Of a DNA stretch of 64,000 bases, positions 1 to 64,000 are shown piece after piece; within the stretch, counting starts at the first letter, position 1; each line of letters opens with the position of its first letter. The notes beneath the pieces were generated by a model that had not been told where the DNA came from, did not search any database, and saw only the letters and a program-made list of their open reading frames with translations. The position numbers were made by a program, and so were the translations under genes. Origin of the DNA: a virus. Location: positions 20,018 to 84,017 of the IMG/VR virus record IMGVR_UViG_3300042367_000583, one strand, 5' to 3'.

Positions 1-4
1 TAAA

Positions 5-472
5 CTAAGTAAATAATCTTGATGCAATACTAAGTAAATACACCCATTCTTCTTCAAGCATCAACATCATTCCAGAAGGATCGGGATTAGTAAGTAAGCA
101 AAAGCTTACTTCGTCTATGGGATTACCATCGTAGAATAACTCAATATCAGTATTTGGGAAAAATGCAAAAAAGGCAAACTTAAAGTCGGCATTTTGGCGA
201 TTTTCGCAGGTTAGTGTAGCAAAATGATCTGAATTTGAACTTATTTTTAGTTTCCAGTCAATAATTAAAGGAAAATCTTCTTTGCAATGTTCTCTTTCCT
301 TTACCCATTTAGCAATTTCGTCGATTATCCATTTTTGATCCTTTTGGATAAAATAATGAACTCCTTCTGAGTATTTAAAAGGATAAATTAACTTTGTTTC
401 GTACCAGGTTAACTTGAACTCTTGCGGGGCTGAGTCAATCTTAGGGAATTGTCCTATATCCATCATTGTCAT
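5..472 (-). CDS. hypothetical protein, possibly DUF6876-like
   Basis: 155 residues. The middle carries an aromatic, DUF6876-like pattern (YFIQKDQKWIIDEIA, then WKLKISS and FFPNTDIELFYDGN); I recall that family from cyanobacteria and phages but cannot confirm it, and its function is unknown. An AGGAGTAAAAG ribosome site lies just upstream of two near-adjacent ATGs (472 and 463); the first is used here. It is the last gene of a minus-strand run transcribed from about 1.84 kb, separated from its upstream neighbour by a heptamer repeat. Confidence 0.72.
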   Translation of the reverse strand: MTMMDIGQFPKIDSAPQEFKLTWYETKLIYPFKYSEGVHYFIQKDQKWIIDEIAKWVKEREHCKEDFPLIIDWKLKISSNSDHFATLTCENRQNADFKFAFFAFFPNTDIELFYDGNPIDEVSFCLLTNPDPSGMMLMLEEEWVYLLSIASRLFT

Positions 473-500
473 TCTTTTACTCCTAAATAATTTGTTTACT

Positions 501-528
501 GTTAGCTGATAACTGATAACTGATAACT
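501..528. repeat. intergenic GATAACT heptamer repeat
   Basis: Three tandem copies of a seven-base unit (CTGATAA register) sit between two minus-strand genes, next to the ribosome site of the downstream gene. Related tracts occur at 2772-2800, 3354-3376, 39841-39861, 40349-40370 and 43204-43228. Short tandem heptamers of this kind are typical of cyanobacterial intergenic DNA. Confidence 0.8.
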
Positions 529-1813
529 ATTTTTTGAGAATGAGTTTAGGCTTTTTGCTAAACTCAACTGGTAGGTTTTTTTGCCGGCAGACAGTCCGGC
601 AATCTGTCCATCTTTTACCGACCTTAGCAAGATAGGAGTCTTGGTTCCACTCCACCTTGTACCCTGCTTTTTCGCAGGCTGCCTTATAAGGAAGTTGGGA
701 TTCCTTCTGTTGAGCAGTAATCTGCTCTTCTTCAGCCTTTTTTAAGGCTTCTAGCTCGTTTTTCTGAGACTTGAAGGTTATGGCTTCAACTACTGCTCGA
801 TGCAGTTCGGTGGCATCCTTCGGAAAGGATTCATAGCCATTTCTTAAATCGCGGCTACGGACTACCACCCGTCTTTCCTCGCCACTTGTAAGTCTTATTT
901 GAATCCCTAGAGATAGGGATTCTTCGACAAGTTGGGGGAATCCCACCCCAAAATCTTCAATCAATTTTTGATTTGCTGAAATAGGAGCAGGTTCGGGTTC
1001 GGAAACCGCTTCTACTTTAGGATTTTCTATATCCCATTTTTTTCTGGTCCAGTAACCAGAATGATGATTCAAAGCCCAGTCTTTTTCCGATCTGGGTTTT
1101 GGAGGGTTTCTTAATGTTTTGGCTTCCCCACTGGGAAGCTGGTAGTTTACGACCCGAACGGTCACATAACCGCCATGGGATCTCGATCCCATTCCGTCAG
1201 ATGAAGGGGTATCTGATCCTTCGGAATAGAACCTTTCGGTTCTTTCATTGATTATTGTGCCGTGTGTCACGACATAATAATCGCTATTTTCATAACGGTC
1301 CCATTTTTTTAACCTATCTTTGATTGACAGGTAACTACCCCATTCCTTTTCCCGCGCCTCTTCCCGCGCTTCTACGGCTCTTTTTTCCGCTTTTTCTCTT
1401 TCGGCTTGGCTGGCCAGCCAAGCCTCTTTCGCCTTCCTAGAAGCTTCTTTAGAAGCCTCTAAAGAGTCCAGATAATCATTAATTATCTGGTTGATAATTT
1501 CATCTTCGAAACCTACTGAGTAGGTTAGGGAATTGAGATCAATTCCCCAAGCATCTGCCCACAGGTTTCCGTCTGTAGTCATTTCCTCCTCGCTCGGTAA
1601 ATATAAACCAGCGTAATCGCCGGTTAGTTGAGCCATTTCTGTCGTAACAGAAATCTCAGCCCAACTGGCGGTGGGGAGAGGGACGAGGCGGGGTTCAAAC
1701 CCGTCATCGTACCAAAAACACCCCCCTTGTACCGCGATTACGCGGGTTTCAAACAAGAGACTTTCGTCTTCTTGGTCAAAGGGGATGTCTGCGAGAGTGA
1801 TCTGAGATTTCAT
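527..1813 (-). CDS. hypothetical protein with central charged coiled coil
   Basis: 428 residues, not recognised. Residues about 115-165 are a Lys/Glu/Ala-rich helix (EASRKAKEAW, AEREKAEKRAVEAREEAREK) expected to form a coiled coil. The following part is rich in Tyr, Ser and Gly (RFYSEGSDTPSSDGMGSRSHGG), and the C-terminus is basic with two Cys (KRWTDCRTVCRQ). There is no signal peptide or membrane segment. It has its own TTGACA/TAAGAT promoter at 1849-1877 and heads the leftmost minus-strand run. A structural or host-interaction role is possible, but nothing in the sequence decides it. Confidence 0.8.
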   Translation of the reverse strand: MKSQITLADIPFDQEDESLLFETRVIAVQGGCFWYDDGFEPRLVPLPTASWAEISVTTEMAQLTGDYAGLYLPSEEEMTTDGNLWADAWGIDLNSLTYSVGFEDEIINQIINDYLDSLEASKEASRKAKEAWLASQAEREKAEKRAVEAREEAREKEWGSYLSIKDRLKKWDRYENSDYYVVTHGTIINERTERFYSEGSDTPSSDGMGSRSHGGYVTVRVVNYQLPSGEAKTLRNPPKPRSEKDWALNHHSGYWTRKKWDIENPKVEAVSEPEPAPISANQKLIEDFGVGFPQLVEESLSLGIQIRLTSGEERRVVVRSRDLRNGYESFPKDATELHRAVVEAITFKSQKNELEALKKAEEEQITAQQKESQLPYKAACEKAGYKVEWNQDSYLAKVGKRWTDCRTVCRQKNLPVEFSKKPKLILKK

Positions 1814-1848
1814 TGTTTTAATCCTTGTGTGTTTGTTTGTCTATACTT

Positions 1849-1877
1849 ATCTTATGATATTCTCCCAGTAATGTCAA
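1849..1877 (-). promoter_or_regulatory. promoter of the 527-1813 gene, with inverted repeat
   Basis: On the minus strand TTGACA (1872-1877) and TAAGAT (1849-1854) are separated by exactly 17 bases. The -35 box lies inside the loop of a perfect 10-bp inverted repeat (ATTCTCCCAG at 1859-1868, CTGGGAGAAT at 1882-1891), which suggests an operator. On the plus strand the same repeat is followed by a short T-run and could also terminate transcription. Confidence 0.65.
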
Positions 1878-1983
1878 CTATCTGGGAGAATCTTTTTTCT
1901 GAACGTTTGTACTACTTATTAATCCCAAATAGTTGATAATGATAACTGATAACCTTAATCTTCTATGCGCCAATCTGCATTTG

Positions 1984-2337
1984 CTACAGCATCATCTTAT
2001 TAGGTTTCACTTCGTTGAGTACTGATTGGACAACCTCCCCCTTTATCTGTTTTGCACACAAATATCCTCTATTTCCGTCAGAACGACGGTAGTTCAGCTC
2101 GGTAAATGTTCCACACCTTGTGGATGGAAGCAATAATACTTTTGGGTTTTCGTGTCCTTGTAACGTTAGGTAGCGATTAGCTTTATGGAGTGTTTGACCT
2201 ACTCCAAACACTACCATCCCGATTAGGGTAGCAATCAAAAGATAATACGTGTTCTCTAGCATCGCAATTGTCCTAAGTATTTTCCTGGATTCCTCGTTCA
2301 TATCCTCATCAGTGCCTAGAATTGAGCCGCTAGGCAT
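1984..2337 (-). CDS. small single-membrane-span hypothetical protein
   Basis: 117 residues. A hydrophobic segment near residues 27-48 (TYYLLIATLIGMVVFGVG) should span the membrane, followed by a basic C-terminal domain with two Cys. The first ATG has no clear ribosome site; a second ATG at 2301 (MNEESRKIL) is a plausible alternative start with GAGG close by. Family not recognised. It lies between co-oriented small phage genes. Confidence 0.55.
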   Translation of the reverse strand: MPSGSILGTDEDMNEESRKILRTIAMLENTYYLLIATLIGMVVFGVGQTLHKANRYLTLQGHENPKVLLLPSTRCGTFTELNYRRSDGNRGYLCAKQIKGEVVQSVLNEVKPNKMML

Positions 2338-2364
2338 ACGGGAAAAGTTCCCGTTTCGGATTGG

Positions 2365-2751
2365 CTAGGGCTTTTGTAAAAACAAACAGCCTAAAACATT
2401 TGAGGGGTTAGACTCATCCCGGACGATTGCACCGGGGGCAAGGCAGTCCGTCCGTCCTTGTTTACTAGCGGCCGCCGCCACTAGCCCAGAGACAATGTAG
2501 AAAGTTTCCCCGTCTGCATCTGGTAGCCCCTCAATATCCCCGTAAATAACGGTTTCTACTGGGATACCGTCAATGGGTTCTGCGGGTTCGTTGGACATTT
2601 TAACTCGCGGGAGAATCCCCGATGCGGGAATTTCCTTAAGAATCACAATCTTCTCTTTGTTTCCCAGAAACTGTTTCTTTGCATCTTGGGTGATGCCAGC
2701 TTCTTTGTTTAATATGGTGATAGTGTGAGGGGTTGCGTTGACAATAGCCAT
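2365..2751 (-). CDS. conserved NATPHTI-motif protein
   Basis: 128 residues counted from the internal ATG at 2751, chosen because AGGAGTAAAAACC precedes it; the longer open frame runs back through the heptamer repeat and is not credible. The start MAIVNATPHTITI matches a widespread phage and bacterial family with an N-terminal N-x-TPH motif and no assigned function that I know. Middle and C-terminus are beta-rich with an Ala-rich turn (GLVAAAASKQGR) and end in GCLFLQKP. Probably cytosolic. Confidence 0.75.
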   Translation of the reverse strand: MAIVNATPHTITILNKEAGITQDAKKQFLGNKEKIVILKEIPASGILPRVKMSNEPAEPIDGIPVETVIYGDIEGLPDADGETFYIVSGLVAAAASKQGRTDCLAPGAIVRDESNPSNVLGCLFLQKP

Positions 2752-2771
2752 GGTTTTTACTCCTAAATAAT

Positions 2772-2800
2772 TGTTAGCTGACAACTGATAACTGATAACT
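2772..2800. repeat. intergenic GATAACT heptamer repeat
   Basis: Variant heptamers (AGCTGAC, AACTGAT twice) lie between the formylglycine-enzyme-like gene and the NATPHTI gene, directly upstream of the latter's ribosome site. Confidence 0.75.
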
Positions 2801-2806
2801 AATTCA

Positions 2807-3334
2807 TTAATCACAAACTACCCGAAAACCAGTATTGCAGCAAGATTCTTCAAAATAGAGGTAACTAAGTTGTGCCGCACAACATCTATAGGAGTCGGTG
2901 TCAAATCCGCCCCCACGGGGAACCTTTTGACACCATTCCCAGACGTTGCCGTGCATATCGTACAATCCCCAAGCATTGGGCTTTTTCTGACCCACAGGAT
3001 GAGTTATTAATCCAGAGTTATCTTCGTACCAAGCGTAATCTTTTAGCTGATCGAAATCATTACCAAAGCTAAATAGGGTTTCTGTACCAGCGCGACAGGC
3101 ATATTCCCATTCTGAATTTGTAGGTAGGCGATAGTTTTTCCCTGTTATTCGTCTCAATTTCTGGTAAAAAGCTACGGCATTATCATAACTAACTTGTTCT
3201 ACTGGATTTTGGGGTTTGTTTATGAAATAAGAGGGGTTGTTTCCCATTACCTCTTGATATTGTTCCTGAGTAATGGGATATTTGCCAATTTTAAAGGTTA
3301 CATTCGGAATCTCTATCATTTCAATCTCAATCAT
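2807..3334 (-). CDS. FGE-sulfatase / C-type-lectin fold protein, possible DGR target
   Basis: 175 residues with the formylglycine-generating-enzyme (SUMF1, PF03781) hallmarks: KYPITQEQYQEVMG, NPVEQVSYDNAVAF, YRLPTNSEWEYACRAG, WGLYDMHGNVWEW, RGGGF and the terminal GFRVVCD. This fold is used both by enzymes and as a binding scaffold; in phages and cyanobacteria it is a common target of diversity-generating retroelements. The segment between RGGG and GFRVV is unusually rich in Tyr, Cys, Ser and Asp, with most codons ending in C or T at positions where relatives carry Asn, as expected of adenine-directed diversification. No reverse transcriptase is seen in the window. Ribosome site AGGAGTAAAAAA at the start. 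Confidence 0.88.
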   Translation of the reverse strand: MIEIEMIEIPNVTFKIGKYPITQEQYQEVMGNNPSYFINKPQNPVEQVSYDNAVAFYQKLRRITGKNYRLPTNSEWEYACRAGTETLFSFGNDFDQLKDYAWYEDNSGLITHPVGQKKPNAWGLYDMHGNVWEWCQKVPRGGGFDTDSYRCCAAQLSYLYFEESCCNTGFRVVCD

Positions 3335-3353
3335 TTTTTTACTCCTAAATAAT

Positions 3354-3376
3354 GGTTACTGATAACTGATAACTGG
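3354..3376. repeat. intergenic GATAACT heptamer repeat
   Basis: About three tandem heptamers (GGTTACT, GATAACT, GATAACT) separate the gene ending at 3379 from the one starting at 3334. Confidence 0.75.
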
Positions 3377-3378
3377 TA

Positions 3379-3792
3379 TTAAAACTCTTGCCATGTCGTC
3401 GGGTCGGTCATTGGTTCGCTGTACCGACTTAAATCCGATGGTTCGTTATCATCGTAAATAAAATCGTCGTTCGGTTCGTTACTAGGAATCTCATAGTAGC
3501 GTCCGCCGCAATCCACAAAGCCCATCGTAACGGGTTGAAATTCGATTGCGGGTAATTCCTGGTTGGGAAGTTTTCCGTCGGGGCTGAAACCCCGACTTAA
3601 CTTGCCATTAAAGGCATCAAACCACCACTCCTTCCCAGTTTGCTGGCAAGTGACTCGGAGGGTCGTTATTTGTCCCTCTCCCCATACTTCAAGAGCGACA
3701 CGGTGTTTTTGTCCTTTGGCGACCATGACAAAATTACCAGACATAACGGGGACAGAGTTAGATTTGACGGATACGCGATTGGATGCTAACAT
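3379..3792 (-). CDS. hypothetical acidic-tail protein
   Basis: 137 residues from the ATG at 3792 (an upstream in-frame GTG at 3831 is the alternative). The N-terminal two thirds look beta-rich and include EVWGEGQITTLRVTCQQTGKEWWFDAF; the last 35 residues are strongly acidic (SNEPNDDFIYDDNEPSD). Family not recognised. It is the first gene after a well-formed minus-strand promoter at 3874-3902. Confidence 0.7.
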   Translation of the reverse strand: MLASNRVSVKSNSVPVMSGNFVMVAKGQKHRVALEVWGEGQITTLRVTCQQTGKEWWFDAFNGKLSRGFSPDGKLPNQELPAIEFQPVTMGFVDCGGRYYEIPSNEPNDDFIYDDNEPSDLSRYSEPMTDPTTWQEF

Positions 3793-3873
3793 CACTTTTG
3801 ACCTAATAAGGGTTGACGGAAAGGCGATCACACTAATTTGCAGTTGGGAGTGGTCGTCTTTCTCTATATCTGT

Positions 3874-3902
3874 ATAGTAGCATCATGTTAATAGTATGTC
3901 AA
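3874..3902 (-). promoter_or_regulatory. promoter for the 3.8 to 2.4 kb minus-strand run
   Basis: TTGACA (3897-3902) and TACTAT (3874-3879) on the minus strand with 17-base spacing, divergent from the Cro-like gene starting at 3954, so both may be under control of that repressor. Confidence 0.65.
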
Positions 3903-3953
3903 GTATTATTCTAAAAAAAGTTATACTAAATATATTGAGTGTAAAACAATACA

Positions 3954-4157
3954 ATGGTACTACAAAACAGGGTCAAGGAATTTACAGAATCTAGAGGGAT
4001 CACGGTTTACCGATTTATCAAGGATACGGGTATCGCACCCAATACGGGTTATAAATTGGCAAGAGATGCCGATCACTTACCATCTATCACTGTCTTACAG
4101 GCAATCTGTAACAGATACGAGATACAGCCTAACGAAATTGTCTATTGGATTGATTGA
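3954..4157 (+). CDS. Cro/C1-type (XRE) helix-turn-helix repressor
   Basis: 67 residues, essentially a single HTH_3 domain: RVKEFTESRGITVYRFIKDTGIAPNTGYKLARDADHLPSITVLQAICNRYEI, with the recognition helix near TGYKLARD. The short Cro-like size and its divergent position next to the promoter at 3874-3902 suggest a control switch for the minus-strand run to its left. It is followed 20 bases later by a tRNA gene. Confidence 0.9.
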   Translation: MVLQNRVKEFTESRGITVYRFIKDTGIAPNTGYKLARDADHLPSITVLQAICNRYEIQPNEIVYWID

Positions 4158-4176
4158 AAGTGTGATATACTGGCAA

Positions 4177-4249
4177 GCGGGGTGAGTGAAATGGTTTCCA
4201 CATAGGCCTCATAAGCCTAAAACACTAGGTTCGACTCCTAGACCCCACA
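4177..4249 (+). tRNA. tRNA-Met (CAU anticodon)
   Basis: 73-nt cloverleaf. Acceptor 4177-4183 pairs with 4242-4248 (one mismatch at position 2). The anticodon arm TAGGC-CTCATAA-GCCTA has a perfect 5-bp stem and CAT at 4210-4212; the T arm CTAGG-TTCGACT-CCTAG is perfect. CCA is not encoded. CAU could also be a lysidine-modified Ile tRNA. It is positioned between the Cro-like gene and the PadR-like gene. Confidence 0.9.
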
Positions 4250-4253
4250 TTAA

Positions 4254-4547
4254 TCAAGTAAAATTCCAATTAAAAGAATTATCAAATCCTTGAATGTCAG
4301 TAAGGGGTTTTTCTCCTGATTGGGTAAGTCGATAGTATCTTTTTCTAGCACCGGCTCTATCGCTAGATCGCTCGGTTCCCCGTTGAGATTTAATGAGTCC
4401 TTTTTCCTCTAATTTCTGAAATACAGGATAAAATGAGCCAATATCAAGGCTTTTACCTTTAATGTCAGCTATAGATTCAATTATCTGCAATCCTGACAAT
4501 TCTTTATTGTAGAGAGTCCGCAAAACAAGGATTTCTTTAGGGGTCAT
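4254..4547 (-). CDS. PadR-like winged-helix regulator
   Basis: 97 residues: MTPKEILVLRTLYNKELSGLQIIESI, then GSFYPVFQKLEEKGLIKSQ, then RKRYYRLTQSGEKPL, the classic PadR winged-helix order including the Y-P-x-x-x-K-LE-x-x-GLI recognition helix and the wing before YRLT. It lacks the long C-terminal dimerisation helix of full-length PadR, so it belongs to the short form. It is transcribed divergently from the antirepressor unit whose -10 box is only 10 bases away, suggesting direct control of that promoter. No Shine-Dalgarno; probably near-leaderless. Confidence 0.85.
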   Translation of the reverse strand: MTPKEILVLRTLYNKELSGLQIIESIADIKGKSLDIGSFYPVFQKLEEKGLIKSQRGTERSSDRAGARKRYYRLTQSGEKPLTDIQGFDNSFNWNFT

Positions 4548-4557
4548 TTAAATACGG

Positions 4558-4607
4558 TATAATATTGGTATGCCCCCGCATTAACGGGGGACTAATCACA
4601 ATTACTA
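4558..4607 (+). promoter_or_regulatory. promoter plus 5'-terminal GC stem-loop leader
   Basis: TATAAT at 4558-4563 is followed by a 6-bp stem CCCCCG (4573-4578) / CGGGGG (4585-4590) with loop CATTAA that would lie at the very 5' end of the transcript, then ACTAATCACA. The same arrangement (TACAAT, GCCCCCG stem, GGGGGACTAACCACA) precedes the Rha-type gene on the minus strand at 54450-54498. A stem at the extreme 5' end could stabilise the message or bind a regulator. Confidence 0.6.
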
Positions 4608-4621
4608 TTACAGAGTAAATC

Positions 4622-5141
4622 GTGACTGATATTAGTTTACAGCGTTTTGATCACGATGGTATTGATAATTAATTATCAATACCGAGACCGGTGAGATCTT
4701 TGCCTCAATTAGTGGATATGCCCGGATGTCAGGGAAAATGCCTTCGACTATTTCTCGCCTATGAGTGGTTTGCGCGAAAAGGGTCTTGAGCAGGCTCAAA
4801 TCGAGACAACAGGCGGGTTACAAGGTGTTGCGTTGATACCAGAAGATTTGATCTGTCAGTGGTTAATCAAAGACAATCACGAACTAGCCCTAAAAGTAAT
4901 GCAGTTGGGCGTTCGCTTATTCCTTCACACCTTAGCCGGTTTTCAGGTCAAAAGTGAGGCAATTGAGACTAACAAGCAACTTGAGAACCAAATCGCTGAA
5001 TTGACTGCCAAAATCGACAAATTAGATTATCGAGAAGTTGACTATATCGATGAAATCCTTGGCTTAAAAGACCGAATCAAAGAGATTGAGAGCAAAAACT
5101 CTACTCTAGAGGAACAAATCGAGTTAATGGGGGGATATTAG
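4622..5141 (+). pseudogene. antirepressor-like gene broken by two frameshifts
   Basis: Three successive frames join into one protein. Frame a starts GTG at 4622 (TDISLQRFDHDGI), frame b supplies LIINTETGEIFASISGYARM and SGKMPSTISR, and frame c from 4761 supplies SGLREKGLEQAQIETTGGLQ, GVALIPEDLICQWLIKDN and a C-terminal coiled coil (LENQIAELTAKIDKL) to 5141. TGEIFASISGYARMSG and ALIPEDLICQWL are, as I recall, typical of cyanobacterial phage antirepressor-like proteins. Both shifts have the same sense. The first falls inside a perfect palindrome (4658-4683): removing one TA restores reading as GIELIINTE. The second is an ATGA stop/start overlap at 4761. The 126-residue 3' frame could still be translated alone. 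The leader is shared with the Rha gene at 54.4 kb. Confidence 0.6.
4658..4683. repeat. perfect 26-bp palindrome
   Basis: Two 13-base arms (GGTATTGATAATT and its exact complement) meet without a spacer. It lies inside the broken antirepressor gene at the first frameshift, and may be the product of a templated quasi-palindrome mutation rather than an operator. Confidence 0.85.
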
Positions 5142-5229
5142 GTAAAAAGCAGTAAACAAGGTTGTTTACTGCTAAAATAAAAAGCAATTGAAATTGATAC
5201 CATAACTGGTACATAACTGATAAAGCTAA

Positions 5230-5256
5230 CCCCTGTAGTCTCTACAGGGGTTTTTT
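5230..5256 (+). terminator. rho-independent terminator
   Basis: Nine-bp perfect stem CCCCTGTAG (5230-5238) / CTACAGGGG (5242-5250), three-base loop, then six T. It ends the antirepressor transcription unit. Confidence 0.92.
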
Positions 5257-5350
5257 GTTGCCTAATGTTCGGAGCTTGTTGCCTAATGTTCGGAGCTTGT
5301 TGCCTAATGTTCGGAGCTTGACTGGTTAATGTTCGGAGCTTGACTGGTTG
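5257..5350. repeat. iteron-like 21-bp direct repeats
   Basis: Three exact 21-base units (5257-5277, 5278-5298, 5299-5319; core CCTAATGTTCGGAGCTT), a 22-base variant (GACTGGTTAATGTTCGGAGC and two T, 5320-5341) and a partial fifth unit. They lie between a terminator and the dyad-rich AT region, an arrangement like iteron-type replication origins or partition sites. Confidence 0.9.
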
Positions 5351-5365
5351 TTATTATCGTTAATA

Positions 5366-6010
5366 GATTGTAGATAAGGATATCTACAATGGAAGTCTTG
5401 ATATATATAGGTTTCAGACTTTGTTGATGTTGTTAACGCTATCCCCGATGTTATTTTTTTACACTCTTACTGCTGACCTCGATTAATTAGATTGTTAGTT
5501 TGTAAATAAGTTGTAAATACCCTTATTAACAAAGATGAAAAGGATGAAAGTATTGATATATATAGCTTTCATTATTTCTGTACTTCTTTGTTGATATTGT
5601 TGATGATTACCTCGTGTGTATTTTTTGCCTTATTGTTGAGTCTGTTTCTTTTTATTGTTGACCTTGTTTGTTTTCTTTATCTTTTTCTCCTCCTATAAGG
5701 CATCGACAATATCTACAAAGTCTGAAACCTAGTCATTGCAAAGGTTTCGATTGTTAATAACCTTATTAACAATCGAATTACAAAAAGAACAAATTAGCGA
5801 TAAGACACTTCTCAACACTAAAATTCTCTGATTAGCCAAAAATACGGCATTTTGTCAATAGAGTCGGTTTTGCATTTAATAACTTTTTATTGCTGACTTT
5901 GCTGTACATCTTCTTTTTTCTTTTTTCCCTATAAAACATCGACAATATCTACAAAGTCTAAAACCTATACCCTGTAAAGCTTTCGATTGTAGATAACCTT
6001 ATCTACAATC
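5366..6010. repeat. nested dyad-bounded repeat elements (R1)
   Basis: Gene-free, AT-rich DNA holding two nested copies of a repeat element. Left ends carry dyads at 5366-5390 and (degenerate) 5511-5532; right ends carry dyads at 5748-5775 (13-bp perfect arms CGATTGTTAATAA) and 5985-6010 (12-bp perfect arms GATTGTAGATAA). Inside each dyad is a further inverted repeat, GGTTTCAGACTTTGTTGAT on the left against its complement around 5715-5731 on the right. Related elements occur at 44232-44464, 45300-45392 and 54622-54853. No coding sequence is apparent. Confidence 0.85.
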
Positions 6011-6278
6011 TATTTACAATCTAACAATCGCTCTGTAGTATCTGTAATATATGTAATACAGATAAGCAAAAAAAATACCGCCCTTTGTTTAGACGGTATC
6101 TCCTGTCAATCTTTAAAAAAATTCTCTCATAGTCTTAATAGAATTGTCAAGACAAAAAAAATAACCGCGCTCCCGGGTGCGGTATAAAAGAGCGCGGCGG
6201 TATAAATTATGTTTTCCTTTTAAGTATATCTCAAAAAAGAAAATTTAATATATAATACAATAAACAGTACAGAACTTA
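6011..6278 (+). promoter_or_regulatory. gene-free leader with hairpins and promoter of the tail-fibre run
   Basis: No gene is seen. A stem ATACCG/CGGTAT near 6077-6098 is followed on the minus strand by a T-run and could terminate leftward transcription. A GC-rich stem CCGCGCTC (6165-6172) / GAGCGCGG (6190-6197) follows. TATAAT at 6251-6256 gives a short leader to the ATG at 6282; its -35 region is poor, so it may need a phage activator. Confidence 0.5.
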
Positions 6279-6281
6279 TTG

Positions 6282-6740
6282 ATGCCACAAAAAGTCCTCA
6301 CAGGCAATCTCTATTTAATAGGGCAGTCGTATCCTACGATTGCCAGTGAAACTGTTATTGAGATTAAGCAGGGAGCGACTTGGGATGAGGAGTTTTATGT
6401 TCAAGGAGATATTACGGCATGGAACATTAACTTCTATATTGCCAAACAATCAGGCGAGACTAGAATAGCTACTGGCCGGATCGAGGGGTTGCAATTTGGA
6501 GATTTTACGGTAGAGGGAGCTGAATATGAAAATTACACTTATTTTAAGTTGATTGTCGATAGTAATATTACGGCTGAAATGGATATTACTCCGATTGCAA
6601 TTAAAGAAATTACACAGCCAAAACCAGGAAGAGACTACTGGCAAGCTGACTTAGAGGCTTCTAAAACAATTGCTACTAAATTGATAGTTCAACCTTTAGC
6701 TTTTGATCTAACTCCTGTAGTGGTAAGGGGGCAAGTCTGA
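6282..6740 (+). CDS. virion/baseplate-type hypothetical protein
   Basis: 152 residues from ATG 6282 (TTG one codon earlier is less likely). Beta-rich: ETVIEIKQGATWDEEFYVQG, ITAWNINFYIAKQSGE, and ITQPKPGRDYWQADLEAS, a pattern seen in small phage tail or baseplate proteins with an IKQGATW start. There is no membrane segment. Its stop codon overlaps the start of the next gene (TGATG), so the two are probably translated together. Confidence 0.75.
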   Translation: MPQKVLTGNLYLIGQSYPTIASETVIEIKQGATWDEEFYVQGDITAWNINFYIAKQSGETRIATGRIEGLQFGDFTVEGAEYENYTYFKLIVDSNITAEMDITPIAIKEITQPKPGRDYWQADLEASKTIATKLIVQPLAFDLTPVVVRGQV

Positions 6741-7210
6741 TGGCGGTAATTATTCAGTCCTCTGGTGCGATAGCGGAAATAATAAGTAGTTCTCAGAAGA
6801 TAATTCTTTCAGCTACTTTAGGGAATGCCGGCTGGTCTCCTATTCTTTCTTTAATTTCTGACGGCAATCGTCGGGTACTGCAAGTATCTGATTGGGTAGG
6901 CGGTTCTGGTTCGCCACCGGCTATTGGTGGGTATATTGGGAATAATGGCATAGTTCTATCGATTACCGATGCGATTAATATTCGTGGCGAAAAAGGTGAG
7001 CAGGGAGAGCCAAGTCCTTCCTATCTACACACTCAATCCACTAATTCAGATAGTTGGCTAATTAACCATAATTTAAATGCCTATCCTCAAATTCAATTAT
7101 TTAGTTTAGGTTGGGTTAAAATTTATGCCGATGAACAGCATTTGTCTTTGAATACTACCCAAGTTTCTTTTTCTTATCCTGCCGTAGGATATGCAATTCT
7201 TTCTTTATAG
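6740..7210 (+). CDS. tail fibre/collagen-like protein
   Basis: 156 residues. GWSPILSLISDGNRRVLQVS, DWVGGSG and YIGNNGIV form a repeat module common in tail-fibre proteins of many phages. It is followed by a short collagen-like stretch GEKGEQGEPS and a C-terminal domain (SWLINHNLNAYPQIQLF) typical of fibre tips. It starts inside the stop of the previous gene and is followed by three more fibre-like genes. Confidence 0.85.
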   Translation: MAVIIQSSGAIAEIISSSQKIILSATLGNAGWSPILSLISDGNRRVLQVSDWVGGSGSPPAIGGYIGNNGIVLSITDAINIRGEKGEQGEPSPSYLHTQSTNSDSWLINHNLNAYPQIQLFSLGWVKIYADEQHLSLNTTQVSFSYPAVGYAILSL

Positions 7211-7219
7211 AGGTAAATT

Positions 7220-8014
7220 ATGCCCCGATTTGATAACAACGTTACTTTTGGGACTAACGCGACGGCAAAAGTCCCTAATCCACAGAGTGCATACGACGCT
7301 GTAAACCTTGGATTTATAGAAGATTATTTTACTGGATTAAATGAGAAGGCGGCGGTTTTAGCTTCATCCTCTGGTAATATCAATTTAGATGCTCCAGGAT
7401 CGACTATTGGGGGAGTAACGATGTCCCTTAATGGCCGTTTTTTAGCACTTAGTCAAACAAATAACACTCAAAACGGGATTTATATTTGGAACGGGGCTTC
7501 TGTACCAGCAACGCGAAGTTCTGATGCAAATACTTCTACTGAGTTAAATAATGCCACTGTTTATGTTCCCGATTCTACGGGGACAACTATCGGTGCGACT
7601 TATCGACAAATTACCCGAAATCCAATAATAGGAACCGATCCGATTATCTGGACTATTTACGGAAATTCTGTCCCTGATGCAACGACAACTACTCCGGGAA
7701 GAGTAACTTTAGCAGCCTCGACAAATATTAATAACAATACCGATGTAGGTAAAGTTGTTACTGTGGAAGCTTTGCTAGGTTCAAATGTAATTAAACGACA
7801 AGCTAAAGCCACAATTGGCAATGGCACTGACAGCACTTTCCCTATCAGCCACACGTTTAATACTTTTGATGTTGATGTAAAAGTCCGCAGAACTGCTGGC
7901 GATCGAGCCGATGTATATCCAGATATTACAAGGCCAACTACCGGATCAATTACGGTTACTTTTAGCTATGTTCCGACTGCTGGAGAGTTTACTGTATTGT
8001 TAGAGGCTTATTGA
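7220..8014 (+). CDS. tail fibre protein
   Basis: 264 residues, Thr/Asn/Ser-rich and beta-rich. The N-terminal KVPNPQSAYDAVNLGFIEDY is the virion-anchoring style found in tail fibres (a DAVN-x-x-FV-type helix), the middle GIYIWNGASVPATRSSDAN is shared by fibre proteins, and the C-terminal segment (TFPISHTFNTFDVDVKVRR) resembles a fibre tip. Ribosome site AGAGGTAAATT. Likely role: host recognition or fibre shaft. Confidence 0.82.
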   Translation: MPRFDNNVTFGTNATAKVPNPQSAYDAVNLGFIEDYFTGLNEKAAVLASSSGNINLDAPGSTIGGVTMSLNGRFLALSQTNNTQNGIYIWNGASVPATRSSDANTSTELNNATVYVPDSTGTTIGATYRQITRNPIIGTDPIIWTIYGNSVPDATTTTPGRVTLAASTNINNNTDVGKVVTVEALLGSNVIKRQAKATIGNGTDSTFPISHTFNTFDVDVKVRRTAGDRADVYPDITRPTTGSITVTFSYVPTAGEFTVLLEAY

Positions 8015-8015
8015 T

Positions 8016-8426
8016 GTGGCAGAAAATGCAGGGATAATTACTAAACTCCAGGATTTTGTTGACGTTAATTGGGTTGCTAGTCGGTTGCAAAGCGAGATAG
8101 TAACTATTACGAACATTTCTGCTGCACAGCAAATTCCTGTTGCTTCTTTTCTAAGAGAAATTACTCTTTTAGAAGTGCGAAATTTGCGTACAACCGTGGG
8201 AAGTGCTACAATGACTTTTAGCTTTGGTAGTGGTGCTTCTTTTGGGGCAATACCAGGACTGTCTAACCTATCTCTTACTACTGCCCGGGCTAATTTTACA
8301 GTATCTGGACAAGGACAAATTATTACTACTGCTCAAGAAATTCGATTCGATATTACCAGTGTCACTGGCGGACCACTGAGTATCCTCTTTTTGTTAATTT
8401 TTCGCGAAACACCTTCGCTAACTTAA
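8016..8426 (+). CDS. hypothetical virion-associated protein
   Basis: 136 residues, GTG start one base after the previous stop. Predicted beta-rich (SATMTFSFGSGASFGAIPGL, ANFTVSGQGQIITTAQEIRF). No recognised family. Position within the tail-fibre run suggests a fibre-associated or chaperone role. Confidence 0.7.
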   Translation: MAENAGIITKLQDFVDVNWVASRLQSEIVTITNISAAQQIPVASFLREITLLEVRNLRTTVGSATMTFSFGSGASFGAIPGLSNLSLTTARANFTVSGQGQIITTAQEIRFDITSVTGGPLSILFLLIFRETPSLT

Positions 8427-8861
8427 ATGCCTAATAGTTTAATTGCTCAAAGTTTATTCCTAAATAGTCCCGAATATATTGAAAGATACCAAATTGCATT
8501 AACAAATGTTTCTGGGTCTTTTAATGAAATGTCAACTGATCCAGCTTTTTTCGATAATCAAATCAAGCCTAGTTTAATCGATGATAAATCTGTCCGATTT
8601 TATGTTTACAAAAGGATTTTATCAGAAATGATCGTTTTTAATCCTTATGTTAAATTAAATGTGGCTAAATTGGGAATGACGGCAGCAGTCTTTGGAGAAA
8701 CTACAAGGCTTACTATTTCTGTTAATAGCGAAGGGAAATTAAATCCGATTTCTGAATCGGATATTTTACAAGCAGTAATAGAACAATTCAACGACGAGAA
8801 TCTGTTAGCTCAATTGTTGAATCAAAATATTCTCAAAGTGTCTGCGGTTTTTAATAATTAG
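8427..8861 (+). CDS. hypothetical protein of the tail-fibre run
   Basis: 144 residues, starting at the base after the previous stop codon. Mixed alpha/beta with no clear domain (SRF-like segments absent; NPYVKLNVAKLGMTAAVFGE in the middle). Tight spacing shows it belongs to the same transcription unit. Confidence 0.7.
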   Translation: MPNSLIAQSLFLNSPEYIERYQIALTNVSGSFNEMSTDPAFFDNQIKPSLIDDKSVRFYVYKRILSEMIVFNPYVKLNVAKLGMTAAVFGETTRLTISVNSEGKLNPISESDILQAVIEQFNDENLLAQLLNQNILKVSAVFNN

Positions 8862-8880
8862 TTCTTGTAGGAGTTTTGTT

Positions 8881-9111
8881 ATGTTTGAATCTAAAAAATC
8901 ACAAAAATCGCAATTGTGGACACCAGTAGAACTAAAATCTAAAAGACTTTATCTCTGGTTTGACGCTACTGATAATACTACTTTTGGTTGCGATAAAAAT
9001 AATAGTATTTTTATCTTAAAAGGTGGAAGTAATCAGCATTTTCTACAAAAAGTATTTGCTTTCTTTAGAAAAGCAGTAATTAATTTGATAGCGATTTTTA
9101 AAGGTCCGTAA
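8881..9111 (+). CDS. truncated lectin-domain protein
   Basis: 76 residues. LWTPVELKSKRLYLWFDATD matches the first 30 residues of the lectin domain in the next gene (LWTPANLPGLSVWFDAADLS), and LKGGSNQHFLQ resembles the W-x-DKSG-x-x-x-HLL segment that follows. The rest of the domain is missing and is replaced by a hydrophobic tail (KVFAFFRKAVINLIAIF). It has a good ribosome site (TAGGAG) and may still be expressed, but looks like a remnant. Confidence 0.65.
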   Translation: MFESKKSQKSQLWTPVELKSKRLYLWFDATDNTTFGCDKNNSIFILKGGSNQHFLQKVFAFFRKAVINLIAIFKGP

Positions 9112-9117
9112 TTTTAA

Positions 9118-9852
9118 TTGATGCTAATAATTGACGCTAGTCCCCGATTATGGACACCCGCAAATCTACCTGGGCTTTCAGTGTGGTTTGATGCAGCGGA
9201 CCTGTCCACCATCACGGCGACCAGTGGCGGCGGTGTGACCGAGTGGCGCGACAAAAGCGGGTTTCAACGCAATGTGACCGTGCCGGACCTAGTAAATGCC
9301 CCTACGCTGCGACAAAATGTTCAAAACGGCTTGCCGGCCATCGACTGGGGGGCATCGATAAATAATTTGGTTCTGCGCAACCTCGCGGTTTCCAACTTCA
9401 ATCCGACGCGTTACCTGATCGTCGCCCATTACGAAGGACCGAACCCTTTTAATGGGGTTTTCGGTTTGGTTGCACACAACGGTAGCCTAACCGAACTTAT
9501 TGTTACGGGTGGCGGCGGTACTACTTGGATCACTGGCTCATTTTTTCATAACGGTGCCACCTCGGCGACCCAAACGGCTTTGCCGACAATTAGCCAGCCT
9601 TTCGTTGTAGCGTCAAATTTCGCGCATAGTGCCAACAGAACCAGTCTCTTTATCGGCAATGATCGGTTTTTTACGGGGTTTACGCGCGGCTGGCGCGGCA
9701 AGATTTTCGAGGTCGTGGGGATAGATTTCGTCTGGTCGTTGGCGCTCCGCCAACGAGCGGAAGGATACGCAGCATGGAAATGGGGTCTAACCGCTAACCT
9801 ACCCGCCGCGCATCCTTTCAAAAACCGTCCGCCTCTTGTGTCTGATATTTAA
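9118..9852 (+). CDS. LamG/ConA-like lectin domain protein, GC-rich
   Basis: 244 residues; starts ATG at 9118 or 9121. LWTPANLPGLSVWFDAADLS, GGGVTEWRDKSG, LPAIDWG, RTSLFIGNDRFF and WRGKIFEVVGID are typical of concanavalin-A-like (LamG-type) carbohydrate-binding domains carried by phages. Roughly 9180-9830 is visibly GC-richer, with many GCG/GGC codons, than the surrounding AT-rich genes, which indicates recent acquisition. Likely role: binding of host surface polysaccharide from the tail fibre. Confidence 0.8.
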   Translation: MMLIIDASPRLWTPANLPGLSVWFDAADLSTITATSGGGVTEWRDKSGFQRNVTVPDLVNAPTLRQNVQNGLPAIDWGASINNLVLRNLAVSNFNPTRYLIVAHYEGPNPFNGVFGLVAHNGSLTELIVTGGGGTTWITGSFFHNGATSATQTALPTISQPFVVASNFAHSANRTSLFIGNDRFFTGFTRGWRGKIFEVVGIDFVWSLALRQRAEGYAAWKWGLTANLPAAHPFKNRPPLVSDI

Positions 9853-9889
9853 GGTAAAATAAAATCAGAAAATATTTGGAGAATTTAAA

Positions 9890-10060
9890 TTGAATTACAG
9901 AAAATATTTAGCTGAAATTAGTATTCCACCAGCAGAAGTTATCACATGGCAAGATAAGAGTGGCAATAATAACCACCTTTTAGCACAACCGAAAAAAGGT
10001 GGCATCAACGGCTTTCTGTCTTATCGAGCGATGCTGTTAAATATCATCCCATCCCGTTAA
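9890..10060 (+). CDS. short lectin-domain remnant
   Basis: 56 codons from TTG 9890 with GGAGA upstream. VITWQDKSGNNNHLLAQPKK matches the second block of the lectin domain (VTEWRDKSG). Its C-terminus overlaps the 3' end of nrdB on the other strand. Together with 8881-9111 it looks like the two ends of an older lectin gene between which the GC-rich gene was inserted. Confidence 0.5.
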   Translation: MNYRKYLAEISIPPAEVITWQDKSGNNNHLLAQPKKGGINGFLSYRAMLLNIIPSR

Positions 10061-11104
10061 TCCAGAAGACATAACATAACTGGTAACAGTAGCTTCAAAA
10101 AAGTTCGACTTAGTGTGACCTTCTCCTTGAGTATCAGAGAATTTCTCTAAATGGGAATAGGGAGATTTTTTGTATTTATCTTCAGCAAAAATTGGATTTA
10201 AACCAATAGCTTTTAGCCGAATATTGGCAAGGTATTTGGTATAGTGATCTATACTTTCTTCAGTAATTCCTAGTATTTGATTACCGATAATATGGTTAGA
10301 CCAATTAATTTCTTGATTAACAGCCTCTAAAAATGAACTTGCTATACCTTTTTTAATTGACTCTTTTGGAAATAGACGCAATGCTTCTACAATTAATTTT
10401 TGATACAAACGGACGTGACTTAATTCGTCCCGGTTGATCATTTTGAAAACGTCAGCACTTCCAGCCATTAGCTGTCGAGAAGCTAAATTATAAAAATACT
10501 GGAACCCATTATAGAAATACAGTCCTTCTAGAATATAATTAGCAACAAGAGAACCAAAATAATTACTCTGTGTTGGACTATTAATATATTGCTGATAAGA
10601 ACTAGCAATAAATTCACAGCGATTTCTAAGAATTTTATCGGTGCGCCATAAATCATAAATTTCGCCTCTGCGATCCGAGGGAATAATAGTCTCAATCAAG
10701 TATTGATAACTTTGATTGTGCATTGCCTCTTGAGAGATTTGTTCTGCCATACAAAGGCTGATCTCTGGGGCTGTGACGCAAGATTTTAAGTGAGGAATAT
10801 TACAGGTTTGTACAGAATCAAGAAAAGTCAAATAAGACAAAATACCATCATAGGCACGTTTTTCGTCAGGGGTTAGATTGTTATAATCAGTCACGTCTTG
10901 GGTGACATCTATTTTTTGCGGGATCCAAAAATTCTCACGCATCTGTTGATACAAACTTACAGCCCAAGCATAGCGAACATCATTTAATTGCATCAAGTTA
11001 GTAGTGTTACCAAACCAGATCGAACGGTTTATGATCGCATCATCCCCCGATGGATTGAAGATCGGGGAAATGGGCATTTTATTGTTAAGACTGATCAATG
11101 ACAT
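10037..11104 (-). CDS. nrdB: class Ia ribonucleotide reductase small subunit
   Basis: 355 residues. It generates the tyrosyl radical that NrdA needs to reduce ribonucleotides. The di-iron and radical residues are all present: D96 (FLDSVQ), E126 and H129 with radical Tyr133 (QEAMHNQSYQY), E193 (LEGLYFYNGF), and E227/H230 (RDELSHVRLY). Length is normal for phage NrdB. It is third in an operon with nrdA (11562-13814) and two small membrane proteins between them. It supplies dNTPs during infection. The gene's 3' end overlaps a small plus-strand ORF. Confidence 0.97.
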   Translation of the reverse strand: MSLISLNNKMPISPIFNPSGDDAIINRSIWFGNTTNLMQLNDVRYAWAVSLYQQMRENFWIPQKIDVTQDVTDYNNLTPDEKRAYDGILSYLTFLDSVQTCNIPHLKSCVTAPEISLCMAEQISQEAMHNQSYQYLIETIIPSDRRGEIYDLWRTDKILRNRCEFIASSYQQYINSPTQSNYFGSLVANYILEGLYFYNGFQYFYNLASRQLMAGSADVFKMINRDELSHVRLYQKLIVEALRLFPKESIKKGIASSFLEAVNQEINWSNHIIGNQILGITEESIDHYTKYLANIRLKAIGLNPIFAEDKYKKSPYSHLEKFSDTQGEGHTKSNFFEATVTSYVMSSGLTGWDDI

Positions 11105-11113
11105 AGTTTTACT

Positions 11114-11395
11114 TTACTTTAGCTCCCAGTCTCTACATTGTACACAAGAAATAGAAGGATTTACACTACATTTCAGATTAAAATCTTTATGGGTTTCAGG
11201 ATTATAATATTTACAAGAACTAATCCGATTATATTCAGCTATTGAATAGCATTTAAATTGTTTAACTGTGTAGATTAAATTGGTCTTAAATCCAAAAAAC
11301 ACTCTACACAAGACAACAGCAAAAATTAAAGCAGTATAAAGTAAAAATATACTTAATACAATAGCTGCTAGAAAGTTAATAATTATTATTGCCAT
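11114..11395 (-). CDS. DUF6464-like membrane protein
   Basis: 93 residues. An N-terminal membrane span (IIIINFLAAIVLSIFLLYTALIFAVVL contains it) precedes a Cys-rich tail with SCKYYNP, LKCSVNPSISCVQCRDWE, the C-x-Y-x-N / RCAVNP-x-x-x-C-x-x-C-x-D/E-W pattern of the cyanobacterial DUF6464 family. Function unknown; the four Cys may bind metal or form disulfides. It lies between nrdA and nrdB. Confidence 0.8.
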   Translation of the reverse strand: MAIIIINFLAAIVLSIFLLYTALIFAVVLCRVFFGFKTNLIYTVKQFKCYSIAEYNRISSCKYYNPETHKDFNLKCSVNPSISCVQCRDWELK

Positions 11396-11400
11396 GATGA

Positions 11401-11559
11401 TTATTTATTTTTTCGAGTATTGATAAAATCTTCAAAAGCTTCAATGAATCCAAGAATAAAACTAATTGTATAAAACATAATAAAAGCAACAATTAGTACA
11501 AGTATTGTGAATATTACAATAGCCACAATAAATAGAATGACAGAAAAAATGACATTCAT
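11401..11559 (-). CDS. 52-residue membrane protein
   Basis: Starts at ATG 11559, five bases before the nrdA stop on the same strand run, and ends in FINTRKNK. Almost the whole length is hydrophobic (VILFIVAIVIFTILVLIV, then FIMFYTISFILGF), so one long or two short spans are expected. The tight spacing (nrdA, this, DUF6464-like, nrdB) marks it as a real operon member. A holin-like role is possible but unproven. Confidence 0.65.
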   Translation of the reverse strand: MNVIFSVILFIVAIVIFTILVLIVAFIMFYTISFILGFIEAFEDFINTRKNK

Positions 11560-11561
11560 GG

Positions 11562-13814
11562 TTAATTAGCGCAACTAGAGCAGCTATCTTTAAAGTTATC
11601 CTTTTGAACAGTCCGCACATAATACACTGCTTTACAGCCTGATTCCCACGCTAAGATTAAAGTCTCATAAATTTCTTTAGCTGTTAATGCGCGGTTAGGT
11701 TCATCAGGAAAATAAACTCCCTGATTAAGATTAAATAGTAATTCCATAGAAATCCCTGTATCAATCCATTTTTGCATTTCAGCAATTGCCTGAACGACAA
11801 CCTTTTGATCAAGATTTTGATTCTCTTGGTAATACCAAAAAGAATATTTAATAAAAGGAGGACAATTAGGAATAGCGCCTTTTGAGTTCTTTTCTGTAAA
11901 TACCCGCTTGAAGACGGGTAAAACACTGGCAGTACAGCCTTGAATTAGTGAGGATGTGGTATTGGGTGCTATGGCAGTAATATGAGAGTTCCTAATGCCG
12001 TAGCGTTGCACATTAACAGCTAATTTATACCAATGATAAATATCTTCACAGTTTAACTTAAACCATTCTAATGCTTTACTCCCTAGTAATTTACCTTGAC
12101 TCCATTCACTACCAGAAAAAGCTTGATAAGCACCGCGTTCTTTAGCCAATCTCATCGAAGCGTGAGTACAGTAATAGCTAATTCTTTCAAATAAATCACT
12201 GATAGATTTAAAGTCTTTATAAGATAATTTTTGTTTAGCTAACCAATCAGCTAATCCCATAACTCCGACTCCAATTGTTCGATAGCGGTCATTGTGTTCT
12301 TTAGCCTCGCTAATTGGGGGATAGGTTAAGTCAATAGTATTATCAAGCATTCTGACAGCAAGGTGACACATTTCCGCTAAATTAGCACCAGTTTCAATAT
12401 TAGCAAGATTAAGACTAACTAAATTACAGCAATGGGCTGTTTTACCCGGCGTGACATTAGAAAAGCTCTCACAGCATAAATTTACACCAGGGATATATCC
12501 GTCATGTTTATTGGGATTAGCGCGATTGATAGTGTCTTTAAAGGCAAGATAAGGCATACCCGTCTCAATCTGAGAGCGCATAATATCTTTAAATAACTCT
12601 CTAGCGTTAACTTTTCTGTAGAGAGTAATTTCTGTCCCTAGATTATCTTCAATTAATTTGTAGGCATCTTCAAATTTTTCACCCCATAGTTCTGCTAATT
12701 CTATGCCTAATTCCGTCCGAACTTGATAGGGATCGACTAATGTCCACTCAGATTTAGTTATCACCCGACGCATAAATTCATCGGTGATAACTAATTGGGG
12801 AAAAACATCATAAGCTTTGCGTCTTTGATCACCGTTTTCTGTCTGCATTTCTAGAAATTCTGGCACGTCTAAATGCCAAATATCAACCCCGACGGTGACA
12901 GCCCCGGCGCGTCTTCCCCCTTGATTTACTGCGATAGCTGTATCGTTGAGTAATTTAATCCACGGTATAATCCCCCCAGAAGCATTAGCTTTACCCATAA
13001 CCGAGCTACCAGTGGCACGAATTCTACTCACATTCACCCCAACACCGCCGCCATTTTTAGAGATGCGAGCAGTATTAGTAATCTCGCTAAAAATACTCTC
13101 TAAATCGTCCTCCATTGCTACAATGAAGCAACTACTTAAAGAACCGTTAGGGGTTCTTAGATTGCCTAGAATTGGAGTAGCTAGAGAGATTTTTCTTTGA
13201 GCTATAGCTAGGTAGATTTGATGGGTAAGTTGTAATCTATCTTCTGGCTTTTTCTCTACACTGGCAAGTAATAGAGCGCAAGTCAGGAAAGCCTCTTGAG
13301 GTAATTCACAATCAAGCAAATACCTTTCTGATAGCATGATCCCACCAGCATAATCGAAATCTTTATCGTATTCTGGATATATCCACTCTCCTGCGATCTC
13401 TAAATCTTTTTCATCATAGATTTCCGTAATTTTTGAATCATAAACACCCCTCTCCACTTGCCATTGGACATATTTAGCGTAGTCGGTTCCTTCTAATCTC
13501 CTGAAAACCGTGCGAGATAAATAGCCGCCAAATTCTCTTTTAATCCTTGTATCTTTCCATAATCCCCAGATGTGAAGTCTTCCAGCTATATACTTCCAAT
13601 CGGTTTCTTCTACACAAAACAATTGTGTGGCAACATTGATTAAATTTTCTTGAATTTCTCGCGTAGTAATGCCATCTCGTAATCGAGAAGTTAATCCTGA
13701 TTCTAAAGCGAGGGGATTGACATCTAACCCTTCACACGCCCATTCAACTACTCGTCGAATTTTAGTAATGTCTAAAGGACGAGTTTCTCCACTTCTTTGA
13801 ATTACGTTAATCAT
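11562..13814 (-). CDS. nrdA: class Ia ribonucleotide reductase large subunit
   Basis: 750 residues. The N-terminal ATP-cone (about 1-90: VIQRSGETRPLDITKI) is followed by the ten-stranded catalytic barrel. Visible active-site residues: C229 (SLSSCF), N445-L-C447-C-E449, C462/C463 (TAHCCNLVSLNLA), the Tyr pair in KAVYYVRT, and the redox-active C-terminal pair CSSC. Reduces ribonucleoside diphosphates with NrdB. Ribosome site AGGAGTAAAT. Presence of the ATP cone predicts allosteric dATP inhibition is retained. Confidence 0.97.
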   Translation of the reverse strand: MINVIQRSGETRPLDITKIRRVVEWACEGLDVNPLALESGLTSRLRDGITTREIQENLINVATQLFCVEETDWKYIAGRLHIWGLWKDTRIKREFGGYLSRTVFRRLEGTDYAKYVQWQVERGVYDSKITEIYDEKDLEIAGEWIYPEYDKDFDYAGGIMLSERYLLDCELPQEAFLTCALLLASVEKKPEDRLQLTHQIYLAIAQRKISLATPILGNLRTPNGSLSSCFIVAMEDDLESIFSEITNTARISKNGGGVGVNVSRIRATGSSVMGKANASGGIIPWIKLLNDTAIAVNQGGRRAGAVTVGVDIWHLDVPEFLEMQTENGDQRRKAYDVFPQLVITDEFMRRVITKSEWTLVDPYQVRTELGIELAELWGEKFEDAYKLIEDNLGTEITLYRKVNARELFKDIMRSQIETGMPYLAFKDTINRANPNKHDGYIPGVNLCCESFSNVTPGKTAHCCNLVSLNLANIETGANLAEMCHLAVRMLDNTIDLTYPPISEAKEHNDRYRTIGVGVMGLADWLAKQKLSYKDFKSISDLFERISYYCTHASMRLAKERGAYQAFSGSEWSQGKLLGSKALEWFKLNCEDIYHWYKLAVNVQRYGIRNSHITAIAPNTTSSLIQGCTASVLPVFKRVFTEKNSKGAIPNCPPFIKYSFWYYQENQNLDQKVVVQAIAEMQKWIDTGISMELLFNLNQGVYFPDEPNRALTAKEIYETLILAWESGCKAVYYVRTVQKDNFKDSCSSCAN

Positions 13815-13851
13815 TTATTTACTCCTAATTTTTAATTTTACTTTAATAATC

Positions 13852-14085
13852 CTAGCGTTCATTCGATATTAGGACGGTCATTTTTTCTGATTTTTCGTAA
13901 GTCGCTTCTATAGCTTTATCAATCCAAGCATTGATTTGATCATGCCTAATTTTTCCATAGTCGGTTTCATCGTAAACTTTATTTTCACTCTTAATTCCTA
14001 TATTTGAATAAAGTAATAAGAAATTGTATAAATCAATTTCGTTGACCGATTGTATTAACTCTGTAAGAACTTGTTTAGCGTCCAT
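13852..14085 (-). CDS. hypothetical small helical protein
   Basis: 77 residues, mostly helical (AKQVLTELIQSVNEIDLYNF, INAWIDKAIEATYEKSEKM). Not recognised. It begins two bases after the thymidylate synthase stop codon and precedes nrdA, so it is a member of the nucleotide-metabolism operon. Confidence 0.72.
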   Translation of the reverse strand: MDAKQVLTELIQSVNEIDLYNFLLLYSNIGIKSENKVYDETDYGKIRHDQINAWIDKAIEATYEKSEKMTVLISNER

Positions 14086-14087
14086 TG

Positions 14088-15629
14088 TTATTTATCCTGA
14101 GTGTAATTCGTTTTTTGTTGAGATGCCCGTTCAATTTCTCTAGCTAGGTAGCCGATATGAAAAGATTGAATACTGGGACAATCGGCAATTATTTGACGGA
14201 TTAGCTTCAAAGGATTCTTACCTTCCCATTTTCCCACAAATTCACCGTTAGGGGTTAGCTGACTGACTGTGATATTATTGCCATCTGTTTCTACTAAGAA
14301 GTTACCAGCAGGGTCACTGTAGCCTCGAAACTCTTGACTAATAATTGATTGGTATTGATTGTTAATTAACTGTTCTACGGTTTCCCAACAGTCATCGTAA
14401 ATATGGGCTGATTGACTAATAGTAATCAGTGGACCCATTGTTAAATCGTACTCAGATTCACTAGCAATTTCGTCTCTGATATGATGCTGTAAAGCCCGTA
14501 ATCCCATTGCATTAGCTGGCCAAGCGGAAAACATATCATTACTTCTAAAGGTAGCTGTCAGGGATAGTTCATTATCTACTACTCTTACCCAAATGTGATT
14601 AAGGCAAGGTGAACCGCCGTGATTATGATCTGAGTCACCCCCTTTTCTTTCTCCTCGCACGATTGTATGATAATCGTGTCCACGCCAACTGTTATGTTCG
14701 GCAAGTATTTGATAGTTTCCACTCCCGCTATCCCAGAGGGACATAACGGCACTAGCTGAGTCAATTTCTTTGATTAATTTGCCGATAACTGCTTTAATCT
14801 GGTCTTGACCAAACCAAGAGCGTAATCGTTGACCGTAGGTATATTTAACTCCTTCCCGATAATTGGCATCATCAAGTATTTGTGGGATATAGTTCTTTAG
14901 ATATTCTCTATCTAAAGGTAAGTAATTAGGTTCTGGAAAATAAAAGTCTTCTGGTTCATCGGTAACTATCGCCATTAAATCGATTAATTCTTGCCATTTA
15001 CCGTCATAGCCAGTAGGTCTGATAGTGCCAGTAGTTTTGATTCTTTGCAGTATTTTTATCCAAGTTTCAGCAATGGTTTTATCTTCAATCCGATGACCAT
15101 ATCGTGGTCCGGGTTTTACTTCTGATGTAGGTTCATTGTAGGGAAAAACCATCGGTTCTGCCCACAAACCAAGGTTTCCTACTTTTACTATTGATTTTAT
15201 ATCTATATCCCGTTCAAGATTTGGTATTAAAATCATAGAATATCGTAATTGATTTAAAACTTCTAAAGGAATATCTATATCGATATATCCTTTTACTAAA
15301 GAATCAATTACCCAGCACTCTTTCCCTACATAATTCTTCCCTCTATAAACTCCATTCTCAAAAAAGTCTTTTAGACATTGAACGCTACCAGAATTTTTGT
15401 CTTCTTGGGTTAAATCCATTACAACAAGATAACGAACGTGAGGATTGGCCAATAAATTACGGACTAAAAAGTTAATTCCCCTCGACGCGCTATAAAGATT
15501 GCCAATTACGGCATAATCAGAGGGATCGAGTTTTGCGGCTACTGACTTAGCAGGAGTCCATCCTGTACAGATAGCAGTATAGCCACTGCCTAAAATCAAC
15601 TGATTGGGCTTGTAGATTGCATTAAACAT
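14088..15629 (-). CDS. three-domain thymidylate synthase (MtrA-like + ThyA + DUF4346)
   Basis: 513 residues. Residues about 15-165 resemble the MtrA-like domain (VIGNLYSASRGINFLVRNLL, NPHVRYLVV). About 190-425 is a ThyA-type thymidylate synthase with catalytic C342 in GGSPCLNHIWVRV, FRSNDMFSAWPANA, and the dUMP-site region ITISQSAHIYDDCW. About 430-505 is DUF4346 (DPAGNFLVETDGN ... FHIGYLAREIERA). It should methylate dUMP to dTMP with methylene-tetrahydrofolate (or a related C1 donor, which the MtrA-like part might supply; this is inference). Standard ThyA is about 265 residues, so this is a fusion. Its start overlaps the stop of the small gene upstream (TAATG). Confidence 0.88.
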   Translation of the reverse strand: MFNAIYKPNQLILGSGYTAICTGWTPAKSVAAKLDPSDYAVIGNLYSASRGINFLVRNLLANPHVRYLVVMDLTQEDKNSGSVQCLKDFFENGVYRGKNYVGKECWVIDSLVKGYIDIDIPLEVLNQLRYSMILIPNLERDIDIKSIVKVGNLGLWAEPMVFPYNEPTSEVKPGPRYGHRIEDKTIAETWIKILQRIKTTGTIRPTGYDGKWQELIDLMAIVTDEPEDFYFPEPNYLPLDREYLKNYIPQILDDANYREGVKYTYGQRLRSWFGQDQIKAVIGKLIKEIDSASAVMSLWDSGSGNYQILAEHNSWRGHDYHTIVRGERKGGDSDHNHGGSPCLNHIWVRVVDNELSLTATFRSNDMFSAWPANAMGLRALQHHIRDEIASESEYDLTMGPLITISQSAHIYDDCWETVEQLINNQYQSIISQEFRGYSDPAGNFLVETDGNNITVSQLTPNGEFVGKWEGKNPLKLIRQIIADCPSIQSFHIGYLAREIERASQQKTNYTQDK

Positions 15630-15765
15630 TGGCTTTTCCTTTTTCTTTAATATTGGGTTGCTTCCAGGTTTCTATTTCTTTTAGAAATAAATCAGATTTA
15701 GGTTTCCAGTTTTCTATTTCTTCTAGAAGCAAGTCCAGTTTTGCGTTGATTTCTTCAAGAGTCAT
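15622..15765 (-). CDS. 47-residue coiled-coil protein
   Basis: ATG at 15765 with GAGG 10 bases upstream; stop TAA overlaps the thymidylate synthase start. Sequence is a repeated helix (LDLLLEEIENWKPKSDLFLK, then EIETWKQPN) with a duplicated EIE-x-W-K unit. It is translationally coupled to the thymidylate synthase. Similar in style to the preceding 49-residue gene; function unknown. Confidence 0.6.
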   Translation of the reverse strand: MTLEEINAKLDLLLEEIENWKPKSDLFLKEIETWKQPNIKEKGKANV

Positions 15766-15904
15766 AATTGATTTTACCTCTACTTTGTTCAAGAGATTTT
15801 ATTTCTGCTAATGTTTTTTTGATTGATTCTTTTTCATCGGCAAGCAATTCTCTTACTTCTTGAAAAAGAATTGATATTCTTTTGTCAATTTCTGTGATAG
15901 TCAT
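15755..15904 (-). CDS. 49-residue coiled-coil protein
   Basis: Starts at ATG 15904 with GAGGGACTT upstream; the longer open frame to 15937 lacks a ribosome site. Begins MTITEIDKRISILFQEVREL and is helical throughout; its start MTITEI resembles MTLEEI of the next gene, so the two may be a duplicated pair. The genes overlap by 11 bases. Confidence 0.6.
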   Translation of the reverse strand: MTITEIDKRISILFQEVRELLADEKESIKKTLAEIKSLEQSRGKINYDS

Positions 15905-15914
15905 AAGTCCCTCT

Positions 15915-16175
15915 TTATTGAGGTCTAACAAATACATGATGTACCAATCCAGCTAGTTGATAAGTTCCAATGTATTGTCCTTTTTCATCTATCCAATAGC
16001 TACCAGTATAGTAAGTCAAAATATAAAAAATCCTCTTAGGTTCTTCTGTTTCTACTAATGCCCAAAGTGTAGGAATATTATTCTGCAACTGAACGCATAA
16101 TATCTCTGCGTTTAAAGGCATTTCAATCTCGCGACAAGGAGTTGTATCTATAGGGTACTTCCAGATGGTTCTCAT
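15915..16175 (-). CDS. DUF7352-type phage protein
   Basis: 86 residues: RTIWKYPIDTTPCREIEMPL, NAEILCVQLQNNIPTLWALV, YIGTYQLAGLVHHVFV match the small DUF7352 family (K-x-x-WKY, A-x-ILS/CVQ, P-x-LWALV, HVF), frequent in phages and environmental viral contigs. Function unknown. It follows nblA in the same direction. Confidence 0.82.
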   Translation of the reverse strand: MRTIWKYPIDTTPCREIEMPLNAEILCVQLQNNIPTLWALVETEEPKRIFYILTYYTGSYWIDEKGQYIGTYQLAGLVHHVFVRPQ

Positions 16176-16230
16176 TGGTTTTTTGGGTTAGTGTACATTG
16201 ATCCGATAACCGATAACCGGCACTGTAGTA

Positions 16231-16434
16231 TTACTCTGGTTTTTGCCACAGACTATCACCTAATCCCCATTGATGTTTAAGAAAAGCTTTGTACATATTT
16301 TCTCTGACCATCATTTGTTCGTAAAGCTTGATCAGGAAATCCTGCGCTTGCTCCTGACTCATTTTTTCTACCTGAGACTGAAAAGAACGAATATTGAACT
16401 GCTGTTCTAAAGAAAGTTCGATAGGTTGAGACAT
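16231..16434 (-). CDS. nblA: NblA phycobilisome-degradation adaptor
   Basis: 67 residues from ATG 16434 (AGGAGTAATC upstream); the longer frame to 16491 is a shadow extension. PIELSLEQQFNIRSFQSQVE, KMSQEQAQDFLIKLYEQMMV and RENMYKAFLKHQWG align throughout with NblA. NblA binds phycobilisome rods and delivers phycobiliproteins to the ClpC protease, dismantling the antenna. Phage nblA is established for the freshwater phages Ma-LMM01 (Microcystis) and PaV-LD (Planktothrix). Here it sits in an early-looking operon with nucleotide-metabolism genes, consistent with host takeover and amino-acid recycling. Confidence 0.95.
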   Translation of the reverse strand: MSQPIELSLEQQFNIRSFQSQVEKMSQEQAQDFLIKLYEQMMVRENMYKAFLKHQWGLGDSLWQKPE

Positions 16435-16447
16435 GATTACTCCTAAG

Positions 16448-16642
16448 TTAAAATTCAGACTCTTCTTTTTGAGGTTCAAATCTATTATCAAAGTCTTCCA
16501 ACGTTTGTTTTAGACAATGATAAAAGCCGTTAAATTCGTCAAAAGGTTCCCAGTCTTTTTCGTGATGTTTGAGTAGCTTTCTTGCTAACTCTGGTTCAAT
16601 GGGAACATAGATGTAATCTTCTAGCGTGAATTTATCTTCCAC
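16448..16642 (-). CDS. hypothetical acidic small protein
   Basis: 64 residues, acidic at both ends (MEDKFTLEDYIYVPIEPELA; FDNRFEPQKEESEF). Not recognised. It overlaps the 3' end of the upstream gene by 11 bases and precedes nblA by 13, so it is part of the same operon. Confidence 0.65.
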   Translation of the reverse strand: MEDKFTLEDYIYVPIEPELARKLLKHHEKDWEPFDEFNGFYHCLKQTLEDFDNRFEPQKEESEF

Positions 16643-16928
16643 TGTCTAACTCCTCCCAAAAATTGTCAAAACAAGTGATTTTCATCTCTAATCTTCTGTC
16701 AAATAAATCTTGAAAATTAGGATTATCAATTTCTTTTTTTATTCTATCAGAGTATTCATGTACAAAAGAAATAATGTTTTCAAGGCTGATAGCATTGTTA
16801 GCTTCATCTTGATAATATTGTTCTTTTTCAGCATCCGACATTTTATCCCAAATTTGACTTCTTAATTCTATTAAGTCTTTTTTGGTTTTTTCTACAAAAG
16901 CAAGTCTAGCTTTAATTCTATTTTCCAT
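16632..16928 (-). CDS. hypothetical helical protein
   Basis: 98 residues: KARLAFVEKTKKDLIELRSQ at the start, a helical middle, and the C-terminal FDRRLEMKITCFDNFWEEL. That C-terminal segment is duplicated just upstream of this gene (16921-16998), indicating a former tandem copy. Not recognised. Confidence 0.68.
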   Translation of the reverse strand: MENRIKARLAFVEKTKKDLIELRSQIWDKMSDAEKEQYYQDEANNAISLENIISFVHEYSDRIKKEIDNPNFQDLFDRRLEMKITCFDNFWEELDSGR

Positions 16929-16998
16929 TGCCTAACTCCTTCCCAAAATTATCAAAACAGGTGATTTTCACCTCTAATCTTCTATCGAATAAGACTCG
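16921..16998 (-). pseudogene. 3' remnant of a duplicated small gene
   Basis: An open fragment reads VLFDRRLEVKITCFDNFGKE and ends at a TAG inside the start of the next gene. It matches the C-terminus of the protein at 16632-16928 nearly residue for residue, so it is what remains of a tandem duplicate after deletion. Confidence 0.6.
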
Positions 16999-17000
16999 TT

Positions 17001-17204
17001 TCACCGATACTTTTCCACTAAATAATCAATATACGATTCTTTGGGGTCTTCTGAGCCTAAATCAACAACCCCCACTAAGTTTCTTGTCCAAGAATCAAGA
17101 TCGCTTATGTTAGGGAATGAGAGTAGGTGATTTTTTGCTTTGTCTTTTACTATCGCAATATTTAACATGAAAAATGTTAAATCTATCAGTAATTGTTTTG
17201 ACAT
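17001..17204 (-). CDS. hypothetical small protein
   Basis: 67 residues: MSKQLLIDLTFFMLNIAIVK, then KNHLLSFPNISDLDSWTRNL. The first 20 residues are hydrophobic but carry charges that argue against a membrane span. Not recognised. It is the first gene after the promoter at 17241-17269 and heads the run through nblA, thymidylate synthase and nrdAB. Confidence 0.65.
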   Translation of the reverse strand: MSKQLLIDLTFFMLNIAIVKDKAKNHLLSFPNISDLDSWTRNLVGVVDLGSEDPKESYIDYLVEKYR

Positions 17205-17240
17205 AATTTTATCTTGTTTCTACAAATTTACCATAATTAA

Positions 17241-17269
17241 ACTATACGCCTTCTTACTTGAATTGTCAA
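17241..17269 (-). promoter_or_regulatory. promoter of the nblA-thymidylate synthase-nrdAB run
   Basis: TTGACA (17264-17269), spacer of 17 beginning ATTCAAGTA, TATAGT (17241-17246) on the minus strand. It is the strongest match to the recurrent phage promoter type and stands upstream of more than 7 kb of co-oriented genes. Confidence 0.75.
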
Positions 17270-17314
17270 GATAATTTTGATACACTAAGATTAGAAAAAT
17301 TTATATTAATACAA

Positions 17315-17749
17315 ATGTTCGACAGTGCTATTGGAGTTGCGGGGAAATTTCTAGAAAATCCCACAATTAAGGCTAATGCCTCTCTATCCTTTTCCGTGGC
17401 TACAGGCTCGACTATAACTACAGATAGCGTAGGCAATCCGATCATAAGCCCTGCAGCGATGGAATCCGTAGTAATTACCTGTTGGTTGCAGCAGTCAAAA
17501 CCGCCTGTAGCAGAAGTACAAGAAGGTAGTTATCTCGATTGTGAATATTTTGAGGGAAGATTAGTAAAGCCTAAAGATTACCCGCTCCCAATCAGGACTA
17601 CAGGGGAACTACAAGTAACAATTAATGGCAGAATCGGTCTTGTCAGGCAGTTAAATGTGTTTGAGTCTCCAACAAGTCAACAGTTAGGAATTGCCGCAAA
17701 ACTAGGACGGAGAATTAAACTTTATGCAAGATTTGATCAGGGTAGTTAA
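17315..17749 (+). CDS. hypothetical phage protein
   Basis: 144 residues from ATG 17315 (MFDSAIGVAGKFLENPTIKA); the open frame extends upstream to 17258 without a ribosome site. Beta-rich with VVITCWLQQSKPPVAEVQEG, SYLDCEYFEGRLVKP. It lies isolated on the plus strand between minus-strand blocks and its stop overlaps the stop of the gene on the other strand. A minor virion protein is plausible. Confidence 0.6.
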   Translation: MFDSAIGVAGKFLENPTIKANASLSFSVATGSTITTDSVGNPIISPAAMESVVITCWLQQSKPPVAEVQEGSYLDCEYFEGRLVKPKDYPLPIRTTGELQVTINGRIGLVRQLNVFESPTSQQLGIAAKLGRRIKLYARFDQGS

Positions 17750-17907
17750 GCACCGGAACCTTTTAAGTAGCCGAGGTATCCTGAAACAATTGCTACGATA
17801 ACATTGCCGTAGGTGTCAGTAGTTTCAGGAGTAAAGAAAGAATGAATCAAGCAGGCGAAAACAATTAAAACACAGACAATAGACGGGTCTAACTTAAGAT
17901 ATGACAT
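17746..17907 (-). CDS. 53-residue single-span membrane protein, possible holin
   Basis: ATG at 17907: MSYLKLDPSIVCVLIVFACL, IHSFFTPETTD, VIVAIVSGYLGYLKGSGA. Two hydrophobic stretches with a short polar turn are compatible with a small holin, or with a single span and a re-entrant tail. Overlaps the RusA gene by 14 bases in the same direction. Confidence 0.55.
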   Translation of the reverse strand: MSYLKLDPSIVCVLIVFACLIHSFFTPETTDTYGNVIVAIVSGYLGYLKGSGA

Positions 17908-18304
17908 TGCTGTTATCATCCTCTATAAAAATTTTGTTTAGAATTGGTTTATCACTAATTGTTAACTTTAATTCGTCTTTCGTCCATTTTGTGAATATTG
18001 AATCGTATCCATAGATATATTTTAAGTTGTCATTAACGATAACCCCCGCTTTTTTTAGCCCATCATTGACATATTTTGCGCTACCGCAAACATTATCAGG
18101 GTCACGTCCAAAGTTTTTAATTCGCCATTCGTAAAGCATCCATACTTTGTCAGGAAAACATGGAATTTCTTGTTCTATAATAAGTTTTTGTATATTAAAA
18201 TCCCATTCTTTTTTAGTAGTTGCGCTTTTAAACTTGTTTGCGCGGGCTAATCTTATTTGATCATTAAGAGTCGGCGGAAGTGGACAGATAAAAATTGCTC
18301 TCAT
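17894..18304 (-). CDS. RusA-family Holliday junction resolvase
   Basis: 136 residues: a start typical of RusA (FICPLPPTLNDQIRLARAN) and the catalytic block GRDPDNVCGSAKYVNDGLKK followed by AGVIVNDN, with the D-x-DN and downstream Asp that bind magnesium in RusA. Cleaves four-way junctions during phage recombination and before packaging. Usual length about 120-140. It overlaps the gene upstream by four bases (ATGA). Confidence 0.92.
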   Translation of the reverse strand: MRAIFICPLPPTLNDQIRLARANKFKSATTKKEWDFNIQKLIIEQEIPCFPDKVWMLYEWRIKNFGRDPDNVCGSAKYVNDGLKKAGVIVNDNLKYIYGYDSIFTKWTKDELKLTISDKPILNKIFIEDDNSNVIS

Positions 18305-18972
18305 AATCTTATTGGGCGATACTTTTTAAATATCATTAACAAATCATCAGGAATTGTACCAAGTTGACCAGTCCCATAATTGATTTTTACCTCTTCAAAA
18401 GGTAATTCAACTGACGAAACACCCTTAAAAGAACCCGTATTGCATACCCAATCTAAAACACGACCAAAAGCCGCTTTTATCTCTCTTGTTTGTCGGGTAT
18501 CTTGAGAGAAATCGATGCCACTGGAATACTCCACGTCAGCCTCGGAAAACTCTGGATATGGTTCCCGACTGTAGCCATGATAGCCGCCATATCCCCACGA
18601 TCTACCAATTGCTGTAGATAGGTGAATTTGCCCGTCTATATCGATTATATAATCGTTAGAACCTAAAGTCCGCCAACTGTCAGGAGCGATAGCTCGATTA
18701 AATCCATCGGTAACATTGCCTAATCTAGCTTTAATTATCGGAGCAGGATTGCTGATAATTGGAGTATTTATACTGACATAAGTTAATCTAAAATTTTGGA
18801 ATTTTAGATTAACTCTTAGCCTTTCCCGGTGACGGGTAATCTCTAAAGGTCGATCTGCCCCTCTATCGCCTTCAATGATTGATTGAACAAAGTAAATCGC
18901 ACCAGTGACGGCATCTTCTAATAAAGATACTGATGGTGCGAAAATAGAGAGGTCATCAATGCTAAAAATCAT
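18301..18972 (-). CDS. hypothetical virion/head-tail connector protein
   Basis: 223 residues, not recognised. Beta-rich segments (RLRVNLKFQNFRLTYVSINT) and a Gly/Tyr stretch (RSWGYGGYHGYSREPYPEFS). The position directly downstream of the capsid gene and its zinc-ribbon neighbour suggests a head completion or connector role, by context only. Confidence 0.7.
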   Translation of the reverse strand: MIFSIDDLSIFAPSVSLLEDAVTGAIYFVQSIIEGDRGADRPLEITRHRERLRVNLKFQNFRLTYVSINTPIISNPAPIIKARLGNVTDGFNRAIAPDSWRTLGSNDYIIDIDGQIHLSTAIGRSWGYGGYHGYSREPYPEFSEADVEYSSGIDFSQDTRQTREIKAAFGRVLDWVCNTGSFKGVSSVELPFEEVKINYGTGQLGTIPDDLLMIFKKYRPIRL

Positions 18973-19199
18973 TAGGAAATTTTACTCAACAAAGGACAAC
19001 TGGTGTCTTTAACTGGACAAAATGGACGATGATCGAGATCAGTTCTAAGTTGACCCTTACACCGATTGCAGACTGGATAACCCAATGCTTTCAGATTGTT
19101 ATAAGTGACCTCATTGGTTCCATTTGTCGGGGGAAGATTTTTAGTTCCACTTGTTGCGATAGATGGAGTTTCTTCGATGGTGGTTTCTTTGCTTGCCAT
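18972..19199 (-). CDS. small zinc-ribbon-like protein
   Basis: 75 residues. Low-complexity Thr/Ser N-terminus, then YPVCNRCKGQLRTDLDHRPF and CPVKDTSCPLL: a CxxC plus C...C set that could bind one zinc ion. It lies between the capsid gene and the putative connector. Stop/start overlap with the following gene (shared base 18972). Confidence 0.65.
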   Translation of the reverse strand: MASKETTIEETPSIATSGTKNLPPTNGTNEVTYNNLKALGYPVCNRCKGQLRTDLDHRPFCPVKDTSCPLLSKIS

Positions 19200-19219
19200 A
19201 ATTGTTAGAAAGATAGGGT

Positions 19220-21097
19220 TTATACAGCTACATCTAGGGTGCGTAATTCAGCTACTCGTAACTGCTGAGAAGCTTCCCCAGTACCTACGGGATCAACGTC
19301 AAGAGTTTTGTAGCCGAGCCACGCTAACCAAGTTGCGCGAATCCGACGATCAAATTGAGTGACATTATCAAAAGTGATTTGAAACGGCATCCCTACACCA
19401 ACACCTAACGCACCCGCTCCAATTAAATAACCAGTACGGGTAGTTTTAGCACCTAAAGAACCGCCCAATGTTTCACTTTGAACACCGGGTTGACCAGCCG
19501 CTCCGACACCGACACTATTGCCAGTTTCAAAAATATGGAATTTTTCTACCAACCCTAAATACGAGCTAACCCTTCCAGTATCCCCAGGGGGAATATAAGA
19601 CGGATTGAGAATATTTAGTAAAGCGTCAAGATCGCGAGTCGTATTTGCTTGCCAATCGTCATCATAACTCTCTTTTAATTGCAGAATTTGAGTCGAATTT
19701 AGGAATAGCAAATACGTCTGGTCAGGGTACATCTGGAACCTGTTATCGTGGGCGTATTGATATAATCGCCGCAAGAATCCTTTGGTAAAAGTTCCATCAT
19801 CTCCTGTTGCCGATAGTCCAGTAGGAGAAGTAACAAGACTGCCTTTTTTGTTATACAAATGCAGTGACGTGGCATCAAGCATCGTTTTGATCATGGTATT
19901 ATCAAAACTTGCATAGTCGTAATACAGCGTATTCTGCATCCAATCAATCATTCCCATCGCACTAAAATATTCAGTGAAAGTTGGGATAGAAACAGGTCGG
20001 ATTGCAGTAGAAGCACCTACTTTACCGCGCCCATATTCAAAGATTTCTGCCGATACGCTAGACGCACTATTATTATCTGATTCAGAAGTCAGATCAGCAT
20101 ACTCACCCTTTCCTGATAGTTGATAATCGCTTACCGACGGGGAACTTGTTAGGTAATTTAATCGAGGAATTCGGATAACAGTTCCATTACGAGCCGTAAA
20201 GTCTAAGGCATAATTAGGAATCTGCCAAAAGGCAAACCCAGGGATTTGAGTTTGACGGAGAATTGCTGACAAAGTGTCAAGAAAAAACGGGGGAAGATCA
20301 GCCGCAGTCGTTGGGCTATTTTTTGAAACTTGACCGCCCATTACAGGAGCCGAACGAGTCCCTCTGAACCAGCCTTGTTTGCGACCCCAATCATCTAAAG
20401 AGTTGACAATCTGTTGCCGGTTATTTTTAACATGGCGATCTAATCGTACTTTATCGTACAGGTTTACTGTCTGATTACCGCCCATTACAGGAGCCGAATA
20501 GATTACACCAGAATTTTTCTGAATGTCTTCAATCAAATCAAAGGTTTCGTCAAGCGCACCTGTAATCTTATCAGCATCATGAGCGACGGTTTTATTGAAA
20601 TTAGACAACTGCATTTTTTCTGGTGTTTGGCTACCGTAAAGCTTTCCTAAGTCAGCAAAATTATTAATCGTTTTTTCCGACTCAGTGACTTTAGTTTCTA
20701 GTTGAGCGATTTTTTCATTAGATTTTTGGATAGCTTCCGTGGCAGAATTGAGAGAAGCTTCTAGGGTGGCTTTTGTAGCTTCAAACTGATGCTTTTGGGT
20801 CTCTAATGCAGATTGTTTTTCCGATTCCATTGCTTGCCTTACCGAAGCTACGGTTTCTGCTACGGTGTTTTGTACAATCTCTTGAATCATTTTGGGATCA
20901 AAGACTGGGACGGGAGTGGGATCAGGGTCAGAATTTTTAACTGGTACACCACCCTCAGAAGACTTTAAATCACCTCGAAAAGTGGCTTTTTGAGTCAGGG
21001 TGTAGATTTCTTCTTGAGAAGGAGTATCACTTCCTTCTGCTGAATCTTTAACAACTACGGGAGTAACCCGCTTAATTTCTTTTAGGGTACTTTTCAT
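19220..21097 (-). CDS. major capsid protein with N-terminal scaffold domain
   Basis: 625 residues. About 75-165 is a long coiled coil (VRQAMESEKQSALETQKHQF, NEKIAQLETKVTESEKTINN) of the delta-domain/scaffold type. The rest looks like an HK97-fold shell protein: LPPFFLDTLSAILRQTQIPG, RNGTVIRIPRLNYLTSSPSV, MIDWMQNTLYYDYASFDNTM, TFKGF-like helix, and a C-terminal RRIRATWLAWLGYKTLDVD. A SAPVMGG motif occurs twice (near residues 206 and 253) and might mark processing or a duplicated arm. The maturation protease gene directly upstream supports the call. Identification is by pattern and context, not by a specific family match. Confidence 0.8.
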   Translation of the reverse strand: MKSTLKEIKRVTPVVVKDSAEGSDTPSQEEIYTLTQKATFRGDLKSSEGGVPVKNSDPDPTPVPVFDPKMIQEIVQNTVAETVASVRQAMESEKQSALETQKHQFEATKATLEASLNSATEAIQKSNEKIAQLETKVTESEKTINNFADLGKLYGSQTPEKMQLSNFNKTVAHDADKITGALDETFDLIEDIQKNSGVIYSAPVMGGNQTVNLYDKVRLDRHVKNNRQQIVNSLDDWGRKQGWFRGTRSAPVMGGQVSKNSPTTAADLPPFFLDTLSAILRQTQIPGFAFWQIPNYALDFTARNGTVIRIPRLNYLTSSPSVSDYQLSGKGEYADLTSESDNNSASSVSAEIFEYGRGKVGASTAIRPVSIPTFTEYFSAMGMIDWMQNTLYYDYASFDNTMIKTMLDATSLHLYNKKGSLVTSPTGLSATGDDGTFTKGFLRRLYQYAHDNRFQMYPDQTYLLFLNSTQILQLKESYDDDWQANTTRDLDALLNILNPSYIPPGDTGRVSSYLGLVEKFHIFETGNSVGVGAAGQPGVQSETLGGSLGAKTTRTGYLIGAGALGVGVGMPFQITFDNVTQFDRRIRATWLAWLGYKTLDVDPVGTGEASQQLRVAELRTLDVAV

Positions 21098-21152
21098 TAC
21101 TGATTACTGATCACTAACTATTAGATATAATTGTACTACAGAACTTTCTGTT

Positions 21153-21872
21153 TTAGGTAAAAACAAAAGTATTGAGACGGGAATCTATTAATCTTGCTTG
21201 GCAACAACTGCCACTGGCAACAAAACTGCATTCGACGGAGTCCATCTTTCCAGATCGGCGATAGTAAGGGGTTAGCGTTTCTTCATCTACTAGCCCTGCC
21301 ATATACGGGGGGTAGTGTGGACATTTAGGATCACTGTAGGGAATATCACAGATAGGACAAATCGACTCGCCATAAAAAATTCCCCCCATTGAAACATCGG
21401 CTTTTCTGCCATAGGAAATTTCTGAAATAATCGGGTGAGTCGCTTCTACAAAACCGAAAACCAAGACCTGATGATAGCCGTTTTTTTGGATTATTCGATA
21501 ATCTTCGCCTGGATTAGGAGATTTTTCGAGGATTCGTGCTATCCCTTCCTTGCTTACACGAGGCAAGGAATAAATAAAAGAATCATAGATCATCCCAAAA
21601 GTTTTGGTCTGATCTTTCCATTCATGATCGATCATCAAAGCGCATCCAGGGTAACTAGCTACCATGGTTTCTAAGACATTTTCATCCCATACCAGGCCGG
21701 AACTGTGGATTAAATTATTTGAGGCAATTAAAGCAAATCGCATCAGTTCCGATGGTTCCCACGGATCGAGTCCGTAGGGTTTGAATTGATTGATTAACGA
21801 CATCTCCTCGTCGGTAGGATGACGGATCTGTAGCAATATCTCTAATTCAGCGCGGGTTAGTTTTAGTTCCAT
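21153..21872 (-). CDS. prohead maturation protease-like protein
   Basis: 239 residues. ALIASNNLIHSSGLVWDENV, YPGCALMIDHEWKDQTKTFG, FGFVEATHPIISEISYGRKA, VSMGGIFYGESICPICDIPY, KMDSVECSFVASGSC follow the order seen in phage prohead proteases that carry a Cys-rich insert; the DHEW His and the VSMGG Ser are candidate catalytic residues. Cys/His spacing (CPICDIPYSDPKCPHYPPYM) suggests a bound zinc. It is directly upstream of the capsid gene, as usual. Confidence 0.75.
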   Translation of the reverse strand: MELKLTRAELEILLQIRHPTDEEMSLINQFKPYGLDPWEPSELMRFALIASNNLIHSSGLVWDENVLETMVASYPGCALMIDHEWKDQTKTFGMIYDSFIYSLPRVSKEGIARILEKSPNPGEDYRIIQKNGYHQVLVFGFVEATHPIISEISYGRKADVSMGGIFYGESICPICDIPYSDPKCPHYPPYMAGLVDEETLTPYYRRSGKMDSVECSFVASGSCCQARLIDSRLNTFVFT

Positions 21873-21913
21873 GTCAATAAAAAATACTTATATAAATAAT
21901 TCTATCTAAAGGC

Positions 21914-21942
21914 TTGACGTTTGTGGTTGGTTGATCTATATT
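21914..21942 (+). promoter_or_regulatory. consensus promoter of a small RNA gene
   Basis: TTGACG (21914-21919) and TATATT (21937-21942) are exactly 17 bases apart on the plus strand, in a gap between two minus-strand genes. Confidence 0.7.
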
Positions 21943-21948
21943 AATAGT

Positions 21949-22057
21949 GTCGTCTCCAACCGAAACCTATAAATATAAAATTTCAATACAAAATATTTGT
22001 CTCCATAGAAAGTGTATAGCTGAGGAAACAACGCAGGGCATCAATCCTGCGTTTTTT
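21949..22057 (+). ncRNA. candidate free-standing phage small RNA
   Basis: About 105 nt between the promoter at 21914-21942 and a perfect terminator (ACGCAGG 22031-22037 / CCTGCGT 22046-22052, followed by six T). No open frame of useful size or ribosome site is present. The motif GTCTCCA occurs twice (near 21951 and 22000). Orientation is opposite to the capsid and MuF-like genes flanking it, so it is an independent unit; its terminator overlaps the 3' end of the MuF-like gene. Confidence 0.55.
22031..22057 (+). terminator. terminator of the small RNA
   Basis: Seven-bp stem ACGCAGG/CCTGCGT, eight-base loop, six T on the plus strand. Confidence 0.85.
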
Positions 22058-22700
22058 ATTTCGTCCAGCCAAAGTTTAACGAAAGCATATTCTGGGTAGG
22101 TCGTGTCCTAGAGTTAGAAAAAATAAAGTAACAACCGCAATTGGCCCGACAAGTACATCTTTCAGTCGGTCGGGGGAGTGTTCCAATAGGCTGCCAACTG
22201 GCACTCTCATAAAAAAGGCACTCTTGGCAAGATTCTCTTTTGGTAATTATTCTCTTTTCCCACTTGTTGACTAGAGCGTGTCCTCTCCTGTTTCCCTCCT
22301 CAAAAGCTTCCCTAGACTTGGCAACGTACTGTCTAGAGCGATTGATTATTTGAGCCTCTGATTGAGTACCAAGAATAATATCACGGGAAAACTTTCTTAG
22401 CCGTGCGTATTGACTGCGAAGCATCTGACCGATTCTACCGTAGTCAGAAGCGTTCATGTCGGGCTTACCAATTCGATAAAGTTGAATAGTTAAATCTTTA
22501 ATTTCAAAAGAAATCTTCTCTTCCCACTCACTGACAGTAATCTTTTTCTGCAAAAGGTCACGGGTAAGTTTATCTGTTTTTTGAGTACGGGCATTAATAG
22601 TTTGTTGGGAGATTTGTCTAACTTTTTCAGTAGAGACAAATCTCCCCGTTCTATTGTCTCGATAGCGTCGAGTACCAGGGTTAAAAGAAAAATCACTCAT
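22056..22700 (-). CDS. MuF-like minor head protein
   Basis: 214 residues. A basic N-terminus (NPGTRRYRDNRTGRFVS), helical middle with KPDMNASDYGRIGQMLRSQY, and a C-terminal RGHALVNKWEKR...ESCQECLFYESASWQPIGTL plus CTCRANCGCYFIF, the Cys block found at the end of phage head morphogenesis (Mu gpF-like) proteins. Portal and capsid genes are neighbours. Role: minor capsid component at the portal vertex. Confidence 0.82.
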   Translation of the reverse strand: MSDFSFNPGTRRYRDNRTGRFVSTEKVRQISQQTINARTQKTDKLTRDLLQKKITVSEWEEKISFEIKDLTIQLYRIGKPDMNASDYGRIGQMLRSQYARLRKFSRDIILGTQSEAQIINRSRQYVAKSREAFEEGNRRGHALVNKWEKRIITKRESCQECLFYESASWQPIGTLPRPTERCTCRANCGCYFIFSNSRTRPTQNMLSLNFGWTK

Positions 22701-22863
22701 AACTTATTTCAGGTTCTAATAGGTTTTTAAATTCATCATCCGGAGGTTTCTTTTTCCAATCATCGATAGCTTTTTGAATGTCATCGGCTGTTACTTCGGC
22801 TCTCTCTAGCAACTGACTAATTGGCTGTAAGTTTTTATCTTCTGGGTTAAATTTATCTGTCAT
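22693..22863 (-). CDS. 56-residue hypothetical protein
   Basis: ATG 22863 to TGA 22693, overlapping the start of the MuF-like gene (ATGAG). MTDKFNPEDKNLQPISQLLE, then AEVTADDIQKAIDDWKKKPP: acidic, helical. Position between the WDGH protein and the MuF-like protein suggests a small structural or assembly factor. Confidence 0.65.
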   Translation of the reverse strand: MTDKFNPEDKNLQPISQLLERAEVTADDIQKAIDDWKKKPPDDEFKNLLEPEISYE

Positions 22864-22864
22864 G

Positions 22865-23239
22865 CTATTTGTACAGTAGTATTTTTCTGGTTTTAGCTTC
22901 TTTGATTAGCCGATCACAAACATTACGCGAAGTATGACCATCCCATTCAGGGGCTTTAGGAACCCACACGGAATTAGGAATTAAATCTGCAAATTTTATC
23001 GGTAAATGATAGGTAATTATTCCGCTATTTAATTTACATCCCGCAATAAACCATCCTTCCCAAACAGTCTCGTCGTCGTGACAGTAAGAGGCAAACGAAA
23101 AAGCTGGCAGTAATCCGATTAGCTGAATAAATAAAAGACATCGATGGTCATAAAGTTCCTCAAAAGTGTGGTATCCATCTGAGACTTTGCTAGAGTCGCA
23201 AGGTATAAAGTTATCGTTGACTGTAATCCCTTCTGTCAT
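22865..23239 (-). CDS. WDGH-motif phage protein
   Basis: 124 residues: VSDGYHTFEELYDHRCLLFI, GWFIAGCKLNSGIITYHLPI, VWVPKAPEWDGHTSRNVCDR. The SDGYHTF-ELYDHR / GWFI / ITYHLP / APEWDGHT order defines a widespread phage family usually annotated as WDGH-domain or hypothetical. No function is established to my knowledge. The conserved His, Asp and Trp look like a binding or catalytic site. Confidence 0.85.
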   Translation of the reverse strand: MTEGITVNDNFIPCDSSKVSDGYHTFEELYDHRCLLFIQLIGLLPAFSFASYCHDDETVWEGWFIAGCKLNSGIITYHLPIKFADLIPNSVWVPKAPEWDGHTSRNVCDRLIKEAKTRKILLYK

Positions 23240-23240
23240 A

Positions 23241-23465
23241 TTATTTGTCTCCTAGTCCGTCATAAACTAATTCTTGGGTTTTTTCTGATTTATTGAGTTT
23301 AGCTTTTAGGTTACGGTTTTTAATTTCTAACATTTTTACCTTTAATTTTAATGTTTCATAATCAAACATCAGGTTATCGTATGAGTCGGTTAATTCGGCG
23401 TATTCGGCTCTCAAGTCTTCGATACTCAAATCTTCGATAATAGCGTCAAAGTTATTGTTATTCAT
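23241..23465 (-). CDS. small coiled-coil protein
   Basis: 74 residues, acidic N-terminus and a continuous heptad helix (LMFDYETLKLKVKMLEIKNR, NLKAKLNKSEKTQE). It begins downstream of an intercistronic hairpin and is one base from the WDGH gene. Not recognised. Confidence 0.68.
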   Translation of the reverse strand: MNNNNFDAIIEDLSIEDLRAEYAELTDSYDNLMFDYETLKLKVKMLEIKNRNLKAKLNKSEKTQELVYDGLGDK

Positions 23466-23487
23466 GAATTTTCTCTTTAAATTAAAT

Positions 23488-23514
23488 AATAACTCTTGAC
23501 TGACAAGAGTTATT
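23488..23514. terminator. intercistronic 11-bp hairpin
   Basis: Perfect stem AATAACTCTTG / CAAGAGTTATT with a five-base loop between two co-oriented genes. The T-run after it on the minus strand is interrupted, so it may attenuate transcription or set mRNA ends rather than stop transcription fully. Confidence 0.6.
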
Positions 23515-23536
23515 TCTTGTCAGTTTCCTAATCCAC

Positions 23537-23692
23537 TTACGCTTCTGTTTCTGCTTTGTTAAGTTCGCCGATCTGAGCTTTTAGCTTAGACACCTCATCT
23601 TTTAAAGCTTCAATAACCTCCAGTTCGGTCATATTGGCGACTAGAACATTATTATTAGAATCGGAAACAACATAGGCTTTTAGATTTGTCAC
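23537..23692 (-). CDS. 51-residue coiled-coil protein (GTG start)
   Basis: GTG at 23692 with AAGAGGTAATT upstream. TNLKAYVVSDSNNNVLVANM then a heptad helix TELEVIEALKDEVSKLKAQI. Not recognised; it begins about 35 bases after the methyltransferase stop. Confidence 0.6.
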   Translation of the reverse strand: MTNLKAYVVSDSNNNVLVANMTELEVIEALKDEVSKLKAQIGELNKAETEA

Positions 23693-23726
23693 AATTACCT
23701 CTTGGCTTTACTGTATTTTATCAAAT

Positions 23727-24651
23727 TTAAAACAGTTTTAACTGTAATGGAGAATTATCTATTATTTCCTCTATCGGTTCATCTGGAATAGGTTCTATAG
23801 GTTGGTCTAGTCTGTTACAAGCTATTTGATAATATTCTAACTCTTTCTCGATACAGATATAATTTCTACCTAATTCCTTACAGGCTAATGCAGTAGTGCC
23901 AGAACCACAAAAAGGGTCTAAGACTGTCCCACCTTCAGGGGTCAGCATTTCTACTAATCGCTTCATGATTTCTAGCGGCTTCTGTGGGGTGGTTGTAAAT
24001 ACCTTTCCCAGCCCTTCCCGTCTGCCGATAAGGTGGCAAAAAAGACCATACATTTGTAAAATTAACATCTCTGATTGCATACTCAAGGCGACTCATTTCA
24101 GGCTTTTTAAATTTTCTTGTTTTGTTAAATCTTGCTTTTTGAGTGTCTGCAAAATGACAGTCCTCCTTCCCAAAAGACCCTGTTTTGATTTTAGCTATTA
24201 ATGCTGAAAAGTACCTTGAAAAAGATTCAATTGAATGGGTATCAAACATTATTCCTGGTATTTTTACATCTGTATAACAACCTTGTGTAATATAAAATTT
24301 ATTTGTTTTTTTTGTTTTATATATAACTATTGATTCATGTGCTTTGTTTAAATTTTGTGGATGGGTAGCACAGCAATTCCTCTTCACCCATGAGATATGT
24401 TCACAATAATGCAACTTTTCATTATTAGCTGAATTAATCCAATTAACCATAGTGGGCATTTGTCCAAAAAACGCATAAAAGCCATTGGTGACTCGTTTTA
24501 CTTCTTTGGTAAAAAGTGGAATATCGACCACAGAATCCCATTCAGCTAATCCAATACCATAAGGCGGATCTGTGATTACAGCGTCAATAGAACCATCAGG
24601 AATAGTTTTTAAAACCTCAAAACAATCACCGTGAATAATTTGATTAATCAT
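23727..24651 (-). pseudogene. DNA N6-adenine/N4-cytosine methyltransferase, frameshifted at T6
   Basis: The 5' part (24651 leftward) has HGDCFEVLKTIPDGSIDAVI and the catalytic DPPYGIG motif; the 3' part (frame of 24086-23727) has TTPQKPLEIMKRLVEML and the SAM-binding DPFCGSGTTALACKELGR. This is the beta-type order of site-specific DNA methyltransferases. The two frames join at a run of six T near 24046-24051: with five T the protein reads NVWSF-CHLIGRREGLGKVF straight through. So the gene is either inactivated, subject to slippage, or carries a sequencing error. The start overlaps the portal gene by eight bases. Function if intact: protecting phage DNA from host restriction. Confidence 0.85.
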
Positions 24652-25918
24652 TTTGATTTATATTTAGTTTCTTAACAGGTTGTTTATTAGTTTCTTCATT
24701 GGTTAAATCAGAGTCAGTGTCTTCAACCTCTCCCCCTGATAGACCATCTATAGATTCACTCCATTCTGGCCACAATATCCGATATTTATTTCTAGCATTT
24801 TCAGTATAAAAATCTAATCCTTTTCTGAGAATGATTTCTGTATCAATTACCTGTTTGATAGCACCGCTAAGAAGCTGACACCATCCGTATCGCATCCTAG
24901 AATACCGACGATCAGGCGACCGGGATAATTCTTTAGTTCCCCCTTTTGACTCTAATCCCGGGAAGAAATAGGTAGGGAACCCAGGGATAATTAGCTTGTA
25001 CCGACATTGTAAAAGAGTGTCAATTAACCCTGTTAAATCAGAATTAAAATTAGCCATTTTGCGAATATCTTGACCGGGAAACTTGAGAACATGATCGGTT
25101 ATGATACCACTTTTCCTACGGATTCCTAAGTCTCGTTCGTAACTCTCAGACTGTTCTCTAGATACTCCTGGCATGATATGAAGAGTCGGGGAAACTCCTA
25201 AGTCATTAGATGCCCTAATTAAATTATCAAAAGCCTGCTTAACATCAGCCCAAGCATCTAATGAAGCTAACCAAAGAGAGCGACCGTAAAGGAAATCAGG
25301 TTCATGGCGAATATGGCAGATTTTATAAGGTTCAAAAAAATAATCAGGGTCAGACTCCGAAACGTATTTTCTTTGCTCAAATCCTATTAATTCCCCTTGA
25401 TCTGTTTCTTTTCTAAACATCTCAAAGGTAGGTAGGTAAAGAGTCTTTGTTACACCAAAATCTTTAGACTTGTTAGCAGATAAACCCTCTCTTTCAATAC
25501 CTAACTCTAGAAAGCATTCTCCCTTTCCTAATGCCCATCTTAGGGCTTTCTTTAGTCTATCTCCACCAATGACATAGGTTGAAAAATTCTGTTTCCTTAA
25601 CCTAATATCCTCAGCAATAGCAAACACTTCTGGGTTAATAGGAGTTTCTTCATCATCAAGGGTTTTGGCTATTATCCAACCCTGATCATCTCCATCGTCG
25701 GATGCAAAGGCATCAGAAGCGGCCATATCTAAGGCATGAATGACCTCATAACACCATTGATTAAGTTCAATCAATTCTCTCGATATACGCGGATCACGGA
25801 TAGGATTTTCCGTAATCTCTAGATCATACCGACGCGATACCGACACGATCCCCGGTGAGGTAAGGGAACGCTGAGAACCTCTTAATGTTTGATCATCCTT
25901 TTTCTTCTTTTTTGCCAT
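24644..25918 (-). CDS. portal protein
   Basis: 424 residues. CYEVIHALDMAASDAFASDD, KALRWALGKGECFLELGI, FEPYKICHIRHEPDFLYGRS, LWLASLDAWADVKQAFDNLI, RASNDLGVSPTLHIMPG are typical of phage portal proteins (wing and stem helices, with the H-x-R-x-x-P-D/N-x-x-YG-x-S motif). The N-terminus is Lys-rich (MAKKKKKDDQ). Forms the dodecameric DNA gate at one capsid vertex. A terminator stands upstream, and MuF-like and capsid genes follow downstream. Confidence 0.88.
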   Translation of the reverse strand: MAKKKKKDDQTLRGSQRSLTSPGIVSVSRRYDLEITENPIRDPRISRELIELNQWCYEVIHALDMAASDAFASDDGDDQGWIIAKTLDDEETPINPEVFAIAEDIRLRKQNFSTYVIGGDRLKKALRWALGKGECFLELGIEREGLSANKSKDFGVTKTLYLPTFEMFRKETDQGELIGFEQRKYVSESDPDYFFEPYKICHIRHEPDFLYGRSLWLASLDAWADVKQAFDNLIRASNDLGVSPTLHIMPGVSREQSESYERDLGIRRKSGIITDHVLKFPGQDIRKMANFNSDLTGLIDTLLQCRYKLIIPGFPTYFFPGLESKGGTKELSRSPDRRYSRMRYGWCQLLSGAIKQVIDTEIILRKGLDFYTENARNKYRILWPEWSESIDGLSGGEVEDTDSDLTNEETNKQPVKKLNINQND

Positions 25919-25950
25919 TGGAACTGCCGTGTACTACTTCTATGATATAA

Positions 25951-25984
25951 GAAAAAAAGACCATTTTGTTGATGGTCTTTTTTT
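25951..25984. terminator. bidirectional terminator
   Basis: Thirteen-bp stem A7GACCAT (25952-25964) / ATGGTCT7 (25972-25984) with a seven-base loop; T-runs on both strands. It separates the gene ending at 26010 from the portal gene. Confidence 0.85.
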
Positions 25985-26009
25985 AATCACCCAAGGAGAA
26001 ATCTAAATA

Positions 26010-26276
26010 TTAAAAAAATCTATCGAACGTCCCGTCGCTCCGCAAAACTTTTCTTTCGTCAATATCGTAACTGGAAAAAAATAAATCGGTAACTATTGCT
26101 TGCATTAAGACCTTAGCTGCTTTATTGGATATTGTAATTCCCACTTTTGAAGTCGCATCCACTACATAATTATCCCCTACAGGACAGTGAGTGACTGTAA
26201 CAATTTCGTAACAGTTAATAAATTCACTATAACCTTCTACTGTCTCTAAAATTAACGGACGAAATTCTTTTTTCAT
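26010..26276 (-). CDS. hypothetical small protein
   Basis: 88 residues: ETVEGYSEFINCYEIVTVTH, DNYVVDATSKVGITISNKAA, KVLMQAIVTDLFFSSYD. It has its own promoter at 26299-26327 and is followed by a terminator, so it is monocistronic. Not recognised. Confidence 0.72.
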   Translation of the reverse strand: MKKEFRPLILETVEGYSEFINCYEIVTVTHCPVGDNYVVDATSKVGITISNKAAKVLMQAIVTDLFFSSYDIDERKVLRSDGTFDRFF

Positions 26277-26298
26277 GACAACCTCTGGCTTTAACTAA

Positions 26299-26327
26299 AT
26301 ATTACAGGTTACTTTTTGAATTGTCAA
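26299..26327 (-). promoter_or_regulatory. promoter of the 26010-26276 gene
   Basis: TTGACA (26322-26327), 17-base spacer starting ATTC, TAATAT (26299-26304) on the minus strand. Confidence 0.7.
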
Positions 26328-26331
26328 GATT

Positions 26332-27090
26332 CTAGATAAATCTTAAAGCCCTCTCATAATATCGTTTTCTTTCAGCTAGTCCATTTGTACCACCGTTGAC
26401 GCGACGGGTAATTTGTTCTACTGTTGCCCCACGGTCACACAGTTCGTTCATTTTGTTATTCATCCACCAAAATCCAGATGGTAAAAATAAATATCTTTCT
26501 CTAACATATCGCCACCCTTCCATAATACGCTGATCGCCTATATAGTTAGCAAATGCCTGATAATTGGCTCTGCCAGTCATCTGAAGGGCATCTACACCTC
26601 TGAACTTTTTGCCGTCACCAGGTCTGGTATTCCCTAAGTCTTTTCGTCCTTCATAATTTGAGCCGTCGTGGATTTCTATCATGTACCGTAATCCTGCCGA
26701 TTCATGGGCTATTTGACTTAAAAAATGACGGACTCTTAGTAACGTAACAATGTCAAATCTTTTAAGACATTCATCTAATTTTTTAAACTGGAAATCAGTA
26801 ATTTTATCGTTAAACCTATCAAACACGCCCTCAACTTGATCCTTGCGGACTACGATAGGATTAGGGTCGTCAAAGTGACTAACAAAAGCATACCAATTAA
26901 ATCTACCTTCAATTGGAGGTTTTATTTCTAGTAAATGATGGTTTTTTTCTGTTTTAATAATTTTATTATAAATCACTTTTTGTCCAGCTTTAATTGGAAC
27001 TGATCTAAAATCTTGGGGAAGACTTTCAGAACTAGAGTCAATTAAGTGAGACTTTAAGATAGTGTTGTGATTTGCTGTTAGGGATTTCAT
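26332..27090 (-). CDS. GH19 chitinase-like endolysin
   Basis: 252 residues. About residues 75-252 form a GH19-type muralytic domain: VRHFLSQIAHESAGLRYMIE (catalytic Glu in HES), GSNYEGRKDLGNTRPGDGKK, FRGVDALQMTGRANYQAFAN, FWWMNNKMNEL, ITRRVNGGTNGLAERKRYYE. The N-terminal 75 residues are a separate, unrecognised domain, possibly cell-wall binding. Should cut peptidoglycan glycan strands at lysis. The neighbouring gene 27122-27526 (membrane segment plus coiled coil) may be its lysis partner. Confidence 0.92.
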   Translation of the reverse strand: MKSLTANHNTILKSHLIDSSSESLPQDFRSVPIKAGQKVIYNKIIKTEKNHHLLEIKPPIEGRFNWYAFVSHFDDPNPIVVRKDQVEGVFDRFNDKITDFQFKKLDECLKRFDIVTLLRVRHFLSQIAHESAGLRYMIEIHDGSNYEGRKDLGNTRPGDGKKFRGVDALQMTGRANYQAFANYIGDQRIMEGWRYVRERYLFLPSGFWWMNNKMNELCDRGATVEQITRRVNGGTNGLAERKRYYERALRFI

Positions 27091-27121
27091 GGTAGTTTAG
27101 TTAGTAAAGTTGACAATTCTG

Positions 27122-27526
27122 TTAAGATTTATGTTCAAGTATTCCAATTCGTTTATCAAATTCTTCCTGTTTCTTGCGAATTGTTTCTATTTGATCAGAA
27201 ATAGATGAGAAAGTTTCTTGTTTGGCTTTAATTAGGCTCATCTCTTTGTCGAGTTGAGATGTTAATATGGTCAGTTTTTCTATTCCTGTTGATAGTTTTT
27301 CGACCATTTTCTCTAGTTTCTGTTCAAGAGATTCCATCTTCCTTGATGTTTTCTCAAAGGTTTCGTGATCAAGTTCTTTAGCCTGTGATCTGGTATTTTT
27401 TGAAAGCATACTGAGTAATGCTATTGCAATAGCCAAAACAGTGCCAATGTCATTAAAACTTATTTTTAGACCATAATTCCCAGCATAGGGGGGATGGCTT
27501 TGGTTAGCAAGAGAAATATAATACAT
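27122..27526 (-). CDS. membrane-anchored coiled-coil protein, possible lysis accessory
   Basis: 134 residues. Hydrophobic segment GTVLAIAIALLSMLS near residues 28-42, then a long heptad helix (SRKMESLEQKLEKMVEKLST, EKLTILTSQLDKEMSLIKAK). A short membrane anchor plus periplasmic or cytosolic coiled coil next to the endolysin is compatible with a holin- or spanin-like part, not provable here. The first codons lie in a recently duplicated 34-bp segment. Confidence 0.65.
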   Translation of the reverse strand: MYYISLANQSHPPYAGNYGLKISFNDIGTVLAIAIALLSMLSKNTRSQAKELDHETFEKTSRKMESLEQKLEKMVEKLSTGIEKLTILTSQLDKEMSLIKAKQETFSSISDQIETIRKKQEEFDKRIGILEHKS

Positions 27527-27571
27527 AGTAAAAGGGGATGGCTTTGGTTAGCAAGAGCATAGTAAAAGGGG
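27490..27571. repeat. tandem microduplication
   Basis: The segment GGGGATGGCTTTGGTTAGCA plus AGAG occurs at 27490-27513 and 27534-27557, and CATAGTAAAAGGGG at 27524-27537 and 27558-27571, a recent tandem duplication at the 5' end of the coiled-coil gene. Confidence 0.85.
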
Positions 27572-27625
27572 AACATAAAACCATTCTAGTCTTTTTTCTT
27601 TACTGAATAAAATATTTAAAAAAAC

Positions 27626-27723
27626 TTAATTTTGTCTTAAATGTGCAAGGTAAAAGTCGTTGCCTTTCATGAAGCTTCCAAAGCTGGGATGCCTCCAAAG
27701 TTTTGAAAGTTATCCCAGTGTCG
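27626..27723 (-). pseudogene. duplicated 3' end of the DUF2163 gene
   Basis: Minus-strand reading gives WDNFQNFGGIPAL and, after a one-base shift, KGNDFYLAHLRQN and stop, matching the WNNTINFGNIPSF ... PGNDFLLSSPKQQ end of the gene at 27727-29436. It is a leftover tandem copy of the tail gene's C-terminus. Confidence 0.65.
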
Positions 27724-27726
27724 TTG

Positions 27727-29436
27727 TTATTGCTGTTTTGGGGAACTTAATAAAAAGTCATTTCCAGGCATAAAGTTACCAAAACTAGGGATATTGCCAA
27801 AATTGATAGTATTATTCCAAATGTCTTTACAAGTATTGTAGGTTTTGTCACAGCCGGCAGCAAGGATTACGCCGTCATGAGCAGCCACAGGACTAGACGC
27901 TTCGGTAAATAACTGAATTTGAGTTTTACCCCCAAATATTGAAACAGTTCGATAAATTGCGTAAGTAGCTGATTTATTTGCTCCGTCCGTAAAAGTGCAT
28001 TTCCCCCAAGTAAGATTTTGATATTCTCCCCACACTTCAAAGTCTCTCCGGCTATTAACGCCAGCAACTTGAGTTTCGTAAAATGGTACTTCTTTGCGGC
28101 ATCCTGAGTTGTCGCCATTATCTTGCCCAAAAGCCCATTGGCAAAAGGGCGATGTTTTTTCGTCCCTACTTTGCCTTAAATTAATACTAGAGGCGGTAAG
28201 ATTTTCAAGTGTATAGCTTTCTCCCCCAAGTGATTTAATTTCTCCCACATAACCTATCTGGATTTGTTCATCTGGAAGGTCTAAAAGTGAGCTAGGCAAG
28301 TTTTTCCAGTTAACAATTGCTGTAATAATTCGGGCTTCTCTAAATCTATCAGAAAAAAGCAAATTTTCGTCAATATTATCGCTAAAAGCACCCTTATATT
28401 CTTGATTATCTGATTGTATTCCTAATTGCCTCTCTATTGCAGTCGGATCAAGGGCTTGCCCTGCCCGAAATATTACCCCACCAATTTTTAAGTCTTGAGA
28501 GAAATTCGTATAACCGAGTTTTTCTCCGTTTGTAAGTTCGATTAAAACGCAATGGCACAGCGTTAAAACAGAATTTGCAAATAAATCTCCTAATCCCTCG
28601 TCTTGTTGTATTCCCTCGGTAAATCTTCTAATTTGTAATTCTCCAAGTGAATAGATTTGTAAGGAGGTTTGGTTTTGGTAACTTAAAGAAACAGAATTAA
28701 ATCGAGATAAAATAGATAAATCATTAACTAAATCAGGATAACGAAATGTAGCTCCTGAGCCTTTGGTACACAACCATAAAGCAATCAAATAGTCAATATC
28801 TTTTTGTGATAAAGTTGTTCTTTGCTGTAAAGAACTAATATCAGAAAGGATATTTTTTCGAGAAAATCTTCTTCTTTCTCCACTAGATAAACTAATAATA
28901 TTCGTCTCAAAGCTGGGAGAAATCGTACATCTTTTGGTTAGATTTAAATCAAAATCATGGTTTAAGCCAGGATAAAAAACATCATTATATTCCAGTAAGG
29001 CAATGTCTGGTTGAATTCTTGATTCCCGTAAAATTAACTTTGGAATAGAAAAGATGGTTCTATTGCTGTCATCTTTCCTAATAGGCTGATAATCTAATTT
29101 ATCTTCTTCAAAATGACACAATACCTTAAAAGTACCTGACCATGTTAATTTTTTGTTAGTGTCAGGAGGGCTATTAAATACTATTCTATCAGGAGCTACT
29201 ATATATTCTGATTGTGGTATTTCTGTATTTCCTATATAAATCTTTAGATTTTCAACATCTGGATAAAGAATAGGTCTGTAATGAATATTGATCCCAACTT
29301 CATTAGTATTGCCTACAGGATCGCCTATAAGATATTTTTTAAGCAAGATAAATTCTGTATTAATTCCATTATTCTCTGGAGAAAATATTCCTTCTGTCAT
29401 GGGAGGAATATCTGCTGAAAGATTTATTAAAGACAT
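27727..29436 (-). CDS. DUF2163/phage_BR0599 tail-tip protein
   Basis: 569 residues. About 1-200 is an unrecognised N-terminal part. About 230-430 matches DUF2163 (TFRYPDLVNDLSILSRFNSV, KLGYTNFSQDLKIGGVIFRA, IITAIVNWKNLP), and the C-terminus is phage_BR0599 (SPFCQWAFGQDNGDNSGCRK, ILAAGCDKTYNTCKDIWNNT, FGNIPSFGNFMPGNDFLL) with its conserved Cys. This is the gp13-like tail-tip hub component of the gene-transfer-agent tail module. Its partners here are DUF2460 (next gene), NlpC/P60 (55019-55453) and the J-like protein (45450-47711). Confidence 0.88.
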   Translation of the reverse strand: MSLINLSADIPPMTEGIFSPENNGINTEFILLKKYLIGDPVGNTNEVGINIHYRPILYPDVENLKIYIGNTEIPQSEYIVAPDRIVFNSPPDTNKKLTWSGTFKVLCHFEEDKLDYQPIRKDDSNRTIFSIPKLILRESRIQPDIALLEYNDVFYPGLNHDFDLNLTKRCTISPSFETNIISLSSGERRRFSRKNILSDISSLQQRTTLSQKDIDYLIALWLCTKGSGATFRYPDLVNDLSILSRFNSVSLSYQNQTSLQIYSLGELQIRRFTEGIQQDEGLGDLFANSVLTLCHCVLIELTNGEKLGYTNFSQDLKIGGVIFRAGQALDPTAIERQLGIQSDNQEYKGAFSDNIDENLLFSDRFREARIITAIVNWKNLPSSLLDLPDEQIQIGYVGEIKSLGGESYTLENLTASSINLRQSRDEKTSPFCQWAFGQDNGDNSGCRKEVPFYETQVAGVNSRRDFEVWGEYQNLTWGKCTFTDGANKSATYAIYRTVSIFGGKTQIQLFTEASSPVAAHDGVILAAGCDKTYNTCKDIWNNTINFGNIPSFGNFMPGNDFLLSSPKQQ

Positions 29437-29444
29437 AGTAAATT

Positions 29445-30269
29445 TTATCTAACAATATTTTGGGGACAATAGATACCAGATTGATAAGGGACGTTAATAG
29501 TTTTTTCTATTCTGGTAGGAAAAGTTGGTAGGCAATAGATTCCAGATTGATAAGGAACATTAATGATTTTTTCTGGTCTGATAGGAAAAGTTGGTGAACA
29601 ATAAGTTAAAGGATAGTAAAGACTTCTTTTAACCTCATAATCAGAAAGATCACGGTAAAGAAAGTCTTCTTTTGATCCTTTCATTTCTTCATGAAAATCA
29701 AGGATAGCGTTTAAATCATCGGGTTTTAATACAGTCCGAGAAAGATTGAATACCCTAACGGGACTAGCCCATTCTACTATCCTTTGTTCGGCTCCGCTTG
29801 TGTTCTCTAGCAAAGAGTTAGAAAATTGAATTTCTGTTTGATAATCCTTGTCTGGAATAATCGGAAATTCAGGAATATTTACTGGGTAAGGATTACTGGG
29901 AAAATCGTTCGCGTTAGTAACGCGAACGATGTCAATTATTGTGACATCATAGGCAAGTTTTTTGGGTTCAGTTACAGTACCAGAATAAGTGTAATTTTTA
30001 CTGGTTCTTTCCAAAGGAATTGTGTCAGTAACCGAACCAGTGTAACGAGAACTGTACTGATTTTCTGGAATAGAGAAAATATTTACTTGCTGTCCAAATT
30101 TGCTGGCTATTTTCCAGAATTGACCAAACAAATTAATTCCACCAACAATCTTTAATACTGGGTTTTTATCCCAAGAAATGGGTGTACCCGTACGCCAAAA
30201 TATAAAGGTTTCTTGGCTTCCATCCAAGCTTTTCTGTCTAGCAGTTCCAAAAATGTGATAGTAGATCAT
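29445..30269 (-). CDS. DUF2460-like tail protein with C-terminal repeats
   Basis: 274 residues. The region near 155-215 (NTSGAEQRIVEWASPVRVFN, LSRTVLKPDDLNAILDFHEE, MKGSKEDFLYRDLSDYEV) matches DUF2460, the gp12-like distal tail component (F-x-x-R-x-G-x-x-FLF-x-D-x-x-DY). The C-terminus has two copies of a 23-residue unit (C-PTFP-R-EK-INVPYQSGIY). The DNA encoding these units recurs at 31255-31362 in a separate small gene. Confidence 0.82.
   Translation of the reverse strand: MIYYHIFGTARQKSLDGSQETFIFWRTGTPISWDKNPVLKIVGGINLFGQFWKIASKFGQQVNIFSIPENQYSSRYTGSVTDTIPLERTSKNYTYSGTVTEPKKLAYDVTIIDIVRVTNANDFPSNPYPVNIPEFPIIPDKDYQTEIQFSNSLLENTSGAEQRIVEWASPVRVFNLSRTVLKPDDLNAILDFHEEMKGSKEDFLYRDLSDYEVKRSLYYPLTYCSPTFPIRPEKIINVPYQSGIYCLPTFPTRIEKTINVPYQSGIYCPQNIVR
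29451..29558. repeat. 108-bp direct repeat, copy 1
   Basis: Identical to 31255-31362 except at two adjacent positions. Lies in the 3' end of the DUF2460-like gene. Confidence 0.92.
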
Positions 30270-30272
30270 AGC

Positions 30273-31241
30273 TTAAGGATTCATCGTAATACCATCGGTA
30301 ATAATTGGCATCAACAAGCTGCCGCCCCCAGCCACCTTGCTAACTACTAGATGAAAGTGATCTTCTGGCGTTGGTTGGGCTGGTGGGACTGTTTCAACTC
30401 TGTGTAGACTATTTATCGGTAGGTCTTGAGTAGTAAATAATAAGAACGGCCTCGCTATTCCTATTGGATAATTAGTGCCGTAATCGGTAGTGCCGTTGTC
30501 ACGGAAAATAAGATTGGAAACACTAGCATTAGGTGTAGGGGTAGCACAGGCTATAGAAGTAATCGGTAATACAAATTGAGGATTTGCACCGCCTGGCGGT
30601 GATACTCCAGGTATTGTCATTTCTTTGATTCTTCCCGCCCCCAAGTCGGGACCCGTTCCATTACCCAATCCATAAGCAGTAATGTAATCCAGTGGATAGG
30701 AATTATTGTTCCCAAAATAAGCAACTGATGCTGGATTATCGCAGTATCCGAAGTAGTGGAAGGAATATATGTTGCCAAAAGTATTTAATCCAGTATTATT
30801 AATCGCAAACATAGCGATACCTTTGTTATCTCCACAAGCGTAAAAATATCCTGACGCCGCGCCGTTATAGTTACCAACAATTGTAAATCTATTGTCGTTC
30901 AGTTGAGTTTTTGTTTGGTAAGTGTGTCCTGACCAGCCCCAAAAAAAAGGGTTTTGTCCAATAGTATTGCTAAAGAAGATTTGCGCCCGATGTCGGCCAC
31001 TACTCCAGCCAAAGCTGCCATCGACATCCCCGAATTGTATTAAATCAGTATCAACTGCTGGAAACCGAATATTAATCTGGTTATCTGGATCAGGTTTGAC
31101 AAACCGATGAGTTGAGGTGATACCAATGGCATCTAAAAATAAAAGAAAATTAGCCAAATTGAAGTAAACTCCGCCAGCGTCAGCGGTACGCCAGCCATAA
31201 GTGGCAAATGTGTTTCTTGAACCAACAACAGGTAAGGTCAT
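30273..31241 (-). CDS. large beta-rich virion protein of the tail-tip cluster
   Basis: 322 residues from ATG 31241, preceded by AGGAGTTAATCTT; the frame open to 31259 has no proper start. Gly/Asn/aromatic-rich (SFGWSSGRHRAQIFFSNTIG, NPFFWGWSGHTYQ, IAMFAINNTGLNTFGNIYSF). Strongly beta and lacking helices, like a receptor-binding or tail decoration domain. Not recognised. Lies between DUF2460 and DUF2793 genes. Confidence 0.75.
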   Translation of the reverse strand: MTLPVVGSRNTFATYGWRTADAGGVYFNLANFLLFLDAIGITSTHRFVKPDPDNQINIRFPAVDTDLIQFGDVDGSFGWSSGRHRAQIFFSNTIGQNPFFWGWSGHTYQTKTQLNDNRFTIVGNYNGAASGYFYACGDNKGIAMFAINNTGLNTFGNIYSFHYFGYCDNPASVAYFGNNNSYPLDYITAYGLGNGTGPDLGAGRIKEMTIPGVSPPGGANPQFVLPITSIACATPTPNASVSNLIFRDNGTTDYGTNYPIGIARPFLLFTTQDLPINSLHRVETVPPAQPTPEDHFHLVVSKVAGGGSLLMPIITDGITMNP

Positions 31242-31245
31242 AAGA

Positions 31246-31401
31246 TTAACTCCTAACAATATTTTGGGGACAATAGATACCAGATTGATAAGGGACGTTA
31301 ATAGTTTTTTCTATTCTAATAGGAAAAGTTGGTAGGCAATAGATTCCAGATTGATAAGGAACCACTAAAAGATTGCGTGGAAAAAACAGATACCTAGACA
31401 T
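31246..31401 (-). CDS. 51-residue protein made of PYQSGIYC repeats
   Basis: ATG 31401 with a strong GGAAGGAAAT ribosome site, ending just upstream of the next gene's ribosome site. MSRYLFFPRNLLV is followed by two copies of VPYQSGIYC-PTFPIRIEKTI. The DNA is a 108-bp near-exact copy of the 3' end of the DUF2460-like gene, so this gene arose by copying that tail and keeping it translated. Confidence 0.7.
   Translation of the reverse strand: MSRYLFFPRNLLVVPYQSGIYCLPTFPIRIEKTINVPYQSGIYCPQNIVRS
31255..31362. repeat. 108-bp direct repeat, copy 2
   Basis: 106 of 108 positions match 29451-29558; the copy is translated in the same frame as part of the 51-residue gene. Confidence 0.92.
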
Positions 31402-32059
31402 ATTTCCTTCCTACAGTAAAAAACAAATGTTTGGGGGTACTGATAGCAGAAACAACAAGTTCTACTCTGCTTTCTACATTAACAAAATTTCCTGTTGTTA
31501 CGGGAACAGTTAATCGAGTAGAAGTAATAGATAAATTATTCAACCCAGGGACATCTACTCCATTAATTTTAACCGATATAGTAGCTGTACCCAATTCAGT
31601 TACTGCGCTAAAACTTAAAACATTATACCCTCTTAATAAAGCGAAATCAAGAGGATAAGTTTGAATGGTAGGAGCTTCTATATCCCCAGAATATTGATCA
31701 AAATTAGAAACGAGTACCCAATTTGTACCATTGAAAAATATTGTTTCTCCAGAAACAAGAAAAACTGTTAGACCAGTAAAAGGCTGCCAAAAACTCCAAA
31801 CTCCCGTAGGCAATCCGTTTAAACCAACTACAGGGTAGGCTATTTGATTGGTCTTTCCCGCCCATGCCCCAGTAGCTCCTGTAGGGACAATATAGTAGCT
31901 ATCTATATTCTGGGGGTTTGGGGGTGAAGTAAGGGTACGGGAAAGAATAGGAGCGGAGCCTATAGAAATAAGTCTAAATAGCTCGTTTGCTATTTGTTCT
32001 TTATATTCCTGAGAAGATGCCAGTAATAATCCATTATTCCCGAATATTGTCCCAGTCAT
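31394..32059 (-). CDS. DUF2793 tail protein
   Basis: 221 residues. LTSPPNPQNIDSYYIVPTGA, TGAWAGKTNQIAYPVVGLNG, GVWSFWQPFTGLTVFLVSGE match DUF2793 (D-x-Y-x-V-TGAW-x-G-x-x-x-IA-x-W-x-F-x-P), which occurs with GTA-like tail-tip genes. The remainder (150-221) is a beta domain ending HLFFTVGRKYV. Its start lies 26 bases inside the helicase gene upstream. Confidence 0.85.
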   Translation of the reverse strand: MTGTIFGNNGLLLASSQEYKEQIANELFRLISIGSAPILSRTLTSPPNPQNIDSYYIVPTGATGAWAGKTNQIAYPVVGLNGLPTGVWSFWQPFTGLTVFLVSGETIFFNGTNWVLVSNFDQYSGDIEAPTIQTYPLDFALLRGYNVLSFSAVTELGTATISVKINGVDVPGLNNLSITSTRLTVPVTTGNFVNVESRVELVVSAISTPKHLFFTVGRKYV

Positions 32060-33857
32060 CCCCGAATTCCTCTCCCATCTTGGCTTTTACCCAGTTATCG
32101 TTTTCAATTTTACAAAGACTTTTCAAGTAAGCCTCGTAATTATTCAAGTCTTTTACAGTATAGTCTTTTTTAAAGATTGCGTGTAGCTTCCAGGGTTTAG
32201 GAGGCATCCAGTCCTTGCTTAATTTAGGATTTTTGAATGTTTTAATCATCCATCCCCTGACACTATCGATATGTTCACCTTTTTTGTAAGCTTCTCTGAG
32301 AGCGTACTTATAGGCTAGGTATAACTCTCTATCCTTGTCGTGAATTATAATTTCTAGCCTTTCGTTAGCTATTTGTTTTTTCTCTTTTGTTGGAAATTCA
32401 TAGCCACAATGAGGGCAAATACGAGCGGAAGCGTAGGTTATTTTACCGCAGTTTTCGCACTCTTTAATCGGAGCTTGTCCTTTTTGAATATCGGAAGATG
32501 TAGAGAGCTTAGGATAATCTACATCTTCAATAAATCCGTGTTCGGTTACGTTCCCCGCTTGATCTAAAACAAGACAGTCAACTTTATCTAACCAAATACA
32601 GAGCCTTTGTCCCCGACCAGTCATCTGAATATAAAGGGTTCGGCTTTTGGTCGGTCTGGCGTGAATAATACAAGAAATTGCGGGTAGGTTAAATCCTATT
32701 CCACAAGTGTTAATATTTACAATCCCTCTCAATCTCAATTCAGATACTTTTCTAAATATTTCTCTTCTTTCCTGTTCTGGTGTTTCGGCTGTTATCACAG
32801 CCGTAGGGATACCCCTTTCGTTAAATTCTGTACAGAGGCTTTTGGCGTGTTCCACACCCGCAGCAAAACAAACAAATTGTCTTCCTTGACCGAGCCTACG
32901 ATACTCGGAAACCGTCGATTTTACCGCTTCTAAACAACGAATTTCTAACTGACTAGCATCAAAGTCACCACCATTAATTTTTACCCCTTTAGTATTTATT
33001 TTATTTTTAGTTCCGAAATAGACGCATCCTACAAGCGCACCGCGTTCAATCATTTCTTTTGGAGTAGGCCCAGTTACCTGAACCTCAAAAATATCTCCTA
33101 GCTCTTCACGTTTCGATAACCGCCACGGGGTTGCGGTTAGACCAATTACGAGACGATTATCTACTGGTAAGGTTTTCCCCGAAAAAAGATGCTGTTGCTT
33201 ACGAATCACTTCCCATGCTGAGTTTATCTCTTGTAAGATTTCTTTTGATTCAGCGTGAATTAAGCTGAGGTGTTTGTATTTTTCCTTAGCTTCATCAAAA
33301 GTTATTTTGTAAGTTTCTATATCTTCTCTTTCTACGGCAATACCTAATACTGCTAATTCATCACGAATGTCTTTGATTGAGGTTGTCTGTTTACCATTCT
33401 TAAGATTAGTAAAATTATCCTTAAACCATTGACAATAAGCTGATAAATGAACCTCATCGGCTAGTATTACTTCAGGGTTAAACCAAGTAATATCACGTCC
33501 TCTAGACAAGGTTTGAGTCGTGGCAATCTGAACTAATTGACTTCTATCTTCTTTGTAGCTACCAGCAATTACTCCGGCAGTTAATCCAAATTTCCCTAGA
33601 GTTTCTAGGGTTTGCTCGATAAGTACGGTAAACGGTACTACGATCAAAGTCCGTCGCTGTCTTTTTACGGCGGCATCGTAAATTATCTGGCAGAAAAATA
33701 CTGTTTTGCCCCATCCGCAAGGGGCAACTACTAAGGCTCTTTTATGAATTTTCAGGGCATCATATAGTTCTCTTTTAAGAGTTTTTTGGTCGTCTCTTAA
33801 TTGAATTTGTGGTTTAGATGATACAAAAAGTGTTTGTGTTTGTAGTGTTAGTGTCAT
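32034..33857 (-). CDS. SF2 DEAD/DEAH-type helicase
   Basis: 607 residues. Motif I VVAPCGWGKTVFF, Ia VVPFTVLIEQ, II LADEVHLSAY (DEVH), III IGLTATPWRL, V NINTCGIGFNLPAISCII, VI QMTGRGQRLC. A zinc ribbon follows (CENCGKITYASARICPHCGY) near residue 470. Between motifs II and III is an insert of about 70 residues (LRDELAVLGIAVEREDIETY). The layout resembles SSL2/UvsW-type phage helicases used in replication restart and recombination; it may unwind branched DNA. It overlaps the downstream tail gene by 26 bases. Confidence 0.93.
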   Translation of the reverse strand: MTLTLQTQTLFVSSKPQIQLRDDQKTLKRELYDALKIHKRALVVAPCGWGKTVFFCQIIYDAAVKRQRRTLIVVPFTVLIEQTLETLGKFGLTAGVIAGSYKEDRSQLVQIATTQTLSRGRDITWFNPEVILADEVHLSAYCQWFKDNFTNLKNGKQTTSIKDIRDELAVLGIAVEREDIETYKITFDEAKEKYKHLSLIHAESKEILQEINSAWEVIRKQQHLFSGKTLPVDNRLVIGLTATPWRLSKREELGDIFEVQVTGPTPKEMIERGALVGCVYFGTKNKINTKGVKINGGDFDASQLEIRCLEAVKSTVSEYRRLGQGRQFVCFAAGVEHAKSLCTEFNERGIPTAVITAETPEQERREIFRKVSELRLRGIVNINTCGIGFNLPAISCIIHARPTKSRTLYIQMTGRGQRLCIWLDKVDCLVLDQAGNVTEHGFIEDVDYPKLSTSSDIQKGQAPIKECENCGKITYASARICPHCGYEFPTKEKKQIANERLEIIIHDKDRELYLAYKYALREAYKKGEHIDSVRGWMIKTFKNPKLSKDWMPPKPWKLHAIFKKDYTVKDLNNYEAYLKSLCKIENDNWVKAKMGEEFGDDWDNIRE

Positions 33858-33861
33858 GATA

Positions 33862-34326
33862 TTAGGTGATTGTCTTCATAAAACTTGATATAGTTTCTGC
33901 TATTTCCTCTGTTTTATCACGAATAAAGGTAATCTCTTCCTGTTTGTCAGAGATCCCAAAACCTGAGTAATACCCATTATCTGGATCACCATACTCTTTG
34001 CACATGGCTATTTCTTTTATTTTTCCTGTTCTTAAATCAAATATCGTACCAGTTACTCTAATTTCTGGTATCAAGCTAAAGCTTGGTATAAAACCACAAA
34101 AAACTCTGATATGGGCTATGGTCTGACTATCTAAAATAACCTTGGCATTACCTATTAGGTAAATTTGTTGATCGAACTTTATTTCCCATTCCGACCAAAG
34201 AAAATTTTTAAACGCCCAACTGTTCCAGTCAGAATTATCGTTATATTCTTTGTGACAAAAAGCCGCAATTTTTTTAAGTATATCTATTTTATTCATTTCA
34301 AGAAACTCTTTTGCTGTTATTGTCAT
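33862..34326 (-). CDS. tandem small-protein family member 1
   Basis: 154 residues: KIDILKKIAAFCHKEYNDNS, W...W, VFCGFIPSFSLIPEIRVTGT, ITFIRDKTEEIAETISSFMK. It shares a pattern with the next two genes: an N-terminal helix ending FC-x-x-x-Y-x-D-x-x-W, a central W-x-G-x-F strand (here TGT), and a C-terminal helix x-x-I-x-x-F-x-x-x-I. Ribosome site GAGGTGACACT. Function unknown. Confidence 0.7.
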   Translation of the reverse strand: MTITAKEFLEMNKIDILKKIAAFCHKEYNDNSDWNSWAFKNFLWSEWEIKFDQQIYLIGNAKVILDSQTIAHIRVFCGFIPSFSLIPEIRVTGTIFDLRTGKIKEIAMCKEYGDPDNGYYSGFGISDKQEEITFIRDKTEEIAETISSFMKTIT

Positions 34327-34340
34327 AGTGTCACCTCGGT

Positions 34341-34718
34341 TTATATTTTAGTTTCGATAAACTCAAAAATACTTGATAATATTTCTTTGGCTTTTATAAA
34401 CAAATCTGTTGACATATCAAGTTCTCTTTTTGATTTAAAAGAAAATTGAGATTCTTTTTTGTCTAGCCAAATCTTAAAAGAACCAGACCACCGGGCTTCG
34501 GAAATAAGCGCACTTACATCTCCTGACACAGCGTAGCTTTCTAATCGCGTCCCGATAATTTCTATGCTTATATCAATTCCATTTGTTTTACCCCAAATAC
34601 GAATAGTTGACTTTATATATGTCGAGTCTTTTCTTGCAGATTTGATGTCCCAGTCTAAATCCGGGTATTTTTCTTTACAGAAATTGAATATTTTTTCTGT
34701 TACTTGTTTTATGTCCAT
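34341..34718 (-). CDS. tandem small-protein family member 2
   Basis: 125 residues: QVTEKIFNFCKEKYPDLDWD, EARWSGSFKIWLDKKESQF, EILSSIFEFIETKI. Clearly homologous to the following 144-residue protein over its full length (AEKLFNFCEGRYPDLKWSWD; PWSGSFQVSLNHDKNGELEF). Ribosome site AGGAGTAACAA. Not recognised. Confidence 0.72.
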   Translation of the reverse strand: MDIKQVTEKIFNFCKEKYPDLDWDIKSARKDSTYIKSTIRIWGKTNGIDISIEIIGTRLESYAVSGDVSALISEARWSGSFKIWLDKKESQFSFKSKRELDMSTDLFIKAKEILSSIFEFIETKI

Positions 34719-34731
34719 TTGTTACTCCTAT

Positions 34732-35166
34732 TTAATCTTGGATTTCGTCTTCAATAAAATTAAAGATTTCTCTTACTATTTTTCTGGCTTTTTTTACTAA
34801 AAGCCAGCTATCATCATTCCACTCGTCATGAGTGGCAATCGTAAACTCTAACTCGCCATTCTTGTCATGGTTTAGACTTACTTGAAAGCTACCTGACCAG
34901 GGAAGTAAGGATTTTTCTTCTGATTGAGATATTTGAAGCAACCCTAGTATATAATCGTAAGTAGCTTCTTTTTCGTAAGAATAACGCTCTTGTTTTTCTT
35001 CTGAGCGAATTTCTAGCTCCAGTTTAAACAAAGAGCAAGAGCCAAGAATAAGTGAAACATCCTTACAATTATCAATGCCACTATGATAATCCCAAGACCA
35101 TTTTAAATCTGGGTATCTTCCCTCACAAAAATTAAATAACTTTTCCGCTATTTGCCATGTGTCCAT
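34732..35166 (-). CDS. tandem small-protein family member 3
   Basis: 144 residues: WQIAEKLFNFCEGRYPDLKW, LPWSGSFQVSLNHDKNGELE, KKARKIVREIFNFIEDEIQD. Same architecture as the two following genes, with a longer central loop (EEKQERYSYEKEATYDYILG). Ribosome site AGGAGTAATACT. The cassette looks like tandem duplication and divergence. Confidence 0.72.
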   Translation of the reverse strand: MDTWQIAEKLFNFCEGRYPDLKWSWDYHSGIDNCKDVSLILGSCSLFKLELEIRSEEKQERYSYEKEATYDYILGLLQISQSEEKSLLPWSGSFQVSLNHDKNGELEFTIATHDEWNDDSWLLVKKARKIVREIFNFIEDEIQD

Positions 35167-35193
35167 TAGTATTACTCCTGTTGGGTGAAATTA

Positions 35194-35346
35194 TTAGGAA
35201 ATACCTACTGATTCCTCTACTACAGTACTATGATGACCATTGCGGCTTAAAGCGTCTAAATAAGCCATTAATCGGCTTTGGTGCATAGAGGTTTTAATCT
35301 TGCAAGGCTTATTTTTTCTATCTATTGTCCTAATTGTGTATCTCAT
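35194..35346 (-). CDS. 50-residue hypothetical protein
   Basis: ATG 35346 overlaps the TGA of the upstream small gene (ATGA). MRYTIRTIDRKNKPCKIKTS, MHQSRLMAYLDALSRNGHHS. Basic N-terminus. Not recognised; part of a chain of coupled small genes. Confidence 0.55.
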   Translation of the reverse strand: MRYTIRTIDRKNKPCKIKTSMHQSRLMAYLDALSRNGHHSTVVEESVGIS

Positions 35347-35504
35347 TGTCTCCAATCCTTTAGGTGTCTTTTGCAGTGATCTAGATGCGCTTTAAGTCTT
35401 TTAGCAGACTCTTGCTCATCTGTTCCTCTGATAAGTCCTTTGTTCTTATCAATGTCATCCTGACTTGATAATTTAGCCCATGTTTTTTTAGTTTCTTCTG
35501 TCAT
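35343..35504 (-). CDS. 53-residue hypothetical protein
   Basis: ATG 35504 with GGTGTAATC upstream. MTEETKKTWAKLSSQDDIDK, RGTDEQESAKRLKAHLDHCK, and ends RHLKDWRQ. Helical and highly charged; translationally coupled to the next gene. Confidence 0.58.
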   Translation of the reverse strand: MTEETKKTWAKLSSQDDIDKNKGLIRGTDEQESAKRLKAHLDHCKRHLKDWRQ

Positions 35505-35506
35505 GA

Positions 35507-35695
35507 TTACACCTTTACTTTTTTAAAACCTCGTTGTTCCAAAACTTTGTTATACTCCTGAATTTTAGAGTATAAAATGGCACGTTTTTTTTGGACATTT
35601 TTCCCAGATTCTTGCTTAGAACTTCGATATTGTCCGGCATAGAAATTAGCGTAATAACTAATTTCAGCAGTGTTCATGTTTACGATAAGCTTCAT
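35507..35695 (-). CDS. hypothetical small basic protein
   Basis: 62 residues: MKLIVNMNTAEISYYANFYA, GQYRSSKQESGKNVQKKRAI, ending KVLEQRGFKKVKV. Basic and helical, possibly nucleic-acid binding. First gene after the promoter at 35722-35750. Confidence 0.65.
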   Translation of the reverse strand: MKLIVNMNTAEISYYANFYAGQYRSSKQESGKNVQKKRAILYSKIQEYNKVLEQRGFKKVKV

Positions 35696-35721
35696 GATTT
35701 CCTCTTCAATCTATTACTTAA

Positions 35722-35750
35722 ATCCTACATCATTTTACTAGAATTGTCAA
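35722..35750 (-). promoter_or_regulatory. promoter of the 35.7 to 34.3 kb small-gene run
   Basis: TTGACA (35745-35750), spacer ATTCTAGTAAAATGATG (17), TAGGAT (35722-35727) on the minus strand; it overlaps the last codons of the 35747-35950 gene. Confidence 0.68.
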
Positions 35751-35950
35751 GAAATTTCTTGAAAATCTTCTTTGCGAAAACAGTAAAAATGTTCTCCTTT
35801 TGTGAGGCGATCAATTGATTCAAAGTGATAGTAGATTCCTATGGCAGTCTTAATAATCCCCAGTGGTTTACATTGGGGGAAAATACGTCCATAGGAATTG
35901 ACACGATAAACCTTTTCAGGGTATCGAGAGGGAATGTATTGTCCAATCAT
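35747..35950 (-). CDS. 67-residue hypothetical protein
   Basis: ATG 35950 overlaps the TAA of the primase gene (TAATGA); an upstream in-frame start lies inside that gene and is unlikely. MIGQYIPSRYPEKVYRVNSY, GRIFPQCKPLGIIKTAIGIY, ending HFYCFRKEDFQEIS: a small beta-rich fold. Translationally coupled to the primase-helicase. Confidence 0.68.
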   Translation of the reverse strand: MIGQYIPSRYPEKVYRVNSYGRIFPQCKPLGIIKTAIGIYYHFESIDRLTKGEHFYCFRKEDFQEIS

Positions 35951-38850
35951 TAGGTACTTATATCCTCTAAATAACAATTAGAAAACGGAATTGTAAAAGT
36001 GATCACAGACCCATTTAAGACAGTTTCTACCCTCAAAAGCCATTGATTGTCAAAAGTGTCAAAAGTTGCTTCTATAACTTTTCCGACCGCTCTTGGTGGG
36101 ATAGTTCGCTCTCCTATCTCTACAGATGCAGCCGTTCGTATTAATACGGTTTCTTTTTTAAGATCAGGGAGGCTATCGATATAGACACCATCAGCTGAGA
36201 ATTCATCGATTACTGGTTCTGATTCAATTTCTACTATGTCAGAATTAGAGATCGATTCATTTTTTGGGCGTGTAAAAGTGGGACTGGCAACTTGAACAAT
36301 TTCTTCTTTTATCTCTGATTGATATTCCAGAGAATCTTCTATCTCAAAAGTTTCTACTACTTTTGGCTCCTGATAGTGCAACACCATACCCCTTGACTTA
36401 ATTTCTAGTCGTCCATAACCAGCGTTTTCTAGCTGAGTAAGTAGGGTACGGGCGATAGAGGTATTTACTCTTTCTCCGTTAATTTTACGTCCGCCAAATT
36501 TGCCGACAACTTCCCGGGGTGTCATTTTTCCAGCAGTTTTAACGATCTCCCAGATTTCGGATAAAATGCCCTGTACTGGATTTTCGTCCTGAGATGTAAC
36601 TCCCTGAATTGTCAAGAATTGACTGATATAGAAGTCGGTCATCTTAGCAGCTTTAATGGCTGTTTGCACAGGAATACTGTAAAGATTGGTATTCTCTGGA
36701 TCAAATATCCAATTGAGAAGATGGATGCTTAATGTAAGCCTTAAAAAGGTCTTCATTTGTTTGCCTAGGTAGGAAGCAAATGATGGATTAATCGCTCGGT
36801 ACTTCTTAATAAGTATCTCGTAATGGTATTTAATCCCGAAAGCGTAGTCTTCCCCGTTCGAGGTAAACCAACAATTATAAGGATCGACAATCCCATTTTC
36901 ATCAGCTTCTAGACTAATTCCACTGATTTGATTGATAATATTTTCGATACACTCGTCAATAGAGTTGGGATCTTCTGGCGGTCTGCCAGGACGAGGATCA
37001 AGAGGTTCATGAAGTAAAAAAAGATACCGAGAAACTGCCCCATCGACATCATTAGATAAATCAAGATATTTTCTGAGTTTCTCGACTTGTATCCCACCTA
37101 ATTTATTAAGTGTTTGCCCATCTAAATAGTATCGATTGTCTTTGTTTACGCGGTCAAAAGTATTTCGGATAGGGCCATTCCAGTTACTTAAGTCTCGTTG
37201 CCGGTCATTCCCTTTACCACCTGATCGGTACTGATTTAATCCCTCGAAAAATCCCGATAATTCGTCATAGACGACTACCCCACCTTGCCAAGAAGGTTGC
37301 GAGGACATCGTTTTTAAGATGCCATCAAGAGTACCTTCATCATAAAACCACCGACGCGCCTGACAGTGTTCTCTCTCGTAAAGACGAGGGTTGATTTCAG
37401 CGTTTGTTTTGTTTGCCTTGCGATCTGACGCTGACATCTCTTGCCACGCAGCTTTTAGATCGTCTAGTGTAGATTGCTCTTTAGTAACTCTCTTCTGCTC
37501 GGCTAAATCTTTTCTTTTTAAAACCCGACAAACTTCATTTTGAGTGAGAGTTTTGCCAGTGGAAACCCCGCCCAGGTCTGCACAATAGAATATCGGGTAT
37601 TCCTTCCAGCATTCCCTTTCTCTTACAGTAGTTCGGAGGTTAATTGCAAACCGGCTACCTAAAATACTTCCTAGTATTGGCCATAAAGAATGTAGTAATC
37701 TGATTGGGGGTTGATTTAATGTCTTGGCACGACTTATAATCGCTTCGGCTAAAGGTTTCGGAAGTATTTCAGAAAGATCAATCTCTTTTTTCTGGTAATG
37801 CTTACCTTTCAGGAACCCTTCTAATCCTGATTTAATAGCGTCCCCTTCTGCTATTTCTGTTTTACGGATTTCAATTAAATATCGTATTTCTGCTGGTTTC
37901 TTGCCAGTGGCTTTTGCCCACAGATCAACTTTTTCTTGCCACTGAGTTCGGGTGATTTCGTTCTGACCAATACAGCCGTCAATAGCTGTTATTAGGTCTT
38001 GAAAAGTCATCGTTTCTGTTATTGTGACTTCCTTTTCTTTTTTCTCTTTTATTTCTTTTGGTTTATCAACTATTGAGGCTAATAATTCCTTAAGATCGAT
38101 TTTCTTTTCCTCAATCCAATTAAGAATATCTACCCCTTGAGAATCTGGTAAATGATCCCACAAAGGAGAATCTGGATAAGCATAAAGCCATTTTGCATCG
38201 GGGAAATCTTGATAAATTTTCTGGCAGTGAGACACTCCCCCTTTGTCACGATCAGGGCATAAAATCAGATTTGCTCCCTTTAAAGCTTCTGTGTGGGACG
38301 ATTGCCATTTCTTTGATCCGCCTATATTACAAGTGGCAACTAATCCTAGAGATTCAAGCTTTTCTACTTTAGTCTCACCCTCAACTACAAATACCCGGTT
38401 TCCTTCTTTAATAGCCTTTTCTAGGCGGTCTTGACGATAAAGAGGTATATCTTTGTACTCAATATCGCCTATGCCCCACTTCCAAGTTTTACCATTGTCT
38501 GTAGAGTGTTGCTGTCTGATATCCTTTTTCCAGATACCATTCTCTTGATAGTCCTTCCGGTACACACGGACTCTTAACCCATTGGCAAGAGGGGGATAAA
38601 GGAAGTATTGGGCTTTTTCTTCTTTATAGGCAGAAAATTTGGGTTCTTTCTTGAGATAGTAGAGCGGTGTACCCTCACTATCTACTTTGCTCGATTTTTC
38701 CCATCCTGGTGCGGGGTCGTAGTTTCGCTTGCATACCGAGAGTAGATTGCCGTCCTCGGCTGTGTACATATAGCACCAATCAGTCTTACCACAGTGGGGG
38801 CAAGGATTGTTTTCGTTGATCTTGACACGATTCGAGGATTGTGTTACCAT
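35950..38850 (-). CDS. primase-helicase (zinc finger, Toprim, DUF3987)
   Basis: 966 residues. An N-terminal zinc ribbon (NPCPHCGKTDWCYMY ... LSVCKRNYDP, residues 14-45) precedes a Toprim domain near 150-250 with FVVEGETKVEKLESLG and LILCPDRDKGG. About 370-780 is a DUF3987-type ATPase: PLAEAIISRAKTLNQPPIRL, Walker A GGVSTGKT near residue 430, Walker B-like GGVVVYDELSGFFEGLNQYR, and sensor-like DVDGAVSRYLFLLHEP. The C-terminus (about 880-966) is a small beta domain (VLIRTAASVEIGERTIPPRA). Role: priming and unwinding at the phage replication fork. Confidence 0.9.
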   Translation of the reverse strand: MVTQSSNRVKINENNPCPHCGKTDWCYMYTAEDGNLLSVCKRNYDPAPGWEKSSKVDSEGTPLYYLKKEPKFSAYKEEKAQYFLYPPLANGLRVRVYRKDYQENGIWKKDIRQQHSTDNGKTWKWGIGDIEYKDIPLYRQDRLEKAIKEGNRVFVVEGETKVEKLESLGLVATCNIGGSKKWQSSHTEALKGANLILCPDRDKGGVSHCQKIYQDFPDAKWLYAYPDSPLWDHLPDSQGVDILNWIEEKKIDLKELLASIVDKPKEIKEKKEKEVTITETMTFQDLITAIDGCIGQNEITRTQWQEKVDLWAKATGKKPAEIRYLIEIRKTEIAEGDAIKSGLEGFLKGKHYQKKEIDLSEILPKPLAEAIISRAKTLNQPPIRLLHSLWPILGSILGSRFAINLRTTVRERECWKEYPIFYCADLGGVSTGKTLTQNEVCRVLKRKDLAEQKRVTKEQSTLDDLKAAWQEMSASDRKANKTNAEINPRLYEREHCQARRWFYDEGTLDGILKTMSSQPSWQGGVVVYDELSGFFEGLNQYRSGGKGNDRQRDLSNWNGPIRNTFDRVNKDNRYYLDGQTLNKLGGIQVEKLRKYLDLSNDVDGAVSRYLFLLHEPLDPRPGRPPEDPNSIDECIENIINQISGISLEADENGIVDPYNCWFTSNGEDYAFGIKYHYEILIKKYRAINPSFASYLGKQMKTFLRLTLSIHLLNWIFDPENTNLYSIPVQTAIKAAKMTDFYISQFLTIQGVTSQDENPVQGILSEIWEIVKTAGKMTPREVVGKFGGRKINGERVNTSIARTLLTQLENAGYGRLEIKSRGMVLHYQEPKVVETFEIEDSLEYQSEIKEEIVQVASPTFTRPKNESISNSDIVEIESEPVIDEFSADGVYIDSLPDLKKETVLIRTAASVEIGERTIPPRAVGKVIEATFDTFDNQWLLRVETVLNGSVITFTIPFSNCYLEDIST

Positions 38851-38890
38851 AAATGTTATCGAAATAAAAGAAAAGTGTTTTGTTTACACG

Positions 38891-38914
38891 ACCCGCTTCC
38901 GAGCGGGTTTTTTG
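38891..38914 (+). terminator. hairpin with T-run, plus orientation
   Basis: Seven-bp stem ACCCGCT (38891-38897) / AGCGGGT (38902-38908), four-base loop, then six T on the plus strand. It lies in the leader of the minus-strand primase gene; no plus-strand gene ends here, so it may stop antisense transcription or act as a leader hairpin on the minus strand. Confidence 0.7.
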
Positions 38915-39005
38915 TTGGGTAGTTGGGTAGATGGGTAGGAGGGAGCAAATCAAGGTATTTACTATCCTAGCAGAATTTTCTTGATCGGTAAATACTACAC
39001 TTGCA

Positions 39006-39254
39006 CTACACTTGTAAATCCTTGCTACGCTTAGATTTTAAGTTATACAAAGAGTTGTAAAACGCGGCTTCCCCATCTTTCCTTGCATTGAGTTCGGTAT
39101 CGATGGGAATGGTAAGGTAGGATTTTAGTGCAATTTCAGTTGCCTCTTGGGTTTTTAGTCCTAAAATCTTTGATCTTTGGCACATCTCATCCCATAGTTC
39201 TTTCTTAACCCGGATTGACACAACTTTTATTGGAGCATCTTGATTGGCAGACAT
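39006..39254 (-). CDS. ribbon-helix-helix type DNA-binding protein
   Basis: 82 residues. APIKVVSIRVKKELWDEMCQ, RSKILGLKTQEATEIALKSY is a RHH signature (beta strand VVSIRVKKEL, helix A, turn, helix B). The promoter carries a perfect 8-bp-arm palindrome (39260-39277) adjoining TATAAT, so autoregulation is likely. It precedes the primase gene and may control it. Confidence 0.75.
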   Translation of the reverse strand: MSANQDAPIKVVSIRVKKELWDEMCQRSKILGLKTQEATEIALKSYLTIPIDTELNARKDGEAAFYNSLYNLKSKRSKDLQV

Positions 39255-39259
39255 AGTTC

Positions 39260-39281
39260 ATACAGAATTTTCTGTATTATA
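39260..39281 (-). promoter_or_regulatory. operator palindrome and -10 box of the RHH gene
   Basis: ATACAGAA-TT-TTCTGTAT (39260-39277) is a perfect dyad next to TATAAT (39276-39281, minus strand), a typical repressor site over a promoter. Confidence 0.7.
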
Positions 39282-39421
39282 TCATAAAAGTTGAGATTGC
39301 CTGTAAGTTTTTTGTAAGTTTTTTGTAGGGTAGTAAGCTTTTCTGTGTTCTGCCCCAAAAGATTTACAGAAAGAAGTTTACCAATATTTACAGGAGAAAC
39401 TGATCGGAGCATAACAGAGAA

Positions 39422-39448
39422 AACAGAGGGTTAACCCTCTGTTTTTTA
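39422..39448. terminator. bidirectional terminator
   Basis: Nine-bp stem AACAGAGGG / CCCTCTGTT with loop TTAA; six T on the plus strand and TTTTCTCT on the minus strand. It ends the minus-strand run above it. Confidence 0.85.
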
Positions 39449-39456
39449 TTTGAGAT

Positions 39457-39816
39457 TTATTGAAACATATCATTTGTTGCTTGATATGTTCTAACTGGAG
39501 TAAATCCTTCTTTATCTTTTCGGTTAATTCCATAGTCACTTAAGTACGGACCGTAAAGGGGAATACATTCTAAATGTCTATAATAATCCTTTAAGTTCCA
39601 TCGGCTGCCATCAGAAAATACATAAACTGTATATCCGTAAACTATTTCAATTTTTTCTAGACTCCCAAGTATTCTTTTTGAATGAATACTTCTAAAAATC
39701 TTTTTTTCTGCCTGTTTTTTTTCTTGTTCTATTTTTTCTGGACTCAGTTGTACGGGGTCAGGACAAGGCCACTCTGTTTCACGAGCAGGACAATCTGAAG
39801 AGACGAAAAAAGACAT
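39457..39816 (-). CDS. hypothetical protein
   Basis: 119 residues: N-terminal Cys/Pro-rich SDCPARETEWPCPDPVQLSP, a charged helix KIEQEKKQAEKKIFRSIHSK, and a beta segment KIEIVYGYTVYVFSDGSRWN. The ending is VRTYQATNDMFQ. Ribosome site TAGGAGTATT. Not recognised. Confidence 0.7.
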   Translation of the reverse strand: MSFFVSSDCPARETEWPCPDPVQLSPEKIEQEKKQAEKKIFRSIHSKRILGSLEKIEIVYGYTVYVFSDGSRWNLKDYYRHLECIPLYGPYLSDYGINRKDKEGFTPVRTYQATNDMFQ

Positions 39817-39868
39817 AATACTCCTAATTGTTTTGATTTTTAGTTGATAACTGATAGCTAATTTTAAA

Positions 39869-40321
39869 CTAATCTAACTTAGATAGTAAAGCTTCAATTG
39901 TCTTTAGCCCATTCCCCGCCGCTACACATCCGTCTTGAGAAGCTAAAAGCGACAAATCTAAAAGCATTAGTTCAAAAAAGACTGTTTTTTCTTCTTTGCT
40001 AGAAAAAGGAAAAATATCGTGGACTTCATTTGCTAGTTTTGTGGCCATCAGTAGAATTTCGGGGTTGAGTGCATTTTTTTGGTTCATTGTTTTTTCCAGT
40101 TTAGATAGCAGGGTTTCAATGACATGAAATGTGGTTCCGCACCAACTTTTCATGTAGATATTAAGTCTATAGCAATTGTAGAGGTTTTTAAGCATTTGCT
40201 CAAAGATATCTTCTTGATCTCCTCTTTCTAAAGAAGCAAATATTTCTTTACCAACTGTATCTGCTAATTTTTGGGATAGCAGTCTAATTTGAGTTTTTGT
40301 ACGTGCATGATTTTGGCTCAT
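39869..40321 (-). CDS. hypothetical protein with internal duplication
   Basis: 150 residues made of two related halves: QKLADTVGKEIFASLERGDQ ... FHVIETLLSKLEK and TKLANEVHDIFPFSSKEEKT ... LKTIEALLSKLD. Entirely helical. Not recognised. It lies in the run of small genes downstream of the ParB-like gene, with heptamer repeats on both sides. Confidence 0.7.
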   Translation of the reverse strand: MSQNHARTKTQIRLLSQKLADTVGKEIFASLERGDQEDIFEQMLKNLYNCYRLNIYMKSWCGTTFHVIETLLSKLEKTMNQKNALNPEILLMATKLANEVHDIFPFSSKEEKTVFFELMLLDLSLLASQDGCVAAGNGLKTIEALLSKLD

Positions 40322-40370
40322 CGTTTTTTAATTTATTTAGCAATTTCTAACCGATAACTGATAGCTGATT

Positions 40371-41423
40371 TTAACTTAATCTTTCTACAAAATCAATAAC
40401 TTTTTCCCATAACTCTTTGGGAAAATCTACGGTCATTGTATCATCGTCTGTTTGCCTTGCGTTCCCCTCGTTTACTAAGGTCATCAGCAGGTATTTAATA
40501 TCTTTAGCTTTAGGAGTAAGTTTAATGGGTTTTGGTTCCGTTTCGTCGCTAGGTTTTACACTCTCATCGGAGTCAGTTGGATTTTTAGACTCTATAAAGT
40601 TGGCTGTTACCGATTCGACTAATTCCCCAGTGGCTTTTATCCCTTTTTCTTCTGCTATAGCTACAGTCTCTAAAAGCACATTTTCTTTTTCCGAGAGTGT
40701 TAGTTCATTGTTCCTTACAAGATTCTGTAAAGCCGTTTCCGATACTTTACCTTCGATTGCTTTTAATGTCGGACTAGACATCGAGGAAATCTCTAAAGTT
40801 CGGTTATATTCTGATTTTTTCCATCCAGTTTTTTCGCAAAACTGTTGGCAGGACTGTTCTTCAGTTAAACCAGCTAATCTATCCTCATGTAAATGTCTTT
40901 TGATCAGTTTCGCTTTGTCGTACACTGATAGTTTTTCGCTATCAGTGCCGTAAGAGAGCATTTGATACTCTAAGTCCCGGACGGTCAGACCTGATGCTAG
41001 AGGCTTGATAATTGCCAAAACATTAGGAACAATAATCTCTTGAGAGGCTAAAAGCAACCAAGCTAATACCCTTCGATGCCCGTCCATAGGAAACAGTCGA
41101 TCACCATCGGCGACTAAATGTAAAGGTTGATAAATTGTTCCCGATGCTAGTATTTTATCGGCTAGTTCTTTAATTAACTCCAAGTCGTAGGTAACGCGAG
41201 TGTTCCATCCGTTTTCACCTGAGATGGACTCAATTAAGTCTTGACTAAAGGTTAAATGGGTTTCGCTAGGTAGGACGCGCATTTTGCCGTCGTCATGTAT
41301 TCCTATTCTCGGCCCGATAAAATCACCATTAGCCATTCTAAAAGAAATTAGTCGGGGATCGATCACTATTAACTCCCGTGCAGAGCCATAGGCTCTGATT
41401 CTGTCTCTTGATTTTGCACTCAT
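40371..41423 (-). CDS. ParB/Srx-fold DNA-binding protein
   Basis: 350 residues. Residues about 85-190 form a ParB N-terminal (ParBc) domain: DLELIKELADKILASGTIYQ, PLHLVADGDRLFPMDGHRRV, LAWLLLASQEIIVPNVLAII with the key DGHRR motif. A helical HTH part follows (KLIKRHLHEDRLAGLTEEQS, CQQFCEKTGWKKSEYNRTLE). The C-terminus is a low-complexity linker and helix. Could be a CTP-dependent clamp for partition, a nuclease-like ParB relative, or a regulator. The dispersed dyads are candidate binding sites by inference. Ribosome site GAGGAGTAAC. Confidence 0.85.
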   Translation of the reverse strand: MSAKSRDRIRAYGSARELIVIDPRLISFRMANGDFIGPRIGIHDDGKMRVLPSETHLTFSQDLIESISGENGWNTRVTYDLELIKELADKILASGTIYQPLHLVADGDRLFPMDGHRRVLAWLLLASQEIIVPNVLAIIKPLASGLTVRDLEYQMLSYGTDSEKLSVYDKAKLIKRHLHEDRLAGLTEEQSCQQFCEKTGWKKSEYNRTLEISSMSSPTLKAIEGKVSETALQNLVRNNELTLSEKENVLLETVAIAEEKGIKATGELVESVTANFIESKNPTDSDESVKPSDETEPKPIKLTPKAKDIKYLLMTLVNEGNARQTDDDTMTVDFPKELWEKVIDFVERLS

Positions 41424-41427
41424 TTTG

Positions 41428-41838
41428 TTACTCCTCAGTTGTGCTTGGGTTGTAAGTTAGTCCCCAGATGCGAGACGTTCCGTATGTTTCTTTATAATCA
41501 CCCTCTACTACAAAATTAGAGGCTATAGCGATAGCTTTCATAAACAAGTTAGCATCCTTTTTTAACTGTTTAGGGATAGGAACATCTGTCTTACAAAAAA
41601 CAAGAAATAACCACAGCCAAAATGTTATTTTCTTTGTAATAGATTGATTCCAGTTGTAATTACCAAGAACAAGACAATCCATTATATTGTCCTTGATTGC
41701 GGATTTATAAAACAGTTCTAAATAGTCTAATTTAGGATTCTGTTTCACTTCTAATAGTAAAGCATCAACGCATTGTTTAGCTTCGGTAGGCAAGCTATTG
41801 TATTCTCTCCGAACTAGCATTGCGCGTTGAATGTCCAT
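41428..41838 (-). CDS. tandem paralogue family B, member 1
   Basis: 136 residues: REYNSLPTEAKQCVDALLLE, WLFLVFCKTDVPIPKQLKKD, ANLFMKAIAIASNFVVEGDY. Homologous to the next two units (LPTE-KQ-VD; F-x-x-T-x-V-IP-x-x-KK; A-x-x-IAS-x-x-x-E). One hydrophobic stretch (ITFWLWLFLVFC) may be membrane-embedded. Unknown function. Confidence 0.7.
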   Translation of the reverse strand: MDIQRAMLVRREYNSLPTEAKQCVDALLLEVKQNPKLDYLELFYKSAIKDNIMDCLVLGNYNWNQSITKKITFWLWLFLVFCKTDVPIPKQLKKDANLFMKAIAIASNFVVEGDYKETYGTSRIWGLTYNPSTTEE

Positions 41839-41880
41839 TGGCTTACTCCTTCTGTAGATTATTTTTAGTTGTTTCTTGCT

Positions 41881-42291
41881 TTATTCGTAGTCCCAATCAA
41901 TCAATGGGAGAATGACATAACCCTCCTCTGCAAGGTAACTAGCTATAACAAGAGATTGTAGAAAAAGACAATAGTTTTTCTTGAAAAGATTAGGTATTGC
42001 TACACCTGTTAAAATCGAAAAGATAAACTGGAATATAGCAGTTTTAAAACGCCAAAAACATCCTACTTTCCTGTCTGAATCAGCGTCAATAAATGCACTG
42101 CTTAAAAGACATTCTATATCATTGTCATCTGCTTTGATTACGCTTTCATAAACTCCTTCTAGTATTTTCGATGCAAAGGGTTTTTTTGATGTTTTAGTAT
42201 TTTTAACTAAGCAATCGACATATTGCTTGACTTCTGTTGGCAACTCAGCGTAGCTTAAGTTGATTAGTACTCGATAGGTCAGGCTTTTCAT
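41881..42291 (-). CDS. tandem paralogue family B, member 2
   Basis: 136 residues: SYAELPTEVKQYVDCLVKNT, WRFKTAIFQFIFSILTGVAI, PNLFKKNYCLFLQSLVIASY. Shares LPTE-VKQ-VD and the (T)GVAIP-x-x-x-KK-x-x-x-F block with its neighbours. Ribosome site GAGGAGTAAAAA. A hydrophobic stretch FQFIFSILTGVAI may insert into a membrane. Confidence 0.7.
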   Translation of the reverse strand: MKSLTYRVLINLSYAELPTEVKQYVDCLVKNTKTSKKPFASKILEGVYESVIKADDNDIECLLSSAFIDADSDRKVGCFWRFKTAIFQFIFSILTGVAIPNLFKKNYCLFLQSLVIASYLAEEGYVILPLIDWDYE

Positions 42292-42295
42292 TTTT

Positions 42296-42697
42296 TTACT
42301 CCTCAGTTGTATTGTCGGTTATTTCTTTATACCAGCTTTTTTCTGCTAGAAAAATCGACGCTAGTGTTAAAGCTTCTCTGAAAAGATCAAAATCTTTTTT
42401 AAGAGGAGAAGGAATAGCAACTCCTGTACATATAGGCATAAGAATAGTTATAACCCAAAATTTAACCCGATTAATAAAAGAGAGATTCCATTTACCATCG
42501 AATAAGTACAGATAGACGTATCCTTTTTGTATATCTCCTTCCCACCACTAGATTAATATCTCGTTAGTTATTTGGCTAGTTTGAGATTTTTTTAATAAAT
42601 CATCAATCCAATTTTTTGAGTCAAGAGATAATTCGAGATATTTATTTTTAATCATAAGCTTATATAGCTCCTCTTTGAGATGCGAGTTGATGTTCAC
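42296..42697 (-). pseudogene. tandem paralogue family B, member 3, with in-frame amber codon
   Basis: GTG at 42697 with GGGGAGTAAAACA upstream. Codons read NINSHLKEELYKLMIKNKYL ... TNEILI, then TAG at 42548-42550, then continue in the same frame as WWEGDIQKGYVYLYLFDGKW, FWVITILMPICTGVAIPSPL, KKDFDLFREALTLASIFLAE to 42296. The second half matches the other two members, so a single amber codon splits an otherwise open gene of the normal length. It may be a pseudogene, or depend on suppression. Confidence 0.75.
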
Positions 42698-42730
42698 TGT
42701 TTTACTCCCCAATTGTGCTAGTTTTTACTT

Positions 42731-43150
42731 TTAAGGCATTTTTAGGTCTTCATAGCGTTTTCCCCATTCGTTAACAAGAATCGTAATTTCTGGAAGATTA
42801 ATCGCTTTACCTTTAATCCATATATACGGATTATTTGATTCTGATAAACTTGTTAATGTTTCAAATAGCAAGTTTGTAGATTTCAATTCTACAAATGTTA
42901 AATTAATCTTGATTACTTTTTTAGTTTTGCCAGAATCGCAAGTAATCTCAAAATCTGCCTTTAATTGCTGTACTTGATTAATGCCTACACTAAAAACTAG
43001 GTTAGCTACCAATCCATGCAAGCAAATATTTTCGACTTGCCCTGTACTTAAAACTTTCCATTGGTTTTTGCTGCTTTCAACTAAGATTTCTTGTATTTGC
43101 TGGGAAGTCAGTTCATCCCACCAATCACGACTTAAGAGATTCAGATTCAT
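42731..43150 (-). CDS. hypothetical protein
   Basis: 139 residues: RDWWDELTSQQIQEILVESS, VENICLHGLVANLVFSVGIN, PYIWIKGKAINLPEITILVN. Ends EWGKRYEDLKMP. Ribosome site AAGGAGTATTAA. Mixed alpha/beta, not recognised. It precedes the paralogue cassette in the recombination-protein operon. Confidence 0.7.
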   Translation of the reverse strand: MNLNLLSRDWWDELTSQQIQEILVESSKNQWKVLSTGQVENICLHGLVANLVFSVGINQVQQLKADFEITCDSGKTKKVIKINLTFVELKSTNLLFETLTSLSESNNPYIWIKGKAINLPEITILVNEWGKRYEDLKMP

Positions 43151-43203
43151 TTAATACTCCTTAATTCCCATTTTTAGATTTTTTAGCTTTTCAGGTCTTT
43201 ATA

Positions 43204-43228
43204 GGTTGCTGATAACTGACAACTAACT
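43204..43228. repeat. intergenic GATAACT heptamer repeat
   Basis: Degenerate heptamers (GCTGATA, ACTGACA, ACTAACT) between the RecT-like gene and the gene at 42731-43150. Confidence 0.7.
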
Positions 43229-43229
43229 A

Positions 43230-44030
43230 TTAAAAATCTTCACTGAGAAGTTCACCAGGATCAATATTTTCACTGCGAACTTCTATTACTGGCTTTAGCC
43301 TTGCGTCTATAGCTTTTTTTAGGAGGTCGGCTAATTCTTTTTCAGAGGTTGCTTGTTGGGCGACTTGTTCTGCTTCTGATTGAGGTAATCCTTGATTTAC
43401 AGCCCAAATAATTCCAGCTTGTTTGCGCTCTTCTGATAGCGACGACTGTGGTTTGCTTGGCAAAGATACTTCCACATCTACTACATTACCAGATTCGCCA
43501 ATTTCAGCGCCTAGCTCGTCAGGATTATAAATAGGTGCGCCAAGTGCTAAGTCGGGGCAAAACTCACGGAACCCGTTAGAAATCGCCCTTGCAAAAAGCA
43601 TATTTTTGGGGTATTTTTTCCAGTTAGGATTCCCTGCGAGAAGTCCTGCTGCTTGGGCATCGTCTTTTGAAAAAGAACTAATCCCTAAAGATTCCCAGTT
43701 GTTTTGCCAAAGCTCAAAAAACTCTAATTCGCAGATTTCTGGCGTGTGTTTAATTTTTTTGTATCGGTATTTACCCGATCCTTTAATTAAAGCCGCCATT
43801 AAATTAGCACTTAATGCAGGTTTTCCTTGTATTAAATGAATACCAGTCATCGAAGCAAAGGCTGGAATACCTAACTCTTTTCCTGCTAAAACTTTGACAA
43901 AACATTTAGCAGCACTTTGTACATCCCCAAACATTCCTGATTTTGCCAAAATATCAGAAACTTTGTAAATATCATCGACTGTTTTAAGTTCCAGCGGGGA
44001 AGATTTGATATTGACAATTTCACTAGACAT
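43230..44030 (-). CDS. RecT-like single-strand annealing protein
   Basis: 266 residues from ATG 44030 (an upstream ATG at 44096 adds 22 unlikely residues). KSPLELKTVDDIYKVSDILAK, AAKCFVKVLAGKELGIPAFA, SMTGIHLIQGKPALSANLMA, ALIKGSGKYRYKKIKHTPE, FSKDDAQAAGLLAGNPNWKK, YPKNMLFARAISNGFREFCP follow the layout of phage RecT-type annealing proteins (Y-x-x-G-x-x-NP, GKPALSA, W-KYP-x-x-ML-x-R-A). I recall this family being described from cyanobacteria and actinophages. It has its own phage-type promoter. Role: strand annealing in phage recombination. Confidence 0.85.
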   Translation of the reverse strand: MSSEIVNIKSSPLELKTVDDIYKVSDILAKSGMFGDVQSAAKCFVKVLAGKELGIPAFASMTGIHLIQGKPALSANLMAALIKGSGKYRYKKIKHTPEICELEFFELWQNNWESLGISSFSKDDAQAAGLLAGNPNWKKYPKNMLFARAISNGFREFCPDLALGAPIYNPDELGAEIGESGNVVDVEVSLPSKPQSSLSEERKQAGIIWAVNQGLPQSEAEQVAQQATSEKELADLLKKAIDARLKPVIEVRSENIDPGELLSEDF

Positions 44031-44126
44031 AATGTTTTTCCTAAAAATAGGTGTAAGGATCGCTGAATTTACAAAATGAAGAAAGCTCGGTAACAAGCAT
44101 CTATCTTCTGAAACTCGATTAATACA

Positions 44127-44155
44127 ATCTTATAGTAAATTACTAGAATTGTCAA
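44127..44155 (-). promoter_or_regulatory. promoter of the RecT-like gene run
   Basis: TTGACA (44150-44155), spacer of 17 starting ATTCTAGTA, TAAGAT (44127-44132) on the minus strand. Confidence 0.72.
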
Positions 44156-44231
44156 GCATTTTTAAAAAAAAACTTGCAAAAAACTTACAAAAAGATAATA
44201 GTACAAAAGAACTAAGTTATTATCGTTAATA

Positions 44232-44464
44232 GATTGTAGATAAAGATATTAACAATGGAATCCTTGATATATATAGGTTTCAGACTTTGTTAATACTGTT
44301 ATCATTATCCCCCAATATTATTTTTTTTACACTCTTACTGCTGAGGCTGTTTTTCCCCTTTACCCTATTTTCTTTTTTCCTCTATACAGTATTAACAGCA
44401 TCAACAAAGTCTAGAACCTTTACAGGGTAACGGTTTCGATTGTTAATAACCCTATTAACAATCG
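44232..44464. repeat. dyad-bounded repeat element R2 (233 bp)
   Basis: Bounded by the dyads 44232-44256 (GATTGTAGATAAAG / ATTAACAAT) and 44437-44464 (perfect CGATTGTTAATAA arms). An internal inverted repeat GGTTTCAGACTTTGTT (left) faces its complement at the right end, and the poly-pyrimidine middle (ACTCTTACTGCTGAGG) is shared with the other copies. No gene inside. It separates the RecT-like gene from the 208-residue gene. Confidence 0.88.
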
Positions 44465-44491
44465 AAATACAATCTAACTTCCCACCATTTC

Positions 44492-44683
44492 TTGCTAATA
44501 TTAAAGGGCAATGCAGCGAATTTCAACGAGAGGAACGGAAACAAGCGTTTAGAAAAGCTGAACGCTTTGTTACAAATGCTAGTGAGCAAGGTGGTGTCAC
44601 TCCAGAAACACAACCGCACTCATTTCAGCGCCCGTGTGGATACTGAAATTCGCAGTGGTCTTACCTTTATCCCTTTGCCTTAA
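44492..44683 (+). CDS. short ORF upstream of the 208-residue gene
   Basis: 63 residues (NERNGNKRLEKLNALLQMLV, SKVVSLQKHNRTHFSARVDT) from a TTG start without a clear ribosome site, ending six bases before the next gene. Basic. It may be a real upstream gene or a leader ORF; low confidence. Confidence 0.35.
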   Translation: MLILKGNAANFNERNGNKRLEKLNALLQMLVSKVVSLQKHNRTHFSARVDTEIRSGLTFIPLP

Positions 44684-44688
44684 ACAGA

Positions 44689-45315
44689 ATGACAACGATA
44701 CTTAGAAGAGTACAACAATTTTTAGACTCTGGCGATAGTGATAACGCTAGAGAAGAAATTGATAGAGCTTTCGGCAATCTGAGAAGGGTGGATAGTCATG
44801 TTAGAGAGTTTGCCGCTCTGTTAGCACTGGGATCGATCGAAGCTTCAGAAATCGGATTAGGAGTATTGGGACGCAAGCTTCTACAGAATGACAGCGAGAT
44901 TAATAATGAGGTTATTTGGTTATTTATTGCGTCAATTTTATCTCGCGATAGTATTCCCTCTGATAGTCCATCTAGAATCAGCCTACTTGTTCTTACCGCT
45001 TCTGTCAATAGTTGGGAATTACCAATTTTTGCGCTTCTTACCCCTGCCCTCGACGCTTTTTTTAAAGTTAGTCTTGCGGACGGAACCCCTTTAATTGCCG
45101 AACAAACTCTCGATTTTTTGACCACTTGGGGAAGAATTTATGCTAAAGCACCTCATGTCAAAACGCAGCTTCAAGAACTTCAATCTCTTAGTAATAATCT
45201 ATTAGAGCAAGTAGATGACTCAGGGTTAAAAGCTGAATGGTCAGAGGGAATTAATATATTTTTTGAAGAAGCCAGCACAACCAAATATTCAGATAGTAAT
45301 GTTTTTTCTCCATAA
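44689..45315 (+). CDS. hypothetical all-helical protein flanked by repeat elements
   Basis: 208 residues: MTTILRRVQQFLDSGDSDNA, RRVDSHVREFAALLALGSIE, GRKLLQNDSEINNEVIWLFI, AEQTLDFLTTWGRIYAKAPH. Looks like a helical-repeat or adaptor-like fold; not recognised. It is the only plus-strand gene in this region and is flanked by R2 on its left and the R3 half-element on its right (from its stop codon), suggesting it came in as a unit. Confidence 0.6.
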   Translation: MTTILRRVQQFLDSGDSDNAREEIDRAFGNLRRVDSHVREFAALLALGSIEASEIGLGVLGRKLLQNDSEINNEVIWLFIASILSRDSIPSDSPSRISLLVLTASVNSWELPIFALLTPALDAFFKVSLADGTPLIAEQTLDFLTTWGRIYAKAPHVKTQLQELQSLSNNLLEQVDDSGLKAEWSEGINIFFEEASTTKYSDSNVFSP

Positions 45316-45392
45316 AGCATCAACGGTATCAACAAACCTTGAAACCTAGTCAAGGTAAAGGTTTCGATTGTAGATAAGGTTATTAACAATCG
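45300..45392. repeat. right half of a dyad-bounded element (R3)
   Basis: The right end only: CATCAACGGTATCAACAAAC, then CCTTGAAACC, and the dyad 45365-45392 (CGATTGTAGATAAG...TATTAACAATCG). It overlaps the last codons of the 208-residue gene. Matches the right ends of the other copies but lacks a left half. Confidence 0.8.
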
Positions 45393-45449
45393 AATTACAA
45401 AAGAACAGAAGATATACTTAGCATATTTAAATTAAATACTGCTATCTGC

Positions 45450-47711
45450 TTAGACGATCGTTGCTAGTGATTCTTTAAAAGGCACTGGATAGCTTGAATT
45501 TTGAAAAACCCGTACTGTGTAAGCCGATTGGATTGATCCCCAATCGGCTATCTGTTGCGATTCTGTGTAAACGACGCTTCGGGCTGACGATACTGACCAT
45601 TCTCGTTTTACTGTGGACTCGTCGTAAATTCTGACTACATAGCTGTTCAATTCTCCTGCTGCGTAAGCAATATCGATATAGTCGATCCAACGACCATTTA
45701 ACCGCGTCCGTCGATACCAAGTAATAATTAAATCGTTGTTATCTTTTTCCCCTCTTACAGCACAAGGGAAAGGCTTTAATCCTTCTAAAGTAATTGTGTG
45801 AGCAGTCTCGTCTTCTATATCAGTTTCAAGTAGTCCATTAGGGACTACTTTTAATAAATATTCTCGATTAATATCAGAAAGATTTAAAGGGAGTCGAACT
45901 AAATAATTAGTTAGTAGCACAAATTTTTCCCCTATTATATGCTTAGAGATAGCTGGTTCAGTTCCTTTGACTCCACGAATTGTATATGAAATATCAAAAA
46001 TTAAAGGATTGCTAGACACAATAGCAGCATTTTTAAAAGCTATAATTTCTCCAGTAGAAAACCAACCTAATTGTTTGCCCGATAGAAATGTTTCAAGAGT
46101 AACTGGCTCTAATTGCCCTGAATTCATACTTATTCGTATCCAATTTGAATCGTCAATAAAACTAGGAGAGGCGTTGTTAAAATTTGGGGAAAAGCTCAAT
46201 ACAGTACCAGTTACGCTGTTGACAACATTGCCAACAGCAAAATCATAGCTTAATCCGTTGTCATCAGAATAAAATAATGCTCCTTTCCTAAAACTAGAGT
46301 TACCTTCAATTGCCACATAAATTCCTATGTCTGTATCTCGGCTATTAACTATTGGGACTTCAATAGGAATAGCGTTAGCGCGTCCGTAGGGACGAGGAGT
46401 GTTATTGTCTGGCGGAAATTCGTTATCTATAGGAATATCTGGTAAATATCCTACTCCTTGAAATCGAGTAGCTTCAATTTCAATTAAATAATTTACGCCT
46501 CTTACTTTTTTGGTGATTTGCATCAATTCCTGATGATAATTGTTATTATCATTAGTAAAAATTACATCCCCAACTTTCAGATTTTCCCATGCTGGCAATA
46601 AAAGCATTTTTGAAAAAGTTTTTGATTGCGTTTTCCCTAAAAAAAGAATTTTTGAGGCAATATTCATGAAAAACATATCTATATCTATTAGTTTAGTTTG
46701 AAAGCTAAGCTCGTTTGTGTGAGTATCTGATGGGTCTTTAGCTACTACGGTAATAGTTTCATAATTTTTTAAAACATTTAGCCCAGATACTGTAACGGCA
46801 CTAGGAGTTTCTCTAAAATGAGTCAGTTTTTTTTCATTAAGGTCAATAGGATTTTCTCCAAATTTTTTAGACCCAAAAGAGCTTTTAGGGATAAAAATAG
46901 GATCAGATGATTGTTCTTGTCTTTTAAAAATGATTTTATCTTTTGGCTCCCTTGCTACAATAAAAAAAGCTCTCATAAGTTCTTCTAACTGATCAGCAAA
47001 AGATGTCCCATCAAACAATAAATCAAATCCTTGAATTCGGTAATCATTAGGAATGTCAGTCACATCAATTTGATCGTCTGTTCTACCAGCTAATTTACAA
47101 ATAGTTTTCAAAATATCTTTTATTTTTGGATTGTCTCCACTTTCTCCAATCACCTCAACATCAATAGCAGGAAATCCAGTGCCGTCATAATTAGCAATCG
47201 GATAATTATTAAAAAGTAAAAAAGACATTCCAGTAAAAGCAGGTACTGGGTTGGATTCTTTCGATTGAATAACAGAAGATGGCGTAGTTTGATTGCCAGT
47301 ATAAATAGTTGTATGTTCAATAAATTTTAGGCTTTTTTCGTCGTTAGTTTCAGAATTGTAAACAAGGATGCTGTTCATCCAAACTCGCCTAACAGAGCCA
47401 ATTTTTCTGGCAATTGGATAAGCGGCTGTCAGAAAATAAGTGTAAACTTCGGTAGTTTGCCCACCACCACCACCTTTTCCGCCTTGTCTTTCGGAAGTGA
47501 CGACTTCCTTAAGAGGAAGCCCCCACATCATAGTTAGCCCTTCTTTTCTCACCTTCCCAAAAGGATAGGATAGGCTTTTGCCGTATTCAGCATCGGGAAC
47601 ACCAGTATCCTCAATTCTTCCTTTTTGTTGAACAGGAGGTTTAGGAGCAAATAGAGATAATAATAGGTTAGCTCCGACTCCTATTGCTATGGGAATGAGA
47701 AAATTAGCCAC
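45450..47711 (-). CDS. tail-tip J-like host-specificity protein
   Basis: 753 residues. The start MANFLIPIAIGVGANLLLSL FAPKPP has one hydrophobic segment followed by a Pro-rich linker, then SYPFGKVRKEGLTMMWGLPL, GKGGGGGQTTEVYTYFLTAA, YPIARKIGSVRRVWMNSILV, and GTGFPAIDVEVIG. This is the layout of GTA gp15/tail protein J family members (a first strand with DAEYGKSLSYPFG, then TAAY-type hub). A 5-Gly run near residue 80 could be a flexible linker. The tail-tip hub sits downstream of NlpC/P60 and tape measure in other systems; here it is displaced. Confidence 0.85.
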   Translation of the reverse strand: MANFLIPIAIGVGANLLLSLFAPKPPVQQKGRIEDTGVPDAEYGKSLSYPFGKVRKEGLTMMWGLPLKEVVTSERQGGKGGGGGQTTEVYTYFLTAAYPIARKIGSVRRVWMNSILVYNSETNDEKSLKFIEHTTIYTGNQTTPSSVIQSKESNPVPAFTGMSFLLFNNYPIANYDGTGFPAIDVEVIGESGDNPKIKDILKTICKLAGRTDDQIDVTDIPNDYRIQGFDLLFDGTSFADQLEELMRAFFIVAREPKDKIIFKRQEQSSDPIFIPKSSFGSKKFGENPIDLNEKKLTHFRETPSAVTVSGLNVLKNYETITVVAKDPSDTHTNELSFQTKLIDIDMFFMNIASKILFLGKTQSKTFSKMLLLPAWENLKVGDVIFTNDNNNYHQELMQITKKVRGVNYLIEIEATRFQGVGYLPDIPIDNEFPPDNNTPRPYGRANAIPIEVPIVNSRDTDIGIYVAIEGNSSFRKGALFYSDDNGLSYDFAVGNVVNSVTGTVLSFSPNFNNASPSFIDDSNWIRISMNSGQLEPVTLETFLSGKQLGWFSTGEIIAFKNAAIVSSNPLIFDISYTIRGVKGTEPAISKHIIGEKFVLLTNYLVRLPLNLSDINREYLLKVVPNGLLETDIEDETAHTITLEGLKPFPCAVRGEKDNNDLIITWYRRTRLNGRWIDYIDIAYAAGELNSYVVRIYDESTVKREWSVSSARSVVYTESQQIADWGSIQSAYTVRVFQNSSYPVPFKESLATIV

Positions 47712-47745
47712 GGCTTTTTAAAAGATAGTATTTTCTCTATTCTAA

Positions 47746-47818
47746 TAGGTTGAGCAGGGGTTGAACCTGCCTAAGATGAATTATGAGTTCGTTGCCTCAA
47801 CCGCTCGGCCATCAACCC
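47746..47818 (-). tRNA. tRNA-Met/Ile (CAU anticodon)
   Basis: 73-nt cloverleaf: acceptor GGGTTGA/TCAACCT (one G-U), Leu-like D arm GCCGAGCGGTTGAGGC, anticodon arm ACGAA-CTCATAA-TTCAT (one C-A mismatch), short variable loop, T arm GCAGG-TTCAACC-CCTGC. Anticodon CAT. It overlaps the 3' end of the HigA-like gene. It may be an initiator, elongator, or lysidine Ile tRNA; the D arm is unusual for tRNA-Met. Confidence 0.85.
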
Positions 47819-48234
47819 TTGATTTGTTTTGGGGAAAATAAAGCAGGAGAGATATTAAAAAAATCGGCTAATTTTTGAACGTGAATATCTGTTATCTCTC
47901 GCTGTCTATCAAAAATATCATCTAGGATTGATTGATCCTCAAAAATAGATAATAAGTCTTGCTTTTGCAAGTTCTTTAGTTCTAACAAAAATTTCAATAG
48001 CTCAACTCCATAAATATCAGGTATTGCCTGCACGTTTTCTTCATACTCATAAATCAAAGTTCCTAAAACACTTAAATACTCCCTTTCTTCTATTGCCAAT
48101 TGAATTTTATCTAATATGATTTTATCTAAAAAAGAACTGATAACTCTTTCCGTGTTTTCTAGCTCTTCCTTGTTGTAAATAGGACGAGGAGGGTATTGTT
48201 TTAATAATTCTAAGTATTTATTTGTATCAAACAT
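47812..48234 (-). CDS. HigA-like antitoxin/HTH protein
   Basis: 140 residues from ATG 48234 (earlier in-frame ATG would begin inside tRNA-Tyr). MFDTNKYLELLKQYPPRPIY, FEDQSILDDIFDRQREITDI, HVQKLADFFNISPALFSPKQ: the C-terminal HTH of cyanobacterial HigA-like proteins (E/D-x-FE-x-x-S-x-x-x-D-I-x-x-x-R-x-IT-x-x-x-x-KLA-x-FF-x-ISPALF). No HigB toxin is adjacent, so it may be an orphan antitoxin that neutralises a host toxin or represses promoters. Its last 7 bases lie within the tRNA gene. Confidence 0.82.
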   Translation of the reverse strand: MFDTNKYLELLKQYPPRPIYNKEELENTERVISSFLDKIILDKIQLAIEEREYLSVLGTLIYEYEENVQAIPDIYGVELLKFLLELKNLQKQDLLSIFEDQSILDDIFDRQREITDIHVQKLADFFNISPALFSPKQIKG

Positions 48235-48306
48235 AGTGTGACTGTAATCGCTGTAACTTTTATCATAGGTCAAGTCTTTGATTTTGTCAATATGTTTGAT
48301 TTTAAG

Positions 48307-48389
48307 TGGGTTAGGCTGGATTTGCACCAGCGTGGAATTAAATCTACAGATTTACAGTCTGTCACCTTCGGCTACTCGGTCACTAACCC
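48307..48389 (-). tRNA. tRNA-Tyr (GUA anticodon)
   Basis: 83-nt class II tRNA: acceptor GGGTTAG/CTAACCC perfect, anticodon arm ACAGA-CTGTAAA-TCTGT with GTA at 48353-48355, a long variable arm, T arm GCTGG-TGCAAAT-CCAGC. No CCA encoded. Its promoter (TTGACA/TAAGAT) is at 48419-48447, so tRNA-Tyr, HigA-like gene and tRNA-Met could form one transcript. Confidence 0.93.
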
Positions 48390-48418
48390 TTGTTTGTTTC
48401 AATCCCTTGTTTAAATTT

Positions 48419-48447
48419 ATCTTACTGTAATTCTTAATGCTTGTCAA
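48419..48447 (-). promoter_or_regulatory. promoter of the tRNA/HigA cluster
   Basis: TTGACA (48442-48447) and TAAGAT (48419-48424) with 17-base spacing on the minus strand, about 30 bases before tRNA-Tyr. Confidence 0.72.
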
Positions 48448-48993
48448 TCATATTGGTTTTTGATTTTCTTGATTCTTTTGAGATTCTTGCAAATTAAGAA
48501 GTTGAAGCATTGCTTCTCCTGCGTCTTTACGCGCCATGCTACAAGTCCAGAGTCTTTGTTGATTGCGCTTGATAATGATAATTTCTGTATTAGAAACTAA
48601 ACAAACTAAATCATTTTTCTGTTTTATTAGCTGATTAATAGCTTCTATTCGTTGCTCCTGTTCTAGTTGGGAAACGGGTTGGAGTTTTTCTCCATACTCT
48701 TGTGTAGAGAAAATAACGGCTAACATAAAACTTTTTGTTTCTTTAAACTGAAAACGAATAATCTGCCAACTAAATTCACCATCAGGCTCTAATTCTCGAT
48801 TCCAAATATTTAGAAAGGTTTCTAAATAACCTTCTAATCCTTTTTGAGTTTGACGGTTTTTATTAATATCACTGAAAAGTCCTTGATGCTGTTGAGGATA
48901 GTTTTCAACAGGTTTTACTGACTCACTATCTTGAATAGAGCAAGAATGACAAGAATTAAATGGAAACATAAAGGGCATATTGTTTGCTATCAA
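48448..48993 (-). CDS. hypothetical protein
   Basis: 181 residues: FPFNSCHSCSIQDSESVKPV near the start with three Cys, NIWNRELEPDGEFSWQIIRF and KSFMLAVIFSTQEYG in the middle, KQKNDLVCLVSNTEIIIIKR later. Mixed alpha/beta, not recognised. It borders the tRNA promoter; its stop codon lies just upstream of the -35 box. Confidence 0.7.
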   Translation of the reverse strand: MIANNMPFMFPFNSCHSCSIQDSESVKPVENYPQQHQGLFSDINKNRQTQKGLEGYLETFLNIWNRELEPDGEFSWQIIRFQFKETKSFMLAVIFSTQEYGEKLQPVSQLEQEQRIEAINQLIKQKNDLVCLVSNTEIIIIKRNQQRLWTCSMARKDAGEAMLQLLNLQESQKNQENQKPI

Positions 48994-49040
48994 GATATTA
49001 GGAAAGTTTAATAATTTGTTACAGATTAACTATATTAGAT

Positions 49041-49355
49041 TTATTCTCTGTAAAAATTAAGATCACACCAAAAGGAATCTTTCCAAAAATTTATCAATTG
49101 TATATTTTTTTCAGCTATTAATTTTCGCCAAAGACGAAAATTCTCAAAAAAATTATACCATCCAAAAGGAACATCTTTTCTAAGGGTAGTCCAAATAATA
49201 GGTAAATAGCTGTTGATAGGTTTATAAAGTTTGTTACAAACATAAATATAAAAACCAAGAGACAAAGTGTAAAACAACCCTTTGGTGATTAACATAAATC
49301 CCCATACAGAAATTAAAAACAAATTCAAGATTAAGGCTATCGGTTTTATTTTCAT
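49041..49355 (-). CDS. membrane protein, two or three spans
   Basis: 104 residues. Hydrophobic segments IALILNLFLISVWGFMLITK and LFYTLSLGFYIYVCNKLYK, then a soluble tail rich in Trp/Phe (PFGWYNFFENFRLWRKLIAE). It overlaps the next gene by four bases. Not recognised; possible superinfection or envelope role by size only. Confidence 0.62.
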   Translation of the reverse strand: MKIKPIALILNLFLISVWGFMLITKGLFYTLSLGFYIYVCNKLYKPINSYLPIIWTTLRKDVPFGWYNFFENFRLWRKLIAEKNIQLINFWKDSFWCDLNFYRE

Positions 49356-49546
49356 TTTTGACCTTTAATAGATTTTAAAGTTATTACTATGCTAGTTACA
49401 CAAAAAAGCCAAACATACCAAAATTTAAAAAGCAATTCTGTTTCTGTTAAATGTAAATGAATGAATCTAATACCGAAAATTATACAAGTATTAAAACTCA
49501 TGACAGCAATCAAAAGGTAATAGTTTATTTGTTTAGTCTTTTTCAT
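49352..49546 (-). CDS. two-span small membrane protein, paralogue of 49565-49777
   Basis: 64 residues: YYLLIAVMSFNTCIIFGIRF, TETELLFKFWYVWLFCVTSI. Aligns with the following protein (YLLVAV; F-R; LFLRFWYIWLWF). The two-span layout with T/SELL-x-FW-x-x-W recalls DUF2798, but this is a weak resemblance. Coupled by a four-base overlap to the gene downstream. Confidence 0.62.
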   Translation of the reverse strand: MKKTKQINYYLLIAVMSFNTCIIFGIRFIHLHLTETELLFKFWYVWLFCVTSIVITLKSIKGQK

Positions 49547-49564
49547 GTCTTAATAGTCTTGACT

Positions 49565-49777
49565 TTATTTAAATCCTACCACTTGTTTTACATTTAATTT
49601 TTGAAAAGTTAATCCTAAACAAAATGCAAACCAAAGCCAAATATACCAAAACCTGAGAAACAACTCCGACCATGTTAGCTGTAAGTTGTTAAGTCTTATG
49701 GCAGTAAATACACAGGTAAAAATAATTAAATTTACAGCCACTAATAAATAAGGTTTTTTCTGTTTTTTAGACTTCAT
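49565..49777 (-). CDS. two-span small membrane protein, paralogue of 49352-49546
   Basis: 70 residues: KKQKKPYLLVAVNLIIFTCV, TWSELFLRFWYIWLWFAFCL. Basic N-terminus followed by two membrane spans; likely duplicated from its neighbour. Function unknown. Confidence 0.62.
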   Translation of the reverse strand: MKSKKQKKPYLLVAVNLIIFTCVFTAIRLNNLQLTWSELFLRFWYIWLWFAFCLGLTFQKLNVKQVVGFK

Positions 49778-49826
49778 TTTAGTTTAATCTTTTTAGGTGT
49801 TCTATATTACTTTACCACAATTAAAG

Positions 49827-50024
49827 TTATTTGTCTATAGTTTTGACAAGAAAATAAATTAAATTTATCTTTTCCGATGTCAGTGTTTTGATTTTTATTA
49901 AGATTTCTACTAATTTATCCTTAAGTTCTTTTTTAGTGGGTTCTGTGTTAGTTGGTTCATAGATAAAAGTTTTAGCACTCCCATCTTGTTCTATTTTAGT
50001 CAAAGTGTATTTTTCCATGATCAT
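49827..50024 (-). CDS. hypothetical small protein
   Basis: 65 residues: MEKYTLTKIEQDGSAKTFIY, EPTNTEPTKKELKDKLVEIL. Small beta hairpin plus a helix. ATG at 50024 or 50018; AGGCACT precedes the first. Not recognised. Confidence 0.58.
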   Translation of the reverse strand: MIMEKYTLTKIEQDGSAKTFIYEPTNTEPTKKELKDKLVEILIKIKTLTSEKINLIYFLVKTIDK

Positions 50025-50047
50025 AGTGCCTTTTTTTAGGTGTAGGT

Positions 50048-50503
50048 TTATCTTAATATATCTAGCCCTCGATTTCTGATTTTTTGAGCAAGGTCTTTAT
50101 TAAATACTTTTGATTTTTTAATCACAGTAATCTGATTGCTTGGCCAGTATTCTAGCAGAAAATCAACGAGTTCTATTGAAGTTGTGTGTATTCTAGCTTC
50201 TTTGCTACATCCTTTTAGTAATTGGTAAAAAAGAAATAGTCCACTAAGCAGGTCTTTTTCAATTACCCAAAATACTAATTTAATTAATGTATTGCTAAGT
50301 CGCCAGTGTTTTAGAAGTTGGCATAGTTTTGTCTCTTCTAATTGCCAGTAACTGAAAAAATCCAAAACATTAGAGATTACTGGGTAGTCGCTTCTATTTA
50401 CAAAGTCAGATACTAGAGCATCGATTGCTTCTAGAGATTGACACATCCCGATAGATGCAATCGATAATCCCTCTAATTTATATCCTGAGATAATTTGTAG
50501 CAT
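50048..50503 (-). CDS. hypothetical all-helical protein
   Basis: 151 residues: SIGMCQSLEAIDALVSDFVN, ISNVLDFFSYWQLEETKLCQ, IKLVFWVIEKDLLSGLFLFY. Helical, hydrophobic core without a clear membrane span. No recognised family. It starts about 20 bases from the end of the CRISPR array and is read away from it; association with the array is possible but only positional. Confidence 0.65.
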   Translation of the reverse strand: MLQIISGYKLEGLSIASIGMCQSLEAIDALVSDFVNRSDYPVISNVLDFFSYWQLEETKLCQLLKHWRLSNTLIKLVFWVIEKDLLSGLFLFYQLLKGCSKEARIHTTSIELVDFLLEYWPSNQITVIKKSKVFNKDLAQKIRNRGLDILR

Positions 50504-50523
50504 GGTTTTGGAGTTTTGTTTTG

Positions 50524-50994
50524 TTTTCCTGCCTTAGTAAGGCTTAAGCTTAATTGCTTCGCCCACTGCTTAAATGCTTCCCAGTCGGTTTCATCGTTTC
50601 AATCCCTAATAAGGCTTAAGCTTAATTGTTTCATAAATGAGATTAGCAAGGAAAAATGGTGCTTAAGGTTTCAATCCTTAATAAGGCTTAAGCTTAATTG
50701 CTTCGATAACTAATGCCTATATCAAAGATGAAGATCAGCGTGTTTCAACCCCTAATAAAGCTTAAGGTTAATTGCTTCAAGATCAGAAAACCCCTCACAG
50801 TTATCAGTACGCGTTTCAATCCCTAATAAGGCTTAAGGTTAATTGCTTCGATTTCGATAAAGAATCAGCGCAGGAGGAATTACTTGTTTCAATCCCTAAT
50901 AAGGCTTAAGGTTAATTGCTTCAATTTGGATCGCTGTACCCAAAAATCGAATTCGAAGTTTCAATCCCTAATAAGGCTTAAGGTTAATTGCTTC
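50524..50994 (-). CRISPR. CRISPR array, 7 repeats of 37 nt and 6 spacers
   Basis: Repeats at 50524-50560 (degenerate), 50596-50632, 50668-50704, 50742-50778, 50813-50849, 50886-50922 and 50958-50994. Plus-strand repeats begin GTTTCAATCCCTAATAAGG and end TTAATTGCTTC. The minus strand ends GGGATTGAAAC, the usual crRNA-sense 3' end, and the decayed repeat is at 50.52 kb, so the array is read on the minus strand from about 51.0 kb, like the nuclease gene just upstream. Spacers are 34-37 nt (35, 35, 37, 34, 36, 35). Three repeats have AAGCTTAAT and four AAGGTTAAT. Spacers are all different and have no obvious match elsewhere in the window. Confidence 0.96.
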
Positions 50995-51091
50995 CCATCT
51001 TCCTTTAGCCCTTGATGTAAAAGGGTTTCGGGTAAGGATTGCGCCCCATTCGCTAAAATTTAGTTTTCAAGGTTCTGCTTGGTTCAAAAAA
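50995..51091 (-). other. candidate leader/guide-RNA scaffold between nuclease and array
   Basis: 97 gene-free bases between the nuclease stop codon and the first (youngest) repeat. On the minus strand GGGGCGCAATCC (about 51035-51046) recurs from the end of the nuclease gene (about 51135-51146), and GAACCTTGAAAAC resembles the repeat end. By analogy with TnpB omega-RNA and Cas12 tracrRNA genes, the region could encode the scaffold RNA or the leader. This is inference. Confidence 0.35.
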
Positions 51092-52975
51092 TCAGGCTAG
51101 TAAATCCCAGATCGTAAGCTGGTCGGGGTTTCTGGGGATTGCGCCCCGTGATTTTTTGGAACTTCGCTTAGATGCCTTATTAGGTAAGGCTTTCGGGTTA
51201 TTTATGCCGTGGCTATCCTCGCACGGCTGAGGTGGGGCGGAAGAAAAAATAAGGGATTGCGAGTCATTCTCGGACTGAGTGAGGGTGCGATTCCCTTCCT
51301 GCTTCATCTGCTTACTAATCGAGTGTTCGGCATTCTCTATCGGCGCGTCCCCAATAGACTCTTGATTTGCATCAAGATCAGGCGTGAATTCCCTCGCTAA
51401 ACCGAGGTATTTTCCAATCATAGAGACAGGAAACTTGATTAAAGAGGCGATCGCTCTTAAAAACTCATCTCGTAAGCCACGAATCAGAATATTTGCGGCG
51501 GCATTCTGATCGGCGTGAGCTTCGTAACCACAGCTAACACATTTAAACTTCGATTGACTAACGCGGTTAGCTTTATCAATATTACCACAATTGAAGCAAG
51601 TTTGTGAAGTATGTTTAGGATTAACTCGGATCACTTTTCTGCCACGTTCGTTAGCTTTATTTTCAATAAATGTGCGAAGTTGTCCAATAGCATTATCAAG
51701 TAATGCCTTATTTAATCCAGACTTTCTTTTTTTGCCATTTTGTTTATAACCATCGCCGTCTTCTCTTTCTTTAGGTTTTGCGGCGGCTGTCATGTTTTTT
51801 AGTTTTAAATCTTCTAAAATAACTGATTGATATTCGCTAGTTATTTTATGGGCTAATTGAGCATTTCTCCCTTTTCGCTGACGAGCAATTTTCTCGTGAA
51901 CACGAGCGAGTTTAGCGTAGGTTTTACGCTGATTATTAGAGTTATCTTTTTGTCTAGAAGCTTGACGCTGTAATCGGTTAAGTCGCTTTTTCTGAATTTT
52001 TGCGTAGCGTTTAGCTTCCGATTGTCTCCCTAAGTCATCGGTAAATATTGCCACAGCACCCATATCTAAACCAACACATTTATCGGATTCTTTATAGATC
52101 GTGTCGTCAGTTTCGATGGTTAGCTGTAAGTAATATCCCGTCGCTTTACGAGTAATTTTAGCCATTCGGGGAGCTTTCCCTTGCAATCGATCAATCCCCC
52201 GTACTTTTAGTAATCCTATCTTTGAGGAAACGATAACTCCATTAGATTCAATCTTTATAGTTTCAGGTTGACCGTTAACAAGAGTCTCTACCTTATCCCG
52301 TCTTCCTTTAAACTTAGGAATCCCACGGATACCTTTTTTAGCGGCATCATAAGCAGGTTTAATCACACTTCTAAAAAAGCCTTTTTTAAACTCTGTTTCA
52401 ATTTCACCGATAAATTTTGCTGTATCTCCTCGAAAGTAAAAAGCAAGTTTCTCCCTGTTGAGATAATTAACAGCATCCTCGCCAATATTTTCGGCATTCA
52501 TGAAACGACGGATAGGAATAGCATCTAAGGGAGTATATTCTTTTCCGTTGCTTGTCTTTTTAAAATAGGCGATTTTACAGCAAGGATTGCTGATTAAAAG
52601 TTCTTTCTCTTTATCTTTAAGGGTTTTAAACTCTTTTTCGTCGTAATCCCCAGAATAACTTAACTTCCATATTTCAGGGCTAAACTCATCGAATTTATGT
52701 TTTTTGCGATAATATCTTTGTGTTGACTCCTCTTTGAGTGCGATTGAAAGATTCCATAGCAACTTACACGCCGCTAAAGAACGATCAATCTCTGTGATTT
52801 GTTCTTTAGTAGGATGTATCTTAAATTCCAAGACTTCCATAGGAGATTTTTCTTCTTTTTTCTTAGGAGTCTTTTTGACAATACTAAACCTTAGATGATT
52901 ATCTTTAGAACTAGGTGTTTCTTGAATTTGGTACTCATCTACTTTAAGTTTGACTTTACTTTTTTTGGCTTTCAT
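51092..52975 (-). CDS. TnpB/Cas12-like RuvC nuclease next to CRISPR array
   Basis: 627 residues. N-terminal basic extension (1-45), TnpB-like start MEVLEFKIHPTKEQITEIDR and AACKLLWNLSIALKEES, then a RuvC-like core: D304 (CVGLDMGAVAIF), a long Arg/Lys helix (KRLNRLQRQASRQK), E388 (VILEDLKLKN), a zinc finger C460-x-x-C463 ... C479-x-x-C482 (TCFNCG, CVSCG), and D489 (HADQNAAANI). All catalytic and zinc residues are intact. It is longer than typical TnpB (about 400) because of the N-terminal extension, an insert after residue 95 and a roughly 125-residue C-terminal tail with low-complexity sequence. No TnpA or transposon ends are seen. Directly upstream of a same-strand CRISPR array, it resembles a type V-U (TnpB-derived Cas12) effector. 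Alternatives: a plain TnpB of an IS605-family remnant. It has its own promoter. Confidence 0.88.
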   Translation of the reverse strand: MKAKKSKVKLKVDEYQIQETPSSKDNHLRFSIVKKTPKKKEEKSPMEVLEFKIHPTKEQITEIDRSLAACKLLWNLSIALKEESTQRYYRKKHKFDEFSPEIWKLSYSGDYDEKEFKTLKDKEKELLISNPCCKIAYFKKTSNGKEYTPLDAIPIRRFMNAENIGEDAVNYLNREKLAFYFRGDTAKFIGEIETEFKKGFFRSVIKPAYDAAKKGIRGIPKFKGRRDKVETLVNGQPETIKIESNGVIVSSKIGLLKVRGIDRLQGKAPRMAKITRKATGYYLQLTIETDDTIYKESDKCVGLDMGAVAIFTDDLGRQSEAKRYAKIQKKRLNRLQRQASRQKDNSNNQRKTYAKLARVHEKIARQRKGRNAQLAHKITSEYQSVILEDLKLKNMTAAAKPKEREDGDGYKQNGKKRKSGLNKALLDNAIGQLRTFIENKANERGRKVIRVNPKHTSQTCFNCGNIDKANRVSQSKFKCVSCGYEAHADQNAAANILIRGLRDEFLRAIASLIKFPVSMIGKYLGLAREFTPDLDANQESIGDAPIENAEHSISKQMKQEGNRTLTQSENDSQSLIFSSAPPQPCEDSHGINNPKALPNKASKRSSKKSRGAIPRNPDQLTIWDLLA

Positions 52976-53002
52976 GGATCGACCTTCCTTTATTCTTATC
53001 TA

Positions 53003-53032
53003 AATCTACCATAAGCTTTATAGAAATGTCAA
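53003..53032 (-). promoter_or_regulatory. promoter of the nuclease gene
   Basis: TTGACA (53027-53032) and TAGATT (53003-53008) with 18-base spacing on the minus strand. Almost identical to the promoter at 53455-53484: both share AAATCTACCATAAGC and TAGAAATGTCA. Confidence 0.68.
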
Positions 53033-53041
53033 GTAAGAAGT

Positions 53042-53410
53042 CTAAAGATTTTTTGGGATACCAGTTCCCACATCAGAACCTATAGCCCAACCCTTATAAA
53101 AGTTAAAGGCGGTAGTATCAATATAGAGGGGAAAACCTAAAGCTTCCCAGCAGTATAATAGTCTTAGTACATCAACAGTCTGAACCGTATAATTTGATCC
53201 TGATTCAGTGATGATAAATTTTTCAAAAATCTCTGGGGCAACTAGAACAGAACAATAGTTAGTGTCGTTAAATTTACCAGACTTTTTGGCTAATTCAGAA
53301 GTAATTGCGATCAAAATCTCTTTTGTAAGTAATCTTTCTTGCAATATATTGCAACTATCTAAGTTAGTCCAAGCGGTAAATTTAACATAATTAGATCGGG
53401 AATTAAACAT
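53042..53410 (-). CDS. hypothetical protein
   Basis: 122 residues: SNYVKFTAWTNLDSCNILQE, EILIAITSELAKKSGKFNDT, NYCSVLVAPEIFEKFIITES, DVLRLLYCWEALGFPLYIDT. Mixed alpha/beta with a Trp-Glu-Ala motif. No recognised family. Its promoter duplicates that of the nuclease gene, so both should be co-expressed, making it a candidate accessory to the CRISPR locus. Confidence 0.68.
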   Translation of the reverse strand: MFNSRSNYVKFTAWTNLDSCNILQERLLTKEILIAITSELAKKSGKFNDTNYCSVLVAPEIFEKFIITESGSNYTVQTVDVLRLLYCWEALGFPLYIDTTAFNFYKGWAIGSDVGTGIPKNL

Positions 53411-53454
53411 AACTTATAGTAGAAAAAGGTGCTAAACTATATTTGACTTACTTA

Positions 53455-53484
53455 AATCTACCATAAGCCTACTAGAAATGTCAG
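53455..53484 (-). promoter_or_regulatory. promoter of the 53042-53410 gene
   Basis: CTGACA (53479-53484) and TAGATT (53455-53460), 18-base spacing, minus strand. The -35 box overlaps the ATG of the plus-strand RHH gene, so the RHH protein could compete for it. Confidence 0.6.
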
Positions 53485-53618
53485 ATAAAAATTATTATCC
53501 TCTTAACGTCCGTACATCAGAATCAGAAGAGAAAAAGCTAAAAAACTACTGTAAAGCCCGGAAGCGGTCAATAACCGATGTAGTCCGGGAATTGATTAGA
53601 AGTTTACCCGATGACTGA
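53478..53618 (+). CDS. 46-residue ribbon-helix-helix protein
   Basis: ATG 53478 to TGA 53618: NYYPLNVRTSESEEKKLKNY, CKARKRSITDVVRELIRSLP. Pattern of a minimal MetJ/Arc/CopG-type RHH fold (beta strand YPLNVRTS, helix A, turn RS/ITD, helix B VVRELI). Its start codon lies inside the -35 box of the divergent gene, so it is a likely autoregulator of that promoter. A terminator follows at 53651. Confidence 0.72.
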   Translation: MSDKNYYPLNVRTSESEEKKLKNYCKARKRSITDVVRELIRSLPDD

Positions 53619-53650
53619 TACTCAAGGATGTTATTGGGATAGCTAACATT

Positions 53651-53684
53651 AAAAGTGCCAGTTCACAGACTGGCACTTTTAATT
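53651..53684. terminator. bidirectional terminator
   Basis: Twelve-bp stem AAAAGTGCCAGT (53651-53662) / ACTGGCACTTTT (53669-53680) with six-base loop; T-runs follow on both strands. Separates the plus-strand RHH gene from the minus-strand Rha-type gene. Confidence 0.9.
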
Positions 53685-54431
53685 TTATTCTCCGATTAAT
53701 AGCTGACGGTTTCTAGCCTTAGAAAAAAGCTGCTTAACTTCCTTGAGGTTTTCGGTGGGGACATAGGATGCTTGATTAACTCGCAACCCCTGACACACTA
53801 AATGAGAGTGTCCATTCTTCTCCAACCAACGCTCTAACTCTCTTCCAGACTTGAATCCTAGTTCTTTCCCTAGATCGGCAGTGGAACGACCCTCAAAACT
53901 CACGTTTCGTCCGTTTCTACAGATAATTGTCTCAGTGACTTTTTCAACCTTCTCGATCACAATATCTGGACGGCCATCTAACAAGGCTAAAACCTCAGCA
54001 CCATGTATTAATCGAATTGCGTCACGCCGATCCATATAATAGGTTTTGGCTTTTGTCAGTTCTAACTCAAGTTCTAATTCTCGAATACGTCCACTTTGAG
54101 CGGGGATTACTTCTTTGATAAGTTGCTTTGCTTGACTAAATGCCTTGACTAAGTTGCGCTTACAAGCAATGACCTGCGAAGTATTTCGAGACAGTGTCAT
54201 CAAAAAAGTTGCTTGCTCTTCATTCAGGTAGCAGTAACGCTCAGGACGACCGCCGCTAGAGCCTTCTAGGGGTTTCGACATTTGAAATGCGACAACTCCA
54301 AACTCTTGAATCTCGTCAATGTATTTTTCTATGGTTTGACGCAAGGCGCGGTGTTCAATCCCCAACTCATCAGCAATCAAACGAGAATCAACGACAAGAC
54401 AATCATTCTGTGATACTATTTCAATAGCCAT
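53685..54431 (-). CDS. Rha-type phage antirepressor
   Basis: 248 residues. The N-terminal 100 residues match the Rha regulatory domain: DCLVVDSRLIADELGIEHRA, RQTIEKYIDEIQEFGVVAFQ, GGRPERYCYLNEEQATFLMT, LSRNTSQVIACKRNLVKAFS. The C-terminal part (LELELELTKAKTYYMDRRDA, KELGFKSGRELERWLEKNGH) is a separate, partly helical domain. Such proteins counter repressors or block host factors. Ribosome site AGGAGGCC. The leader carries the same GC stem-loop as the broken antirepressor at 4.6 kb. Confidence 0.88.
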   Translation of the reverse strand: MAIEIVSQNDCLVVDSRLIADELGIEHRALRQTIEKYIDEIQEFGVVAFQMSKPLEGSSGGRPERYCYLNEEQATFLMTLSRNTSQVIACKRNLVKAFSQAKQLIKEVIPAQSGRIRELELELELTKAKTYYMDRRDAIRLIHGAEVLALLDGRPDIVIEKVEKVTETIICRNGRNVSFEGRSTADLGKELGFKSGRELERWLEKNGHSHLVCQGLRVNQASYVPTENLKEVKQLFSKARNRQLLIGE

Positions 54432-54449
54432 ATTGGCCTCCTATTCAGT

Positions 54450-54498
54450 TAATGTGGTTAGTCCCCCGTTAGTACCGGGGGCAATTACTACAATTGTA
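54450..54498 (-). promoter_or_regulatory. promoter plus 5'-terminal GC stem-loop leader
   Basis: On the minus strand TACAAT (54493-54498) is followed by CCCCCG (54481-54476) / CGGGGG (54468-54463) with a 7-base loop, then ACTAACCACA and the Rha ribosome site. Mirrors the element at 4558-4607 in sequence, spacing and downstream gene type. Confidence 0.62.
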
Positions 54499-54551
54499 CC
54501 ATTTTAAATAGTTGCTTGACGATTCTAGTCAGTAGGAAGAAATAGTCAGGG

Positions 54552-54583
54552 AAAGGGGATTATCTTAATCCCCTTTCTTTTTT
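54552..54583 (+). terminator. hairpin with T-run, plus orientation
   Basis: Eleven-bp stem AAAGGGGATTA (54552-54562) / TAATCCCCTTT (54566-54576), loop TCT, then a pyrimidine-rich T tract on the plus strand. No plus-strand gene ends here; TTGACG at about 54516 lies upstream but lacks a -10 box, so any transcript is uncertain. Confidence 0.75.
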
Positions 54584-54621
54584 AGTGTCCTATGCTGGCA
54601 GTCATTGTTAGATTGTTGATA

Positions 54622-54853
54622 GATTGTAGATAAAGGTATTAACAATAGAACCCTTGATGTATATAGCTTCTAGACTTTGTTGATACTGTTGACACTATTC
54701 CCCGATATTATTTTTTTATGTTCTTACTGCTGAGGCTGTCTTTCCCTTTTACCCTATTTTCTTTTTTTCCTCTATACAGTATCAACGGCATCAACAAAGT
54801 CTAGAACCTTTACAGGGTAACGGTTTTGGTTGTAGATAGGGTTATTTACAATC
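54622..54853. repeat. dyad-bounded repeat element R4 (232 bp)
   Basis: Bounded by dyads 54622-54646 (GATTGTAGATAAAGG / TATTAACAAT) and 54828-54853 (GGTTGTAGATAG ... TTTACAATC). Internal inverted repeat CTAGACTTTGTTGATACTGT on the left against its complement at 54783-54808. Nearly the same length as R2 (44232-44464). Lies between the NlpC/P60 and Rha genes; no coding sequence inside. Confidence 0.88.
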
Positions 54854-54886
54854 TATCTACAATCCAACTTCCCACGGTATTGCCTC

Positions 54887-55000
54887 TTAATTACACTGAC
54901 AAGTTCTTTCCTCAAGTATCTCTTGAGTCTGGTTATCGAGGGATAGTGCCTCGGTAGGCATCATTTCTAAAAACAATAAGCTTAAAATAATCTTTCTCAT
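54887..55000 (-). CDS. 37-residue ORF with hydrophobic start
   Basis: MRKIILSLLFLEMMPTEALS resembles a signal peptide, followed by LDNQTQEILEERTCQCN. No strong ribosome site; it starts 18 bases after the NlpC/P60 stop. It may be a tiny secreted or lipid-anchored peptide or a chance frame. Confidence 0.35.
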   Translation of the reverse strand: MRKIILSLLFLEMMPTEALSLDNQTQEILEERTCQCN

Positions 55001-55018
55001 TGGGTTTATGGTAATTTT

Positions 55019-55453
55019 CTATGATTTTACCACTCCCGAAACAGGTACTCGATAAACCAGTACAGGCGGGTATTCATGAATATAGGTCTTAATCACGCCA
55101 TTTATTGAGTCAGCATGAATATACTCCCCATCTCCTAAATAGATGCCTACATGACCATTTATACCTGATTTACGGAAGACTAAAATATCTCCTTTATCTG
55201 GACTACCTTCTACTCTTGTCAAGATACCCTCAATAAATCTCACTAAGAAATTGTTCCGGGGAATCCGTTCGTAGTTTTCAATGATGAAATCGTAAGGTAA
55301 AAACCCGACTTTAATCCCCACGCCAGCAATAAATCCTACACAATCGGTTCCAATCCCTTTAAGCGATTGTCCATGAAACCAAGGAGTACCGAGCCATTCA
55401 AGAGCTTCAGCAACGATTTGATTATCCAAAGAATCGTTTTTTAGTTCGTTCAT
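55019..55453 (-). CDS. NlpC/P60 tail peptidase
   Basis: 144 residues. Catalytic Cys in GIGTDCVGFIAGVGIKVGF, then GHVGIYLGDGEYIHADSING with the two His. Typical of the gp14-type tail-tip peptidase of GTA-like tails, which opens peptidoglycan at DNA entry. It overlaps the tape-measure gene by 32 bases. Usual length for this class. Confidence 0.93.
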   Translation of the reverse strand: MNELKNDSLDNQIVAEALEWLGTPWFHGQSLKGIGTDCVGFIAGVGIKVGFLPYDFIIENYERIPRNNFLVRFIEGILTRVEGSPDKGDILVFRKSGINGHVGIYLGDGEYIHADSINGVIKTYIHEYPPVLVYRVPVSGVVKS

Positions 55454-58400
55454 TTTGTGTATTTTCCCGTTCTTTCAATTGATTTAAACTATACCCCATG
55501 TCATTCCGTGATTCTACAGTCACGTTATTGGTGTTATTAATTACCAAAGACTGATTAGAGCTATTAGTATTTGAAGTTGTGGAGTAATTAGGTTTACCCC
55601 CGACAAATCCCCCATTAGCATAGTTCTTAATAGGAGCATTATTTCTGTACTCTAGATATGCTTCTGTTTCTTTAGGGGTAAGAACCAATTCGCCTTCATT
55701 AGCTACGATCAAGCGAGGTTTTCGGCCTCCCGACATTGCTCGTTCACGCTGAAAAGCTGAAATGATATTTTTCTCTATCGGAGCATTGGCATCTCCAACT
55801 TTCCCGCCATCACTAAATAAGCTGAATCCTGTACCTAGAGAAAAGGCAGAAGCCGGAGCAGAAGCAAAGCTAGAGGCTCCTATACTACCAAGTGACCCAA
55901 TCGAACCAAGTCCGCCTAGTCCCCCACTAAAAATCCCTGTTATTCCACTAAGTAGCCCGTTAAATAAGCCACCGCCGCCACCGCCACCAAAAATAGAAGA
56001 AAAGATGTTACCTACTGGTTTGAAGATACTGTTTAGAGCATTAGTGAAAAAGTTGCCTACTGGCCCGATGATTGCATTAAATACTGACTCAAATGCCTGA
56101 GTTATTGGTTTAGTAAAACCATCGATAGCAGAAGTTAAAGCATCGATAGCAGGCTTAGTAATACCCTCGACAAATTTTGTCATGATATTTAATCCAAGAC
56201 TACTAAAAGCCGATCCTATTCCTTTTCCTTCTCTAATGTCAGAGAAAAAGCTTTCAGCTGCGCCACGATTCGGAGAGGCATCTAATGCTACTCGCTCTAA
56301 TCTTAATTCTGCAAGTTTTTCCCATTCCGAGCGGATATTAGCCACATATTCAGCGTATTGTGGTAAGTCTTTGTAAGGTTCTAAATAATCCTCTAATTCC
56401 TCTTTTTCTTTTTGTAGGCTAATACGTTCGGCAAGGATAGCAGAATCATCAAATAAAGTCGGTCGAGACTGAAATTCTAGTTGCGTTCTTTGGATAGTTA
56501 AATCATTTAACCGATCACGGATACTCCTGACTGTATCTCTGGTTTTTCTAAATGATGCTTCTAAGGTAGCTACTCCCTGATTTTTGCCTAATTGTTCAAT
56601 CGCTTGATCAAGAATTGCTACCTGTTCTTTAGCTAATTCAGCGTTTTTAGCTAAAACCTCGATACTATCTGTTATCTCTTTGACAAATTCAGGGGGAAGA
56701 GCTATACCTTTTTCTTGAAATTCTCCTAAGATTTCTTTTATTGCGTCGCTGTATTTTTGTTGAGCGTCAGCATTTAAAAGTAAAGTCCGTCGCTGGTCTT
56801 CTAGTGATTCAATCTGAGAGCGATATTGTCGAGAGACTTCCGTGGCACTCTTGTTAATTTCTTCTTGTACTGTCAGATACCCTTTAGAGTTGATGGTCAA
56901 ATCAGCGACATTTTCGGAAGCATCTCTTAAAGTACGTTCTAATGCACGGGCATCTTCCTCTTGCTGCCGTCTAAATTTTATTGATCTGTCAAGAGCATTG
57001 TTTAGATTTTGTTGCTCTTCTAGCCGTCTTGAAAACTCCTCAGCGTTTTGGTTGGCTGTTTCAGCGTTGCGAATTTGATCAGCCGCTGCGCCAAGATTAC
57101 CCGTAGGAAGATTGGGAACGGGAGGCAAATCAGGACCCTGGAAGTTAATCGGATTGTCTTTAAGAACCGGTGGTAAATCGGCATCCCAGAAATTATCTTG
57201 ATTTTGATTAGGTAGAGTCGGTAATTGGGCTATAGGTGGAGGACTACTAAATTCTGGACCGCCTTTTCCTTCTTTTGTTTCTTCTTTTGTTAAAACACGG
57301 GCAGGAGAAGGGTTAGAGGTGGAGTCTTTAATGGATTGGCTAATTGCATTAGTAGCATTAGTTATTATTTTTCGATTATTTAGTTGATTGCCGTTAATAT
57401 TTGCATAAGCAGTTACAATATATTCTTTCCCATTAATGTTTACCAGTCCAACGTTACCAATAACTTTAGAGTTATTTCCAATTTTTCCGCCGATTTCATT
57501 ATTATACTTAAAATTTCTTGTTTGTCTCAGAGATTGTTCAGCTAATTGACTTGCAGGATTTTGATTTTTAATTAAAGACTGCATAGCTAACGTTACGTCT
57601 TGTGCTGTTGAAATGTTTGGAGTTCCACTGCCTGGTATATTTAAATACCTAGAAATAGTAGTGTTTTTATAACCTTCTTTTCTGGCTAATTCTGTAGCTT
57701 TGGTTAGCCCACCTAGCCGATCAATTAAAACATTAGTTGCCGTATTATCTGACTTTTCTAGCATTAGCTGTACTAGCTGTTCAACTGTTTTAACTTGATT
57801 GGCTTTTAATTGTCCGTGTGGATCAACCAAAGGCAATTTTATGGCGATAGCGTCTTTTAAGGAAAGTTTTCCGCTTGTTATTTCTTTGGCAATCAAATCA
57901 GCAATAATAACTTTAATTGTACTAGCTGGTGACGCTGGGGGTGTTTGAGCGTTTTTAGAATATACAGTTTTTCCGCCAACTTCTTGAACTAAAACAGATT
58001 GAATATTTTTTGGTAATCTGTTGGTGATTTGTTGCTGAACTGATGGAGAAGGGTTAGGGGTGGAAGTTGATGGAGTGGGTAAACCGCCTTGATTTCTTCT
58101 GATTTGTCGAATACGGTTTGATGCTCCGCTGTTAGCAGGATTGCCGTCATATCGCAGTGCGTCCAATTCGGATTGAGTACGGGGAGCATTGAGTTGATAT
58201 TTTCGTAAAAACTGCTCGTAAACCTTTAACAGGTCTTCCATCCGCTTCATGCCTTGCCCGGGGTAATTAGCCCCTGGAAAAGATGCCCATTCTTTGCGGG
58301 TTGCGTTAATTACCCCACGAATATCTCCTTTAAAAAGCTCGTCTAATCCACCTCTAAATAAAATACGGCTTAATGCGACTAAATCTTGAGAGGCAGGAGA

Positions 58401-61400
58401 AAAATCTTTTAATCCTAATTTCGCTTTTTCTTCATCCCATGTAAAATCCATAATCTGGTATCTTCCAGATGCCGATGAAGTGGTCGATCCAAACGGGATT
58501 CTTTGTCGTGGATGGTCTGCAAAAGAACTAAATTGTCCATGTCCAAAAAGAGTGTTATATCCCTTATTTGGCATATTGAAAGTACCTTCTGCGTAAGCAA
58601 TAATATCAAGAAAGGCTTTGACGCGAGGATTGTTTAAATGCTGAGATAATTCTTGACCGCGTGGTGTTAACCCCTTGGGAATTGAAGACGACTGCGGCGG
58701 CGGTAAAAACCCTCCCCCATTCCACACAGGAGCAGGGGTGAAATTACTAGGTGCTGGTAGTATCAAACCTTCCTTAGCTTTTCTAATTGCCTCAGCAGTT
58801 TCCTCTATACTTTTTACTAAGTCTTCTCCAGAAGTCTTGATATTTGGGGGAATAGCTATTAACTCAGAATTGATTAATTTAATCGGTTCTGGAAGTGTAT
58901 TAAGATTTGTGACAATATCCTTGATTGATTGGGGAATAAAGCCTAATTCTTTATTGGTTTGTCGGATTAAATCAGCTAGAGTACGATTGAGGTCTTCCTG
59001 AGTCCGTTTAATATCCTCAATCGTTCTTAGTCTATTTCTTTCAGCGTCTTGCTGTTGCTCTTGTAGATTACGGATATTTCTTAGGGTAGAGATATAGGAA
59101 GTTTCTATCTCCTCGGTTCGGGATTGGAAGGTGCGTCCGCGACTGGCAAGGTCAGCTTGGCCCTGTACAAATTCTAGGAAAATGTCCCCTAGTTCTTTAC
59201 CAGCGTCGCTTGTACCGGGTATTAATAAACGGTTTTTAACTTGCTGTACCCTGATTCTATCAGTCGTATCCAGTAACTGATTTTGGGCATTTAAGAGGTT
59301 CTTATCGAGTTCCCTGACTAAATCAATGTAACTTTCAGATAGGGAACGATTTTCTCTAAAAGCTGACAGTTGAGCATCTTCAATCTGTCTTCTATAATCT
59401 TCAATCTGACGATTAAAGTCGATTATCTGACGGTCAAGGTTGCGGTAATAGTCTTGTATTTGTTCTTGCTGATCTCTTAAAGATAGTTCGGTTTCAGCTA
59501 TTTGCTGTGTGATATTTGCAATAGCTGTTTTTACTGCTAAAGGATCATCTACGTTTAATACTAATTTTTCTTGCTCTAAGGCTAATTGATTATAAAGAGC
59601 CGCTAAGTTTATCTTGGTTTGTTCCAGTCCGTAGCTAATATTTTGACTGGAGGAGGTTTTATTAGCTAGATTAGTGAGTTGTTCTGCTTTAACAATTTCT
59701 CCACTAGCTTGTTTTTCTTGTATTTGTCTTTTCTTTCTTTCGACAATAATCTCTCGACTAATTTGCTGAATTTCTCTCTCAGCGTTTAAAATATCTCGTC
59801 GAGCGGTTGCGTATTCTTTAGCCTGATTTAAAATATTTCTTAAAGCGGCGTTATCTTTTAGGTCAGATTCGTACTGATCCATTATTTGCTGAATAGCATC
59901 AGGAGAGAGTAAATTTTCAGCAATTGCTTCACCAAAGCTCGCTACATTTAGCTGTTTTAAGTCTTCTTTAAAGTAAGTGCTTAAAACTTTATTGGCAGAT
60001 TTAGATAGCCTTTCGTTTAAAGTATTAGAGATAGAGTTAGCTGAATTTTCTAAAGTGGCGATACGCTCTTTAGCAGTCTGTAAGCTTTCTTCTTGAACTT
60101 TAACATTAAACTGAAATTCATTAATTTTCCCTGATGCAAATTGTTGATTTAATCCAATTGAACGACTTAAACTATTTCCTTCATTGGCAAAATTAGCATT
60201 AGCTCTTGTTCTTATAGCAAGATCAAAGGCAACTTGTAATTTTCTATATTCTTTTTCTTGGTCTTTCAAGACTTGTAGATAATCTTGTTCCGCTTTTTTT
60301 AAGTAACCAATTATAGTCACGAGGTCTTTTTTACGTTGTATGTAAGCAATGTCAGTTATATCTCTATTCTTAAAGCTTTGCTCTAACGATGCTAACGCTA
60401 TCTCATATTGCTGAAGGTCGGCAGTAATTCTTGACCCAACGGGACCTAACTGTTTATTAATTAGCTCCTGTTCTCGCTTCATTAAATTCTGCTCTTGCTG
60501 GTTAAATTCAGATACAGATCGGTCGTTTCCTTCTGTGCTTGCAATTGTTCTTTCTGCTCTAACTAAAGCTAAATTATTTCTGATTTCTTGTAATTCAGAT
60601 GAAAATTGTTTGCTACCTGAAAAATTAGATAAAGTGTCTTGATATTCTTTGAGATTTCCGACTCCAGTAGCCAGAGATTTATCAATGTTTTCTAGTCCTT
60701 GTCGTAATTCTAATAGTGACATAAGCCATTTAGAATTATAAACAAGCCCTAGTGTTAGAACATTAAAAAACTTTTCTCCTCCAGACAATTCCATATCAGG
60801 CAAAAAGCTTGTTAAGCCTTTGCGATTACTGTTATCGGTTTTGTTTTGCCAAACATCAAGAGCTTTTTTAGACTCTTCTAGGGTTCTTACAGCTTGTTTT
60901 AGTTCTTCGCTACCAGCATTTAATGCGTTATAAACAAATTGAATACCAGTTATCACCGCAGTAGGGATAGCCAATGCTTTAATTAATCCTATTCCTGCTA
61001 AAGTAGCAAGGTTTATAGATACTTTTAATTTACCCATGGCTGTAGCTGTAGATAGAGATGCTACTCCGGCAACTTGTAAGGATGCACTCATAGCAGCGCT
61101 GGCAACGGCTCCTAACCGACCCGCTGCCGCAAATTGCATGACTGATTTTCCTAAGAATCCCATGACTGACAGTAACCCTGCGGCTCCCACTGATGCCACA
61201 GTCCCTAGATTGTCATTCAAGGTACTCAAGACGGCATTTAATGCCTGTAAAGCAGGGTAAGCGGCTACTCCAATTTTTTCCCCTAACTGCATTTGAAGCT
61301 GTTCGGTATTGTTCTGGAATCGAGAGATTTCCGATTGTAAAGTTTCGGTAGAAAGAGAAAGACCTCCGGCACTCATCCGTTTATATTCAGCCGCTAACCG

Positions 61401-64000
61401 AGGTAAAACATCTTGTACTAAGAGATTGCCTGCTGATGCTTGTTGATAAAATTGAGCAGTGGTCAGCCCTATTGATCGGGCGGCTACATTTAAAGCGTCG
61501 TTTAACCCTCCTGACTCGCTCAATTGCTGTGTGAATTCTTCAACGGAAACAACAGCTTTAGAGGCTATTTGCCCGATAGCTCTAAAAGATTCAGCTTGTT
61601 GTTGGGCATTGGTTTGTCGCGCTGCTAATGCCTCTTGGAATCCTTCAAAAATATTATCTGCCTGCGCTTGTAGTGGAGAATCAGTAGTAATTAATTTGAA
61701 TCTGCTATAAGCAATAGCGGATTCTTTAAAGGATATTCCTAATTTGTCAGCCCTTGCCACTAAAGCGTCAAGAGATTGTTCTACGTTGCCTACACCGGCA
61801 AGATTTAAATTTAATTTAATTCTTTGTAGCTCAGTAAAAGCAAGTAAAGAATCAGTAACAGCTTGTTGAATCCTAAAAGGAATATCGTCAATAGCAAAAA
61901 GTAGAGGTCGCAATAAAAATTCTGCTCCTTTGAAAAGAGCAAATCCCCCAATTGCCGCCATAGCACCTTTACGAAGATTGATCATACCTCCTGTAGCGGC
62001 ATTAAGTTCTTGGTCGAGAGTTCTGAGTGCTTTGCCACCAACCGAGAGGAAATTAATAAATCCGTCCGCTTGGGCAATAGCAGCTTTTAGTCCGCTCACA
62101 ATGCCGTCTGTAAAGCCATTAGAAACGCCCGCTTTTTCAATACTATCGAGAGCGTTAAAAATGTTGTCTCGTTTTTTATTCCAGTCGTCAAGAATTTCTT
62201 CTCTTGTTGTTTTTGGACGAGCGATGACGGTAGCTCGCTTCATCACTTGAAAAGCGCGGGGAGAAGCGAAAATTCCCGTGTTCATCGAGCCTTGAATCTC
62301 GTTGATAACCGCTAGGCGTTCCCCTCGGTCTAGTCCCATTTCTTTAACAGCTTGAAGAATCGCTTTTCGGGCTTCTTTTGACCTCGTCCCGACAAAAAAA
62401 GTAAAATCGCTTACCTCTTTATCGAATTGAGTCTCTAGCCTTAATCCGAAGCGAATATGACGCGCCCCTAACGCTAATCCTTCATAAAAAAACCGCATTG
62501 CTTTCATCGCTTTTTTAGATGGCGAAGCATTCCCCAATCCCTTATTTGTTGCATCAACTATTTCAATTGCAGTTTGATAGGCTATTCTTTTGGCATCGTC
62601 GCTGTTTACTCCTATTTCTAAACCTTTCTCAAAATTATTGGCTCCTGCTTTACCAGCAACAAACATTAGTTCTGACATATCAGCGCCGATTGATTTAACA
62701 ATTGTTCGCAATTTTGACTGTTCGTCAAGGAGTAATGCGCTTAACTCAAAAAATACATCTTTTTTCTGTTTGCCGCTAATTATAGATTCCCAAGCTTTAT
62801 ACAACCTTTCAAATTCTGCAATGTTTTGCTTAAGGCTCCCTGGTATTATTCTTTCTTGTGCCATTTTGTCATTGCCAAGCATTTTATCAAAATCACTAGC
62901 ATCAGGTTTGTTTACTAGAATAGTGTCATGCAATTCTACTCCTTTCTGCGAAGCTAGTTCTATTACATCATTTTCAAAAGGTTTGGCGGTATGGCGATTA
63001 TCTCCCCCTTGATTACTCCACCCAAAAGCTCCTGCTCCCGTTAAAAGAAAATCGTCCCACAATTGTCCTTCTACACCATAAGTGAACTTATCTTTCGGTC
63101 GTTCACCTATTTTATGTTTTTTGAAAAATTCTGGAATATTTACATCTTTTAAATATTCGCGAGTTTCATGATAGCGGCCTTGCCCACCTCCACGGTATTC
63201 CCCAGTTTTGTCATAGTGGCTGTATTCACTTGCACCACGTCCAAAGGAAGCTAGGCTGTCACCAGGATGGAGAAACATTTTATCGGGATTAAATAACCCT
63301 TCTAAAGCTACTGGCTCAAAACCTCCGTAATTATAGACCGCCAATCCTGTTTCTGGTTGTGTTCGTGGAAAAGCGTTTCCTTTCCAGACACCGTCTCCAA
63401 TGAATTTATTAGATGCGTTTTGATGCCACAACCCGTAAATAGGATTGACATTGCTAGAAATATCATCAGGTCGCATCTGAGATTCAAATTCTTGCCTTAA
63501 TCCTCTGTCTTTATTGCTATTAGGATGTAAAGCTTGATAACCATCTTCTAAAATACTTTCTAGATGTTCTCTTTTGGCATAAATTAAAAATTTTGCGTCT
63601 TGTTTTTGATTAAGTTGCAATCGTTCATTTACGTCTTGAAGAAACTTATCAAAAAATTGTACATACAATTTTGCTTGTTCTTTTGTTCCTATTTCAAGCC
63701 CTCTTATCAAATTTCTACCCGCTTCTTTACCTTTCCAAGATGGTGAAGCATTCCCCAGTCCTTTATTTGTTGCGTCGATAATTCCAATTGCAACATCTAA
63801 AGCGTATTTTTCGCTATTATTATTTTGTAATCCAATATTTAACCCCTTAATATAATTTAACCCAGACTGTTTGCCATCACTGGAAAACATCGAACTAATC
63901 GCTTCAAGGTTTTTTGCGAATACTGGAACGCCAGCACTTAAAGAAGATGCAATAACTTCAATGAGTTTGCGTCCGTAAATATTGTACTTTTCTTCTATAT
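55422..64000 (-). CDS. tape-measure protein with GH104 and beta-lactamase-like domains (5' end beyond window)
   Basis: The open frame continues past the right edge. Counting from the ATG at 63890 (2822 residues; residues upstream of it are also open): two copies of a DATNKGLGNASPS segment near residues 40 and 450 flank an unidentified domain; a TIGR02675-type tape-measure N-terminal region lies near 650-900; long coiled coils follow. About 1748-1905 matches lambda R-type GH104 muralytic enzymes: RVKAFLDIIAYAEGTF with catalytic Glu1768, FADHPRQRIPFG, SASGRYQIMDFTWD, DFSPASQDLVALS. About 1950-2195 has class A beta-lactamase-type motifs: Ser1990-x-x-Lys1993 (ASTIKV), Ser2047-Asp-Asn (EKSDNTATN), Lys2136-Ile-Gly. 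A glycine-rich stretch and a basic tail end the protein (LVLTPKETEAYLEYR). Determines tail length and probably helps breach the wall. Confidence 0.95.
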   Translation of the reverse strand, partial: IEEKYNIYGRKLIEVIASSLSAGVPVFAKNLEAISSMFSSDGKQSGLNYIKGLNIGLQNNNSEKYALDVAIGIIDATNKGLGNASPSWKGKEAGRNLIRGLEIGTKEQAKLYVQFFDKFLQDVNERLQLNQKQDAKFLIYAKREHLESILEDGYQALHPNSNKDRGLRQEFESQMRPDDISSNVNPIYGLWHQNASNKFIGDGVWKGNAFPRTQPETGLAVYNYGGFEPVALEGLFNPDKMFLHPGDSLASFGRGASEYSHYDKTGEYRGGGQGRYHETREYLKDVNIPEFFKKHKIGERPKDKFTYGVEGQLWDDFLLTGAGAFGWSNQGGDNRHTAKPFENDVIELASQKGVELHDTILVNKPDASDFDKMLGNDKMAQERIIPGSLKQNIAEFERLYKAWESIISGKQKKDVFFELSALLLDEQSKLRTIVKSIGADMSELMFVAGKAGANNFEKGLEIGVNSDDAKRIAYQTAIEIVDATNKGLGNASPSKKAMKAMRFFYEGLALGARHIRFGLRLETQFDKEVSDFTFFVGTRSKEARKAILQAVKEMGLDRGERLAVINEIQGSMNTGIFASPRAFQVMKRATVIARPKTTREEILDDWNKKRDNIFNALDSIEKAGVSNGFTDGIVSGLKAAIAQADGFINFLSVGGKALRTLDQELNAATGGMINLRKGAMAAIGGFALFKGAEFLLRPLLFAIDDIPFRIQQAVTDSLLAFTELQRIKLNLNLAGVGNVEQSLDALVARADKLGISFKESAIAYSRFKLITTDSPLQAQADNIFEGFQEALAARQTNAQQQAESFRAIGQIASKAVVSVEEFTQQLSESGGLNDALNVAARSIGLTTAQFYQQASAGNLLVQDVLPRLAAEYKRMSAGGLSLSTETLQSEISRFQNNTEQLQMQLGEKIGVAAYPALQALNAVLSTLNDNLGTVASVGAAGLLSVMGFLGKSVMQFAAAGRLGAVASAAMSASLQVAGVASLSTATAMGKLKVSINLATLAGIGLIKALAIPTAVITGIQFVYNALNAGSEELKQAVRTLEESKKALDVWQNKTDNSNRKGLTSFLPDMELSGGEKFFNVLTLGLVYNSKWLMSLLELRQGLENIDKSLATGVGNLKEYQDTLSNFSGSKQFSSELQEIRNNLALVRAERTIASTEGNDRSVSEFNQQEQNLMKREQELINKQLGPVGSRITADLQQYEIALASLEQSFKNRDITDIAYIQRKKDLVTIIGYLKKAEQDYLQVLKDQEKEYRKLQVAFDLAIRTRANANFANEGNSLSRSIGLNQQFASGKINEFQFNVKVQEESLQTAKERIATLENSANSISNTLNERLSKSANKVLSTYFKEDLKQLNVASFGEAIAENLLSPDAIQQIMDQYESDLKDNAALRNILNQAKEYATARRDILNAEREIQQISREIIVERKKRQIQEKQASGEIVKAEQLTNLANKTSSSQNISYGLEQTKINLAALYNQLALEQEKLVLNVDDPLAVKTAIANITQQIAETELSLRDQQEQIQDYYRNLDRQIIDFNRQIEDYRRQIEDAQLSAFRENRSLSESYIDLVRELDKNLLNAQNQLLDTTDRIRVQQVKNRLLIPGTSDAGKELGDIFLEFVQGQADLASRGRTFQSRTEEIETSYISTLRNIRNLQEQQQDAERNRLRTIEDIKRTQEDLNRTLADLIRQTNKELGFIPQSIKDIVTNLNTLPEPIKLINSELIAIPPNIKTSGEDLVKSIEETAEAIRKAKEGLILPAPSNFTPAPVWNGGGFLPPPQSSSIPKGLTPRGQELSQHLNNPRVKAFLDIIAYAEGTFNMPNKGYNTLFGHGQFSSFADHPRQRIPFGSTTSSASGRYQIMDFTWDEEKAKLGLKDFSPASQDLVALSRILFRGGLDELFKGDIRGVINATRKEWASFPGANYPGQGMKRMEDLLKVYEQFLRKYQLNAPRTQSELDALRYDGNPANSGASNRIRQIRRNQGGLPTPSTSTPNPSPSVQQQITNRLPKNIQSVLVQEVGGKTVYSKNAQTPPASPASTIKVIIADLIAKEITSGKLSLKDAIAIKLPLVDPHGQLKANQVKTVEQLVQLMLEKSDNTATNVLIDRLGGLTKATELARKEGYKNTTISRYLNIPGSGTPNISTAQDVTLAMQSLIKNQNPASQLAEQSLRQTRNFKYNNEIGGKIGNNSKVIGNVGLVNINGKEYIVTAYANINGNQLNNRKIITNATNAISQSIKDSTSNPSPARVLTKEETKEGKGGPEFSSPPPIAQLPTLPNQNQDNFWDADLPPVLKDNPINFQGPDLPPVPNLPTGNLGAAADQIRNAETANQNAEEFSRRLEEQQNLNNALDRSIKFRRQQEEDARALERTLRDASENVADLTINSKGYLTVQEEINKSATEVSRQYRSQIESLEDQRRTLLLNADAQQKYSDAIKEILGEFQEKGIALPPEFVKEITDSIEVLAKNAELAKEQVAILDQAIEQLGKNQGVATLEASFRKTRDTVRSIRDRLNDLTIQRTQLEFQSRPTLFDDSAILAERISLQKEKEELEDYLEPYKDLPQYAEYVANIRSEWEKLAELRLERVALDASPNRGAAESFFSDIREGKGIGSAFSSLGLNIMTKFVEGITKPAIDALTSAIDGFTKPITQAFESVFNAIIGPVGNFFTNALNSIFKPVGNIFSSIFGGGGGGGLFNGLLSGITGIFSGGLGGLGSIGSLGSIGASSFASAPASAFSLGTGFSLFSDGGKVGDANAPIEKNIISAFQRERAMSGGRKPRLIVANEGELVLTPKETEAYLEYRNNAPIKNYANGGFVGGKPNYSTTSNTNSSNQSLVINNTNNVTVESRNDMGYSLNQLKERENTQNERTKKRFFG

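What the first reader, a model, noticed from the sequence alone, without database searches (positions are those of the whole stretch)
50524..52975. Phage-borne compact CRISPR locus with a TnpB/Cas12-like nuclease
A 7-repeat array with 37-nt repeats and 34-37-nt spacers lies 97 bases downstream of a 627-residue nuclease of the TnpB/Cas12 type, on the same strand, with intact D304, E388 and D489 and a CxxC...CxxC finger. No Cas1, Cas2 or transposase is visible. This is the gene order of a type V-U (TnpB-derived) CRISPR system, carried by a phage. Three hypotheses: (1) a self-contained phage interference system guided by its own crRNAs against rivals or plasmids; (2) a mini-array that hijacks host Cas proteins, since the repeat end GGGATTGAAAC is like cyanobacterial host arrays; (3) a stray TnpB next to an unrelated array. 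Several spacers read as open peptides (for example DETDWEAFKQWA and DFDKESAQEELL), as if taken from coding DNA.
Basis: partly seen in the sequence, partly recalled or inferred. Interest (0 to 1): 0.9.

Follow-up and report, generated by a model that had tools for sequence, protein, structure and literature searches.

The report
Cyanophage CRISPR aimed at rival elements
A virus of the bloom-forming cyanobacterium Microcystis carries a small CRISPR immune system of its own; the stored guides of this family mostly match small mobile DNA elements, and one guide of this virus matches the CRISPR nuclease gene of rival viruses, which suggests viruses using CRISPR against each other's CRISPR.

Summary
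In detail: a seven-repeat array lies 97 nt downstream of an intact 627-aa TnpB/Cas12-type nuclease. The effector is C2c8, type V-U2. A V-U2 locus in a cyanophage is already published (CL131), so the kind is not new; the surroundings are. Nineteen related loci (18 phage contigs, one Microcystis plasmid) hold 102 distinct spacers, mostly shared at the distal end. Of 100 tested, 37 have matches (0 in two controls), 26 of 37 with 5' GTN; 31 of 37 lie in small Microcystis elements or element-like DNA. Host type I-B spacers, by contrast, often hit this phage family. Host I-B arrays share GTN, a leader 12-mer and similar repeats, so spacers are probably supplied by the host. Sibling phages carry a second V-U2 effector (b) at the same slot, alone or in tandem. 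One window spacer matches the b effector gene beside its tracrRNA-like anti-repeat in 6 of 6 contigs held; one of these has lost the GTC motif by two adjacent changes. The effector ORF tail is probably also a guide RNA. Nothing was tested experimentally.

The parts
51092..52975 (-). C2c8 (type V-U2, Cas12u2) effector, 627 aa, RuvC D304/E388/D489, zinc finger
   Evidence: PADLOC Cas12u2 1e-166; NCBIfam NF038192 465.7 bits, cut-off 350; residues:
50524..50994 (-). CRISPR array: 7 repeats (50958-50994, 50886-50922, 50813-50849, 50742-50778, 50668-50704, 50596-50632, 50524-50560), 6 spacers
50850..50885 (-). Spacer 99 (second from effector): matches the b-type V-U2 effector gene of sibling phages with 1 mismatch in 6 of 6 contigs held; 5' GTC in 5 of 6, GCT in 1
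50561..50595 (-). Spacer 25 (distal, shared in variant form with other phage arrays): matches an element-like stretch in a Microcystis chromosome (G037), 5' GTT; 5 mismatches for the window's own copy, 3 for the L003 variant
50995..51091 (-). Leader between effector stop and first repeat
51064..51075 (-). Leader 12-mer GAACCTTGAAAA shared with host type I-B leaders
   Evidence: 33 occurrences in the 2.75-Mb pool (overlapping loci counted twice), each in a leader of a V-U2a or host I-B array; exact in 5 of 6 host I-B leaders
51092..51415 (-). ORF tail with depressed synonymous change: probable overlap with a guide RNA (tracrRNA/omega-RNA-like)
51174..51184 (-). Candidate anti-repeat CCTAATAAGGC, complementary to repeat positions 18-28
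   Evidence: best ungapped site in 8 of 11 a-type loci; weak by energy for the window itself; the b system's anti-repeat is strong
51033..51041 (-). Second short anti-repeat candidate in the leader (CAATCCTTA)
   Evidence: no better than shuffles
53042..53410 (-). 122-aa gene that marks one side of the V-U2 slot in sibling phages
50048..50503 (-). 151-aa gene that marks the other side of the slot in several sibling phages (a 95-aa gene in others)

Best explanation
This is a phage-borne type V-U2 (C2c8) CRISPR system of a Microcystis phage. Shown by sequence: intact effector, array, no cas1/cas2; array turnover among close relatives; spacers that match small Microcystis elements and, for one window spacer, the effector gene of a second V-U2 system (b) carried at the same slot by sibling phages; a GTN motif 5' of most targets; the same motif, a shared leader 12-mer and similar repeats in host type I-B arrays. 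Inferred: the host I-B Cas4-Cas1-Cas2 machinery inserts new spacers at the effector-side end of the phage array; the transcript is processed with a guide RNA that includes the 3' end of the effector ORF; C2c8 then binds or cuts GTN-flanked DNA of competing elements and rival phages, protecting the phage's (or its lysogen's) hold on the cell. Selection removes spacers against the phage's own family.
For: C2c8 models above cut-off. 37 of 100 spacers match the 2.7-Mb pool at 7 mismatches or fewer; 0 of 100 reversed, 0 of 100 shuffled; 26 of 37 GTN against 4.8% GT background. Mostly distal spacers are shared between arrays. Host I-B arrays: 62 of 106 matched spacers GTN; the leader 12-mer was found in the pool only in V-U2a and host I-B leaders; three phage spacers have 0-2 mismatches to spacers in host I-B arrays. 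Target contrast: phage V-U2a spacers 2 of 78 on five phage records and 29 of 78 on five elements; V-U2b 0 and 8 of 29; host I-B 59 and 27 of 431. Rival effector gene matched in 6 of 6 contigs held.
Against: No expression, processing or cleavage data. The elements entered the pool because V-U2a spacers hit them, which inflates the V-U2a element count; the b count was not used to choose them. 11 of 37 best matches lack GTN. 63 of 100 spacers, and 4 of the 6 window spacers, have no target found. The elements are also hit by host spacers, so part of the pattern may only reflect what the host machinery samples. Spacers of related arrays are not independent, so the Fisher values are guides. The V-U2a anti-repeat is weak by itself: for the window the best duplex lies elsewhere and 15 of 60 shuffles do as well, and in the swap matrix the window and L012 regions do not pair best with their own repeat; a host V-U2 locus (G180, L265) shows no anti-repeat (33 of 60). 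PMC6293099 (passages) reports a proposal that V-U effectors are too small for crRNA-dependent cleavage, so binding without cutting is possible.
Confidence: 0.75

Rival explanations
1. Array-only hijacking: the phage array feeds guides to the host type I-B Cascade; C2c8 is not needed.
For: Repeats similar (6 of 37 differ), same GTN motif and leader 12-mer as host I-B arrays; a host contig (L020) joins V-U2 repeats to a I-B array.
Against: Of 9 V-U2a effector genes read through, 8 are intact and the ninth (L012) has a stop only in the tail; the exception is the interrupted host copy L020. The 5' ends of the repeats differ. The b system pairs a V-U2 effector with an unrelated repeat and still hits the same elements, with no GTN among 11 flanks.
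Confidence: 0.13
2. Passive recorder: host adaptation writes into any array with the right leader; the phage array is a by-product with no function, and the effector is a domesticated or decaying TnpB.
For: Host and phage arrays share spacers and both hit the elements.
Against: Phage arrays rarely hit their own family (2 of 78 against 59 of 431 for host spacers, Fisher 0.004) and are enriched for elements (Fisher 6e-12, selection-biased; 7e-4 for b, whose spacers did not select the elements); catalytic residues invariant; two V-U2 systems with different flanks converge on the same targets.
Confidence: 0.09
3. Ordinary IS605/IS607 TnpB next to an unrelated array.
For: TnpB fold and IS605 Pfam domains.
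Against: No Y1 transposase in the record; C2c8 model 466 bits against 187 for guided TnpB; association seen in 19 loci; in a plasmid whose homology to window 40001-64000 covers just this unit.
Confidence: 0.03

Closest known systems
Type V-U2 CRISPR locus of cyanophage vB_AphaS-CL131 (PMC6293099; passages seen)
   Same: V-U2 effector beside an array, in a cyanophage, no other cas genes; 36.5% effector identity over 73% of the query.
   Different: Unrelated repeat; one spacer of 10 matched there (4 mismatches), tracrRNA reported absent, gene regulation suggested. Here targets, a flank motif, a host link, a second allelic system and an in-ORF anti-repeat are seen; CL131 itself has an anti-repeat-like stretch at the b system's distance (none of 200 shuffles as good; 15 of 60 are).
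c2c8 locus of Microcystis aeruginosa NIES-2481 plasmid p1
   Same: 89.7% identical effector, near-identical repeat and leader.
   Different: 23 repeats, on a 147-kb plasmid; within window 40001-64000 only the CRISPR unit is shared.
ICP1 phage CRISPR against the PLE satellite (search listing with abstract starts; subtype I-F recalled)
   Same: Phage-encoded CRISPR with guides against a small integrating element of the host.
   Different: Single-effector V-U2, no cas1/cas2; the Microcystis elements are not shown to be satellites.
Virus-borne mini-CRISPR arrays of Sulfolobales viruses (PMC6858448, abstract)
   Same: Related viruses carry spacers against each other; leader present.
   Different: Those arrays have no cas genes; here an effector is present and a rival's CRISPR effector gene is the target.
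Huge-phage CRISPR systems, including V-U variants (PMC7162821, passages)
   Same: Compact phage arrays, repeats like the host's, targeting of other phages.
   Different: That paper reports no host spacers against CRISPR-bearing phages; here host I-B spacers match this CRISPR-bearing record at 32 places with 5 mismatches or fewer.

Membership tests
Type V-U2 (C2c8) | Effector matches the C2c8 family model above its curated cut-off | tested here: met
   NF038192 465.7 bits, cut-off 350; PADLOC Cas12u2 best of 20
Type V-U2 (C2c8) | CRISPR array next to the effector, same strand | tested here: met
Type V-U2 (C2c8) | No adaptation genes in the locus | tested here: met
   Cas1 and Cas2 families: 0 in the 84-kb record
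Type V-U2 (C2c8) | Intact RuvC active site and zinc finger | tested here: met
Type V-U2 (C2c8) | RNA-guided DNA binding or cleavage | not testable with these tools
   needs biochemistry
tracrRNA-dependent type V system | Anti-repeat near the effector, complementary to the locus's own repeat | tested here: inconclusive
   V-U2b: 28-nt duplex, -43.0 kcal/mol, 0 of 60 shuffles as low. V-U2a: L002 2 of 60, L003 5 of 60, window 15 of 60, L012 15 of 60, L020 33 of 60; host loci G248 4 of 60, G180 33 of 60; CL131 15 of 60. Own repeat is the best partner in 4 of 6 rows of the swap matrix (L002, b, CL131, G248; not window, L012)
IS605/IS607 TnpB element | TnpA transposase | tested here: not met
   Y1_Tnp 0 in record; serine (IS607) transposase not searched
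IS605/IS607 TnpB element | Transposon ends flanking the gene | not tested
   only the homology boundary with the NIES-2481 plasmid was seen
Spacer uptake by host type I-B machinery in trans | Same protospacer motif, leader signal and repeat end as host I-B arrays | tested here: met
   uptake itself is not testable here
Anti-satellite phage CRISPR (ICP1-like) | Targeted element depends on the phage for packaging | tested here: inconclusive
   Integrase in three elements scanned; NIES-2549 p1 has a DUF3987 primase/helicase 32% identical to the phage's; no structural gene among the element proteins scanned (not every ORF was scanned); 0 relatives in IMG/VR with one 169-aa protein

The most novel reading that the evidence does not exclude
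Two allelic V-U2 CRISPR systems compete for one slot in a single phage family and fight each other directly: the a-type array of this phage is aimed at the b-type effector gene right beside its tracrRNA anti-repeat, and at least one b-type phage has escaped by changing two PAM bases while keeping the anti-repeat pairing. Both systems also defend the phage against the same small satellite-like elements, each with spacers supplied by a different host adaptation machinery.
Probability: 0.4. Interest if true: 0.88.

Novelty: new variant of a known kind. Interest (0 to 1): 0.74.

Why it matters
In the passages I saw, V-U2 systems had no assigned guide RNA, PAM, target set or source of spacers. This family gives testable answers to all four: GTN flank, guide RNA in the ORF tail, small mobile elements and a rival phage's effector as targets, host type I-B adaptation as supplier. 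A CRISPR spacer against another phage's CRISPR effector, with a motif-destroying variant in the population, would be a natural CRISPR-against-CRISPR conflict in a bloom-forming cyanobacterium, and makes the question of how phages use single-effector CRISPR directly testable.

Tried and rejected
Structure prediction of the effector gave mean pLDDT 40 and is not used; no fold search was made on it. No tree was built; classification rests on family models. Rfam: 0 matches at E 0.1 or better over 50400-53100. Consensus folding of 11 tail-plus-leader sequences gave 3 pairs with two-sided changes of 104, none in the anti-repeat hairpin; not counted as support. A 50-nt stretch shared by elements and phages turned out to be heptamer repeats plus a ribosome-binding site, the heptamers also in the host chromosome; not used as evidence for a satellite. 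Spacers against isolated phages: 43 of the 102, joined, gave no match; against plasmids 38, joined, gave one. In 12 Microcystis genomes 93 of the 102 were searched (43, 50). The element's 169-aa protein had no relative in IMG/VR. I first read the host array as type I-D from its GTN motif; PADLOC shows Cas8b/Cas7b/Cas5b, type I-B, with a Cas1 that fits the I-D model. A b-like effector in G024 and a broken relative in G025 were not fetched. One search's phage count for V-U2a is too low because its array mask covered the b anti-repeat; one search corrects it. Two spacers outside 30-45 nt were left out. What is said about print rests in the open PMC set only.

Full report
OBSERVATION. The window is 20018-84017 of an 84,017-bp IMG/VR virus record. 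On the minus strand a 627-aa ORF (52975-51092) is followed, 97 nt later, by seven 37-nt repeats (50994-50524) with six spacers of 34-37 nt. The last repeat is degenerate. Cas1, Cas2 and Y1 transposase families have no match in the record.

WHAT THE EFFECTOR IS. PADLOC Cas12u2 (1e-166) and NCBIfam C2c8 (465.7 bits, cut-off 350) are the best models; guided TnpB scores 187 bits. D304, E388, D489 and four cysteines align with solved TnpB/Cas12 chains and are invariant in the 8 proteins compared, a b effector included. Relatives: NIES-2481 plasmid p1 (89.7%), 17 IMG/VR loci (90-99%), one Microcystis genome contig, and phage CL131 at 36.5%. Of 386 cyanobacterial genomes sampled, 3 hold a C2c8 above cut-off.

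ARRAYS TURN OVER. In 19 loci (17 IMG/VR, NIES-2481, window) I counted 102 distinct spacers in 12 distinct arrays. Sharing is mostly distal (window and L003/L017 end in spacer 25, which is fifth of seven in L010/L018; L006, L011, L015 end in 37-38-39; L007 and L008/L009 share 45 and the last, 64) while the effector-proximal spacers differ. That is the pattern of addition at the leader end.

TARGETS. Of 100 spacers of 30-45 nt, 37 match the 2.7-Mb pool at 7 mismatches or fewer; reversed and shuffled spacers gave 0 of 100 each. 26 of 37 best matches have GTN on the 5' side (background GT 4.8%, binomial 3e-26). By place: 29 in small Microcystis elements, 2 in an element-like stretch of the G037 chromosome, 5 in sibling phages (spacers 4, 22, 54, 86, 99), 1 in a host gene. 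The element loci had been fetched because spacers hit them (BLAST E 6.4e-4 or better), so the matches are not chance but their share is inflated. The elements are NIES-2549 plasmid p1 (6,987 bp) and related contigs of 7.6 kb (G039), 8.8 and 9.2 kb (G034) and 16.6 kb (G032). Three that I scanned have a tyrosine integrase; p1 has a DUF3987 primase/helicase; no structural gene showed among the proteins scanned, which were not all. The p1 primase is 32% identical to the phage's own primase-like protein. Spacer 23 matches an rRNA-methylase gene (SpoU family) found in 12 of 12 Microcystis genomes. Of the window's six spacers, two have a target found (25, with 5 mismatches for the window's copy; and 99).

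RIVAL CRISPR AS TARGET. Spacer 99 (50850-50885) matches, with 1 mismatch, the 3' end of another V-U2 effector gene in 6 of 6 contigs held that contain that part of the gene. Its peptide, DFDKESAQEELL, is in that protein. This b effector (561-567 aa, 35% identical; PADLOC Cas12u2 416 bits) has its own array with repeat GTAACAATCGGCTTGACTTGTTAAGTAGATTGCAAG. It occupies the same slot, next to the 122-aa gene, in G019, G020, G021; in G006/G007 both systems lie in tandem. Three of the contigs (G006, G007, L084) carry the same b array, so they are probably one phage and the independent cases number four. Five of six contigs have GTC beside the site; G019 has GCT. Between G019 and G020 the last 384 nt of the gene differ only at those two adjacent bases, and the anti-repeat pairing is kept (-42.9 against -43.0 kcal/mol). 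One such case is suggestive, not proof of escape.

THE b SYSTEM HITS THE SAME ELEMENTS. 11 of 29 b spacers match at 8 mismatches or fewer (0 reversed), all 11 in the elements; 6 of 11 flanks are ATN and none is GTN. These spacers were not used to choose the elements.

HOST LINK. Host arrays with repeat GTTCCAATTAATCTTAAACCCTATTAGGGATTGAAAC (6 of 37 different from the phage repeat) lie, in G030, beside cas8b, cas7b, cas5b, cas3, cas6, cas4, cas1, cas2. 106 of 432 host spacers match the pool (0 reversed), 62 of 106 with GTN. The 12-mer GAACCTTGAAAA occurs 33 times in the 2.75-Mb pool (overlapping loci counted twice), each time in a leader of a V-U2a or host I-B array; 5 of 6 host leaders have it exactly. 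Three phage spacers (30, 40, 45) have 0-2 mismatches to spacers in host arrays, and a plasmid spacer (20) has 6. GTN is also the published motif of type I-D (passages), so GTN alone would not name the supplier; the leader and repeat do. Host spacers match the window's record at 32 places with 5 mismatches or fewer, which also points to Microcystis as host.

PHAGE AND HOST ARRAYS DIFFER IN AIM. On five phage records: 2 of 78 phage V-U2a spacers (86, 99), 0 of 29 V-U2b, 59 of 431 host I-B. On five element sequences: 29 of 78, 8 of 29, 27 of 431. Fisher for phage hits 0.004 and 0.04, for element hits 6e-12 (selection-biased) and 7e-4 (b). Spacers of related arrays are not independent. If the phage arrays were inert they should hit the phage family about as often as host arrays do.

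GUIDE RNA. In b the effector ORF tail holds a near-perfect anti-repeat, 28 nt, 146-173 nt before the first repeat (duplex -43.0, 0 of 60 shuffles). CL131 and a host V-U2 locus (G248) have candidates at about the same distance and pair best with their own repeat, but alone they are modest (15 of 60 and 4 of 60 shuffles as low), and another host locus, G180, shows none (33 of 60). For V-U2a the candidate CCTAATAAGGC (51174-51184 in the window) is the best ungapped site in 8 of 11 loci, not in L004, L012, L020; by energy it is best in L002 (2 of 60) and L003 (5 of 60), while in the window, L012 and L020 the best duplex lies elsewhere and is no better than many shuffles. Independent support: over 9 genes, synonymous differences in the last 109 codons of V-U2a are 0.052 against 0.135 in the body, while amino-acid change is higher there (0.098 against 0.071); 18 of 108 against 177 of 510 columns vary, Fisher 1e-4. 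L012 and L013 have a stop at codon 603 of 627, as if the protein tail mattered little. So the tail is probably RNA first, protein second, as expected for an effector that descends from TnpB.

VERDICT. A member of a known group (V-U2 on a cyanophage) with new features: identified targets, a flank motif, a likely host supplier of spacers, a second allelic system, and a spacer against that system's effector. Mechanism inferred from sequence only.

Noticed in passing
L020 1070-8377: In Microcystis sp. LSC13-02 the c2c8 gene is interrupted by another TnpB gene, and its V-U2 leader and two V-U2 repeats run straight into a long type I-B array (56 repeats in all) whose first spacers match this phage family. 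Could be a real array fusion or an assembly join.
   Followed up: partly
window 55422-63890: A 2822-aa tape-measure protein carries a lysozyme-like part and, further on, a stretch that I read (recalled motif, no named model hit) as a serine beta-lactamase/PBP-like domain.
   Followed up: no
window 2807-3334: A small formylglycine-enzyme-like protein (recalled, no model run) whose C-terminus looks like a diversity-generating retroelement variable region; no template repeat was found by one ungapped scan of the record.
   Followed up: partly
L012, L013 (effector codon 603): A divergent clade of these phages has a stop codon in the effector tail, beyond the nuclease domains.
   Followed up: partly
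window 54607-54868: Nested inverted repeats of 39 and 48 nt between the Rha and NlpC genes, possibly a MITE-like insert.
   Followed up: no
L215, L217 and phage arrays: Host I-B arrays and phage arrays hold nearly the same spacers (30, 40, 45), which could come from repeated sampling of one protospacer or from exchange between arrays.
   Followed up: partly
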